Part shown: positions 1 to 51,308 of the stretch, piece after piece | How positions within the stretch are numbered: position 1 is the first letter of the stretch | How the letters are laid out: every line of letters begins with the position of its first letter | Assembly (NCBI GenBank): GCA_021648405.1 | Contig: JAKISX010000005.1 | Location: 1-51,308, forward strand | DNA length: 51,308 bases | Direction: 5' to 3' | Source of the DNA: Sulfurimonas sp. | Lineage (GTDB): Bacteria > Campylobacterota > Campylobacteria > Campylobacterales > Sulfurimonadaceae | Program-made: the position numbers and the translations under genes | The notes under the pieces: generated by a model | Databases searched by the model: none | What the model was told of the DNA's origin: nothing | The model's input: only the letters and a program-made list of their open reading frames with translations

Positions 1-37
1 CTATAATTTTTGGTTTTAATTCTTCAATATTTAACAT
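1..37 (-). CDS. N-terminal fragment of a CDS running off the left edge (MLNIEELKPKII...)
   Basis: Minus-strand ATG at 37-35 and 12 open codons, directly downstream of gmd in the same direction; too short to identify. Confidence 0.35.
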   Translation of the reverse strand, partial: MLNIEELKPKII

Positions 38-52
38 ATTAAACTCTTTTCC

Positions 53-1171
53 TTACTCAAAATAACTCATAGTTTTATATCCGCCATCTTGAAGATATAC
101 ATCTTTAGTCATTAATTTTAAATCACTAGCCATCATATCATCTACAAGTTCTTTAAGTTTATATTCTCTTTTCCAGCCTAGTTTTTGTTCTGCTTTTGTT
201 GGGTCACCTAAGAGTAAGTCAACTTCTGTTGGTCTAAAGTATTTTGGATCAACACAAACAACTTCTTTTCCTATCTCTATTTGATACTCTGGGCTTGAGC
301 AAGATACTACAAATGCTTTTTCATCTACACCATCACCTTTAAACTCTAATTCTATACCAGCATATTTAAATGACATTTTTACGAAATCTCTTACCGTTGT
401 AGTCTCTCCTGTCGCAATTACCCAGTCTTCAGGTTCATCTGCTTGAAGTATTAACCACATCATTTGTACATAGTCTTTAGCATGACCCCAATCTCTTTTT
501 GCATCAAGATTTCCAAGGTAAAGTTTATCTTGTAATCCTAATGCTATCTTAGATGCAGCACGAGTAATTTTTCTAGTTACAAATGTCTCACCTCTAACAG
601 GTGATTCATGATTAAACAATATCCCATTACATGCAAACATACCATAAGCCTCTCTGTAGTTTACAGTTATCCAGTATGCGTACATTTTAGCAACAGCATA
701 AGGACTTCTAGGGTAAAAAGGTGTTGTTTCACTTTGAGGTGTCTCTTGGACTTTTCCATATAATTCTGACGTACTTGCTTGATATATTTTTGTTTTTTTT
801 GTTAATCCCAAAAGTTTTACAGCTTCGAGTATTCGTAGTGTTCCTGTTCCATCTGCATTAGCAACATACTCAGGTATTTCAAAAGACACAGCAACATGAC
901 TCATAGCAGCAAGGTTATATATCTCATCTGGTTGTGTTTCTTGAATAATTTTAGTTAAATTCATACTATCTGTCATATCACCATAGTGAAGAATTAGATT
1001 TCTATTCTCTACATGTGGATCTTGATATAGATGGTCTATGCGGTCTGTATTAAAAAGTGAGCTTCTTCTTTTTATACCATGAACAATGTAACCTTTTTTT
1101 AGTAAAAATTCTGCTAAATAACTTCCATCTTGTCCTGTTATTCCGGTTATTAATGCTACTTTTTTTGACAT
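53..1171 (-). CDS. gmd: GDP-mannose 4,6-dehydratase
   Basis: N-terminal [43 protein letters not shown] and [18 protein letters not shown] are GMD/SDR signatures. Confidence 0.95.
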
Positions 1172-1175
1172 CTAC

Positions 1176-2624
1176 TTAATCCCTTTTATAATCATCTTCT
1201 AGTCTCTCTATATCATCTTCACCTGTATAACTACCTACTTGAACCTCTATTATAACTAAAGGTTCATTAGAATTATTTAAAAGTCTATGGATGTCACCCG
1301 CTTTTATATATGTAGATTCATTTTCATTTAATGTAAAAGTATTTTCATTTATAGTTACTGTTGCCTCTCCACTAACTACTACCCAATGCTCATTTCTATG
1401 TTTATGCCTTTGAAGTGAAAGTCTTTTATCTGGTTTTACTTCTATTCTTTTTATTTTATAACCATTACTATCTTCAAGAACTGTATAACTTCCCCACGGT
1501 CTATACCCTGTCAAATGAATATTATGCAACTCCGTAGTTTTTTTAATCTCGCTAACTACTTGTTTTACTTTTTGAGAGCTCCCTTTTTTACTGACAAGTA
1601 GCGCATCGCCAGTATCTACTATAATCATATCTTCAATATCAATAGTTGCTATTTTTTTTTCATTTCCATATATCAAATTATTTTTTGAGTCTATTGAGAT
1701 ATGTTTTTCATTTATCGTGTTATTATTTTCATCTTTTGGCAACTCTTCAAAAAGAGCATCAAAACTTCCAACATCTGACCAATTTATATCTGATGGGATA
1801 ACTTTTACTTTATTTGATTTTTCCATTACAGCATAATCTATGCTGTCTTCTGGGATATTTGTCATATTTTCATGAGATATACGAATTATATTAGATTCCC
1901 AATCAAGTTGGGAATGACGAAAAGCGCCGTGCTTGACACCACCGTCATTCTTGTGCTTGACACAAGAATCTAAAGCATTTTCACATGCCTTATATATTTC
2001 AGGAGAAAATTTTTGTAGCTCTTCAAGGAAAATCCCTGCTTTAAAACAAAACATTCCTGAATTCCAATAAAAATTTCCTGCGTCAACATATTTTTGAGCA
2101 GTTTGAACATCTGGTTTTTCATGAAAAGCTTTTACATCAAGCCCAATAGCTTCTATATATCCAAATCCAGTTTCAGCAAAAGTTGGGGTTATTCCAAATG
2201 TTACTAAAAAATTATCATTTGCTAACTTTTGTGCTTGAAGTAAAACTTTTTTATACTCTATTTCATCTTTTATAAGATGATCTGATGGCGTAACTAAAAC
2301 TATCTCATCATAATCAAGTGCCATACAAGCTAAAGCAATCGCAGGAGCAGTATTTCGACCTATTGGCTCTAGTAAATATCTACTTTCGTCATTCTGAACT
2401 TGATTCAGAATCTCGCTTGTCTCTTGCATCTGATCAAGTGCTAAAAAATATTGTTCTGTATTTGAGACAATAAATTGACTATCACAAACTTTAGAATTTC
2501 TTTCAACTGTTAGTTGAAACAATGATTTATCATCAAATAGTTTTACAAACTGCTTAGGCATAAGTGTACGGCTAATTGGCCACAATCTTGTACCACTTCC
2601 ACCGCATAATATTATATTAATCAT
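1176..2624 (-). CDS. manC: Mannose-1-phosphate guanylyltransferase / mannose-6-phosphate isomerase (bifunctional), with palindromic-repeat-encoded insertions
   Basis: GGSGTRLWPISRTLMPKQF, LLEPIGRNTAPAIALA, FHEKP, DYAVMEK, WSDVGSF and the C-terminal cupin RPWGSYTVLE...LSLQRHKHRNEHWVVVSG. Confidence 0.93.
   Translation of the reverse strand: MINIILCGGSGTRLWPISRTLMPKQFVKLFDDKSLFQLTVERNSKVCDSQFIVSNTEQYFLALDQMQETSEILNQVQNDESRYLLEPIGRNTAPAIALACMALDYDEIVLVTPSDHLIKDEIEYKKVLLQAQKLANDNFLVTFGITPTFAETGFGYIEAIGLDVKAFHEKPDVQTAQKYVDAGNFYWNSGMFCFKAGIFLEELQKFSPEIYKACENALDSCVKHKNDGGVKHGAFRHSQLDWESNIIRISHENMTNIPEDSIDYAVMEKSNKVKVIPSDINWSDVGSFDALFEELPKDENNNTINEKHISIDSKNNLIYGNEKKIATIDIEDMIIVDTGDALLVSKKGSSQKVKQVVSEIKKTTELHNIHLTGYRPWGSYTVLEDSNGYKIKRIEVKPDKRLSLQRHKHRNEHWVVVSGEATVTINENTFTLNENESTYIKAGDIHRLLNNSNEPLVIIEVQVGSYTGEDDIERLEDDYKRD
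1894..1918. repeat. 25-bp palindromic repeat copy R1 (GATTCCCAATCAAGTTGGGAATGAC) inside manC
   Basis: Inverted repeat around TCAAG; matches the consensus shared with the copies at 2934-2958 and 2388-2412. Confidence 0.85.
1944..1970. repeat. 27-bp palindromic repeat copy R2 (GTCATTCTTGTGCTTGACACAAGAATC), opposite orientation to R1, inside manC
   Basis: ATTCTTGTG / CACAAGAAT inverted repeat around CTTGA; same GTCATTC...GAATC termini as the other copies. Confidence 0.8.
2388..2412. repeat. 25-bp palindromic repeat copy R3 (GTCATTCTGAACTTGATTCAGAATC) inside manC
   Basis: Same termini and CTTGA/TCAAG core, with stem CTGAA/TTCAG. Confidence 0.8.
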
Positions 2625-2632
2625 AGAGCTTC

Positions 2633-3706
2633 CTAACTATCTTTATTAAAAATATCACGAGTATAAACTTTATCTTCAACATCTCTAATATCCTCTGAAA
2701 GTCTATTTGCAACTATAACATCATTCATCTTTTTAAACTCCTCTAAATCTTTTATAACTTTTGAGTGAAAAAACTCATCCTCTTTGAGATGTGGCTCATA
2801 AACAACAACTTTAGTACCCTTTGCCTTTATCCGCTTCATAATTCCTTGAATAGCTGATGCTCTAAAATTATCGCTCCCACTTTTCATAACAAGTCTATAT
2901 ATTCCAACTATTTTTGAATTACTTACTGGGTTAGATTCCCAATCAAGTTGAGAATGACAAGATTTTAATTTTTTTATTATACTATCTGCTATAAAATCTT
3001 TTCTTGTAATGTTTGCTTCAACTATGGAGCTGATAAGAGAGTTTGGAACATCTTTATAGTTAGCACGAAGTTGCTTAGTGTCTTTAGGCAGACAATACCC
3101 ACCATAACCAAATGATGGATTATTATAATGATTACCAATCCTTGGGTCTAACCCAACTCCATTAATTATATCTTTAGAGCTTAGTCCATGAGTTTGAGCA
3201 CGCTTGGATTTCTCACCAACAATAATTCTACTTGGATGAAGGTTATCATAAAGAGCACTTCCCTCTCTTAAAAATTCTGGCGAAAAAATTATATTTGTAG
3301 TATTAAATTTTTTATTTATAGACTTTGTAAATCCAACTGGAACTGTTGATTTTATAACCATAGTAGCATCTGGATTTATTTCAAGTACATCTTTTATAAC
3401 CACTTCAACTAATGAAGTATCAAAATAATTAGTATCAGGGTCATAATCTGTAGGGGTAGATATAATTATAAAATCAGCATCTTTATATGCTTCTTTTTTA
3501 TCTAGTGTAGCTCTGAAGTTTAAATTTTTGTTTTTTAAATACTCACTTATCTCTTTATCTTCAATTGGGGATATTTTATTATTTAACATCTCAACTTTTT
3601 GAGGCATTATATCTAGTGCAACTACCTCATTATGAAGGGCAAGTAAAATTCCGTTTGAAATACCTACATAGCCCGTACCAACTATTGCTATTTTAACCAT
3701 ATTCAT
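2633..3706 (-). CDS. ugd: UDP-glucose/GDP-mannose dehydrogenase family protein (UDP-glucose 6-dehydrogenase-like)
   Basis: [49 protein letters not shown] and [27 protein letters not shown] motifs. Confidence 0.93.
2934..2958. repeat. 25-bp palindromic repeat copy R4 (GATTCCCAATCAAGTTGAGAATGAC) inside ugd
   Basis: 24/25 identical to R1; encodes HSQLDWES in frame as R1 does. Confidence 0.85.
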
Positions 3707-3994
3707 AATACCTTATATACTTTACAATATTTAAAGTATTATAGCTTAGATTTCTTTTTGTTGATTTAAATTAAAAAAAGCACTTTTGTTATTTATACCA
3801 CCCCAACTTGTCAAGACAACTTTTTAAAAAATCTAATTCCCTAAAAATATGCTACCCTATGCTACATATTCACCAGAATTAGTTAAGAAACTCTACTTTA
3901 CATTTATAATCGTCCATAAAAATTTGTTTTGACTTTAAGCACAAAATCAGTAATATTTTTATAGTCTATAACAAACTAAATATAAAGAATAAAA

Positions 3995-5710
3995 ATGTCA
4001 AATAGATTAGAAAAAGAAGATTCGCCATACTTACAACAACATAAAGAAAATCCAGTTGATTGGTACCCTTGGAGTGATGAGGCGTTTAAAAAAGCACAAA
4101 ATGAAAACAAAGCTATATTTATAAGTATTGGTTATTCAACTTGTCATTGGTGTCATGTTATGGGGGAGAGAGTATTTGAAAATCAAGAATGTGCGGATAT
4201 TTTGAATGAGAGTTTTGTTTGTATAAAGGTTGATAGAGAAGAGAGACCAGATATAGATATACATTATCAAGAGGTACATGAACTTTTAAATCGCCGTGCT
4301 GGTGGTTGGCCAACAAGCATCTTTTGTACACCTCAAAACAAACCATTTTTTGCACGAACTTACATAGCCCCTGAATCTACTCAAGATTCTATTGAGGGTA
4401 TGGGCTTTATTGACTTAACAAAACTAATATCACAAAAAATCCAACAAAATGATGAAAGGCTGTTTAAAAATGCTGATGAAATTGAAAGCTTTTTAAATCA
4501 TTATGAGCATCCAAAAGAAGCTACTGTTTTAAAAGAAGATTTTTACAAAGATTTTCTTCATCAAGTTAAAAATAATTATGATACTAAATTTGGTGGTTTT
4601 TCAATTGCACCAAAGTTTCCTCAAGTAAATACGCTCAATACTCTATTGGTAATAGATAAACTTTATGATGATAAATCAGCTAGAGCAATGATTAAAAATA
4701 CTCTAAAAAACATGATTGTTGGTGGTTTATGGGATGAAAAAGATGGTGGATTTTGTAGATATGCTATGGATGAGCAATGGCGTGAACCACATCATGAGAA
4801 GATGCTTTATGATAATGCTCTACTTTGCGAACTTTACGCAAAAGCCTATCTGTTTTACAAAGATGAATTTTATTTAGATATTGCTAAAAAAACTGCTGAT
4901 TTTTGTTTAAAACAGATGAGTGAAAAAAATCTATTTTATAGTGCTAGAGATGCTGATAAAAAAAATCTGTTTGATAAAAAAATTCAAACTTCTTGGTCTA
5001 GCATGATGATAAATGCACTATTTACATTGGGCAGTATTGATTCAAAATATAATAAAATGGCAATTGATAGTTTAGCCTCTCTTCTTAAAACAATGTACAT
5101 TAATGATAAGCTTTATCACACTACTCTTATTCATAAAACTCCAAAAATTGAAGCATTTTTAGAAGATTATGCCTATCTTAGCAAAGCTCTTATCACTGCA
5201 TATAATTTTACTGCAAAAGATATATATCTTATTCATGCTCAAAAATTTGTAAATACTGCACTAGAGAGGTTTTATAAACTTGGAAAATGGAACTTTAGTG
5301 ATGGAGAATTTGAAACAATAGCTGAAATATCTGATAATACTTACACTAGCAGTGTAGCTATAATTGTTGAATCTTTATTTTCACTTGGATTACTTTTAGA
5401 AGATGAAAAATACACTCATTTTGCCTTTAAAACTTTAGAGTATAACTCTTATGAACTAGGAAGAAGAGGTGTCATTTATCCAAAAATGATAGAGCAAGTT
5501 TTACGCTATGTTAAGGGTAATAGGGTTATAAAAACATCAAAAGATAATTTAAATAAAAACATATATAAACTAGCATCATTAAAATATCCATTTATCTCCT
5601 TTAAATCTGACATAACAGATGCAAAATTCATGATTTGTGGCGAAAAAAGCTGTTTTGCAAATACTAAAGATATAGACAATATAGATAAACTTATATTTAA
5701 CTCTTTTTAG
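3995..5710 (+). CDS. Thioredoxin-domain protein of the DUF255/YyaL (SPATA20-like) family
   Basis: [40 protein letters not shown] and [11 protein letters not shown] are diagnostic for this family. Confidence 0.9.
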
Positions 5711-5748
5711 CTAAAATACTACTATTAGATTAAATTAAAAGGACAATT

Positions 5749-5853
5749 ATGAAAACTTTAATTATTGCATTACTTCTAGCACTTGGTGTTCTTAGTACAT
5801 TTACTGGATGTGAGCGTAACGACTATCAACACCCATTGCACCGTTCTAAATAA
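5749..5853 (+). CDS. Small putative lipoprotein (34 aa: MKTLIIALLLALGVLSTFTGCERNDYQHPLHRSK)
   Basis: AAAAGGA ribosome-binding site upstream; signal peptide with a lipobox-like (F)TGC; absent from the supplied ORF track because of its length. Confidence 0.65.
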   Translation: MKTLIIALLLALGVLSTFTGCERNDYQHPLHRSK

Positions 5854-5866
5854 GCCTTATTAAAAA

Positions 5867-6580
5867 GTGAGCTTTATTAAAATGATAAGGACCATTAATA
5901 AGTATGTTTTTATGCTTAAATATGGTCTTAAATATATAATAATTTTTAGAAAAACCTTTTTTCATCCATTTATAACTACTAAACAAGGTTATAAACAACT
6001 TTCAAATGATAGACAAGCATATTCAAATAAAGTTTTAGATTTTTTAAATATTGAAGTGAAAATTTATGGTACAGTACCAAAACGAAACCATCTACTGTAT
6101 GCTATAAATCACCGATCTCTCTTAGACATTATTGTAATGGAATCAATTTTCTCAAAATACGATAAAAATGGTGCATGGATTGCTAAACAAGAACTCTTTG
6201 ATGCTGTTTATGGTAGATTTTTTAAATATAGTGGCTCTATAAGTGTTGATTTAGAAAAAAGAAAAGGACTTTTAAATTTCCTTAAAACAATTAAATCAAT
6301 ACTTCAAGAGGTTGATGATCTAAATATATATATATTTCCAGAGGGTGAAAAAGTAAAAGATAATGGAATAATAAAGTTTCAAAATGGTGCTCAAAAAATT
6401 GCAAAATTAAATAAGTTGGACATAATTCCTGTTTATATAAATGAAACGCTAGAAATTATATTAAAAAAATCACCCTTTAAGGAAAGGCAAATTGTAAAGG
6501 TTCATTTTGATGAAATTGTTAATTATGAAAATCTTGAACAAAACTATAACTCATTTATAAAAAAGGTAAAAAATGGATAA
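5867..6580 (+). CDS. 1-acyl-sn-glycerol-3-phosphate acyltransferase (PlsC-like)
   Basis: NHRSLLDI (HX4D-like), FPEGEK and PVYI motifs; GTG start. Confidence 0.8.
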   Translation: MSFIKMIRTINKYVFMLKYGLKYIIIFRKTFFHPFITTKQGYKQLSNDRQAYSNKVLDFLNIEVKIYGTVPKRNHLLYAINHRSLLDIIVMESIFSKYDKNGAWIAKQELFDAVYGRFFKYSGSISVDLEKRKGLLNFLKTIKSILQEVDDLNIYIFPEGEKVKDNGIIKFQNGAQKIAKLNKLDIIPVYINETLEIILKKSPFKERQIVKVHFDEIVNYENLEQNYNSFIKKVKNG

Positions 6581-7373
6581 TACTACCCAGATGAAACTTG
6601 GTATTAACATAGACCATGTTGCTGTTTTAAGAGAAGCAAGACGCGTTAATGACCCAGATATTTTAAATGCTTTATATATAGCTTGTGAAAATGGGGCTGA
6701 TCAAATTACTATTCATCTTAGAGAAGATAGAAGGCATATACAAGATGTTGATGTAAAAAATATATTGATGCATTCAAAACTTCCAGTAAATTTAGAATGC
6801 AGTATAGATAAGGATATTTTAAATATTATTAGTGATTTAAAACCACATCGTGTAACTTTAGTGCCTGAAAAAAGGCAAGAAGTTACAACTGAGGGTGGAT
6901 TAGATGTTTTTGCTTACTCAAGTGAAATATCATACGCAATAGAGCAACTCCATGACAGCATAATCCCTGTTTCGCTTTTTGTTGATCCTACTATTGAAGC
7001 TATGGATGTATCAAAAGAATTAGGTGCAGAGATGGTAGAGCTTCATACTGGTAGTTTCGCAAATATTTTTGCAATGCTAAATTCTAACTTATCATATTCA
7101 AACCACTCTATAAAAGAGTTAGAACTTCCCCGTTATGAGCTACAAAATAAACTTGAAGAATCACTAGAAAATATATCAAACGCTGCTATTCATGCTAAAA
7201 AATTAGGACTTGAAGTTGCAGCTGGACATGGTCTTAACTATCATAATGTTTCATATATGATGAAAATTAACGAGATTACAGAGTTAAATATTGGGCAAAG
7301 CATTATTGCTAGAAGTGTTTTTAGTGGGTTAGCAGAAGCTATAAAAGAGATGAAAAGATTAACAACTAGATGA
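6573..7373 (+). CDS. pdxJ: Pyridoxine 5'-phosphate synthase
   Basis: LGINIDHVAVLREARR, ITIHLREDRRHIQDVDV and AGHGLNYHNV are PdxJ signatures. Confidence 0.96.
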   Translation: MDNTTQMKLGINIDHVAVLREARRVNDPDILNALYIACENGADQITIHLREDRRHIQDVDVKNILMHSKLPVNLECSIDKDILNIISDLKPHRVTLVPEKRQEVTTEGGLDVFAYSSEISYAIEQLHDSIIPVSLFVDPTIEAMDVSKELGAEMVELHTGSFANIFAMLNSNLSYSNHSIKELELPRYELQNKLEESLENISNAAIHAKKLGLEVAAGHGLNYHNVSYMMKINEITELNIGQSIIARSVFSGLAEAIKEMKRLTTR

Positions 7374-8281
7374 AACATAATATTGCCATAAGTGTAGGCG
7401 ATTTAAACGGTGTTGGAATTGAGATAGCACTCAAAGCTCATACTGAGGTATCCAAACTTTGTAATCCTATCTACTGTATAAATAAATATATGTTAAATCA
7501 AGCAGCTACTCATTTAAACACAAATATCCCAAAAAATTTAAAAATCTCCTCTGTTGATGGAAATTTTGATATAAAAGCTGGTGCATTATCTTCAGAGTCT
7601 GCCAACTATTCTTTTGATTCATTCATGCACGGTGTTTGTCTATGTAAAAATAAACAAGCTGATGCTATTGTTACAATGCCGATTAACAAAGAAGCATGGA
7701 TGTTGGCTGGACTTGAATATAAAGGTCATACTGACGCACTTACAAAGCACTTTAAAAAAGATGCAATCATGATGCTTGGATGTGATAAAATGTTCGTAGC
7801 ATTATATACAGAACATACTGCTTTAAAAAATGTCCCTCCTTTAATTAAAAAAGATAAATTATTAAGTTTTTTTATCGACTTAAACAAAAGTTTGCCAAAT
7901 GAAAAAATAGCAGTATTAGGCTTAAATCCACATGCTGGAGATAATGGTGTACTTGGAGATGAGGAGATAGAGATAACTAACGCTATAAAAGAGATAAATA
8001 AATCTATTGGAGAGGATTTATTTTTTGGTCCAATAGTCCCTGATATTGCCTTTACCCCAAACTTTAGAAAAAATTATAAATATTTTTTAGCTATGTATCA
8101 CGATCAAGGTTTAGCGCCACTAAAAGCACTTTACTTTGATGAAAGTATAAATATTTCACTGAACCTACCAATTGTAAGAACTTCTGTTGATCATGGTACC
8201 GCTTTTGATATTGCTTATAAAAATAAAGCAAATACACTTTCGTATATTAATGCTGTTAAAAGTGCGCTTTTTCTTCTTTAG
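7370..8281 (+). CDS. pdxA: 4-hydroxythreonine-4-phosphate dehydrogenase
   Basis: GDLNGVGIEI, GHTDAL, GLNPHAGDNGVLGDEE, MYHDQGLAPLK and RTSVDHGTAFDIA; overlaps the pdxJ stop. Confidence 0.95.
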   Translation: MKHNIAISVGDLNGVGIEIALKAHTEVSKLCNPIYCINKYMLNQAATHLNTNIPKNLKISSVDGNFDIKAGALSSESANYSFDSFMHGVCLCKNKQADAIVTMPINKEAWMLAGLEYKGHTDALTKHFKKDAIMMLGCDKMFVALYTEHTALKNVPPLIKKDKLLSFFIDLNKSLPNEKIAVLGLNPHAGDNGVLGDEEIEITNAIKEINKSIGEDLFFGPIVPDIAFTPNFRKNYKYFLAMYHDQGLAPLKALYFDESINISLNLPIVRTSVDHGTAFDIAYKNKANTLSYINAVKSALFLL

Positions 8282-8324
8282 CAATGAGCTAATTATAAAA
8301 TCAGTTATTTTTACACTCTTGTAT

Positions 8325-11156
8325 TTATTTTTTATGCAATTGTAATTCTATTTTTAAATACTCACCAGTATAAGAGCCTGTCTTCTCATAAGAAGATGCT
8401 AACTCTTCAGGTGGGCCTTCTGCGATGATGAGACCACCACCAGAACCACCCTCTGGACCCATATCTATAACCCAGTCTGCATTTTTAATCATATCTAGGT
8501 TATGCTCAATGATAAGTACACTGTTACCAAGCTCTACAAACTGATGAAGTACATTAGTAAGTCTATCAACATCTGCAAAATGTAGCCCCGTTGTTGGCTC
8601 ATCTAAGATATAAAGGGTTTTGCCTGTATCTTTTTTACTTAACTCTTTGCTTAGTTTAATCCTTTGTGCCTCTCCACCTGAGAGCGTAACTGCGTTTTGT
8701 CCAAGAGAGATATAACCCAATCCAACATCAACTAAAGTTTTCATTTTTAAGTTAATCTTTGGTATAGCTTTAAAAAACTCATATGCCTCATCAACGCTCA
8801 TATTTAAAACATCTGATATAGTTTTACCTTTATATAAAACCTCTAGCGTTTGTTGGTTATAGCGAGTCCCATTACATGAGTCACACTTCACCATGATGTC
8901 TGGCAAAAAGTGCATCTCTATTTTAATTTCACCCTCTCCCTGACACTTTTCACACCTACCACCTTTGACATTAAAGCTAAACCTAGAAGTGGTATATCCA
9001 CGGATTTGTGCCTCTTTTGTTTGAGAGAATAAATTTCTAATCTCATCCATTACACCCGTATAAGTTGCAGGATTACTTCTAGGAGTTCTTCCTATGGGAC
9101 TTTGATCAAGATATATAACCTTATCAACATGCTCTAGCCCTGTTATCTCAACACCAGCTACTTTGTTTACTTTTCTTGCATGGTTTAAAAGCTCCCTTGC
9201 AGTTGGAAGAAGTGTTTGAAGCATAAGTGAACTTTTTCCACTTCCACTAACTCCTGTAATACATACAAAGTTATTTAATGGAATTTTTGCGCTTAAATTT
9301 TCGATGTTGTTTATAGTTACATTTTTAATCTCTATATATTTTTCTTGAGGGCGTCTGTAAAAATACTCTATCTTTTTTCTTCCATAGAGATAATCAGCGG
9401 TAAGTGTTTTAGCTTTTTTGAGTTTTGCAAGTGTTCCTGCAAAAACCACTTCACCACCAAATTTCCCTGCTCCACTACCAATATCCACAATAAAATCTGC
9501 TGCTTCGATAGTCTCTTTATCATGCTCAACAACGATTACGCTATTGCCTTTTTCTTGTAAACTCCTTAGAGTTCTTATCAACTTCTTAGTATCTCTCTCA
9601 TGAAGACCAATACTAGGCTCATCTAAAACATATAAAACGCCAGTAAGTCCACTTCCTATTTGTGACGCTATACGGATTCTTTGTGCCTCTCCTCCACTTA
9701 TAGTTCTAGCATCGCGACCCAATGTGATATATCCAAGTCCAACATCAAACAAAAAGTATAGTCGCTCTCGTATCTCATTTAAAATAGGTTGGGCTACTTG
9801 GGTATTTTGAGAGTCAAGATATTTAAAATTCTCTTCATCTGCAAACCATTCATAAGTTTTTGCTATTGGCATATCTAAAAGTTCCGCTATCCCTTTTTGT
9901 CCAACTCTAACGGCTAAAGATTCTCTTTTTAATCTATGCGATTCACAAACATTACAAACTTTTTCACTCATATAATCAGCTAACTCTTTTTCATCTTTAA
10001 ACATATCGTAAGCGATTCTAATGATACCTGGAAATATTCTCTTTACTTTGTGATTCTTCCAAAGAAACTCTACTTCATCTATATTTCCATGCAGTATTGC
10101 TTTTTTTTGATACTCTGGTAGTTCTGAGTATGGGATAGTTATGTCTATATCATTATGGGCACAAAAACCCTTTAAAAATGTAAAGTAGTAGCCCTTGTTA
10201 AAGCCATACACAATCTTAACAGCACCCTTTTCTATAGATAAATCTATATCTATAATTTTATCTTGATCGAGTGCGTAACGAAGACCTAAGCCATCACACT
10301 CTTGACAAGCACCTTTTGGTGAATTAAACGAGAAAGAGAGAGGCTCTAGTGGATCAAAACTTATTTTACAATCAAAACAAGCATTATGTTCAGAATAGTG
10401 CATTTGATGTTGTTTTAAACCTAACTCTTTATGGTTTAGTATATCAATTTCGAGTTCACCATAACTCTCTTTTAAAGCTTTTTCAACATCTGCTGCTATT
10501 CTTTCTTTATTTTCTGGTTTTACTACAACTCTATCTATCACAACTTTTATGGTATGTTTTTTTGTTTTTGAGAGCTCTATCTCCTCATCAAGCCTAACCA
10601 TCACACCATCTATCATAGCTCTTACATAGCCCTTATGAACAAGGGACTCAAGCAAATCTGCATAAGAGCCCTTCTTCTCTCTTACAAGTGGAGCCAAAAG
10701 AACAAGTTTTGCATCTTGTGGAAGTTTATGAACTTCACCGATAATATCTGAAGCCGACATCTGTGAGATAACTTTTTTACATGCATGGCAATGTTGTACC
10801 CCAACTCTTGCATATAAAAGTCTAAAATAATCATATATCTCTGTAATAGTACCAACAGTTGAACGGGGATTTTTACTTGTTGTCTTTTGGTCTATGGCAA
10901 TAGCAGGTGTAAGTCCCTCTATTTTATCTACATCAGGTTTCCCAACACGATCAAGGAACTGCCTTGCATATGAACTTAGAGACTCCATATATCGTCTTTG
11001 TCCCTCTGCATAAAGAGTATCAAATGCTAAGGTTGACTTTCCACTTCCACTAATCCCAGTCATTACAACTAACTTGTTTTTTGGGATAGTTAAATTTATA
11101 TTTTTTAAATTATTTTCACGCGCACCAGTTATAACTATGCTATCTTTTTTAAACAT
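8325..11156 (-). CDS. uvrA: UvrABC system protein A (excinuclease ATPase)
   Basis: ITGARENNLKNI, two Walker A sites (GISGSGKSTLAFDTLYAEGQRRY; GVSGSGKSSL), LSGGEAQRIKL and zinc-binding CxxC pairs. Confidence 0.98.
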   Translation of the reverse strand: MFKKDSIVITGARENNLKNINLTIPKNKLVVMTGISGSGKSTLAFDTLYAEGQRRYMESLSSYARQFLDRVGKPDVDKIEGLTPAIAIDQKTTSKNPRSTVGTITEIYDYFRLLYARVGVQHCHACKKVISQMSASDIIGEVHKLPQDAKLVLLAPLVREKKGSYADLLESLVHKGYVRAMIDGVMVRLDEEIELSKTKKHTIKVVIDRVVVKPENKERIAADVEKALKESYGELEIDILNHKELGLKQHQMHYSEHNACFDCKISFDPLEPLSFSFNSPKGACQECDGLGLRYALDQDKIIDIDLSIEKGAVKIVYGFNKGYYFTFLKGFCAHNDIDITIPYSELPEYQKKAILHGNIDEVEFLWKNHKVKRIFPGIIRIAYDMFKDEKELADYMSEKVCNVCESHRLKRESLAVRVGQKGIAELLDMPIAKTYEWFADEENFKYLDSQNTQVAQPILNEIRERLYFLFDVGLGYITLGRDARTISGGEAQRIRIASQIGSGLTGVLYVLDEPSIGLHERDTKKLIRTLRSLQEKGNSVIVVEHDKETIEAADFIVDIGSGAGKFGGEVVFAGTLAKLKKAKTLTADYLYGRKKIEYFYRRPQEKYIEIKNVTINNIENLSAKIPLNNFVCITGVSGSGKSSLMLQTLLPTARELLNHARKVNKVAGVEITGLEHVDKVIYLDQSPIGRTPRSNPATYTGVMDEIRNLFSQTKEAQIRGYTTSRFSFNVKGGRCEKCQGEGEIKIEMHFLPDIMVKCDSCNGTRYNQQTLEVLYKGKTISDVLNMSVDEAYEFFKAIPKINLKMKTLVDVGLGYISLGQNAVTLSGGEAQRIKLSKELSKKDTGKTLYILDEPTTGLHFADVDRLTNVLHQFVELGNSVLIIEHNLDMIKNADWVIDMGPEGGSGGGLIIAEGPPEELASSYEKTGSYTGEYLKIELQLHKK

Positions 11157-11919
11157 TAATAAAAATCCTATATATTAAATATGTAACTATTAGCATGTAA
11201 AAACTAACTAATAGTTTTTTTTGAAAAACATTATCTATTTTATCTTTTAAATTAATTCCAATATATACACCAATCAATGATGCTAATCCAATTATAATAC
11301 CACTCTCAAAATTAATATCACTACTAATAGAGTGTGAAATCATCCCCGAAACTGAAGAGAAAACTACAAAAAACAAACCAGCCGAAGTAGCTTTTTTTGG
11401 CGATACATCTAAAAATCCAATTAAAATTGGTATGAGTAAAAGCCCTCCACCAACACCAATAGTCATACTTATTGCACCAATAACTAAACCAATTAAAAAA
11501 AGAACAATCTTATTTGCATCTTGAGGTTTTGTACATTTTTGAGTTTTAAAAAACATTTTTATTATTGCAAAAACAATAAATATTAAAAAAATAATCTCTA
11601 AAGTTTTATCATTAAAACTTGAAGTTATAAAACCACTGAAAAATGCACCGCTAAAGCCACCAATACAGATGATAGAAACCATCGGTATATCTAACGTTCC
11701 TTTTTTAGCATTTAAATAACTACCATAAATAGAACTAAAAACCATCTGCAACACAGATATACCTATAGCTTCTTTAGTTGCATAACCTAAAAATAACAGC
11801 ATTGGGATTAAAATAGCTCCACCACCAATACCTAAAAAACCAGATACTACACCAACTCCAGCACCAAGGACTATAAGTTCAACCATCATTAAGCCTAAAA
11901 CTTTTATCGAATTATACAC
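11149..11919 (-). CDS. TSUP family (TauE/SafE) sulfite exporter-like membrane protein
   Basis: Multi-TM protein with repeated GxGGGxLxxP motifs (GIGGGAILIPML, GVGGGLLLIPIL). Confidence 0.85.
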   Translation of the reverse strand: MYNSIKVLGLMMVELIVLGAGVGVVSGFLGIGGGAILIPMLLFLGYATKEAIGISVLQMVFSSIYGSYLNAKKGTLDIPMVSIICIGGFSGAFFSGFITSSFNDKTLEIIFLIFIVFAIIKMFFKTQKCTKPQDANKIVLFLIGLVIGAISMTIGVGGGLLLIPILIGFLDVSPKKATSAGLFFVVFSSVSGMISHSISSDINFESGIIIGLASLIGVYIGINLKDKIDNVFQKKLLVSFYMLIVTYLIYRIFINV

Positions 11920-11981
11920 AATACCTGCTTTAGGATAGTTTTATTTATTAGTGTTTTATATATATTTGTGCTTTAATAAAG

Positions 11982-11987
11982 TATAAT
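11982..11987 (+). promoter_or_regulatory. Putative -10 element (TATAAT) upstream of the CheX-like/fliN operon
   Basis: Perfect TATAAT about 25 nt upstream of the ATG, with an AAAGGA ribosome-binding site in between. Confidence 0.4.
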
Positions 11988-12011
11988 AAATTCATACAAG
12001 AAAGGATAAAG

Positions 12012-12440
12012 ATGATAAGTACAATAATTCAAGCTGCTGAGAATTTTTGCGTACACCAAATTAGACAACCTCATAGTACGCATAATGATATAAATGAAGC
12101 TAGAACACTTATTGCTTACATAGATATAAATACACTTAACAGTGAAAAATATAGAATTTATCTATCTGCGGATGTAGGGTTTATTCAAAGAATATCTTTT
12201 ATATTTTTAGAAGAGGAGCAAAGTGATGAAGAAACGCTTATTGATATGCTTTTAGAAACTGTAAATCTAATTGTTGGAAGCGCTAAAGTTTTGGCGGAAA
12301 ACTCCGATAATCCTTATACTATTGCCACTCCAAATTTTGAAAAAAATGGTGTGTTTGATTTGGAGTATGATGAGGTTAAAACTGTACAAATACAAGATGA
12401 TAAATTATCTATCGCCATTAGGAATATAACTCAAAAATGA
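12012..12440 (+). CDS. CheC/CheX-like chemotaxis phosphatase domain protein
   Basis: The C-terminal half contains DMLLETVNLIVG, matching the CheC/CheX/FliY active-site pattern [DS]xxxExxNxxxG. Confidence 0.7.
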   Translation: MISTIIQAAENFCVHQIRQPHSTHNDINEARTLIAYIDINTLNSEKYRIYLSADVGFIQRISFIFLEEEQSDEETLIDMLLETVNLIVGSAKVLAENSDNPYTIATPNFEKNGVFDLEYDEVKTVQIQDDKLSIAIRNITQK

Positions 12441-12766
12441 GAACAAAACACTATAATGAAAAAACAAAACCTTATGATGAAGATGAATTATCATGGATGA
12501 ACTATTCTGGTCTTTTAGATATGGAGGTTGAATTTGTTTCTGATTTAGGTGAAACAGAACAAACTGTAGCTGAGATTTTAGATCTTAAAAAAGGATCTAT
12601 TATAGACCTTGAAAAACCTGCTGGTGAATCTGTAGAAGCATATGTAAATGGTCGTATTCTTGGCAAAGGTGAAGTTATGGTTTATGAAAAAAATCTTGCT
12701 ATTCGTATAAATGAAATTCTTGATTCTAGTGCTGTACTATATCATCTATCTAAAGAGCGCTTATGA
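12437..12766 (+). CDS. fliN: Flagellar motor switch protein FliN
   Basis: SpoA/FliN domain: MEVEFVSDLGETEQTVAEILDLKKGSIIDLEKPAGESVEAYVNGRILGKGEVMVYEKNLAIRI. Confidence 0.93.
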   Translation: MRTKHYNEKTKPYDEDELSWMNYSGLLDMEVEFVSDLGETEQTVAEILDLKKGSIIDLEKPAGESVEAYVNGRILGKGEVMVYEKNLAIRINEILDSSAVLYHLSKERL

Positions 12767-13680
12767 TTAAACTCTTTTTACTTTTTTTATTACCTTTAAC
12801 TCTATTTGGTTCAAAAATTTTAAGCTACAATGTTTATGATAGGACTGATAGAGTTGATATTATGATTACTTTTGACACACCATATACTGGTAAAATTAAA
12901 AAAAGTACTGCAGAATCAAAAATCATAATTAAGCTTCAAGATACATCTATTGAATCTTCAAAATTAAAACAAATATCTTCTAAATATCTTAATATTTTAT
13001 CTATCACTCCTATGTCAAACTATGTTAAAATTGTAGCCTCTGTTCCATCCAATGTTGTTTTAAGAGCTTCAAAAACTGCCGATGCATATGGGTTAAGACT
13101 TAGATTTCAAGACAAGGCTGTAGGTACTAAAAACAAAACTGCGCAAATACAACAAACAAATAAAGAATTTTTATCAACACTTCCAACTAAAAAAGATGAA
13201 ACAGTAACTGATCGCTATATTATTGTTGTCTCATTATTAATAGCAGGAATAATAATATTATTTGTTATTAGAAAAAAGGTAACACCTGTACATCTTTTAA
13301 AAAATAAAACTACTCCAACAAAAGAAAAATCTTGGTTGTTTAATCAAACAAATACTAACAAACAAACCCCCACTAAAGAGCCAAGTGAGGACAGTAGTGT
13401 ATCGATTAGATTTCAAAAAGATATAGATGAAAAAAACAGTGTAGTTATGCTTGATTTTATGGATCAAAGCTATCTTGTGCTAATGGGAACATCAAATATA
13501 CTACTTGATAAATTTAATGATAATAAACCAATTACACAAGGCGATTTTGAGAGCATACTTCAAGATAAACATCAAATACTAGAAGAGTTTTTATCAAAAA
13601 AAGAACAATCACATCCTACTAAAGAGCAACAGGTAAAGTCATACTCTCAAAAAGCATCAACTATATCTTATGATACTTAA
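12763..13680 (+). CDS. FliO-like flagellar assembly protein (N-terminal periplasmic domain, single TM, cytoplasmic tail)
   Basis: Signal peptide, AMIN-like beta-rich domain, TM (IIVVSLLIAGIIILFVI), then MLDFMDQSYLVLMGTSNILLDKF; directly follows fliN. Confidence 0.6.
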   Translation: MIKLFLLFLLPLTLFGSKILSYNVYDRTDRVDIMITFDTPYTGKIKKSTAESKIIIKLQDTSIESSKLKQISSKYLNILSITPMSNYVKIVASVPSNVVLRASKTADAYGLRLRFQDKAVGTKNKTAQIQQTNKEFLSTLPTKKDETVTDRYIIVVSLLIAGIIILFVIRKKVTPVHLLKNKTTPTKEKSWLFNQTNTNKQTPTKEPSEDSSVSIRFQKDIDEKNSVVMLDFMDQSYLVLMGTSNILLDKFNDNKPITQGDFESILQDKHQILEEFLSKKEQSHPTKEQQVKSYSQKASTISYDT

Positions 13681-14816
13681 GAAATATCTCTTAGGTATCT
13701 CTCTTTCAATAACTTCTTAATTATCTTTATTTGATTACACTTAAGCTCATAAGACTCATCCATCATCTTACTTGAATGATAAACTTCAGTTACAGTAATT
13801 CCAAAAGGATCTTTTTTCTCTTTAATTTGTTTGTTATCATCATTAAAAGAGTAAAGATAAAGATTTTTCCGAGTATGTTGAATATAATATGTTAATACTA
13901 TCTCATCTGTATGTTTTTTTTCAATTGCAAGAACTACTCTTTGGTTTTCTTTGTAGTTATCATCAAGTGTTAATATTTTTCTAGCTTCTTCTACACACAT
14001 AAATCCTATATAAAATTTATTATATAATCCATGATATCTTTGTGTATTTTCAGTCATCAAAAAGCCCATATCTAACACATGTTTTTTATGTAAACGCAAA
14101 GTTTTTGTAAGCCAGCTCATTGTATTGTAATATCTAAAATAATGTAACTTAAGAGTATTTGCTTCAATCATTTTTTTAGATTTAGATTTTTGCTTTGGTG
14201 CTATCTCTTTAATGCTTGGATTTTTAATATACTCCAAAACATTTGATGATGAATACTCTTTTGTAAACCAAACTGTACAATAAGATGGAAACTGTTTAAA
14301 ACCCGTAGCCCCATCATTTAATATAATAAGTGCTTTTATCTCATAATTTGGAAATATTATCTCTAGTAGTGCTTTTTTCTTTCTAAGCCTTTTTCTAAGT
14401 TTTAATACATTTTTCACAAGTGTCATTTCTACAAAAAACAGCTCATTATTACGAGTAATAAACATAGCATCAAATTCACTTATTTCACGACTTTTTGTAC
14501 GATAAACAATTTGTTGTTTTTCGCTAATGGAGAGTGTGTTTGGAAAAGATTTATCTTTATTTTGATGAAATCCTTTTAATATAAACTTTTGTATTTCATC
14601 ATTTTCTTCAGCATATTTAATAAGTTTTTCATAAAGAAAATTTTCATAAACTTCACCCTCAAAAGAACGATATGAACTTAAATATTGTGGGTCATCTTCT
14701 TCTATACCTTTAGCGATTAAAGATAAAAGATGTTTTACATTATATTCATAGTGTAGTAAATTATCAGATATATTGCTTTCATCTAAATTTCTAATATCTT
14801 GGCTTATTTCTAGCAT
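13677..14816 (-). CDS. Conserved hypothetical protein, possible PD-(D/E)XK-like fold
   Basis: Core EFDAMFITRNNELFFVEMT...KALIILNDG resembles a D-x(n)-ExT nuclease-fold core; no confident family match. Confidence 0.5.
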   Translation of the reverse strand: MLEISQDIRNLDESNISDNLLHYEYNVKHLLSLIAKGIEEDDPQYLSSYRSFEGEVYENFLYEKLIKYAEENDEIQKFILKGFHQNKDKSFPNTLSISEKQQIVYRTKSREISEFDAMFITRNNELFFVEMTLVKNVLKLRKRLRKKKALLEIIFPNYEIKALIILNDGATGFKQFPSYCTVWFTKEYSSSNVLEYIKNPSIKEIAPKQKSKSKKMIEANTLKLHYFRYYNTMSWLTKTLRLHKKHVLDMGFLMTENTQRYHGLYNKFYIGFMCVEEARKILTLDDNYKENQRVVLAIEKKHTDEIVLTYYIQHTRKNLYLYSFNDDNKQIKEKKDPFGITVTEVYHSSKMMDESYELKCNQIKIIKKLLKERYLRDIS

Positions 14817-15754
14817 TAAGCCATCTCGCTTTTTTTAAAAAAATCATCAATAATATCGCGATATTCTTTTATATCACTTACATGATTTACTAAGTCTCTA
14901 AGAGCTGAAGCACCACAGTAACCTTTAGAGTATGTGTGTGTATGTTTTCTAAACATAACTACACCATGAGATCCATAAAAATCTACCATCTTATCAAAAT
15001 GTTCTAGAATTATTTTATGTTTAAGTGAAGATGATATATCTGGTGAGCCCGTTTTAAGTTGATGAAATACCCAAGGGGCACCAACAGCACCACGACCAAT
15101 CATTACACCATTAGTACCAGTATGTTCTAGTACCCACTTAGCTTTCTCATAAGAATCTATATCCCCATTTGCTATAACAGGGATAGATACAGCTTTTTTA
15201 ATCTCTGCTATTGCATCATAATCAACTGCTTCTTTAAATTTTCCAGCCCTAGTCCTACCATGGACAGCTAAAAAATCAGCCCCACTATCTTCAACCATTT
15301 TGGCTATATCGATGTGGTTTTTCTTCTGGAAACCAAGTCTAATTTTAACACTTGTTTGTTTTTTATTTGATGTTTCTTTTATAGTTTTAATAAGTGAACC
15401 CATAAGACGAAGATTTAAAAGTAAAGAGCTTCCACTTCCATGTCCTACAACTTTTGGAACTGGACAACCACAGTTTAAATCTATAATATCAATACCGTCA
15501 TGGGTATTTAATATCTCTACAGCATCACGAACTACATCTACATTCGATCCTGATATTTGAACAGAATAAGGGTCCTCTAGAGGAGATTTCTCTAACATGT
15601 GTAAGGTTTTTTTAGAGTTATTTGCAAGAGCGTTAGAGCTTAACATCTCACTTACAGTAAGATCAGCTCCAAATTTTTTAACGATACTTCTAAATGGTAG
15701 GTCTGTAAATCCAGCGAGTGGTGCTAATATATATACAGGCTTATCAAATCTCAT
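14816..15754 (-). CDS. dus: tRNA-dihydrouridine synthase
   Basis: APLAGFTDLPFR, DLNCGCPVPKV, VHGRTR, PVIANGDI and GVMIGRGAVGAPW. Confidence 0.95.
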   Translation of the reverse strand: MRFDKPVYILAPLAGFTDLPFRSIVKKFGADLTVSEMLSSNALANNSKKTLHMLEKSPLEDPYSVQISGSNVDVVRDAVEILNTHDGIDIIDLNCGCPVPKVVGHGSGSSLLLNLRLMGSLIKTIKETSNKKQTSVKIRLGFQKKNHIDIAKMVEDSGADFLAVHGRTRAGKFKEAVDYDAIAEIKKAVSIPVIANGDIDSYEKAKWVLEHTGTNGVMIGRGAVGAPWVFHQLKTGSPDISSSLKHKIILEHFDKMVDFYGSHGVVMFRKHTHTYSKGYCGASALRDLVNHVSDIKEYRDIIDDFFKKSEMA

Positions 15755-15760
15755 CTAATA

Positions 15761-16777
15761 TTATACAAATAAATCTATGCTAAAATTTTTACCACACTCT
15801 TTAAGTGCGCGATAAGATTTAAAATTTAAAAATTCATCTTCTGATGTATTATTTAGTAACTCATCTGCAGGAGCTAGCATCTCTAAATCAAAAAGAGTAT
15901 ATAAGTAAGCTCCAATTATCTCTTCGGAATTTTCACTTAAGCTCTCAAATAATTTCATTCTTTGTTCTGGAATCATGTTTAAAGATACTGCTCTTGATAT
16001 AGCAATATAATCATCTCCATCTAATTCTAATTGTGAAAATAAAGATATCAGCTCATCATTTATTATCTCTAAAGTATTTTCATCTGCATTAATTCTAGAT
16101 AATATAATATACAAAGCTTCTTTTGATAAATTTTCTTTGTACTTTTCAATAGCATAAAATGGTGATTCTTTTACAAAATCAACATACACTTCTTCTAGCA
16201 AATCTTTAGTATATTTATCACTTGCATTTAATATGTTCTCAGCTGATAACTCACCATTTTTGTACATATTTCTTAGGTTAATGATTGTAAGTTGATTTGA
16301 ATAAGCTAGTGAATATTTTTTTAAATCTACTACATTTCCATTTTTTAATTCTTCAATTATCTCTAAAATTTTATTAATTTTTTCATTTGAAGTATCAGGC
16401 TTCAGACCAACACCAGCCATTAAATTTGAGTTATCAATAACTGCACCTAATAGTTTGTATCTATCAGTTTTATAAACATGAGAACGCTTTTGCTTACCTA
16501 AATATGCATCTACAATTGAATCAATAAATTTTTCGTAATCTTTATCATATTTTCTGTGACCTAACCCATTTAATAAAGAATAAAATGCCATATGCAATAG
16601 ACTAGCTATATATAAAATTAATAATGGTACTGTGATTAATATTGCAATTGAAATAGATGGTAATTGTACTCCAAATAAGTTTACTGCATAACTATCTTGT
16701 GTTACAAATGCGTAAACATACCATCCAACTATAACTATTAATAAAAATGATGCTGTTGTATATCTTTTTAAGTACAT
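15761..16777 (-). CDS. Hypothetical membrane protein (two N-terminal TM segments plus helical cytoplasmic region)
   Basis: Intact 338-aa ORF with hydrophobic segments near the N terminus; same strand as dus. Confidence 0.6.
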   Translation of the reverse strand: MYLKRYTTASFLLIVIVGWYVYAFVTQDSYAVNLFGVQLPSISIAILITVPLLILYIASLLHMAFYSLLNGLGHRKYDKDYEKFIDSIVDAYLGKQKRSHVYKTDRYKLLGAVIDNSNLMAGVGLKPDTSNEKINKILEIIEELKNGNVVDLKKYSLAYSNQLTIINLRNMYKNGELSAENILNASDKYTKDLLEEVYVDFVKESPFYAIEKYKENLSKEALYIILSRINADENTLEIINDELISLFSQLELDGDDYIAISRAVSLNMIPEQRMKLFESLSENSEEIIGAYLYTLFDLEMLAPADELLNNTSEDEFLNFKSYRALKECGKNFSIDLFV

Positions 16778-16785
16778 ATTTGCCC

Positions 16786-17136
16786 TTAACTTGATTTTTC
16801 TACTATCTCTCTACAATCGATACAGTATATTGCGTGTGGCTTTACTTTTAAGCGTTGAAAACCTATTGGATCTTCACACATTTCGCAAATTCCGTATTCC
16901 TTACTTGATATTTTAGCTAATGTTACATTAATCTCTTGTAATTCTCTATTTTGCTGAGATACAATCGCACTCTCTATCATAGAACTATTGCTGTTTGAAG
17001 CATGGTCTGCCTCATCATTTAATTCTTGTCCGCTCAATTGATTAAGTTCAGCATTTACATCATCTATATTTTTATTTATCTGCTCTTTACGACTTTTTAA
17101 AATCTCTTTAAAATATTCAAATTCACTATCTTGCAA
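16786..17136 (-). CDS. DksA/TraR-family zinc-finger transcription regulator
   Basis: C-terminal CEMCEDPIGFQRLKVKPHAIYCIDCRE zinc finger and DEADHAS motif. Confidence 0.92.
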   Translation of the reverse strand: MQDSEFEYFKEILKSRKEQINKNIDDVNAELNQLSGQELNDEADHASNSNSSMIESAIVSQQNRELQEINVTLAKISSKEYGICEMCEDPIGFQRLKVKPHAIYCIDCREIVEKSS

Positions 17137-17158
17137 ACTGTAATCCTTGTCTTAACTT

Positions 17159-17617
17159 TCATTTATGATATGGATGGTTACTTAAAATTGAAAAACCTCT
17201 ATATATTTGTTCTAAAAGCACAGCTTTAACAATTTTATGACTCATAGTTATTTTTCCTAAGCTAATAACTTTGTCACTTTTATTTAAAAAAGCCTCTTCA
17301 AAACCATAAGCTCCACCAATGAAAAATTTAATCGCAAGTTTATCATTTAATAGCTTACTAAATTCATAAGAATCAATTATTTTTCCATCTGGATGTAAAG
17401 TAATACTATAACCATTGCTAATATAAGGATTTAATACCTTAGTATATGCCTCTTGTGAGGCTTTTTGGGAGATAGTGTGTGCTTTTGTTACATCTTTATT
17501 AAAAATTACAATATCTTGCACTTTAGCAAAACGACTTATCATTTTTGTAAACTCTTTACATAATGGATCATAAGTTGAACGTTCATTTTTAGCTATAGAG
17601 ATAATATCTATCTTCAC
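17159..17617 (-). CDS. rlmH: 23S rRNA (pseudouridine1915-N3)-methyltransferase RlmH
   Basis: Short SPOUT protein: [56 protein letters not shown]. Confidence 0.94.
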
Positions 17618-18177
17618 TTTAAAAGATCGCTTCCAACAACCCTATAAGTTACATTTTCAAATTTATCTTCTAGTTTAACACCACCAATAACACCAACTGG
17701 ATGTTTTGAAATTAAAGAGAGATTTTCTATCTTACTGCCAAGTATATTTGAGATGTTATTTTTTGTATTTGTTTCTCTATATGGACCCAAGCCAATATAA
17801 TTTAGATCCATTTGATTAGCTTCAAGTATCTCTTTTTCATTATGAGTAGATATACCTAATAATTTGTCGTTTTTAATTATTTGTCTTAATATATCAACTG
17901 ATTTAAAGATATTTTCATCAATTAACTTTAAATCTTCTTGTCCAAGATGGACACCATCACAATACTCTATTAATTCATATTTATCATTTACAATTAAAAA
18001 ACCATCAAATAGTTGTCTAATAATAATTAATTGTTGTTTTATAAAAGTAATATCTGATGTTTTGTTTCTATATTGTATAACTTTAGCATCATTTTTATTT
18101 GCAATATTGACAAATTCTTCTACACTTAGAACATGTGTATCTAATAAACCTTGATCACATAAGGCATATAGTTGCAT
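17614..18177 (-). CDS. Thiamine-phosphate synthase/TenI-like protein
   Basis: ThiE-like motifs [55 protein letters not shown]. Confidence 0.85.
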
Positions 18178-18179
18178 GA

Positions 18180-19028
18180 TTAATTATTATTATCAAACAT
18201 AATCAATAAATCACTCAAAGTTTTTTTAAGTTCATTTCGATTTACAATCATGTCAACTGCACCTTTTTCAAGTAAAAATTCTGCGCGTTGAAATCCATCA
18301 GGAAGAGCAGAACCAATAGTTTGCTCAATTACACGCTGACCTGCAAAACCAACTAACGCACCAGGTTCAGCAATGATTATATCGCCTAATGTTGCGAATG
18401 AAGCGGATACACCACCCATGGTTGGATCTGTTAGCACTGATATATACGGAAGATTATTTTTTGCTAACTTTGCTAATGCTGCTGAAGTTTTGCTCATTTG
18501 AAGTAGTGAAAATGTTGATTCTTGCATTCTCGCTCCACCAGAGGCACAAAGGATAATTACCCCTTGTTTCTTTTCAATTCCGCGCGTAACTGCACGGACT
18601 ATTTTCTCACCCTCTACAGAGCCAAGAGAACCACCCATAAATGCAAAATCAAATATAACTACCTGAGCATCAACACCATTAATTTTCATCTCACCACTAA
18701 CAACAGATGAGTAACGACCAGTTTTTTTATGCCCCTCTTCTATACGAGTCTTATATGATTTTTTATCTGAAAAGTTAAGTGGGTCAATTGGTTTCAAATT
18801 AGCATCAAATTCTACAAATGTATCTTCATCAGCTAAAAGCTTAATACGCTCTTTTACACCTATTCTCAAATGAAAACCACATTTAGGGCATACATAATTT
18901 TGATTTTCTACTTCTTTATAGTACATTAACGACTGACAAGATTTACACTTAACCCAATGAGACGAAGCTTTATTCTTGGTAGGTTGTTTTTTATCTGAAT
19001 TTCTAGAAAAGATGTTAAATAGGTTCAA
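18180..19028 (-). CDS. accD: Acetyl-CoA carboxylase carboxyltransferase subunit beta
   Basis: Zinc ribbon (CKSCQSLMYYKEVENQNYVCPKCGFHLRI), DFAFMGGSLGSVEGEKI, SGGARMQES and DPTMGGVSASFA. Confidence 0.96.
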   Translation of the reverse strand: MNLFNIFSRNSDKKQPTKNKASSHWVKCKSCQSLMYYKEVENQNYVCPKCGFHLRIGVKERIKLLADEDTFVEFDANLKPIDPLNFSDKKSYKTRIEEGHKKTGRYSSVVSGEMKINGVDAQVVIFDFAFMGGSLGSVEGEKIVRAVTRGIEKKQGVIILCASGGARMQESTFSLLQMSKTSAALAKLAKNNLPYISVLTDPTMGGVSASFATLGDIIIAEPGALVGFAGQRVIEQTIGSALPDGFQRAEFLLEKGAVDMIVNRNELKKTLSDLLIMFDNNN

Positions 19029-19199
19029 AAAAAGTCCTTAAAATTATAATAATGAGGGCAATTATACCCTAATTTAGCTAAATATTAAAACTTTTTAAAG
19101 TGTTTTTCAAGGCTGATTCATTCCAATTGCCTGTTCGTCATCTTCGGACTTGACCTATGGATATTAAAGATGTGTTCCAAAAAAAATTTGATTTTTCAT

Positions 19200-19226
19200 T
19201 AAAGTTTTTTTTTTTTTAGTCGATGT
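19200..19226 (+). promoter_or_regulatory. Putative sigma-28 (FliA) promoter upstream of flaG: TAAAGTTT-N11-GTCGATGT
   Basis: Exact TAAAGTTT -35, exact 11-nt spacer, 5/8 match to GCCGATAA including the CGAT core; spacer is 10 T plus A within a 13-nt T tract (19205-19217). Confidence 0.55.
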
Positions 19227-19261
19227 CATGAATAAGTAAAACTTTAAGTAAGGAGTTAGTC

Positions 19262-19654
19262 ATGGATGGCATAGCTAATGTTGCAAGACAGCAACAATCT
19301 CAAATAAGTTCTGGTGAGGCTCAAGGAAGAGTAGCTCAACAAGTTCAACAACAAGTTCAACAACAAGTTCAAAAAGTAGATGTAGTAAAAGAGTTACGAA
19401 AAGATGTTTCTACAACAGAAAATAAAATAAATTCTAAAGAGCAGATGCAAAATTTAGTAGATCAACTAAATGAAGCGATGGCTCCAATGAACACAAATTT
19501 AAAATTTGGTGTTGATTCACAAGATATATTTTATGTATCTGTTATTGAATCTGAAACTAGTAAAATCATAAGAAGGTTTCCAGCAGAACAAGCAGCTGAT
19601 TTTCTTCCAAAAATGCAAGAAGTAACAGGAATGTTATTTGATTCAGTAGGGTAA
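19262..19654 (+). CDS. flaG: FlaG family flagellar protein
   Basis: LNEAMAPMNTNLKFGVDSQDIFYVSVIESETSKIIRRFPAEQAADFLPKMQEVTGMLFDSVG is a typical FlaG C-terminus. Confidence 0.93.
   Translation: MDGIANVARQQQSQISSGEAQGRVAQQVQQQVQQQVQKVDVVKELRKDVSTTENKINSKEQMQNLVDQLNEAMAPMNTNLKFGVDSQDIFYVSVIESETSKIIRRFPAEQAADFLPKMQEVTGMLFDSVG
19336..19372 (+). repeat. 12-bp in-frame tandem repeat (CAACAAGTTCAA, about 3 copies; QQVQ) in flaG
   Basis: Perfect period-12 sequence caacaagttcaacaacaagttcaacaacaagttcaa. Confidence 0.8.
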
Positions 19655-19772
19655 ATAAATAGCCCTGTTGATTATTGCTTTTTTAAATAAACTCATTATA
19701 AAACTATACTAATCATACATTAATCTTTTTTATTATATACTCGCGGAATTTATTTAGTGAAATTAAGGTTTA

Positions 19773-21011
19773 TTGATGAAAAAAGAGGTTAAAAAAGTTG
19801 TCTTAGCTTATTCTGGTGGGCTAGATACTAGTATTATTTTAAAATGGTTACAAGATGAGTATAAAGCAGAAGTTATAACTTTTACAGCTGATTTAGGTCA
19901 AGGTGAAGAGGTAGAGCCAGCTCGTCAAAAAGCACTTGACAATGGTATAAAACCTGAAAATATCTTTATTCTTAATGTTCAAGAAGAGTTTGTGAAAGAT
20001 TATGTATTTCCAATGTTTAGAGCAAATGCCATCTATGAGGGAGAGTATCTTTTAGGAACTTCTATTGCAAGACCACTTATCGCTAAAAAACAGATTGAAA
20101 TCGCTAAAAAAATGGGCGCTGATGCTGTAAGTCATGGAGCTACTGGAAAAGGTAACGATCAAGTAAGATTTGAGCTTGGTTATTTGGGGCTAAATCCAGA
20201 CATCACAGTTATTGCTCCATGGAGAGAATGGGATTTAAATTCAAGAGAAAAACTTTTAACTTATGCTACACAACATGGAATCAATATTGATCAAAAACAT
20301 GTAGATTCTGATGGTAACCCAACTGTAAGTCCATACTCAATGGATGCTAACTTACTTCATATATCTTACGAGGGACTTCACTTAGAAAACCCTATGAATG
20401 AGCCTGAAGAATCTATGTGGTTATGGTCTAACTCCCCTGAAGACGCACCTGATGAAAAAGAATATATAACTATTGAATATAAAAATGGTGACCCTATCTC
20501 TATAAATAGTGAAGAGATGAGCCCTGCTACAATCCTTAGAACATTAAATGAGTATGGAAATAAACACGGAATTGGCAGAATAGACATTGTTGAGAATCGT
20601 TTTGTTGGAATGAAAGCAAGAGGATGTTATGAGACTCCCGGTGGAACAATTATGCTAAAAGCTCACCGTGCAATAGAGTCTATCTGTCTTGACCGTGAAG
20701 AAGCACACATGAAAGATTCAATGATAGCAAAATATGCGGAACTTATCTACAACGGCTTTTGGTTCTCTCCAGAGCGTGAAATGATGCAAGCAGCGATTGA
20801 TACTACGCAAAAATTCGTTCAAGGAAGTGTAAAATTAAAACTCTACAAAGGTAATGTAGAAGTTGTAGGAAGACAATCAGATATCTCACTATACTCTGAA
20901 GAGCATTCAACATTTGAGGAAGATGAAGTATATAATCAAAAAGATGCAGAGGGCTTTATTAGGCTTAATGCATTAAGAAGAATTATTGCTGGCAAAAAAA
21001 GAAATAAATAA
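19773..21011 (+). CDS. argG: Argininosuccinate synthase
   Basis: [33 protein letters not shown] and WVNDT-independent ASS motifs such as [24 protein letters not shown]. Confidence 0.97.
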
Positions 21012-21049
21012 AAAAAGAAATAAATAAAAAAAGAAATAAATAAAAAAAG
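20994..21049 (+). repeat. 16-bp tandem repeat (AAAAAAAGAAATAAAT x about 3.5) spanning the argG stop and 5' leader of the next gene
   Basis: Perfect period-16 array with G at 21001, 21017 and 21033. Confidence 0.9.
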
Positions 21050-21058
21050 GATTATAAA

Positions 21059-21421
21059 ATGAGTATGATAAAAGTAGATATGAATTCACCTGAATTCAAA
21101 GCTAGAATGGAAAAAACTATCAAGTTTACAGACAAAGTATGTGAATCTCGTGGATGGGTATATAATCCTCAGGTTGAAGTTACTGAAGGTGTGCAGATGG
21201 GTCTTGCTCGTAATAAGATGATGTATAATAAATTATTTTGCCCTTGTTTTATGATTGAAGAGGTTGATGGAAAGCCACAAAGTGTTGATAATAGAATTTG
21301 TCCTTGTACGCCTGCTATAGAAAAAGAGATTCCTGAGACTGGAGCTTGTCATTGTGGAATTTTTTGTACTCCAGAATTTGTAGCAGCTAAAAAAATTGAA
21401 CTCGAGATGAAGTCAAATTAG
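21059..21421 (+). CDS. Ferredoxin-thioredoxin reductase catalytic (beta) subunit-like protein
   Basis: FCPCFM ... ICPCTPA ... GACHCGIFC pattern (CPC/CPC/CHC) of the FTR 4Fe-4S catalytic subunit. Confidence 0.88.
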   Translation: MSMIKVDMNSPEFKARMEKTIKFTDKVCESRGWVYNPQVEVTEGVQMGLARNKMMYNKLFCPCFMIEEVDGKPQSVDNRICPCTPAIEKEIPETGACHCGIFCTPEFVAAKKIELEMKSN

Positions 21422-21445
21422 AAAATAAAATATTAGGAAAGTATT

Positions 21446-21892
21446 ATGAAAGTATTATTGATTAAAGATGTTAAAAAGCTTGGAAAAAAAGGTGAAGTTA
21501 AAGAGGTTAAAGATGGTTATGGAAAGAATTTTTTAATTGGTAAAGGCTTTGCAAGACATGCAACACCAGAGATTTTAGCTCAACATGCACAAGATGAATT
21601 GGTAGTAGCACAAAGCTTAGAAAAAGAAGTTAATGAGCTTAAAGAAATTGCTAAAGAGTTAGATAAAGCAGAGATTATAATTACTAAAAAACTAGGACAA
21701 AATGGTCATTTATTTGGTTCTGTAACAAAAGAAGAGATTGCAGTTGCGCTAAAAGAACAACATGGTATAGAGATTGATAAAAAGCACATTAATGAAAAAA
21801 TAATAATTAAAACAGTTGGCGAACATGATTTGGACTTTAAACTAGGTCATGGCTTACATGCAACACTACACGTAGATGTTCAAGGCGAATAA
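21446..21892 (+). CDS. rplI: 50S ribosomal protein L9
   Basis: [36 protein letters not shown]. Confidence 0.97.
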
Positions 21893-21946
21893 TTTAAATA
21901 TGAAAAGAAATAATCTCGCCGTAAGGCGTAGCTTTAGTGAGGGGAA

Positions 21947-21975
21947 TTTTGCAAAGAATTCACTTCTTTGTAAAA
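21947..21975 (+). promoter_or_regulatory. 12-bp stem-loop directly upstream of the hslV ribosome-binding site
   Basis: TTTTGCAAAGAA-TTCAC-TTCTTTGTAAAA (one G-U) followed immediately by GGAG and the GTG start at 21986. Confidence 0.45.
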
Positions 21976-21985
21976 GGAGAAAATA

Positions 21986-22528
21986 GTGTTTGATGCTACT
22001 ACAATACTTGCATACAAAGGCAAAAATAAAGCCGTAATTGGTGGAGATGGGCAAGTTACATTTGGTGATAGTGTTTTAAAAGGCAATGCTACAAAAATTC
22101 GCACACTCAACAAAGGTAAAATTCTTGCAGGTTTTGCTGGAAGTACAGCAGATGCTTTTAATCTTTTTGATATGTTTGAAGATTTTTTAGAAGATAAAAA
22201 AGGTGATATCTTAAAATCAGTTATTGAATTTTCAAAAGCTTGGAGAAAAGACAAAGTTCTTCGCCGTTTAGAAGCTATGATGATTGTTTTAAATAATGAG
22301 CATATTTTTATTCTTACTGGAAACGGTGATGTAGTTGAGCCTGAAGATGGAGAGATAGCCTCTATTGGAAGTGGTGGAAACTACGCTATTTCAGCTGCAC
22401 GGGCATTAAAAAAACATGCTAGCCTTGATGAAGAAGAGCTTATAAAAGAGAGCTTATCTATAGCTGCAGACTTATGTATTTACACAAATCACAGTATAAA
22501 AACTCTTACATTAGAGGGAAATAAATAA
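21986..22528 (+). CDS. hslV: ATP-dependent protease subunit HslV (GTG start)
   Basis: [40 protein letters not shown] and [14 protein letters not shown]; upstream of hslU. The usual N-terminal residue preceding the catalytic Thr is altered relative to E. coli (TTIL still present). Confidence 0.95.
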
Positions 22529-23859
22529 TGAACTTAACTCCAAAAGAGATAGTAGAGTATTTAGATAAATATGTTATCTCACAAAATGATGCTAAAAAAA
22601 CAATAGCCCTTGCACTTCGTACTAGATACAGAAGAATGCAATTAGATAGCGAACTACAAAACGAAATAACTCCTAAAAATATCTTAATGATAGGCTCTAC
22701 TGGTGTAGGTAAAACAGAGATATCACGCAGATTAGCTAAGATGATGAAAGTTCCATTTGTAAAAGTTGAAGCATCAAAATATACAGAAGTTGGATTTGTT
22801 GGTCGTGATGTAGAATCTATGATTAGAGATTTAGTTGTGAACTCTGTATCGATTGTAAAAGCTGAAAAAGAGGAAGAAAATAAAGAAAAAATTGAAAACT
22901 ATGTTTTAAATAAAATAGTTGAAAAACTTCTTCCCCCACTGCCTAAGAGTGCGAGTGAATCTAAAAAAGATGATTATCAAAGACTACTAGAGGTTATGGA
23001 AAAACGAGTAGAATCTGGAGAGATGGATGAAAAAATCATAGAGATAGAGATTGATTCAAATCTTCAAGTAGAGTTTGCAGATTCAAATCTTCCTCCAGAG
23101 ATGATAAAAGTTCAAGAAAGCTTTACAAAAGTTTTTTCTCAAATGAACAAAGATGAAAAGAAAAAAGAGATAACTGTAAAAGATGCAAAAGTTATGCTAA
23201 AAACTGAAGCTAGTACTAAATTAATAGACTCTAATTCTATAAGTGCCGAAGCTCTTAGACGAGCGGAAAATGGAGGGATTATCTTTTTAGATGAGATTGA
23301 TAAAATCGCTCTAAGTGAAAAAAGCCAAGGTAGAAATGACCCAAGTAAAGAGGGTGTTCAACGAGATTTACTCCCAATTGTTGAGGGTAGTAGTGTTACA
23401 ACAAAATATGGTGTAATAAATACTGATCATATTTTATTTATTGCAGCTGGTGCATTTCATGTAAGTAAGCCAAGTGATTTAATCCCTGAACTTCAAGGTA
23501 GATTCCCTTTGCGTGTTGAACTTGAGAGTTTAACTGAAGATTCACTTTACCAAATTTTAACACAAACTAAAAATTCACTTTTAAAACAATATGAAGCACT
23601 ATTGGGTGTAGAGGGTATGAAGCTTAGCTTTGAAGACGAAGCAGTAAAAGCAATAGCAAAACTAGCTTTTAAAGCTAATGAATCAACTCAAGATATTGGT
23701 GCGAGAAGACTTCATACTGTACTAGAGCGTGTACTCGAAGAGATTAGTTTTATTGCTGATGAATACAAAGATGACGAATTTATAGTAACTGCTGAATTGG
23801 TACATGAAAAGCTAGATATTATTGTTGATAACGATGATTTATCAAGATATATATTATAA
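22528..23859 (+). CDS. hslU: HslU ATPase
   Basis: LTPKEIVEYLDKYVISQNDAKK, GSTGVGKTEISRRLAKM, KYTEVGFVGRDVESMIRDL, IIFLDEIDKIA and C-terminal DLSRYIL. Confidence 0.97.
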   Translation: MNLTPKEIVEYLDKYVISQNDAKKTIALALRTRYRRMQLDSELQNEITPKNILMIGSTGVGKTEISRRLAKMMKVPFVKVEASKYTEVGFVGRDVESMIRDLVVNSVSIVKAEKEEENKEKIENYVLNKIVEKLLPPLPKSASESKKDDYQRLLEVMEKRVESGEMDEKIIEIEIDSNLQVEFADSNLPPEMIKVQESFTKVFSQMNKDEKKKEITVKDAKVMLKTEASTKLIDSNSISAEALRRAENGGIIFLDEIDKIALSEKSQGRNDPSKEGVQRDLLPIVEGSSVTTKYGVINTDHILFIAAGAFHVSKPSDLIPELQGRFPLRVELESLTEDSLYQILTQTKNSLLKQYEALLGVEGMKLSFEDEAVKAIAKLAFKANESTQDIGARRLHTVLERVLEEISFIADEYKDDEFIVTAELVHEKLDIIVDNDDLSRYIL

Positions 23860-23876
23860 ATGGAGAATATAACAAT

Positions 23877-24758
23877 ATGACAAAAGCTGGTTTTGTATCC
23901 TTAATTGGTCGTCCCAATGCGGGTAAAAGCACACTAATGAACTCTCTTTTAGGTGAGGCTATTGCTATGGTTAGCCAAAAAGCAAATGCTACTCGTAAAC
24001 GCTCAAACGCAATAGTGATGTACGAAGATACACAAATCATCTTTATTGACACTCCAGGTATCCATGAAAGAGAAAAAGTTTTAAATAAATATATGCTAGA
24101 TGAAGCACTAAAAGCTATGGGTGATTGTGATCTTATTATCTACTTAGCTCCTGTAACAGATACGGTTGAGCATTATCAAAAATTTTTAACATTAAACAAG
24201 AAAAATGTTAAACACATTATTGTTTTAAGTAAAATTGATCAAGTTAATCAAGCTAAATTATTTAAACGAATAGCTCAATACAATCAATTTAACGATAAAT
24301 TTGAGGCTTTAGTACCAGTGGCAATTCCAAAAAAAGTAGGTCATAATGATCTATTAAAATTAATTAGTAAAAATTTACCAGAATCTCCATTTCTTTACAA
24401 TCCAGATGATTTAACAAGTGAACTTGTTCGTGATATATATGCAGGATTTATTAGGGAGGGAATATTTGATAATATTAGCGATGAAATCCCCTATGAAAGT
24501 GATGTTATAATTGATTCTATTGAAGAAGACAAGGGACATGTAGATAAGATATATGCTTCTATCATAGTTGAAAAAGAGAGTCAAAAAGGTATTATTATTG
24601 GCAAGGGTGGCGAAGCTATAAAGAGAATAGGTATCTATTCAAGAGAAAAAATTGAGATTTTGAGTCAAAAAAAAGTTTTTTTAAATCTTCAAGTTATCGT
24701 AAAAAAAGGCTGGACTAAAGATAAAGCATTTTTACAAGAGATAGGATATACATCATGA
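23877..24758 (+). CDS. era: GTPase Era
   Basis: GFVSLIGRPNAGKSTLMNSLLGE, DTPGIHE and the KH domain IIIGKGGEAIKRIG. Confidence 0.96.
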   Translation: MTKAGFVSLIGRPNAGKSTLMNSLLGEAIAMVSQKANATRKRSNAIVMYEDTQIIFIDTPGIHEREKVLNKYMLDEALKAMGDCDLIIYLAPVTDTVEHYQKFLTLNKKNVKHIIVLSKIDQVNQAKLFKRIAQYNQFNDKFEALVPVAIPKKVGHNDLLKLISKNLPESPFLYNPDDLTSELVRDIYAGFIREGIFDNISDEIPYESDVIIDSIEEDKGHVDKIYASIIVEKESQKGIIIGKGGEAIKRIGIYSREKIEILSQKKVFLNLQVIVKKGWTKDKAFLQEIGYTS

Positions 24759-25723
24759 AATTATTAATTTTATTTTTATTAACAATATCTTCTATTGGTG
24801 CGAATGATATCTTAACTAATTATAGACTTCATGGCATTAACAACATAGAAAAACAACTTGACTATGAGCTAACAAGTTCTTCATACTGGGAAAAAGAACT
24901 TCAAAATAAAGACACAACCTTTGGTTATATAGAATCTAATATATCTATATTATCGTGTGATAAAAATAGCTCTACTCTCACACTATACAAACAAGATGAA
25001 AACTCTACATATAACTTAATAAAAGAATATAATGCCTTTACTGGAAAAGTGGCTGGTGATAAAAGAAAAGAAGGTGATTTAAAAACACCTTTAGGTATAT
25101 ATAAAATAAAAGAAAAACTAAATAAAGATACTAAACTTGATCCATTTTATGGTCCACTAGCTTTTGTAACATCTTATCCAAATTTATATGATAGAATTCA
25201 AGGAAAAAGTGGAAGTGGAATATGGGTACATGGATTACCTATTAAAAGAGACCGCGACGACTTTACAAGGGGTTGTATTGCTATAAACAATTTAAATATA
25301 GAATGTTTAGACAAAAATATAGATATATTCAACACTCTTTTAATAATCAATCCAAATGAGCATATTCAAACTACAAAAGAGAAATTAAATTTATTATTGA
25401 CTCAACTATTTAAGTGGAGATATTCTTGGCTTTACAGTGATACAGATGCTTATCTTTCTTTTTATGCAGATGATTTTACTAGGTTTGATGGAATGAGAGT
25501 TAAAGAATTTTCAAAATATAAAACTCATATATTTAATAAAAATGAAAAAAAGATAATATTATTTAGCGACATACATATAATTCCTTATCCAAATACTAGA
25601 GATATATATCAAATAACATTTAAACAATACTACAAATCAAATACATTTGAGTTTCGTGGAGATAAAATGTTAATGGTAAAAATAGATGAATTAAATAATT
25701 TTAAAATTTTTATCGAAAAATAA
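24755..25723 (+). CDS. YkuD-domain peptidoglycan L,D-carboxypeptidase/transpeptidase, Csd6/Pgp2-like
   Basis: GIWVHGLPIKRDRDDFTRGCIAINN YkuD HxxxxxxxxxRGCI catalytic region plus a C-terminal NTF2-like region (WLYSDTDAYLSFYADDFTRFDG), the Csd6/Pgp2 architecture. Confidence 0.82.
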   Translation: MKLLILFLLTISSIGANDILTNYRLHGINNIEKQLDYELTSSSYWEKELQNKDTTFGYIESNISILSCDKNSSTLTLYKQDENSTYNLIKEYNAFTGKVAGDKRKEGDLKTPLGIYKIKEKLNKDTKLDPFYGPLAFVTSYPNLYDRIQGKSGSGIWVHGLPIKRDRDDFTRGCIAINNLNIECLDKNIDIFNTLLIINPNEHIQTTKEKLNLLLTQLFKWRYSWLYSDTDAYLSFYADDFTRFDGMRVKEFSKYKTHIFNKNEKKIILFSDIHIIPYPNTRDIYQITFKQYYKSNTFEFRGDKMLMVKIDELNNFKIFIEK

Positions 25724-26372
25724 TGATTCCAATACAGCCATTTTAGTTATTGCTGGAATTAACGGTGATGAAGCTATGTAGCTTTCGCTTACTTTAGTAT
25801 TACAAATAATAAACCAGCTTTTACGATAGACAATGGTAAAAATTTATCTTCATTATCTCAAAAGCATCTTATTTAACTGCTAGCAATTGGAGAATTTATG
25901 AAAATAATGGATATAAAATATGAAAAAGATTTTGTCTTAAGTGAGTAAGATATTGAAAAATTACAAAAAGTCATGGCAAATTATTAATAAATGATTCAAT
26001 TTTGCTAAATTTAAATAATATCAAAAAAAAATTAAGCTACTTTCTGTTACAATAAGAGAATATTGTGTTTAAATTTATCCGTCCTCTAGGAAGCGCAAAG
26101 AGAACAAGGGATGAATTTGTCATTTAGTAGGAAATAAAAAATAACAACTTTATATCCACAATATTTTAAATATGAGGTTGATTATCACTAAACTTTAGTT
26201 TATATGGTTGATAATCAAAAGAAAATTTAACTATAGCTTTAGAAATTTTTGAAAATGCCGATTTTGTCATAATGAATGAAAAATTCATTAAGAGTAAAAA
26301 TCTGAAAGTGGTATTAAAATTGCTTTCGGTTCGATGAATAAAAAATTTTTAGAGTTGAATTTTATAAAATAA
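25722..26372 (+). pseudogene. Decayed M14-family carboxypeptidase, probably a csd4/pgp1 remnant
   Basis: Frames contain NDSNTAILVIAGINGDEAM*, YFSITNNKPAFTIDNGKNLSSLSQKHLI*LLAIGEFMKIMDIKYEKDFVLSE*DIEKLQKVMANY*, TTLYPQYFKYEVDYH* and KSESGIKIAFGSMNKKFLELNFIK*, in collinear order with stops, frameshifts and a large internal deletion. Confidence 0.75.
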
Positions 26373-26418
26373 AAATTTGTTCCATGCAATTGGTTCATTT
26401 TAAATAGGATAATTATTA

Positions 26419-27957
26419 ATGGGCGAAAATACTCAACAATCTTTTTCAAATGTAGTATCTATTAATCCGTATAATGATACTTGTGTAAATGGTCTTTCAA
26501 GTTTTTTAAAATATGATGATAAGGTAACTTTTTCCAAAGGTCAGCACTCTATATCATATCTAAATACAAAAGATTTCATCAGTACTCAAATTTCAGTTAG
26601 TAAAAATATTCCCGAAGAGGACATCTACGATGCGGTTAGCACTAAAGCATATGATGATTTAGCCTTAGATCAAGCTGTATCATATCAAATTCAATATGTA
26701 GAATTGTATAATTCTCTTGATAGTGAAAATAGATTATTTAATGTTTTTATAGTAGACCCAGATATTATAAAAGAAACATTTGAAAATACTATATCTAAAA
26801 TTAAATATATTGATACAATAATTCCATCGCCTCTTTTAATTAAATCTTTATATTCTAAGGATTTAATTACCAGCAGTGATACTCATGCTTTTATATACAT
26901 TCAAGCTAATAATGCTTTTATAGCTGTATATAATGATAAAAAATATATTTTTAGTAAAACTCTTGAGTATTCATTTATTCAATTACATGAAAAATTTTGC
27001 GAGTTATATGGTGAAAAAATTGAGTATAATGACTTTATAAATTTTTTACAAGATGAAGACTTAAAAACATCTTCTAGTCCTTATAAAGAGTTTGTAATAA
27101 AGTTATACAAGGATATTTTTGCAAATATCAATGATATTCTTACTTATGTAAAAAGAGCTTACGAACTTAAAAAAATTGATTGTATTTATGCTGGTACTCA
27201 AATAAACATGACCACAAAACTAGATGAAATTTCTGAATTTGAGCTAAATATTAAAAGTAGTTGTTTTGAATTTGATTATGGTTTTGAATCGGATGAAGAT
27301 GAGTACATTGATCAACTTCATTCGCTCATGCATCTATATACCATTATTCCTGATGAAGAAAAATATATTTGTAATTTTTCAATATTTGAAAGACCTCCAA
27401 AGTTTGTTCAAAGAGATAGTGGTAAACTCATATTAGTTGCTGCGGCAGCACTTGTTTTAGGTTTTGCTTACCCTGTGTCTTATTGGGTTGCTACTTATGC
27501 TCAGTCATTGCAAATAAAATTGTTAAATAGTGAATATCGTATCATAAATAATAAAAAAATAACAAGAGAAACTATAATTAAAAATCGTAATGCTGACAAA
27601 GATAAATATGCAAAGTTATTAAATCAAGAACAAAATGAGTTTATTTCCAAAAAAGAAACTTTAACAAAAATTCGCGATGTAAAAATAAACTACCTTATGA
27701 AAGCAAAAATATTAACAGCTCTTACAAAAGATTTGAACAAATATAAAATAAGACTTGAATCTTTATCTTTTGACGATAAAAATGAAAAAAATACTTTTAT
27801 GCTAGACTTAGTATCATATAAAGACGTAAGCATAACTAAGCTAGTCAAATATTTAACCAAAACTCATGAAGGTAAGATTAACTTTTCTCTAAAAAAGATA
27901 GCTTTTGATGAAGAGAACAAAAAATACTTTAGTACATTAAAGGTGGAAATATTATGA
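26419..27957 (+). CDS. PilM/GspL-like actin-fold cytoplasmic domain plus TM and PilN-like coiled-coil region (type IV pilus/T2SS inner-membrane assembly component)
   Basis: 512 aa: large soluble N-terminus, single TM (LILVAAAALVLGFAYPVSYWV) and coiled-coil C-terminus; first gene of an operon with PilO-like, secretin, GspE and GspF genes. Confidence 0.6.
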   Translation: MGENTQQSFSNVVSINPYNDTCVNGLSSFLKYDDKVTFSKGQHSISYLNTKDFISTQISVSKNIPEEDIYDAVSTKAYDDLALDQAVSYQIQYVELYNSLDSENRLFNVFIVDPDIIKETFENTISKIKYIDTIIPSPLLIKSLYSKDLITSSDTHAFIYIQANNAFIAVYNDKKYIFSKTLEYSFIQLHEKFCELYGEKIEYNDFINFLQDEDLKTSSSPYKEFVIKLYKDIFANINDILTYVKRAYELKKIDCIYAGTQINMTTKLDEISEFELNIKSSCFEFDYGFESDEDEYIDQLHSLMHLYTIIPDEEKYICNFSIFERPPKFVQRDSGKLILVAAAALVLGFAYPVSYWVATYAQSLQIKLLNSEYRIINNKKITRETIIKNRNADKDKYAKLLNQEQNEFISKKETLTKIRDVKINYLMKAKILTALTKDLNKYKIRLESLSFDDKNEKNTFMLDLVSYKDVSITKLVKYLTKTHEGKINFSLKKIAFDEENKKYFSTLKVEIL

Positions 27958-28589
27958 GTTTAAATACTACTATAGAAAATTATTTGCATAGAATTGATGC
28001 AGCGTTTAAGCAAAAAAGCAAAAAAGATGCTAAGCTTACCTATATGATGGTAGCTGGTGTGATCTTTGCATTTGCATATCTTTTTTGGGATAGCTCAGTT
28101 GATGATTATGTTGCTTCAAAAAATGAAATATCTATTATACAATCAAATATAAATGCAGATAAAGCATATCTGCAAGCAAATCCTGAAACTGTGATTGCGA
28201 ACCTTGATAATGAAATCAAAAAAATCAAAATTAAATTAATTGACAAAAAAGACCAAAATGCCTATATTAAAAGCAAAATTGAAACAATATCAGATATTAT
28301 TTATGATGAGAGACGATGGGGGAAATATATTGACTCAATTGCATCAAATGCAAAAAAATACAATGTTAAAATTTTAGAATTTAATAATCACTACGTAACC
28401 TCTGATGAGTCATTTGGTCATATGCTTGATTTAAATATAAGCGTAACTGGTAGCTACAAAAATACGCTTAAGTTTATAAATGCATTAGAGCAAAGTGATT
28501 TAGTTGCGGATATAAATGGCCTTGATATAAAAGCTCAAGATAAATTAAACACTGATCTTAAAATCTCTGTATGGGGGATAATATATTAA
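27954..28589 (+). CDS. PilO-like inner-membrane assembly protein
   Basis: N-terminal TM (MMVAGVIFAFAYLFW), coiled coil and ferredoxin-like C-terminus (VKILEFNNHYVTSDESFGHMLDLNISVTGSYKNTLKFINALEQSDLV). Confidence 0.65.
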   Translation: MSLNTTIENYLHRIDAAFKQKSKKDAKLTYMMVAGVIFAFAYLFWDSSVDDYVASKNEISIIQSNINADKAYLQANPETVIANLDNEIKKIKIKLIDKKDQNAYIKSKIETISDIIYDERRWGKYIDSIASNAKKYNVKILEFNNHYVTSDESFGHMLDLNISVTGSYKNTLKFINALEQSDLVADINGLDIKAQDKLNTDLKISVWGIIY

Positions 28590-29029
28590 TGAAAAAATTA
28601 ACACTGTCTTTAATACTACTTACAAGTTTATTAAGTAGCAATGACTTAGTATGGATTGATGAGCAAATAGATGCAATTAAACCACCTAGAAGTGGTGAGC
28701 ATAACTCAAAAATTAGTAGGATTAGCGATCCATTTATCTTTTTAGAAAAAAATGGATATAAGCCTATTAAAAAAATTAGTAAGAAGACTGATTTGAAAAA
28801 AAATGATTCAAATATAAAGTCTGTTTTTAGTAGTTCACTGCTAAGGCTGTCTATGATTATGAATGGTTCAGCGCTAATAAACAATAAATGGTACAAAGTA
28901 GATGATTGGGTAAAAAAATATAAAATTATTGAAATATCTAATTCATCTGTAACATTAAGACGTAATTCAAAAACAAAAGTTATTTCTACAGCTTCAAAGA
29001 ATGATAACTTAAAATTTAAAAGACAATAG
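28571..29029 (+). CDS. Small exported protein, MshK/PilP/GspC-like (positionally CtsR-like)
   Basis: Signal peptide followed by a GspC-HR-like pattern (MIMNGSALINNKWYKVDDWVKKYKIIEISNSSVTLRRNSKTKVI). Confidence 0.55.
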   Translation: MGDNILMKKLTLSLILLTSLLSSNDLVWIDEQIDAIKPPRSGEHNSKISRISDPFIFLEKNGYKPIKKISKKTDLKKNDSNIKSVFSSSLLRLSMIMNGSALINNKWYKVDDWVKKYKIIEISNSSVTLRRNSKTKVISTASKNDNLKFKRQ

Positions 29030-29039
29030 GTAGGTAACC

Positions 29040-30674
29040 ATGAAATCAATAAAAAAATATATACTGGGAATAAGTATATCATTAGCACTATCATTCCAAG
29101 CAAATGCAGATTGTTCATACGAACTTTTTAGTGTTAGTTCAACTAAAGGAACTAAAATAATTGACTTTATTGATCAATTAAGTGATCAATGTAAATTTAG
29201 TTTAATAGTAACCGATGTTAATGCTCAAAAATTTCTTAATACTTCCTTAAATAAAACTCATATTAAAAATTTAACTATTAATGAAGTTCTAGGTATTATA
29301 TTAAAAGAAAATAACTTATTTTATACATTAGAAAATAATCTTTTAAAAATTTCATACCTAACTACTAAAGTATTTAATATTGACTACATCTTATCTCAAA
29401 GAATAGCTACTGGGAGCACAAACGTTACTCTTAGCTCATCTTCAAGACAATCTCAAAAAGGTGGCGCTAGTAGTGGTGGTGCTGGTGGTGGTGGCGCTAA
29501 TAATAATCAAGGATCAAGTAGTAAATCTGGTATAAAGATTGAAAGCAATGATGAAGTTGAATTTTGGAAAGAGTTAGATTTAGAGCTTCAAAAAGTATTA
29601 AATAGACCAGAGGATGTGTATGTAGCTGATGAACCAATTATAAATAAAAATGCTGGTTTAATTACAGTTACAGCAACACAAAGACAAATGAGCAGATTAG
29701 ATAGTTATTTAAAAAAACTTCAAGATAAGGTTCAGCTTCAAGTTTTAATAGATGTACAACTGCTCTCTGTAACTATGAGTGAAGGTAAAACTACGGGTGT
29801 AGATTGGCAGCAACTTTATGCACTTCAAAATATTAGTATAGATATACATGATTTGCGCTATAAAAATGTTTCTGAATTTACAACTGGTGATGATGACACC
29901 TCAATTACAGAAGCTACTTATAATGGATTTAGAGATGTAGCTAATTTAGTTAGTATAAAATCTAGTGGCTCTATAAATGAAGTTATTAAATTTTTAAAAA
30001 CTCAAGGTGATGTAACTTCAATCTCTAATCCAAAAGTTTTAACTTTAAATAACCAACCAGCACTTATTACAGCTGGTACTGAATTTTTTTACAAAGTAAA
30101 ATCATCTACTAATCAACAAGGATCTGGTGGTGGTGTTGCTTCTACTACTCAAAATGAATCTATTCAATCTGTATTTGCTGGTGTTCTTTTAAGCATAACA
30201 CCTGAAATATCTGACGATAAAACAATCACACTAAAAATTAATCCATCTTTGTCTGAAACTGCAAATGATATGAGTCAAACAACTTCTGCTGAAAGATCTA
30301 TGCCACCAGATTTAAATCGTCGTCAATTATCATCAGTTGTAACTATACAAGATGGAAATAGAATAATTTTAGGTGGTCTAATCAGCACTAAAAATACTAA
30401 AAGTTCAAATAAAATTCCTATTTTAGGTGATATTCCAATTCTTAATTATCTGTTTAAATACGAATCAAATTCTAAACAAGTCCAAGAGCTTGTTATAGTT
30501 ATAGAGACACATATAATTAAAAAAAATAATAACTCATTGTCATTATCAGATTTAGGATATAGTAGTATTTCTGAGGATACTATACAAAGTAAGAAAAGCT
30601 TGATTTCTGTAAATACTGATACATCAGCTAAAAATTCTAATTCAAATAAAATACAATTAGAAAATGAAATCTAG
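29040..30674 (+). CDS. Secretin (MshL/PilQ/GspD family; CtsD-like)
   Basis: Signal peptide, STN/secretin N domains, VQLQVLIDVQLLSVTMSEGKTTGVDW, SNPKVLTLNNQPALITAG and RIILGGLISTKNTKSSNKIPILGDIPILNYLFKYES. Confidence 0.93.
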   Translation: MKSIKKYILGISISLALSFQANADCSYELFSVSSTKGTKIIDFIDQLSDQCKFSLIVTDVNAQKFLNTSLNKTHIKNLTINEVLGIILKENNLFYTLENNLLKISYLTTKVFNIDYILSQRIATGSTNVTLSSSSRQSQKGGASSGGAGGGGANNNQGSSSKSGIKIESNDEVEFWKELDLELQKVLNRPEDVYVADEPIINKNAGLITVTATQRQMSRLDSYLKKLQDKVQLQVLIDVQLLSVTMSEGKTTGVDWQQLYALQNISIDIHDLRYKNVSEFTTGDDDTSITEATYNGFRDVANLVSIKSSGSINEVIKFLKTQGDVTSISNPKVLTLNNQPALITAGTEFFYKVKSSTNQQGSGGGVASTTQNESIQSVFAGVLLSITPEISDDKTITLKINPSLSETANDMSQTTSAERSMPPDLNRRQLSSVVTIQDGNRIILGGLISTKNTKSSNKIPILGDIPILNYLFKYESNSKQVQELVIVIETHIIKKNNNSLSLSDLGYSSISEDTIQSKKSLISVNTDTSAKNSNSNKIQLENEI

Positions 30675-31473
30675 CATCTTTAGCACTTCAAAAGATGTTT
30701 TTTTAGATACAGTAAATGCAAAAGATTATGTACAACTAGATCGTGTCTCTACAATTTATCAATCATTGAAAGCTTCTGTAAAGAAGCCTCTTAAAATGAT
30801 TTTACTTTATGGCAAGCCAGGGACTGGAAAGAGCATGTTTTTATCTAAACTGCACCATGATTTATCTAAAACTGAAAAGATACACTATTATATGACACCA
30901 ATTTTAGATGAAAGTGAATTTTATAAATCTATTGCGCATGACTTATATGATGTAGACAGTGAAAATGAATTGAACTTTACACAAATGATAAAAATTCTTA
31001 AAAATAAAAATTCAGACGAGATACCTCTAGTCTTATTAGATGAAGCACAGCTTTATTCAGATAGTTTAATGGAAAAAATTAGATTATTGTCAGATACTAG
31101 AAAAATCAAATTTATTATCGCTTTACATAAAACTCAAAAAGAAGATTTAATAGCAAAAGAGCATTTTAAAACTAGAATATGGGAATCAATAGAATTAAGT
31201 AATGCAAGTATTGTTGAATTAAAAATATATATACAAAAAAAACTCATGAAAGCCAACTGTTTTGATAGTGCAAATATGATTACAAATAGCTCTATAAAAC
31301 TTATACATAAACTTACAGATGGAAATTATAGAGACACAAATAAATTATTAAACACAGTATTTGAAATTTACTCTTATTATTACAACAATAGCCCAGACAA
31401 GATAAGTACGAATAAATTATCAAATAAAATTATTGAGATGTCTGCAATTCATACCGGATTAATAAATGCATAA
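30664..31473 (+). CDS. AAA ATPase (MshM/ExeA-like; CtsP-like)
   Basis: Walker A LLYGKPGTGKSMF, Walker B IPLVLLDEAQLY; overlaps the secretin stop. Confidence 0.8.
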   Translation: MKSSIFSTSKDVFLDTVNAKDYVQLDRVSTIYQSLKASVKKPLKMILLYGKPGTGKSMFLSKLHHDLSKTEKIHYYMTPILDESEFYKSIAHDLYDVDSENELNFTQMIKILKNKNSDEIPLVLLDEAQLYSDSLMEKIRLLSDTRKIKFIIALHKTQKEDLIAKEHFKTRIWESIELSNASIVELKIYIQKKLMKANCFDSANMITNSSIKLIHKLTDGNYRDTNKLLNTVFEIYSYYYNNSPDKISTNKLSNKIIEMSAIHTGLINA

Positions 31474-32203
31474 TATATATGAACTTGAAAAGCAGTGGAG
31501 AAATTATAAAACTAGAAAATATCTTCCTCATGTTGGCGCAGTGATAACTACTTTATTTTTACTTGCATATGTGTTTATAACTATTACTACTCCAAAAAAA
31601 AAAGAGGTGCAAAATGTTCTTAAAGAAAAGAGTACGGAGTATTTAGCTATAGAAGAAAAGAAACCTAAAGAAATTATAAAGGAGAAGGTTAGTAATGAGA
31701 ATAAAACATTAACACTAAATCCTTCTTTTGACTTTATAAAAAATTTACAATCAAATTCAATAACTACTTATAAACCAAAAGCTGAAAAAATTCAATCATA
31801 TCAAGCTCAAGACTCAAGCTCTATTGAAGAAAATACGGAAATAATATATATAGAAGAACTAGATGAAAAAATTGCAACTATTTCCCTTGTAAAACAAGAA
31901 ACTACAGATGATATTAATCATGTTATTAAAAGATTTGAAAAAAACAACAATCCTGCCCTTGGTCTTTTTATAGCTAAAAGATATTATAAACTCAAAGACT
32001 ATCAAAAGTCTTACAGATATGCTTTTCTTACAAATGATATAGATGCTGATATTGAGGAAGCTTGGATGATATTTTCAAAATCTTTGGTAAAATTAGGTAA
32101 AAAAGAGATTGCAATAAAAGCGCTACTAAAATACATACAACAGTCTAATTCTAACAATGCAAAAATATTGCTTGAAAATATTGGAACAGGAAAATTTAAA
32201 TGA
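31466..32203 (+). CDS. Membrane-anchored TPR-like protein (MshN-like position)
   Basis: N-terminal TM (VGAVITTLFLLAYVFITI), charged linker and helical repeats (ALGLFIAKRYYKLKDYQKSYRYAFLTNDIDADIEEAWMIFSKSLVKLGK). Confidence 0.6.
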   Translation: MHNIYELEKQWRNYKTRKYLPHVGAVITTLFLLAYVFITITTPKKKEVQNVLKEKSTEYLAIEEKKPKEIIKEKVSNENKTLTLNPSFDFIKNLQSNSITTYKPKAEKIQSYQAQDSSSIEENTEIIYIEELDEKIATISLVKQETTDDINHVIKRFEKNNNPALGLFIAKRYYKLKDYQKSYRYAFLTNDIDADIEEAWMIFSKSLVKLGKKEIAIKALLKYIQQSNSNNAKILLENIGTGKFK

Positions 32204-32742
32204 AAATAATATTTTTAATATTTTTTTACCTCTCTCTTAATGCAGAAATTAAAAATAATATGTTTATTCTTTATCAAAATGAAAAATATGAAAAAGCTTG
32301 TAATCTTGGTTATGGTGATTTAAATGAAAATACTAGAGATGAAGAATTTATGTCATTATACGCTTTTGCGTGCTTAAAATCTGACTATATTGATAGACTA
32401 AGCATACCAATAGCATTACTAAAATCTACAAAAGAATCTCGCTCTAACGCAGCTTACTTTTCAGTAATTTTAATGCAAAAAAAACTTTTATATCATGCCT
32501 TAGTAGATGGATATGACTTATCAGTATTTAAACTTCCAACAACAAATTATGTTTTATCAAAAATATTTGATTTGTATTCAAAACTAGCAAAACATGAAAC
32601 CCGTTCTATATATTTATTTGAAGATGAAGAAAATTCAAAAATTACATACAAACTTTACCTTGAAAATAACGATAGATTAAGCAAAATGATAATTGAAGTG
32701 TATTATGATACAATATCAGTACAACGACATGTATATTGGTAG
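32200..32742 (+). CDS. Hypothetical exported protein within the pilus/T2SS-like operon
   Basis: Intact ORF overlapping both flanking genes' context; N-terminal signal peptide-like sequence; no recognised family. Confidence 0.55.
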   Translation: MKIIFLIFFYLSLNAEIKNNMFILYQNEKYEKACNLGYGDLNENTRDEEFMSLYAFACLKSDYIDRLSIPIALLKSTKESRSNAAYFSVILMQKKLLYHALVDGYDLSVFKLPTTNYVLSKIFDLYSKLAKHETRSIYLFEDEENSKITYKLYLENNDRLSKMIIEVYYDTISVQRHVYW

Positions 32743-32751
32743 GAAAATTAG

Positions 32752-34482
32752 ATGGATAGAATAACAACAGACTTACTTGAAAATGGCTTGATTATGAAAG
32801 GTCAAGTTAATAGACTAATAGCTAAGGGTATTAATAATTCATTAATTCTCAAACATATTACACAATCTGGTTTTATGACAATGGATAGACTAGTTCGATT
32901 TATTGTAGATAAAATAAGAAAAGGGGTATATGAGTTATCAATAATTGCAGAATATGATTATATAAAAGAAAGTACCGTCTTAACAAAACTATCAAAAGAG
33001 TTAAATTTAGACTTTATTGATTTAGATGATGCCCATATTGATGATAGTTTGACAAATAAAATTCCTTTTGCCCAACTTCAAAAATATAATGCCTTCCCTG
33101 TTTACTCTGATGATACAAATGTTTATATTGCTTTAAATGATCCACTAAATATAGAAGCTAAAGAATCCTTGCAAAGACTTTTTAAAAAAACTTTAATAAT
33201 AAAAGTTGCAGTGAAAAAACAAATAACTCAACATCTATTTAAAGTATCTCTTAAAGATAAAGAAAAAGTGTTAGTTAAAAAGGTACGCGATGAGTTAAAT
33301 TCAATTAATACTCTAGAAGAGCAGCAGCAAGCTTCATCAATACTTTTACTAATTAATGTAATTTTAGATGCTTGTATACAAGGTCGTGCTAGTGACGTGC
33401 ATATAGAACCATCTGAAAGAAGTTGCTCTGTTAGAGGTAGAATTGATGGTAAATTATCTGAAATATTCATTTTCCCAAAAGATATATTTGCGCCACTAAC
33501 ATCACGAATAAAACTATTGGCAAATCTAGATATTGCTGAAAAAAGAAAACCGCAAGATGGGCGCTTCTCATCTATAGTATCTGGAGTAGAATACGATTTT
33601 CGCCTCTCAACTCTCCCCACATTATATGGTGAATCCATAGTTATGCGTGTGCTTGACAAACAAAAAGCACTTGTAAAACTTGAAGAAGCTGGTATGGATA
33701 CTCAAAGCTATCATAAATTTCAAAAAGCATTAAAGACTCCATATGGTATTATTTTAGTAACTGGACCAACTGGTAGTGGTAAAACTACTACTCTTTATGG
33801 AGCTTTAAATGAAATCAAAGATATATCAGATAAAATAATAACAGTTGAAGATCCAGTTGAGTATAGAATGAGTTCTATTCAACAGGTACAAGTAAATCCT
33901 AAGATTGGTTTAAAATTTGCAGATGCGCTTCGTTCCATTTTAAGACAAGATCCTGATAAAATTATGATTGGGGAGATTCGTGATAGCGAAACTCTTGAAA
34001 TTGCTATTAAAGCAGCTCTTACAGGTCACTTAGTTATCTCAACTTTACATACAAATGATTCCATATCTGCAATTCCAAGAATGGCAGATATGGGGATACA
34101 GCACTATTTAATTTCTGGTGCGGTTATAGCTATTGTTGCGCAAAGATTAGTTAGAAAAATTTGTAGTCACTGTAAAACCATTCAAGAAATTCCAGCATCA
34201 ATAATTGAAGAATATAGCGATTTTATAAGCGCTGATGATATATTTTATATTGGTAGCGGCTGTAAAGAATGTAATGATACAGGATATTCTGGTCGTGAGA
34301 TGATTTGTGAAATATTAAATATTTCAGAAAAACTATCTTCTTTAATAGCCAAATCTGCATCAAAAGAAGATATGCATAAACAAGCAAAAGAAGAAGATTT
34401 TATTGGAATATTTGAAAATGGTATTCAAAAAGCAAAAGATGGCATTACATCTTTTAAAGAAATATTAAGGGCGGCCAAATGA
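32752..34482 (+). CDS. GspE/PilB-family secretion ATPase (CtsE/MshE-like)
   Basis: ASDVHIEPSERSCSVRGRIDG, GPTGSGKTTTLYGAL, ITVEDPVEY, LRSILRQDPDKIMIGEIRDSETLEIAIKAALTGHLVISTLHTND and tetracysteine CSHC...CKEC. Confidence 0.96.
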   Translation: MDRITTDLLENGLIMKGQVNRLIAKGINNSLILKHITQSGFMTMDRLVRFIVDKIRKGVYELSIIAEYDYIKESTVLTKLSKELNLDFIDLDDAHIDDSLTNKIPFAQLQKYNAFPVYSDDTNVYIALNDPLNIEAKESLQRLFKKTLIIKVAVKKQITQHLFKVSLKDKEKVLVKKVRDELNSINTLEEQQQASSILLLINVILDACIQGRASDVHIEPSERSCSVRGRIDGKLSEIFIFPKDIFAPLTSRIKLLANLDIAEKRKPQDGRFSSIVSGVEYDFRLSTLPTLYGESIVMRVLDKQKALVKLEEAGMDTQSYHKFQKALKTPYGIILVTGPTGSGKTTTLYGALNEIKDISDKIITVEDPVEYRMSSIQQVQVNPKIGLKFADALRSILRQDPDKIMIGEIRDSETLEIAIKAALTGHLVISTLHTNDSISAIPRMADMGIQHYLISGAVIAIVAQRLVRKICSHCKTIQEIPASIIEEYSDFISADDIFYIGSGCKECNDTGYSGREMICEILNISEKLSSLIAKSASKEDMHKQAKEEDFIGIFENGIQKAKDGITSFKEILRAAK

Positions 34483-35723
34483 CAAACTATTATGAAGCAA
34501 CTGTTCTCACTAGAGGTAAGAAAAAGAAATTTGGTTTTTATGCAGAGGATAAAAATGATGCTACTGATATAGCAAAAATTAAGTATTCTGGTCTTTTTAT
34601 TAAAGTTGAAGTGGCTAGTGAACCATTAGAGTTTAGATTAAAAAAAATAAAGTCTAATCTACTAAAAAATGTTAAAAAGAAAAAAATAAAGTCTGATGCT
34701 TTGATAGCATCTATTCGCCAGCTTGCTGTTATGACTAATGCTGGTCTTCCTATTCATGATTCTATCACTGAAGTATCCAACTCTACCTCTGATACTAGTT
34801 TAAAATTTGTTTTAGATAACCTTGCTGATGATATTAATTCTGGTAGTTCACTATCAAAATCTATGGAAAATTTTAAATTCGAACTTGGTAATTTAACAAT
34901 AGCTATGGTAAAACTTGGAGAAAAAACAGGTAACCTAGATGAATCACTAGAGGCACTAGCTGGTATGCTTGAAGAGATTAGAAGCAATGTTATTAAGTTT
35001 AAAAAAGCAATGGCATATCCTAGAAATGTAATGATAGCAATGGCTATTGCGTTTACAGTTCTTATATCATATGTAGTACCTCAATTTAAGTCTATATTTG
35101 AACAATTAGGTGCAGAATTACCATTACCGACATTAATTCTTTTAAAACTTGAACATATTTTTAATAATTATGGTCCCTATGTTCTAGTTGGTGGTTTTTT
35201 AATTTTTGTAATTTCAAAATATGCTATTGATAATTATAAAGATATTAGATATAAATGGCATCAATTATTACTAAAAACATATCTTATAAAGAATATTATA
35301 AAATATTCTACACTTAATCGCTTTACTTTAGTTTTATCTGAACTTGTGCGTGCAGGTATTCCTATTGCCGAAGCACTAGATACTGCAACAGACATGATAG
35401 ATAATTTACCTTTAAAGGAAAAATTATCAACAATTAGAATTGCTGTGGAAAAAGGTCAACAACTAAATGAAGGTTTACATGATACTGAGCTATTTGAAAA
35501 CATGATTACACAAATGATAAAAGCTGGTGAAGACGGTGGAGCATTAGACAAAATGATGGAAAAAGTTGCTGAATATTATAAGATGAAATTTGATGCAATT
35601 ATCGATGGTCTATCTGAATCAATTGAGCCTATAATGTTAATTATAATTGCAGCGATGATTTTACTTTTAGCTCTTGGTATCTTTATGCCTATGTGGAGCA
35701 TGGGTGAAGCAGCAGGGCTATAA
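34479..35723 (+). CDS. GspF/PilC-family inner-membrane protein (CtsF/MshG-like)
   Basis: T2SSF domains: RQLAVMTNAGLPIHDSI, GEKTGNLDESLEALA, SELVRAGIPIAEALD and MIKAGEDGGALDKMMEKVAEYY. Confidence 0.95.
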   Translation: MTNYYEATVLTRGKKKKFGFYAEDKNDATDIAKIKYSGLFIKVEVASEPLEFRLKKIKSNLLKNVKKKKIKSDALIASIRQLAVMTNAGLPIHDSITEVSNSTSDTSLKFVLDNLADDINSGSSLSKSMENFKFELGNLTIAMVKLGEKTGNLDESLEALAGMLEEIRSNVIKFKKAMAYPRNVMIAMAIAFTVLISYVVPQFKSIFEQLGAELPLPTLILLKLEHIFNNYGPYVLVGGFLIFVISKYAIDNYKDIRYKWHQLLLKTYLIKNIIKYSTLNRFTLVLSELVRAGIPIAEALDTATDMIDNLPLKEKLSTIRIAVEKGQQLNEGLHDTELFENMITQMIKAGEDGGALDKMMEKVAEYYKMKFDAIIDGLSESIEPIMLIIIAAMILLLALGIFMPMWSMGEAAGL

Positions 35724-35796
35724 AGAGAGAACATAAAACACCTCTCTTATCCCCTTCTTCTTCAATTTGTAACTCAACTATAAAGTATTTTTGGAT

Positions 35797-36975
35797 TTAA
35801 GTCCTATAATCCGCATTAATTTTTACATACTCATACCCTAAATCGCAGCCATAGGCTTTAAACTTACCATTAGCTATACCTAAGTCACAACTTATTGTAA
35901 ACTTAGCGTGAGTCATAACTTTAGCAGCTTTAATCTCCATCTCTTCATTAAAAAAAACTTCACCTTTATCATATACACATACATCATCAAAAGATATTTT
36001 TAGTTTTTCTTCATATGCTTCAACTCCACTTGCGCCAACGGTTGAAGCTATGCGACCCCAGTTTGGGTCTTCGCCATATAGTGCAGTTTTAACTAAAAGC
36101 GAATCTGATAATGCCTTAGCTACTACTTCAGCTTCTTTGTCATCTTTTGCACCAGTTATATTATAGGTTACTAATTTTGTAGCACCTTCGCCATCTCTCG
36201 TCATCTCTAGTGCTAAAAAATGCATAATTTTTGTAAGAGCCTCTTTAAAGGCTTTCTTTTGATAAACTCCACTCTTTGCATTACTTAAAATAAGTACAGT
36301 GTCATTTGTTGAAGTATCGCCATCTACACTTATTGCATTAAATGTAGTTTTAACAGATTCATCAAGTGCCTCTTGCATATCAGATTTTGAAACATTTGCA
36401 TCTGTCGTGATAAAACAAAGCATAGTAGCCATTGCAGGGTTTATCATACCAGCACCCTTAGCCATAGCCCCTATATTAAAACTACTACCATCATCTAGTT
36501 CAACTCTAAATGCACACTCTTTAGAGTAGCTGTCCGTTGTCATAATAGCTAATGCGGCTGCATGTGGATTTTTTTGAGTTATATCAAATAGTTTAACTCC
36601 ATCTATGATTTTTTCTTTTGGAAGCCTGTTGCCAATAACTCCAGTTGAACTCATTAGTGGATTTACTTTATCATCTCCACATTCTAAAAGTATCTCATCT
36701 ATATCTTCAAGACCTTTTATTCCAGTCATTGCATTTGCATTTTTAGAGTTTATGAGGACAAAATTTGTTTTAAAATTGCCTTTATTTTTAAAATGTTTTA
36801 TGGGGGCAGCTTCCATCTTATTTGTGGTAAAAACAGATGCTACTTCACACTCAGTATCTGAGTAGATAAAAGCCATATCTTTTGCATTTTGTGCTTTTAA
36901 TCCAGCACTTATACCATCTGCAAAAAAACCATCACTTGCACAAACTCCAGCATCTGATAAGATCAATTTATACAA
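35797..36975 (-). CDS. argJ: Bifunctional glutamate N-acetyltransferase/amino-acid acetyltransferase ArgJ
   Basis: [42 protein letters not shown] and [17 protein letters not shown]. Confidence 0.97.
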
Positions 36976-38098
36976 ATTTTAATTCCTTTGGCTTCTCTCT
37001 TCTTCTAAGCAAATTCTTTGTAGTAGCTATATTTAATTGTGAGCCAACTACAAGTAACTTACACTCACTAGTAATTAATACATCGCCTTTTGGCATAGTC
37101 AAAAATTTACCATCTTTTTTGGTAATTCCAACAACTGATGTATTGGTAATTTGCCTTAGATGTGTTTCTTTTAATTTTTTTAGAACTGCCCAAGAATATT
37201 TTGGGACTTCAATCTCCTGCATATCTAATGGATTGTCGCTCTTAAATAAAAATTCTTCAAGTAAATTTTCCATATCTGGGCGTGCAGCCATAGCACTTAC
37301 TCTTTGAGCTGTAAGTTTAGTTGGAGAAACAACAGTATCTGCGCCTAGTTTTTTAAGTTTATCAACATCACTATGTGTCTCAGCTGATGATATAACATAA
37401 TATGGACGAGGAAGATGATGCTCTTTCTCAAATAGTCTAACAGAAGCGATAAGAGCAATATTGTCTGCCATAGAATCTGAAAGCGTTATAAGTCCCTTTG
37501 CTGATGAAAGATGGGCTTTTAACATAGTTAACTCTGCATGTGGCTCTGCTTTTATGTATGTTGGGTATTTATGCTCTTTTGCCCACTCATGTATCTCTGG
37601 TCTTGGATCAATGACAACAAATGGTATATGATTTTTTCTAAGCTCTTTTGTAACCTCTAAAGTGTAATTATTATGATAACATACAACAAAATGATTTTTT
37701 AATCGTGCAATTCTATACAACATTCTACGCTCCTTTAAAATATTAACAAGTGTCCCTCTGTTTAACTCCGCAACCATAATACCAATTACACTTGAAAAAA
37801 CTGCGAAACCTGCAATAATTAGTGTAATTGTAAATATACGACCAGCGTCAGAGACAGGTGCCATCTCTCCAAATCCAACAGTAGTGAAAGTTATACCAGC
37901 TTGATAAATTGCATCCATCAATGTAAAATCATCAATGATTACATAACCCATAGTACCAACCATCATAGTAAGTACGGTTAAGATTAGAGGTAAACGAAAT
38001 GGTTTAAAATGTGGGTATAGTTCTGGTAATAGCTTAGCTTGGGGTTTGGGAGCTGCCTCCCAGTTAAGAAAAGTACGAATCCTTGAGGAAAGATTCAT
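36968..38098 (-). CDS. Voltage-gated/RCK (TrkA-N) potassium channel family protein
   Basis: Pore signature [13 protein letters not shown], followed by TrkA-N and TrkA-C-like domains. Confidence 0.9.
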
Positions 38099-38116
38099 TA
38101 TTATTTCCTTTTATAC

Positions 38117-38305
38117 TTAAGAGTTTTTCTTAAGTGTACGTAATTCTCTTGCAGAGATTTTAATCTTTTTTGTAGTCCCATCTTCTTGAGTGATTCTAAC
38201 TGTTCTTAAGTTTAATAAAAAACGACGCTTAGTTCTATTTTTTGCATGAGAAACATTGTTTCCACTCATAGGGCCTTTGCCACTAATAGCACATCTTCTA
38301 GCCAT
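38117..38305 (-). CDS. rpmB: 50S ribosomal protein L28
   Basis: [38 protein letters not shown]; true start is the internal ATG at 38305, not the ORF-track start at 38356. Confidence 0.95.
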
Positions 38306-38445
38306 TATGATATCCTTGTTTGAATTAAAGTTGCGAATTATATCAAGATGAAGCAAAACTTCAACTTAAGTGTAATGCAAAATACAATTAAACATAATTT
38401 TATATAAATATAGCTAAAATCTACATAAAGAAATAAAGATTAATA

Positions 38446-39240
38446 ATGATTACAAATAAAATAATAGATGACTTTATAGATAAAATACCACCTAAGCCAG
38501 ATATATTGCAGGCTACTGTTAAAATTTTAAATGACGGCAATTTAGCTAAAGCAGCTAAAGTAGCAGAAGAAGATTTAGCATTAAAAGCTTATTTATGTAA
38601 CTTAGTAAACAAACCCATCTATGGTTTTAAAAATGAAGTTTGTGATATTGGTCAAATATTTGGAATTTTGAGTCTATCAGGCTCACAACAAACTGTATAT
38701 AACTATATGCTTTCACTCCTTTGTCCAAAAAAATGGGAACTATTTAACTTAAATGAAAACTCATTTTATGAACTTCAAGCAAATTTATCTCTACATTGGA
38801 AAAAAATATTAGATTTTTTAAATATAAATGATAAAGATATAGAGAGTGCAATAACACTTTTACCAGCAAGCATAATTGTAACAGAAGCACTTTTTAGCAC
38901 GAAAAAAGAAGATGTAAAACTTTTACGCAGTGTTAATTCTCTAGACTACAATACTATCCTTATAAGATTATGCAACACCTCTTTGTTTGATATATGCAAT
39001 AAAATTGCAACAAAATGGGATATGTCAGAACAAATACAGCAGATAGTATATGCATCTTCAGGTATAAATCCATCTAAAGATAAACAAATAAACTCACTTG
39101 CAAAATGGATGCATCTTTTACTATTTTATGAACTTTCTCAACCAACGTTTGTAGAAGCACAATTAAATGATTTTATAGATTTTCAACTAGAATATGTACA
39201 AGATATATATGAAGATTTTACTAAAGTTATGGAACTTTAA
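38446..39240 (+). CDS. HDOD-domain protein
   Basis: IPPKPDILQATVKILND...AKAAKVAEEDLALKAYLCNLVNKPIYGF... resembles HDOD output domains. Confidence 0.7.
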   Translation: MITNKIIDDFIDKIPPKPDILQATVKILNDGNLAKAAKVAEEDLALKAYLCNLVNKPIYGFKNEVCDIGQIFGILSLSGSQQTVYNYMLSLLCPKKWELFNLNENSFYELQANLSLHWKKILDFLNINDKDIESAITLLPASIIVTEALFSTKKEDVKLLRSVNSLDYNTILIRLCNTSLFDICNKIATKWDMSEQIQQIVYASSGINPSKDKQINSLAKWMHLLLFYELSQPTFVEAQLNDFIDFQLEYVQDIYEDFTKVMEL

Positions 39241-40634
39241 TGAGAGCTATACTAAAAGACGCAATTGGCTTATTTGCTCCACAAGGTTTTTTAGATGGGA
39301 ATAATAGTGCATTTTTTTTGAATGATGAAGATATTAAAATTGCTACAGACTTAAATGCTGATATGATTTTAGTCTCTTTAAAAAAAGTGATTTTTTTCAA
39401 TAAAAATGGTTTAGACGTATTTGTAAAATTATTTTTAGAGGTAAAAAAAAAGAAAAATATAACAGTTGGTTTTTGTGATTATGATAACAAAAAATTTACT
39501 ACAATTTTAAAATTTTATTCAGATGAGATGAATTTTTCCCTTTTTAAATCATATAGTATAGCTTCACTTTTTTCAAGTAGTTTCAAAAATAAAAATAAAA
39601 ATGTTTTATTATATAGTGATGATAAATCTCAAAAAACTGCTATGGCTATTGAGCTTCATGATTTTGGACATAATCCAATAGTATGCCAAACACTTGAAGA
39701 GTTTAAAGAAAAAAGCTTAAATAATGGTGCGTATGATGATATTATTAACGATACATTTATAGGACAGGTGGGACAAAAAATAGCTACGCGTGTATCTGGA
39801 AACGCAGTTATTTATTCTGTATCATTATTTTTAGATACTGAGATAAGTAATGCATTTAATATTGTTTATCATAACAACTCTTTAAATGTAGGATTTAGAC
39901 TATTTATATTTGATGCTTGTAAAGTTATAAGTATGAATATTCATGCCCTTAACTTTTTCTCAAAACTCTCTTCAAGTGCTGCTGAATACAGTGCTACAAT
40001 TTGTTTCACTGGCTTGGATTTTACTAAAATTCCTGTGTCATTTAAAGAAACGATGGAAGATTCAGGAATATTATTTTATGAAAAGATGGATGATATTTTA
40101 TTAAATAAAGAGTTATTAAAAGAATTAGGTGCAAGCTGTGCTGCAAATATTAAAAGTAAGCGCGTGCTTAATAAAGATATTGTGAGTAAATTACCAAGTT
40201 TTGTAGAAGCTACGGTAGCTACTATAGAGATGATGACAAACTCTAAAGCAAAAAAAGAAGCAATACAAATCAATAAGATAGAGATAAGAGAAAAAGATAA
40301 CAAAATTGCAAGTTCAATAGGCTTTTACGGAGATGTAGATGGTATGATAATACTAGTATTTCCAACAAAAATTGCAAAAAAAGCTTGTGAGCTTTTAATT
40401 GGTGAAAGCACCGATGATGCTGAATTGATTTTAGATACATTAGCTGAACTTGTAAACATAGTTGGTGGTAAAATTAAATCTTTACTTGGAGACCATGGAT
40501 CGAGAGTAAACATTACTCTACCAAGGACATATAACAATATAGATGACTTACTAGAGGTTATTGAAGATAAAAAAGGTGTGCAAGTAGATTTAATTTTTGA
40601 TGATGATAAATTTTTATTTTTCTTAACTAAATAA
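39240..40634 (+). CDS. Multidomain CheX-like protein (STAS-like/pseudo-receiver N-terminal regions plus CheC/CheX-like C-terminal phosphatase domain)
   Basis: C-terminal DTLAELVNIVGG matches [DS]xxxExxNxxxG; preceded by ASSIGFYGDVDGMIILVFP typical of CheX. Confidence 0.7.
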   Translation: MRAILKDAIGLFAPQGFLDGNNSAFFLNDEDIKIATDLNADMILVSLKKVIFFNKNGLDVFVKLFLEVKKKKNITVGFCDYDNKKFTTILKFYSDEMNFSLFKSYSIASLFSSSFKNKNKNVLLYSDDKSQKTAMAIELHDFGHNPIVCQTLEEFKEKSLNNGAYDDIINDTFIGQVGQKIATRVSGNAVIYSVSLFLDTEISNAFNIVYHNNSLNVGFRLFIFDACKVISMNIHALNFFSKLSSSAAEYSATICFTGLDFTKIPVSFKETMEDSGILFYEKMDDILLNKELLKELGASCAANIKSKRVLNKDIVSKLPSFVEATVATIEMMTNSKAKKEAIQINKIEIREKDNKIASSIGFYGDVDGMIILVFPTKIAKKACELLIGESTDDAELILDTLAELVNIVGGKIKSLLGDHGSRVNITLPRTYNNIDDLLEVIEDKKGVQVDLIFDDDKFLFFLTK

Positions 40635-40719
40635 TAAGTTGGATATAATTGCATATTAATTGAACTCTCTTGAGGTGCAAGTTTAAGATGACGAAAATAC
40701 CGTTGATAAAGGAAAATAT

Positions 40720-41361
40720 ATGTTAGTAGCTCCAAGTATTTTAAGTGCTGATTTTGGCAACCTTCAAAGAGATGTAGAAGATATTTGTAAATCTGGTTGT
40801 GATTTAGTACATGTAGATGTAATGGATGGACATTTTGTTCCAAACCTAACAATAGGACCAGTTGTTGTAACAGCTATTGCTAAAGTTGCTACAAAACCTT
40901 TAGACATACATTTAATGGTTAAAAATAATACTTTTTTTGTTGAACTTTTTGCACCTTTAAAACCAGAATATATATCTTTTCATATTGAAGAAGAAAAGCA
41001 TCCACATCGTTTAATCCAAAAGATTCGTTCATTAGGTATAAAACCTGCAATTGTTTTAAATCCTCATACTCCACCAGAATCTGTAGAGTTTTTACTTAAA
41101 GATTTAGATATGGTTTTGCTTATGAGTGTAAACCCAGGATTTGGCGGTCAAAGCTTTATAGATAGTGTTATTGATAAAGCTGCAAGATTAAATAAGATGA
41201 GAAACAAATTAAATCCAAGTTGCCTCATTGAGGTTGATGGTGGTGTTAATAATAAAAATATTCAAAGCCTTAAAGATGTAGGTGTTGATATTGTTGTCGC
41301 TGGAAGTTATGTATTTAAACACGCTTCAAAAGAAGTAGCTATCAAAAGTTTACAAATTTAA
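40720..41361 (+). CDS. rpe: Ribulose-phosphate 3-epimerase
   Basis: VAPSILSADFGNL, LVHVDVMDGHFVPNLTIGP, LLMSVNPGFGGQSFI and IEVDGGV. Confidence 0.97.
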   Translation: MLVAPSILSADFGNLQRDVEDICKSGCDLVHVDVMDGHFVPNLTIGPVVVTAIAKVATKPLDIHLMVKNNTFFVELFAPLKPEYISFHIEEEKHPHRLIQKIRSLGIKPAIVLNPHTPPESVEFLLKDLDMVLLMSVNPGFGGQSFIDSVIDKAARLNKMRNKLNPSCLIEVDGGVNNKNIQSLKDVGVDIVVAGSYVFKHASKEVAIKSLQI

Positions 41362-41945
41362 TGCGTTGTAAAATTTGCGGTATAACTTCTTATGAAGATG
41401 CGATGGTAGCTATCAAAGCTGGAGCTGATGCTCTTGGTTTTGTATTTTACGAAAAATCTCCTAGATATATCTCCCCGTCTAATGCCAAAAAAATCATAAA
41501 AAAACTTCCACCTTTTGTGGAAAAAGTTGGTCTTTTTGTCAATATGGATGCACAAATTATAAACTCATATATTCAAGAGTCAGGTTGTACACTTGCACAA
41601 ATTCATTTTGAAGCATCAGATGAACTATATGAACAACTTTTTGTCCCTTATATAAGGGTTATTAGAGCTAAACAAAAGAAAGATATTTTAAAATATTGTG
41701 ATAAATATAGACTTATAGATGCGCATTGTGAAGCTTATGGTGGAGTTGGAAAAAGATTAAATATTGAGTGGTTTGATGATGTTGATTGCTCAAAAATTAT
41801 TCTGGCTGGTGGATTAGATGCAATAAATGTATCATCACTAAAACAATATGGTTTTTATGGTGTAGATGTAAGTAGTGGCGTAGAAATTTCTCATGGAAAA
41901 AAAGATCCAATCAAAGTTAAAGAGTTTATAAATAATGCTAAATAA
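41361..41945 (+). CDS. trpF: Phosphoribosylanthranilate isomerase
   Basis: RCKICGITSYEDAMVAIKAGADALGFVFYEKSPRYIS and GVDVSSGVE. Confidence 0.95.
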   Translation: MRCKICGITSYEDAMVAIKAGADALGFVFYEKSPRYISPSNAKKIIKKLPPFVEKVGLFVNMDAQIINSYIQESGCTLAQIHFEASDELYEQLFVPYIRVIRAKQKKDILKYCDKYRLIDAHCEAYGGVGKRLNIEWFDDVDCSKIILAGGLDAINVSSLKQYGFYGVDVSSGVEISHGKKDPIKVKEFINNAK

Positions 41946-42744
41946 TGAATTTATTCTTGATACAAAAAGTATTTATAAACTTTCTTCAAAAGGTTTAGCA
42001 AGAGAACACCTTGTTGCTCAACTTGATAATGATTTAAATTTATCTCTTGAACTTTGGCGTGCTCAAGGTTTAGATATAAAAAAGCATAGGGGTGCTTACT
42101 TTTTTTCAACAAAATTTCTTCAAATAAGTGATGCAGAGTTTTGCATTGTAGATATAGAGACTAATGGTTCCAAAATAGATAAACATCAAATAATAGAGAT
42201 AGCTGCCATTAAAATAAAAAATGGTAAAACTATAGATAAATTCGAATCTTTAGTATATACCCGTGAAATAAATTCATATATAACTGAAATAACAGGTATA
42301 AGTGTAGAGGATACAAAAGATGCTCCAACTCTAAAAAAAGTTTTATATGAATTTAAAGAGTTTTTAGGTGATTCGATTTTTGTAGCTCATGATGTAAAAT
42401 TTGATTATAAATTTATTTCACAAAGTTTTATTAAAGTTGGATTATTTCCCCTATTAAACAGGTCCTTATGTTCACTATCACTTGCTGAGAAGACACTAAA
42501 ATCATTTAGATATGGGTTGTCTTATCTTAGTGAATATTTTGATTTAAATCCAAATGCTTCCCACCACAGAGCAATGAGTGATGTAGTTACAACATTAGCG
42601 CTATTTAATTTAAGTATAAAAAATATAGATAATGGTATAAAAACTGTGGAAGATTTGATAAAATTTTCTAAAGAAGCAAAAAAGTTAAAGAGACCAAAGC
42701 TAGATCCTCTCTATATAGAAAAGAATAATTCTAAAGAAATGTAG
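41935..42744 (+). CDS. DnaQ-like 3'-5' exonuclease (DNA polymerase III epsilon family)
   Basis: FCIVDIETNGSKIDKHQIIEIAAIKI, FVAHDVKFDYKFI and HHRAMSDVVTT (ExoI-III motifs). Confidence 0.92.
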   Translation: MLNNEFILDTKSIYKLSSKGLAREHLVAQLDNDLNLSLELWRAQGLDIKKHRGAYFFSTKFLQISDAEFCIVDIETNGSKIDKHQIIEIAAIKIKNGKTIDKFESLVYTREINSYITEITGISVEDTKDAPTLKKVLYEFKEFLGDSIFVAHDVKFDYKFISQSFIKVGLFPLLNRSLCSLSLAEKTLKSFRYGLSYLSEYFDLNPNASHHRAMSDVVTTLALFNLSIKNIDNGIKTVEDLIKFSKEAKKLKRPKLDPLYIEKNNSKEM

Positions 42745-42768
42745 TTTCAAGGTGAGTATCTTGATTTT

Positions 42769-43704
42769 TTACTCTGAAAAGGCACCCATACTTGTTAATC
42801 TTTTATAGCGAGCTTCCATCCTTTGCTCTTCACTCATAGCGCGAAGTTTAGCGAGCTCATCTAAAAAATAATCTCCAATTGCTTTTGCAGCATTATCACG
42901 ATCTCTATGCGCTCCAATTAATGGCTCATCAATAATATCATCGATTAAATCAAGTTCTTTTAAATCACTACTTGTAATTTTCATAGCTTTAGTTGCATCT
43001 TCGGCTTTTTTAGGATCATTCCATAAAATTGCTGAACAACCCTCAGGAGAGATAACACTAAATACAGAATAACGCATCATAGCAAATTTATCAGCTACAC
43101 CGATAGCTAAAGCACCACCAGAACCACCCTCTCCTATAACAATAGAGACAGTTTGTGTATTTAATTCTGCTAACTCTATTAAGTTTCTAGCGATTGCTTC
43201 ACTTTGGTTACGCTCTTCAGCTCCAATTCCTGGATATGCACCTGGTGTATCTATAAGCATCAATACTGGTATTTTAAATTTTTCAGCTAACTTTGCAGCA
43301 CGAAGTGCTTTTCTATATCCCTCTGGATGTGGCATTCCAAAATTTCTTTTAATTTTATTTTTTGTACCGCGACCCTTTTGCTCACCAATAACCATAACTT
43401 TCTCACCACCAATATAACCAAGGTAACAAAGAATTGCAGGATCATCACGAAAATGACGATCACCATGAATTTCATACTTATTTCTCATAAGTAAATTAAT
43501 ATAATCAAGTGCATAAGGTCTATCTAAATGCCGTGCAAGCTGAAGTTTTTGAAAATCTGATAAGTTATTATAAATCTTTTCAACTAGCTTATCAAGGCCT
43601 ATTTTTAATTCTTCAACTTTATTGTCATCGTGACGAACACGCGCAGAGATTATATCTTCTTGAAAAGCTTTTATTTTTGTTTCAAAATCTAAATATGTAG
43701 CCAT
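42769..43704 (-). CDS. accA: Acetyl-CoA carboxylase carboxyltransferase subunit alpha
   Basis: [51 protein letters not shown] and [13 protein letters not shown]. Confidence 0.97.
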
Positions 43705-43717
43705 GTTAACCCCTTAA

Positions 43718-44935
43718 TTAGATTTTCTTAAAAATAAGAACACCATTAGTTCCACCAAAGCCAAAAGAGTTACTCATAACTATATTTAATTTGGCAGCTC
43801 TTGAGCCTGATGTTACATAGTCTAAATCACAATTTTCATCTGGTGTTTCATTGTTGATGGTTGGGGGTAAAATACTATCACGCATAGCAAGAAGACATGT
43901 AACCGCTTCAATACCACCAGCAGCACCTAGACAATGACCTATTTGACCTTTAATTGAACTCATCGGAGGACAATTTTCTTTACCTCCAAGCAGCTCTTTT
44001 ACAGCTGCTGTTTCATTTTTATCATTGATTGGAGTTGAAGTCCCATGTGCATTTACATAATCAAGCTTTGGCTCACCTGCCATTTTATAAGCAGCTTTCA
44101 TAGCGCGAGCTGGTCCATCAAGAGAGGGTGTTGTAATATGATTAGCATCACCACTTTCACCAAAACCTATAATCTCGCCATAGATGTTAGCTCCACGGGC
44201 AACTGCATCTTCATAAGTTTCTAATACAAGTGCAGCAGCACCCTCACCCATAACAAAACCGTCACGATTAGCGTCAAATGGACGAGAAGCCTTTTTTGGG
44301 TTTTCGTTGTTAGTAGATAATGCTTTCATTGCAGCAAATCCACCAACACCAACACCAGTAATAGCACATTCTGCAGATACAACTAACATTTTGTCAGCTC
44401 CGCCACAAATAATTGTTTTCATTGCTTCACTTATTGCATGAGTTCCTGCCGCGCAAGCTGTTACAGATGAAAGGTTAGGTCCTTTGGTACCATGTTCAAT
44501 AGAAACAAATCCACCAAGCATATTAACTAATGCACCAGGGATAAAAAAAGGTGAAATTCTTCTTGGTCCACGATTTTCTAATATAATAGAGTTTTTCTCA
44601 ATTGAAGGAAGTCCACCAATTCCTGAACCAGCACTTATTCCAAAGCGTTCCATATCTGTATCTTGGGCAAGATTTGCATCAGCCATCGCTTCTTGTGCTG
44701 CTTTTAAACCCAAGTGTATAAATCTATCAGCTTTTTTAACCTCTTTTGGAGCCATAACAGTTACTGGATCAAAATCTTTTACTTGACCTGCAATTTTAAC
44801 ACTATAATTTTCAGGGTCAAATAAAGTGATTGTTTCTATTCCACATACACCATCACAAATAGCTTTAAATGAACTCTCTTTATCATTTCCAACAGCGTTA
44901 ATCATTCCTAAACCAGTTACCACAACTCTTTTCAT
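43718..44935 (-). CDS. fabF: Beta-ketoacyl-ACP synthase II
   Basis: MKRVVVTGLGMINAVGN, SVTACAAGTHAI, VNAHGTSTPINDKNE and GHCLGAAGGIEAV; likely start at 44935 rather than 44947. Confidence 0.96.
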   Translation of the reverse strand: MKRVVVTGLGMINAVGNDKESSFKAICDGVCGIETITLFDPENYSVKIAGQVKDFDPVTVMAPKEVKKADRFIHLGLKAAQEAMADANLAQDTDMERFGISAGSGIGGLPSIEKNSIILENRGPRRISPFFIPGALVNMLGGFVSIEHGTKGPNLSSVTACAAGTHAISEAMKTIICGGADKMLVVSAECAITGVGVGGFAAMKALSTNNENPKKASRPFDANRDGFVMGEGAAALVLETYEDAVARGANIYGEIIGFGESGDANHITTPSLDGPARAMKAAYKMAGEPKLDYVNAHGTSTPINDKNETAAVKELLGGKENCPPMSSIKGQIGHCLGAAGGIEAVTCLLAMRDSILPPTINNETPDENCDLDYVTSGSRAAKLNIVMSNSFGFGGTNGVLIFKKI

Positions 44936-45028
44936 CGATATCTCCATAAAAATAAATACTTTTAAAAACTAATTTTAATTAATTTTTAAAAGTATTTTTA
45001 GATATACTATATGCCTTATGGCACATAG

Positions 45029-45256
45029 TTATTTACTTTCAATATAAGTAATTACATCTTTAACAGTTTGAATTTTTTCAGCTTCATCATCTGGAATTTC
45101 AATATCGAATTTTTCTTCTAAAGCCATTACAAGTTCAACAACATCAAGACTATCCGCACCTAAATCTTCAACAAATTTTGCATCCTCTTTAACTTCATCT
45201 GTGCTAACGCTTAACTGTTCTACTACTACTTCTGTGATGTCTTCTAAAAGTGCCAT
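45029..45256 (-). CDS. acpP: Acyl carrier protein
   Basis: [31 protein letters not shown] with the phosphopantetheine DSL motif. Confidence 0.98.
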
Positions 45257-45330
45257 TATAGCTCCTATATTTTATTTAATTTTGTGAATTATACCATGTT
45301 TTTCTTAAATTTTTGATAATGAAATATAAT

Positions 45331-46077
45331 TTAAGCCATATTCATACCGCCATTTACTTTCAAAGTTTCCCCTGTAATATAACTAGAATAATCACTTAAC
45401 AAAAAAGCTGTAGCTTCAGCAACTTCTCTTGCTTGACCCATACGATTCATTGGTATTTTTGCGTTAATTGAATCTTTGATTTCTTCACTAAGCACCTCAG
45501 TCATCTCTGTAGAGATAAAACCTGGTGTTAAAGAATTATAACGAATTGAACTTGTTGCTGCTTCTAATGCAAAACTTTTTGTCATTGCAATAACTCCACC
45601 TTTAGATGCAGCATAATTTGTTTGTCCCGCATTACCAGTTTCACCTATAATAGAAGAGATATTTACAACTGAGCCAAATTTATTTTTTCGCATAATTTTC
45701 ATAGCTTCACGACAGCCTATAAAACAAGATGTAAGGTTTGCATTTATTACGCTCATAAAATCATCTGTTTTCATACGAAGAGCCAACTTGTCATTTGTAA
45801 TTCCAGCATTATTCACTAAATAAGAAAGCCCACCATCACTCTCTTTTATAAGTTTAAGTGCATCAATAAATGCAGCCTCATCACTTACATCAAAACCAAT
45901 AACCGCTGCACTTCCACCAGCTGCTTGTATTTCATCTTTTACAGCGTCAGCCTCTTTTGCACCACTTCTATAGTTAATCCATACTTTAAGACCAAAACCT
46001 CCAAGAGTTTTTGCAATTTGTGCACCAATACCACGACTTGAACCTGTTACTAAAACATTTGTACCGCTAAATTTCAT
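45331..46077 (-). CDS. fabG: 3-oxoacyl-ACP reductase
   Basis: VLVTGSSRGIGAQIA, NNAGIT, YAASKGGVIAMTKS and GFISTEMT. Confidence 0.96.
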   Translation of the reverse strand: MKFSGTNVLVTGSSRGIGAQIAKTLGGFGLKVWINYRSGAKEADAVKDEIQAAGGSAAVIGFDVSDEAAFIDALKLIKESDGGLSYLVNNAGITNDKLALRMKTDDFMSVINANLTSCFIGCREAMKIMRKNKFGSVVNISSIIGETGNAGQTNYAASKGGVIAMTKSFALEAATSSIRYNSLTPGFISTEMTEVLSEEIKDSINAKIPMNRMGQAREVAEATAFLLSDYSSYITGETLKVNGGMNMA

Positions 46078-46120
46078 ATTATTAATTTCTCCATCATTAA
46101 TTTGATTTAAAATCTAAATC

Positions 46121-47596
46121 TTATACTAAACTATTATCCATCTCAGATGGAATATCAATTCCCATTATAGTTAAAACCGTCGGAGCTATATTGTTTAATG
46201 CTCCGATGTTAACTTTATCTACGCCATCAGCCTCAACAAAGCACCAAACTTTACCAACAGTATGGTTTGTTAAAACATCTCCATTTTCATTACGCATCTC
46301 TTCACAATTACCATGATCTGAAGTGATAACTACTGCATAATCTGTCTCTTTTGCTTTTTTCAAAATTTTACCAAGTTGAGTGTCAACCGTTTGTACAGCA
46401 ATTTTTGCAGCTTCAAAATCTCCAGTATGCCCTACCATATCTCCATTTGCAAAATTAACAACAACAAAGTCATATTCATCATCCATCGCATTAAGCACAG
46501 CTTCACCCACTTTTAACGCACTCATTTGTGGTTTCAAATCGTATGTTTTTACATCTGGAGATGGTATTAAAACTCTTGTTTCATTTGTATATGGCTCATC
46601 AATACCGCCATTTAAAAAAAAAGTAACATGAGCATATTTCTCTGTTTCAGCAGTGTGAAATTGTCTAAGCCCTTTTGCTGATACTACCTCAGCCAAAGTG
46701 TTTTTTGGCACATCTTTTTTAAATAAAACTGGATAATTAAAACTTTTATCATACTCTGTCATAGTTGCTATATTTACATTTAACGGCTTTTTTTCAAATC
46801 CACTAAAGCTACTATCACCAAGAGCAGTTACAAGCTCTCTCATTCTATCACTTCTAAAATTAATAGTTAAAATACTATCACCATCTTCAATACCATTATA
46901 ATTTTCAAATGCTACTGGTTCAACAAATTCATCTGTCTCACCCATAGCATAAGAATGCCCAATATAACCAGCTGGCAAATAATCACTTTTAGGTATAGCA
47001 TTTACTATAGCATCATAACCTCTTTTAATTCTTTGGAATCTATTATCTCTATCCATAGAATAAAAACGACCAGATATAGTAGCTATACTTATGTTTTCAT
47101 CAAGTTCTTTTTCAACAATTTTTATATATTTTGTTGCTGATGTTGGAGATACATCTCTACCATCTGTTATAAGGTGTAAAAAAACTTTTTTGCCTGCTTT
47201 TGAAGCAATTTTTGCAAGATAAAGAAAATGATCAATATGTGAATGAACTCCCCCATCACTTAAAAGCCCTATTAGGTGAAGTCTATCTGATTTGTTTAGT
47301 AATATTTTCAATTCTTCATTATCTGCTAAAGTATTTTCCTGAATTGCCAAAGATATTTTAACTAAATCTTGATACAAAATTCGCCCACTCCCAATAGCCA
47401 TATGTCCAACTTCTGAATTACCCATTTGCCCCTCTGGAAGCCCAACACTCAATCCAGATGTATCTATTAATGAATGTGGAGTGTTTGCAAATAATTTGTC
47501 ATAAGTTGGTTTTTTTGCATTGTAAAATGCATTATGTTCAGTTCTTTGACAAAACCCAATACCATCTGTAATAACTAAAACTACTTTTTTTGACAA
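46121..47596 (-). CDS. gpmI: 2,3-bisphosphoglycerate-independent phosphoglycerate mutase
   Basis: VVLVITDGIGF, LPEGQMGNSEVGHMAIGSGR, HLITDGRDVSPTSA, NFANGDMVGHTGD and TSDHGNCEEM. Confidence 0.97.
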   Translation of the reverse strand: MSKKVVLVITDGIGFCQRTEHNAFYNAKKPTYDKLFANTPHSLIDTSGLSVGLPEGQMGNSEVGHMAIGSGRILYQDLVKISLAIQENTLADNEELKILLNKSDRLHLIGLLSDGGVHSHIDHFLYLAKIASKAGKKVFLHLITDGRDVSPTSATKYIKIVEKELDENISIATISGRFYSMDRDNRFQRIKRGYDAIVNAIPKSDYLPAGYIGHSYAMGETDEFVEPVAFENYNGIEDGDSILTINFRSDRMRELVTALGDSSFSGFEKKPLNVNIATMTEYDKSFNYPVLFKKDVPKNTLAEVVSAKGLRQFHTAETEKYAHVTFFLNGGIDEPYTNETRVLIPSPDVKTYDLKPQMSALKVGEAVLNAMDDEYDFVVVNFANGDMVGHTGDFEAAKIAVQTVDTQLGKILKKAKETDYAVVITSDHGNCEEMRNENGDVLTNHTVGKVWCFVEADGVDKVNIGALNNIAPTVLTIMGIDIPSEMDNSLV

Positions 47597-47671
47597 TGTT
47601 TTTTTCCTCTGAGCTAAATTTTATGTGATTGTACTATAATATCACTTTTAAAATAACTAAAGGCTTGGGGT

Positions 47672-48730
47672 TTGCTATATTATCTATATGAATTATTAAA
47701 TATAAATATATTAGGATATATAACTATTCGTGCAGGTGTATCATTTTTTTTAGCTCTATTTATAACTCTTTTTTTAATGCCTCGCTTTATAAGATGGGCC
47801 AAAAAAACATCAAGTGTTCAACCAATAAATGAGCATGTTCCAGCACATAAATCAAAAGCCTCAACTCCAACTATGGGTGGGATAGTTTTTATATTTGCAA
47901 CTATTTTAGCTTCACTTTTTACAATTGATTTTACAAATCTTTATGCTATTGGTTCAATTTTAACATTAGTATTATTTGCTTTGATTGGTTTTCAAGATGA
48001 TTATGCAAAAATCAAAAAAAATGAAAACTTAGCAGGGCTTAAGGCCAGGACTAAACTACTTTTGCAAATTATAGCTGGTTTATCCATAGCTTCATTTTTA
48101 TGTATATTTGCAGATTTTAACACTCAACTTTATGTACCTTTTGTAAAAACAGCACTATTAGATATGGGTAATTTTTCAATAATATTTTGGGTCCTTGTAA
48201 TAATAGCTACTTCAAACGCTGTAAATTTAACTGATGGGCTAGATGGTTTAGCTACCGTACCATCGATTGTAGCACTTACATCTTTTAGTATAATTATCTA
48301 TATTACAGGTAATGCTACTATCAGTTCTTATCTTCTTATGCCAAATTTTCCTGTTGGGGAAGTTGCTATAGTATCTTCGGCTCTGATGGGTGCACTAGCT
48401 GGTTTTTTATGGTTTAACTGTCATCCTGCTGAAATTTTCATGGGTGATAGTGGTTCACTAACTATTGGAGCTTTTTTAGGATATTTGGCAATTATCTCTA
48501 AAAGTGAAGTCTTACTTTTACTTATTGGCTCTATATTTGTAATTGAAACTCTATCGGTTATCCTTCAAATTGGCTCTTTTAAATTACGCAAAAAAAGAGT
48601 TTTTTTAATGGCACCTATCCATCACCATTTTGAGATGAAAAATTGGGCTGAAAATAAAATAATTGTTCGATTTTGGATTATTGCGATACTATCAAATCTA
48701 GTCGCACTTATCTCTTTAAAGATACGCTAA
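47672..48730 (+). CDS. mraY: Phospho-N-acetylmuramoyl-pentapeptide-transferase (TTG start as given)
   Basis: [47 protein letters not shown] and [12 protein letters not shown]. Confidence 0.97.
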
Positions 48731-49941
48731 TGCAAAAAAACAAAAAAAGAGTCTCTTTGTTTGGCTATGGTATAACCACTAAAGCTTTAACAAAAAAATT
48801 TCCTTATGCTGTATTTTATGATGATAAATGTACAAAACCATTTAAAGATGAGAATGGGTTTAAAGTTAAACCATCAAATGAATTTAATCCTTTATGCTCA
48901 GATTTAGAGATACCAAGTCCTGGAATTCCACCATCAAATCTTCTTATAAAAAAGGCTGAAAATCTTCAAAGTGAGTATGATATATTTGCAGATACTTCCC
49001 CTTTAAAAATTTGGATTAGTGGAACTAATGGAAAAACAACCACTACACAAATGATGCAACATCTTCTTTGTGAAAATGGGAGTGAAGCTGGTGGAAATAT
49101 TGGCACACCATTAGCAGATTTAAATCCAAATACTAAAATATGGATACTTGAAACTAGCTCTTTTACAATTCACTATACAAATATTGCAAAACCAAATATA
49201 TATGTATTACTCCCTATAAATCCAGACCATTTAAGTTGGCATGGAGATATGGATAAATATGTTAAATCAAAGCTAAAACCTATCCTAGATATGAAAGATG
49301 CCGAGATAGCTATAATCCCCCATGCATATAAAGATATCGATACAAAAGCACATGTTATTACATATGCTAATGAACAAGAATTAGCCTCACGCTTTAATAT
49401 AGATAGTTCTTTAGTAAAGTTTGAGGGTGTATTTTTAATTGACGCTCTCTTAGCTATGGCTGTTGATAAAATATTATTTGACAAAGTAAATTATGAAAAA
49501 ATCAACTCATTTGTACTTGACCCACATAGACAAGAAGAGATTAAAGATTCCAAAAATCGTTTATGGGTTAATGATACTAAAGCTACAAATATTGATGCTA
49601 CTATAGCTGCTGCTAATCGCTATAAAAACTCTAATTTACATCTAATTTTAGGTGGCGATGACAAAGGAGTAGATTTAGAAAATCTTTTTATATTTTTAAA
49701 AAATAAAAAGATAAAAATATATAATATTGGCTCAAACAAAGATAAATTATCAAATCTTGCTAAAAAGTACAAAATAGAGTTTATAAAATGCCTTAATTTA
49801 GCAGATGCGATTAAATATATAGATAAAAATTTACTATCAAACGAAGTAGCCCTGCTCTCTCCAGCAGCTTCAAGCCTTGACGAGTTTAGTTCTTATGTCC
49901 AAAGGGGAGATGAATTTAAAAAGGCAGTGTCAAAATTATAG
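48730..49941 (+). CDS. murD: UDP-N-acetylmuramoylalanine--D-glutamate ligase
   Basis: SGTNGKTTTTQMMQHLL, ILETSSFTIHY, LPINPDHLSWHGDMDKYVKSK, VNDTKATNIDATIAA and LLSPAASSLDEF; ATG at 48730 overlaps the mraY stop (TAATG). Confidence 0.95.
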   Translation: MQKNKKRVSLFGYGITTKALTKKFPYAVFYDDKCTKPFKDENGFKVKPSNEFNPLCSDLEIPSPGIPPSNLLIKKAENLQSEYDIFADTSPLKIWISGTNGKTTTTQMMQHLLCENGSEAGGNIGTPLADLNPNTKIWILETSSFTIHYTNIAKPNIYVLLPINPDHLSWHGDMDKYVKSKLKPILDMKDAEIAIIPHAYKDIDTKAHVITYANEQELASRFNIDSSLVKFEGVFLIDALLAMAVDKILFDKVNYEKINSFVLDPHRQEEIKDSKNRLWVNDTKATNIDATIAAANRYKNSNLHLILGGDDKGVDLENLFIFLKNKKIKIYNIGSNKDKLSNLAKKYKIEFIKCLNLADAIKYIDKNLLSNEVALLSPAASSLDEFSSYVQRGDEFKKAVSKL

Positions 49942-50541
49942 ATGTTTGAATTAACAGAATATATAGGAATTATAGCTTTTAGCATAAGTGGTTTTTTTGT
50001 AGCTATCAGAAACAAACTTGATTTACTAGGTATCTTAGTAGCTACTTTTTTAACAGCTCTTGGTGGTGGCATAATCAGGGATATTTCAGTAGATAAGATT
50101 CCTTTTACTTTTACTTACGATTACCCAGCAGCTATTGTTCTTTGTATTATGTTAGTAATGATTTTATTTAAATTTCATAAACGAAATTCGATTGAGAACA
50201 GATTATTTTTTATAGTGAGTGATTCTATTGGTCTTGTTTCATTTAGTATTGGTGGTGCTATAATCGCCATTGAAGCAAATTTTAATTTTACTGGAGTTAT
50301 TGCTATCTCTTTTATTACTGCTGTGGGTGGAGGAATAATGAGAGATATTATAATAAACGAAGTTCCTTTTATCTTTAAAACTGGATTTTATGGGACAGTT
50401 GCTTTGCTTATGGGATTTGGAATTTACCTATTAAATGCTTTAGGGTTTGAATCTCCTATATTTGTACTTATACTCTTTATTATTGGTGTATTGCTTAGAG
50501 TTTTTGCATATTATAAGAAATGGTCAATTCCATTAAAGTAA
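49942..50541 (+). CDS. TRIC/UPF0126 (YicG-like) membrane protein
   Basis: Two-fold repeated TALGGGIIRDI / TAVGGGIMRDIIINEVPFIF motifs in a six- or seven-TM protein. Confidence 0.9.
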   Translation: MFELTEYIGIIAFSISGFFVAIRNKLDLLGILVATFLTALGGGIIRDISVDKIPFTFTYDYPAAIVLCIMLVMILFKFHKRNSIENRLFFIVSDSIGLVSFSIGGAIIAIEANFNFTGVIAISFITAVGGGIMRDIIINEVPFIFKTGFYGTVALLMGFGIYLLNALGFESPIFVLILFIIGVLLRVFAYYKKWSIPLK

Positions 50542-50561
50542 GTTTATATAAGCTTACTTTT
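50535..50561 (+). terminator. Possible intrinsic terminator overlapping the end of the TRIC-family gene
   Basis: AAAGTAAGTTT-ATAT-AAGCTTACTTT stem (one G-U), followed by only a short T run. Confidence 0.45.
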
Positions 50562-50597
50562 AGCACACAAGAAGTATAATTACGACTTTTAAAAGAT

Positions 50598-50673
50598 GGC
50601 CTGTTAGCTCAGTCGGTAGAGCAAATGACTGAAAATCATTGTGTCCTTGGTTCGATTCCGAGACAGGCCACCA
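50598..50673 (+). tRNA. tRNA-Phe (GAA), CCA encoded
   Basis: GGCCTGT/ACAGGCC acceptor stem, anticodon loop CTGAAAA (GAA), T-loop GGTTCGATTCC, 3' ACCA. Confidence 0.97.
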
Positions 50674-50756
50674 CTTACAAACAACATAAATCAAGCTAGA
50701 CAAATATTTATTCAAAGTTTCAGTATACATACTGGTATATTAATCTATTTACTCAC

Positions 50757-50778
50757 CCTGAATCAAGTTCAAAATGAC
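50757..50778. repeat. Degenerate extragenic copy of the palindromic repeat (CCTGAATCAAGTTCAAAATGAC)
   Basis: Shares CTGAATCAAGTTC...AATGAC with R3 in reverse complement; left terminus altered. Confidence 0.55.
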
Positions 50779-50847
50779 AGCCAGTATGAATCAGCCGTGG
50801 TTTTGGTATAGATATTTTCATTAATTTACTTAAGCTACAATACACTC

Positions 50848-51156
50848 ATGAAATTTAGAGCCGTTATAATATTAGCACTACTGTTTGTATTAAATACATC
50901 ACATGCAAGTGAATTTTTATTCTCATTTAATAGTGATAGTGCTTGTTCTACAACTCAACATTCAGACGAATTTAAAGTAAAAAAAAACAATACTAACGAG
51001 CATTGTGAGCTTCATTGTGAATACCACAGTTCCTATCTACTTCCTCAATACAACTTTATTTCTAAAGTAGCTATTACAAATTCATCTCTAATTTTAAAAC
51101 AAAATTTATATGTTTTTCAAAATAAATTAGAATTTTTTAAACCGCCCATCTCTTAA
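50848..51156 (+). CDS. Small exported Cys/His-containing hypothetical protein
   Basis: Signal peptide MKFRAVIILALLFVLNTSHA; CELHCEYH motif; directly upstream of an efflux-like gene start. Confidence 0.6.
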   Translation: MKFRAVIILALLFVLNTSHASEFLFSFNSDSACSTTQHSDEFKVKKNNTNEHCELHCEYHSSYLLPQYNFISKVAITNSSLILKQNLYVFQNKLEFFKPPIS

Positions 51157-51206
51157 CTCTTTATCTAAGCAAATATTACAAAAATTTTATTTTACAAAGG
51201 ATAATT

Positions 51207-51308
51207 ATGTTGAGAAGCATACTTATATCTGGACTTTTATGCACATTTTTAAGTGCACAAAGTTTTGATAAATTTCTACAAAAGGCTATTGATAATAGCC
51301 CATATTTA
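51207..51308 (+). CDS. N-terminus of a probable TolC-like outer-membrane efflux protein (truncated by window end)
   Basis: Signal peptide MLRSILISGLLCTFLSAQ followed by SFDKFLQKAIDNSPYL, typical of TolC/OEP N-termini; AAGGA ribosome-binding site upstream. Confidence 0.5.
   Translation, partial: MLRSILISGLLCTFLSAQSFDKFLQKAIDNSPYL

Follow-up and report, generated by a model that had tools for sequence, protein, structure and literature searches.

As judged by sequence comparison, the nine genes at positions 26419 to 35723 of the window encode the core of an MSHA-type type IV pilus machine, with its envelope and motor parts. The window is the whole analysed stretch of 51,308 nucleotides, which is contig C55 in an assembly of 71 contigs that is 82% complete. 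It is quite probable that the block is a vertically inherited MSHA-type pilus operon of the Campylobacterales, that the cts system of Campylobacter jejuni is its shortened descendant, and that the retracted fibre brings DNA into the cell. Both this class of machine and the cts system were already known. The explicit link between MSHA and cts across loci appears to be new, and a literature search, with most subscription papers beyond its reach, found no paper joining the two. All nine open reading frames (ORFs) are intact, start with ATG and lie on the forward strand. Neighbouring genes overlap by 4–19 bases or are no more than 10 bases apart (range –19 to +10). From 5′ to 3′ they are called M, O, C, D, A, X, Y, E and F. 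The Pfam and NCBIfam searches recognised PilO (weakly), a secretin, AAA_22, T2SSE with MshEN, and T2SSF, and these sequence models gave no clear family for M, C, X and Y.

M (26419–27957, 512 aa) is the conserved first gene of the operon among relatives and stands in the position of MshI. One membrane segment was predicted at residues 334–361, and a PDB sequence search gave nothing usable. The single-sequence structure model of M was confident at its C-terminal end only, where Foldseek retrieved XcpY, PilN and PulL domains (E 2.8e-3, target TM 0.78–0.80). Because the modelled end resembles these periplasmic domains, M fits an inner-membrane subunit of the MshI/GspL/PilN type, with a PilN/GspL/GspM-like periplasmic C-terminal domain. 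O (27954–28589, 211 aa) is a PilO-like inner-membrane protein in the MshJ position. It has one predicted membrane segment and a conserved position in the operons of relatives, and its match with Pfam PilO (E 3.7e-4, 21.1 bits) is slightly below the cut-off of 22. C (28571–29029, 152 aa) is a small PilP/GspC-like periplasmic protein in the MshK position and the counterpart of CtsR; a profile of its relatives matched, at 1.1e-11, the ORF that stands in the CtsR position in the C. jejuni-group genome described below. D (29040–30674, 544 aa) is the outer-membrane secretin, of MshL type, and the CtsD counterpart. A (30664–31473, 269 aa), an AAA ATPase of the ExeA/MshM kind and the CtsP counterpart, matched AAA_22 at E 4.7e-13 and carries the Walker motifs GKPGTGKS and LVLLDE. 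X (31466–32203, 245 aa) is a TPR-like protein anchored in the inner membrane by one predicted segment, with a conserved C-terminal repeat region; it takes the MshN position and is the CtsX counterpart. Y (32200–32742, 180 aa) has a probable signal peptide, as read from the sequence, and was located in 13 loci among those retrieved from relatives. The alignment of the 13 members contains nine invariant residues, including two cysteines, C34 and C58. Y had no PDB, Pfam or NCBIfam match and its single-sequence structure model was unusable; it appears to be a new conserved component. E (32752–34482, 576 aa) is the extension ATPase and the MshE/CtsE counterpart, with T2SSE at E 4e-132, MshEN at E 7e-14 (both Pfam), a Walker A motif GPTGSGKT and a CxxC...CxxC cluster. 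Its closest PDB sequences are PilB. The last gene, F (34479–35723, 414 aa), encodes the polytopic inner-membrane platform and is the MshG/CtsF counterpart (T2SSF, E 2.6e-53, under every named equivalog cut-off).

The secretin was the most informative protein for the class of the machine. D scored 268.2 bits against the NCBI equivalog TIGR02519 (MshL) and passed the cut-off of 250.2. It failed the GspD model (159.5 bits, cut-off 351.35) and was well below the PilQ cut-off. The MSHA biogenesis genes of Vibrio are ordered mshI-J-K-L-M-N-E-G. The window order M-O-C-D-A-X-E-F parallels it, with Y as an extra gene; plasmid records contained no close MshL match for a direct comparison of the order. 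The first-pass annotation had been reminded of MSHA pili by the AAA ATPase and the TPR anchor, and their positions do match those of MshM and MshN. The mandatory genes of MSH systems are mshA, E, G, L and M, and such systems have already been reported in Epsilonproteobacteria (Denise et al. 2019, PMC6668835). Here, MshL is represented by D, and MshE and MshG by E and F in the expected order, with no match of the operon proteins to MshE- or MshG-specific NCBIfam models. The MshM candidate is A, right behind the secretin, which matched no MshM-specific NCBIfam model. MshA, the major pilin, may be encoded as a loner, and the N-methyl pilins on contigs C67 and C68 are candidates for it. The sole A24 prepilin peptidase match of the genome is on C70, outside the operon. 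The window shares with MSHA pili, for example Vibrio cholerae msh, an MshL-type secretin, an adjoining MshM-like AAA protein, a TPR protein, an MshEN-bearing ATPase, a platform and a locus without prepilin peptidase. Its genome differs in having the pilins at two remote loci, whereas MSH systems are mostly encoded at a single locus (Denise et al., PMC6668835).

The earlier label of the operon was type II secretion/MSHA-like. The MshL cut-off, the MshEN domain and the gene order uphold its second half, while the first half falls with a GspD score so far below the cut-off. A type II secretion system exporting folded proteins would share the GspE, GspF and secretin superfamilies with the operon, but the operon differs from it in secretin type and accessory genes and has no linked pseudopilins, all N-methyl matches being on other contigs. 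Besides, the genome has a separate Gsp-like locus on C15 with GspE, GspD, GspF and linked pilins. The best family of the C15 secretin is GspD (332.6 bits, a little below the cut-off of 351), and E, F and D of the operon are all apart from the C15 system in the trees. The operon is therefore very improbable as a type II secretion system, and this reading was rejected because of the score of D and the existence of the locus on C15. As a side observation, a same-genus genome carries the machine twice. The second copy (L076, G011:C1:1860000-1876000) is divergent and has pilins at both cluster ends, and its secretin is narrowly under the MshL cut-off at 246.8.

The operon is widely conserved. The AAA gene was present in 53 of 60 relatives and in 183 of 200 genomes of the family, and the order M-O-C-D-A-X-(Y)-E-F is repeated across many families of Campylobacterales. 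The recurrence of the nine-gene block is far beyond chance. Some families do not have A or Y in the operon (e.g. f7 and f14). In the window, hslV-hslU-era genes stand upstream of the operon, and the operons of relatives are several times preceded by ORFs whose lengths fit these genes. Since the order recurs across families, several times behind such ORFs, the comparison points to one operon passed down vertically as a unit in the Campylobacterales. The nine overlapping or near-overlapping genes of the first-pass annotation thus hold as an operon, by their coordinates and by their conserved order. A promoter scan gave matches only at shuffled expectation.

For the comparison with cts, a scan of named genomes for a cts-like ATPase returned Helicobacter burdigaliensis and three metagenome-assembled genomes (MAGs), and no C. 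jejuni. Genome G327 was treated as a C. jejuni-group genome, by inference from gene lengths and gene order. Beside a 1186-aa gene it has six ORFs ordered F-E-X-P-D-R, with lengths of 393, 519, 195, 202, 470 and 103 aa. The published lengths are 519 for CtsE, 195 for CtsX, 202 for CtsP, 472 for CtsD and 105 for CtsR (PMC8308473). It also has a CtsG-like pilin of 171 aa and a CtsT-like pilin of 100 aa directly after a ProC-like gene of 243 aa, all three equal to the published lengths. Single-sequence comparison of the window with this genome gave 7e-113 for E, 2e-72 for D, 4e-49 for F, 8e-18 for A/CtsP and 5e-9 for X/CtsX. The synteny comparison proposed earlier thus found ctsR-D-P-X-E-F in the window order, as C/R-D-A/P-X-E-F with each pair detectably similar. 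The C. jejuni-group CtsD passed the MshL model by more than D of the window (334.4 bits). The secretins of cts join the full-length operons of their own family in the secretin tree (support 85/93), and the cts group is nested in a clade of window-type secretins supported at 98/98. Trees of E and F place cts apart from type II secretion; their backbones are weakly supported and their cts branches are long. The resemblance to cts noted at first sight is accordingly one of real homology, in view of the matched gene order and of CtsD inside the window-type clade. These sequence comparisons indicate common descent of cts and the window machine rather than convergence. The window operon differs from cts in containing M, O and Y. 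Four C. jejuni-type loci (L114, L115, L116 and L125) showed no M or O near cts, and no Y was found near cts in the C. jejuni-group loci. Locus L119, from the same family as G327, contains M-O-C-D-E-F beside a 1176-aa gene and is, by gene content, an intermediate layout between the full operon and cts. The cts system of C. jejuni is probably a shortened descendant of the Campylobacterales MSHA-type operon. Separately, Helicobacter burdigaliensis (L051/L080) has a cts-like M-O-C-D-X-E-F cluster without the AAA gene and with pilin-like genes divergently upstream; its ComEC match has several stops inside.

The operon had also been described as pilin-less. This is correct for the window, which contains neither pilin nor prepilin peptidase, and incorrect for the genome, where C67 and C68 carry pilins and C70 carries the peptidase. 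Eight N-methyl matches were counted genome-wide, of which four belong to the type II secretion-like locus on C15, two to C67 and two to C68. ComEC is on C67, about 9 kb from the pilin there, and DprA is on C24. All the parts that the first-pass annotation wished to see elsewhere in the genome, namely pseudopilins, prepilin peptidase, ComEC and DprA, are therefore present, and its objection of a genome with no pseudopilin or ComEC does not apply. On C67, a 151-aa pilin immediately precedes priA (PriA was confirmed by model search). Several families show the same pair, and so does the C. jejuni-group genome, whose pilin is the Cj0683 counterpart. A profile made from non-Campylobacter members only, with the N-terminal region removed, matched at 2.4e-27 and 3.6e-26 two members of f11, to which the C. 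jejuni-group genome belongs, and no pilin outside the priA-linked type better than 0.15. By this profile, the C67 pilin is an ortholog of Cj0683. Cj0683 precedes priA, interacts with CtsE in the yeast two-hybrid system, is needed for efficient uptake and was reported to be unique to Campylobacter (PMC10046745). The uniqueness claim fails here because the priA-linked pilin family extends over several Campylobacterales families; the pilin beside priA at L062:13208-14333 belongs to it. The wider Cj0683 family appears, from these searches, to be new.

On C68, the order is lon-bamD-fliW-1368 aa-209-296-175, and that of the C. jejuni-group counterpart is lon-bamD-fliW-proC-CtsT-220-150 (lon, bamD, fliW and proC were named by reading sequences, without model searches). 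The minor pilins of C68 hence share the lon-bamD-fliW position with ctsT-Cj1078-Cj1079. The third gene matches its C. jejuni-group counterpart clearly (2.5e-8), sequence support for counterparts of CtsT and Cj1078 is weak, and no specific CtsG counterpart was identified in the window genome. The 1368-aa protein directly upstream of the minor pilins (contig C68 of G000, L063:4799-8905), another difference from cts, had no Pfam or NCBIfam match. Large proteins similar to it stand at the same place in L168 and L171, whereas the C. jejuni-group genome does not have it there. It is possibly a pilus tip protein.

From the gene content, homology and gene order observed here, a mechanism can be proposed for this organism; that it forms a pilus, retracts it, and binds and takes up DNA are the predicted elements. 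The peptidase encoded on C70 would cleave the pilins of the priA-linked pair on C67 and of the minor-pilin cluster on C68. E, working on the platform F, would polymerise the cleaved pilins, with M, O and C as the putative inner-membrane alignment complex and with A and X helping assembly. The fibre would leave through the secretin D and be retracted by two PilT-family ATPases, both encoded in the genome (one checked separately, 454 bits). Retraction would carry bound DNA into the periplasm, from where ComEC would pass one strand to the cytoplasm and DprA would protect it. Attachment may be a further use of this fibre. DNA uptake by such a machine has been demonstrated in C. jejuni only (PMC10046745). 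By orthology to the tested C. jejuni genes, it is reasonably likely in this organism too; the core operon and the priA-linked pilin provide the strongest basis, and the minor pilins a weaker one. This relative of C. jejuni thus probably has a retractable DNA-catching pilus with its pilin genes elsewhere in the genome.

Phylogenetic profiling lends uptake no support, since near-complete relatives without the AAA gene retain intact ComEC. Co-loss of the operon and ComEC was rejected as uptake evidence because the counts were uninformative: among the 200 genomes, ComEC is missing from 2 of about 22 without a good AAA match and from about 10 of 178 with one. One case is a 99% complete genus member without the AAA gene (G010). 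One of its PilT-family genes (G010:C8:177785-178810) is interrupted by an in-frame TAA, and it retains intact ComEC and the priA-linked pilins. Genus g50 is taken here as Helicobacter proper, and 13 of its genomes (e.g. G118, G129 and G189) gave no secretin match. N-methyl pilins were absent from all three g50 genomes checked and the A24 peptidase from both that were checked, while DprA was kept in both that were tested. The gaps in secretin, pilin and peptidase fit the T4SS-derived system by which Helicobacter takes up DNA (PMC6668835).

On the other hand, the MSHA-type pilus could serve mainly surface attachment or twitching, with uptake secondary at most here and raised to the main role in the C. 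jejuni lineage alone. In line with this alternative, nearly every genome of the family has two PilT-family genes, the 1368-aa protein stands before the minor pilins and is absent there from the C. jejuni-group genome, and ComEC is retained in genomes without the operon. Campylobacter ureolyticus, with annotated MshL, MshM and PilT, is reported to use type IV pili for its movement (PMC3758288). Against the alternative, ComEC and DprA are present, and C. jejuni takes up hardly any DNA once it has lost Cj0683, a member of the priA-linked pilin family. As the principal role, attachment or twitching is rather unlikely; as one activity of this pilus, it is plausible. The two readings overlap because uptake pili commonly have further roles. 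Returning to the DNA-catching pilus, we tentatively suggest, and might well be wrong, that the C. jejuni uptake machine is a reduced MSHA-type retractile pilus, and that species of the window type keep the unreduced form with PilT motors, a possible tip protein, Cj0683-type pilins and Y, one fibre serving both uptake and attachment. Environmental relatives are therefore places to study the fuller machine and give hints at the parts that C. jejuni lost. The study also names Y as an unstudied conserved component, and the wide Cj0683 family contradicts a published claim.

In the 695-base gap ahead of the operon (25724–26418), a gene for a helical-cell-shape carboxypeptidase (Peptidase_M99) survives as broken remnants. 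At the same place, the gene is intact in two genus relatives (430 and 432 aa). Upstream of the remnants, a YkuD protein with a Cds6_C domain is encoded. Considering the broken gene behind this protein, helical cell shape may possibly have been lost, with an assembly fault as the alternative.
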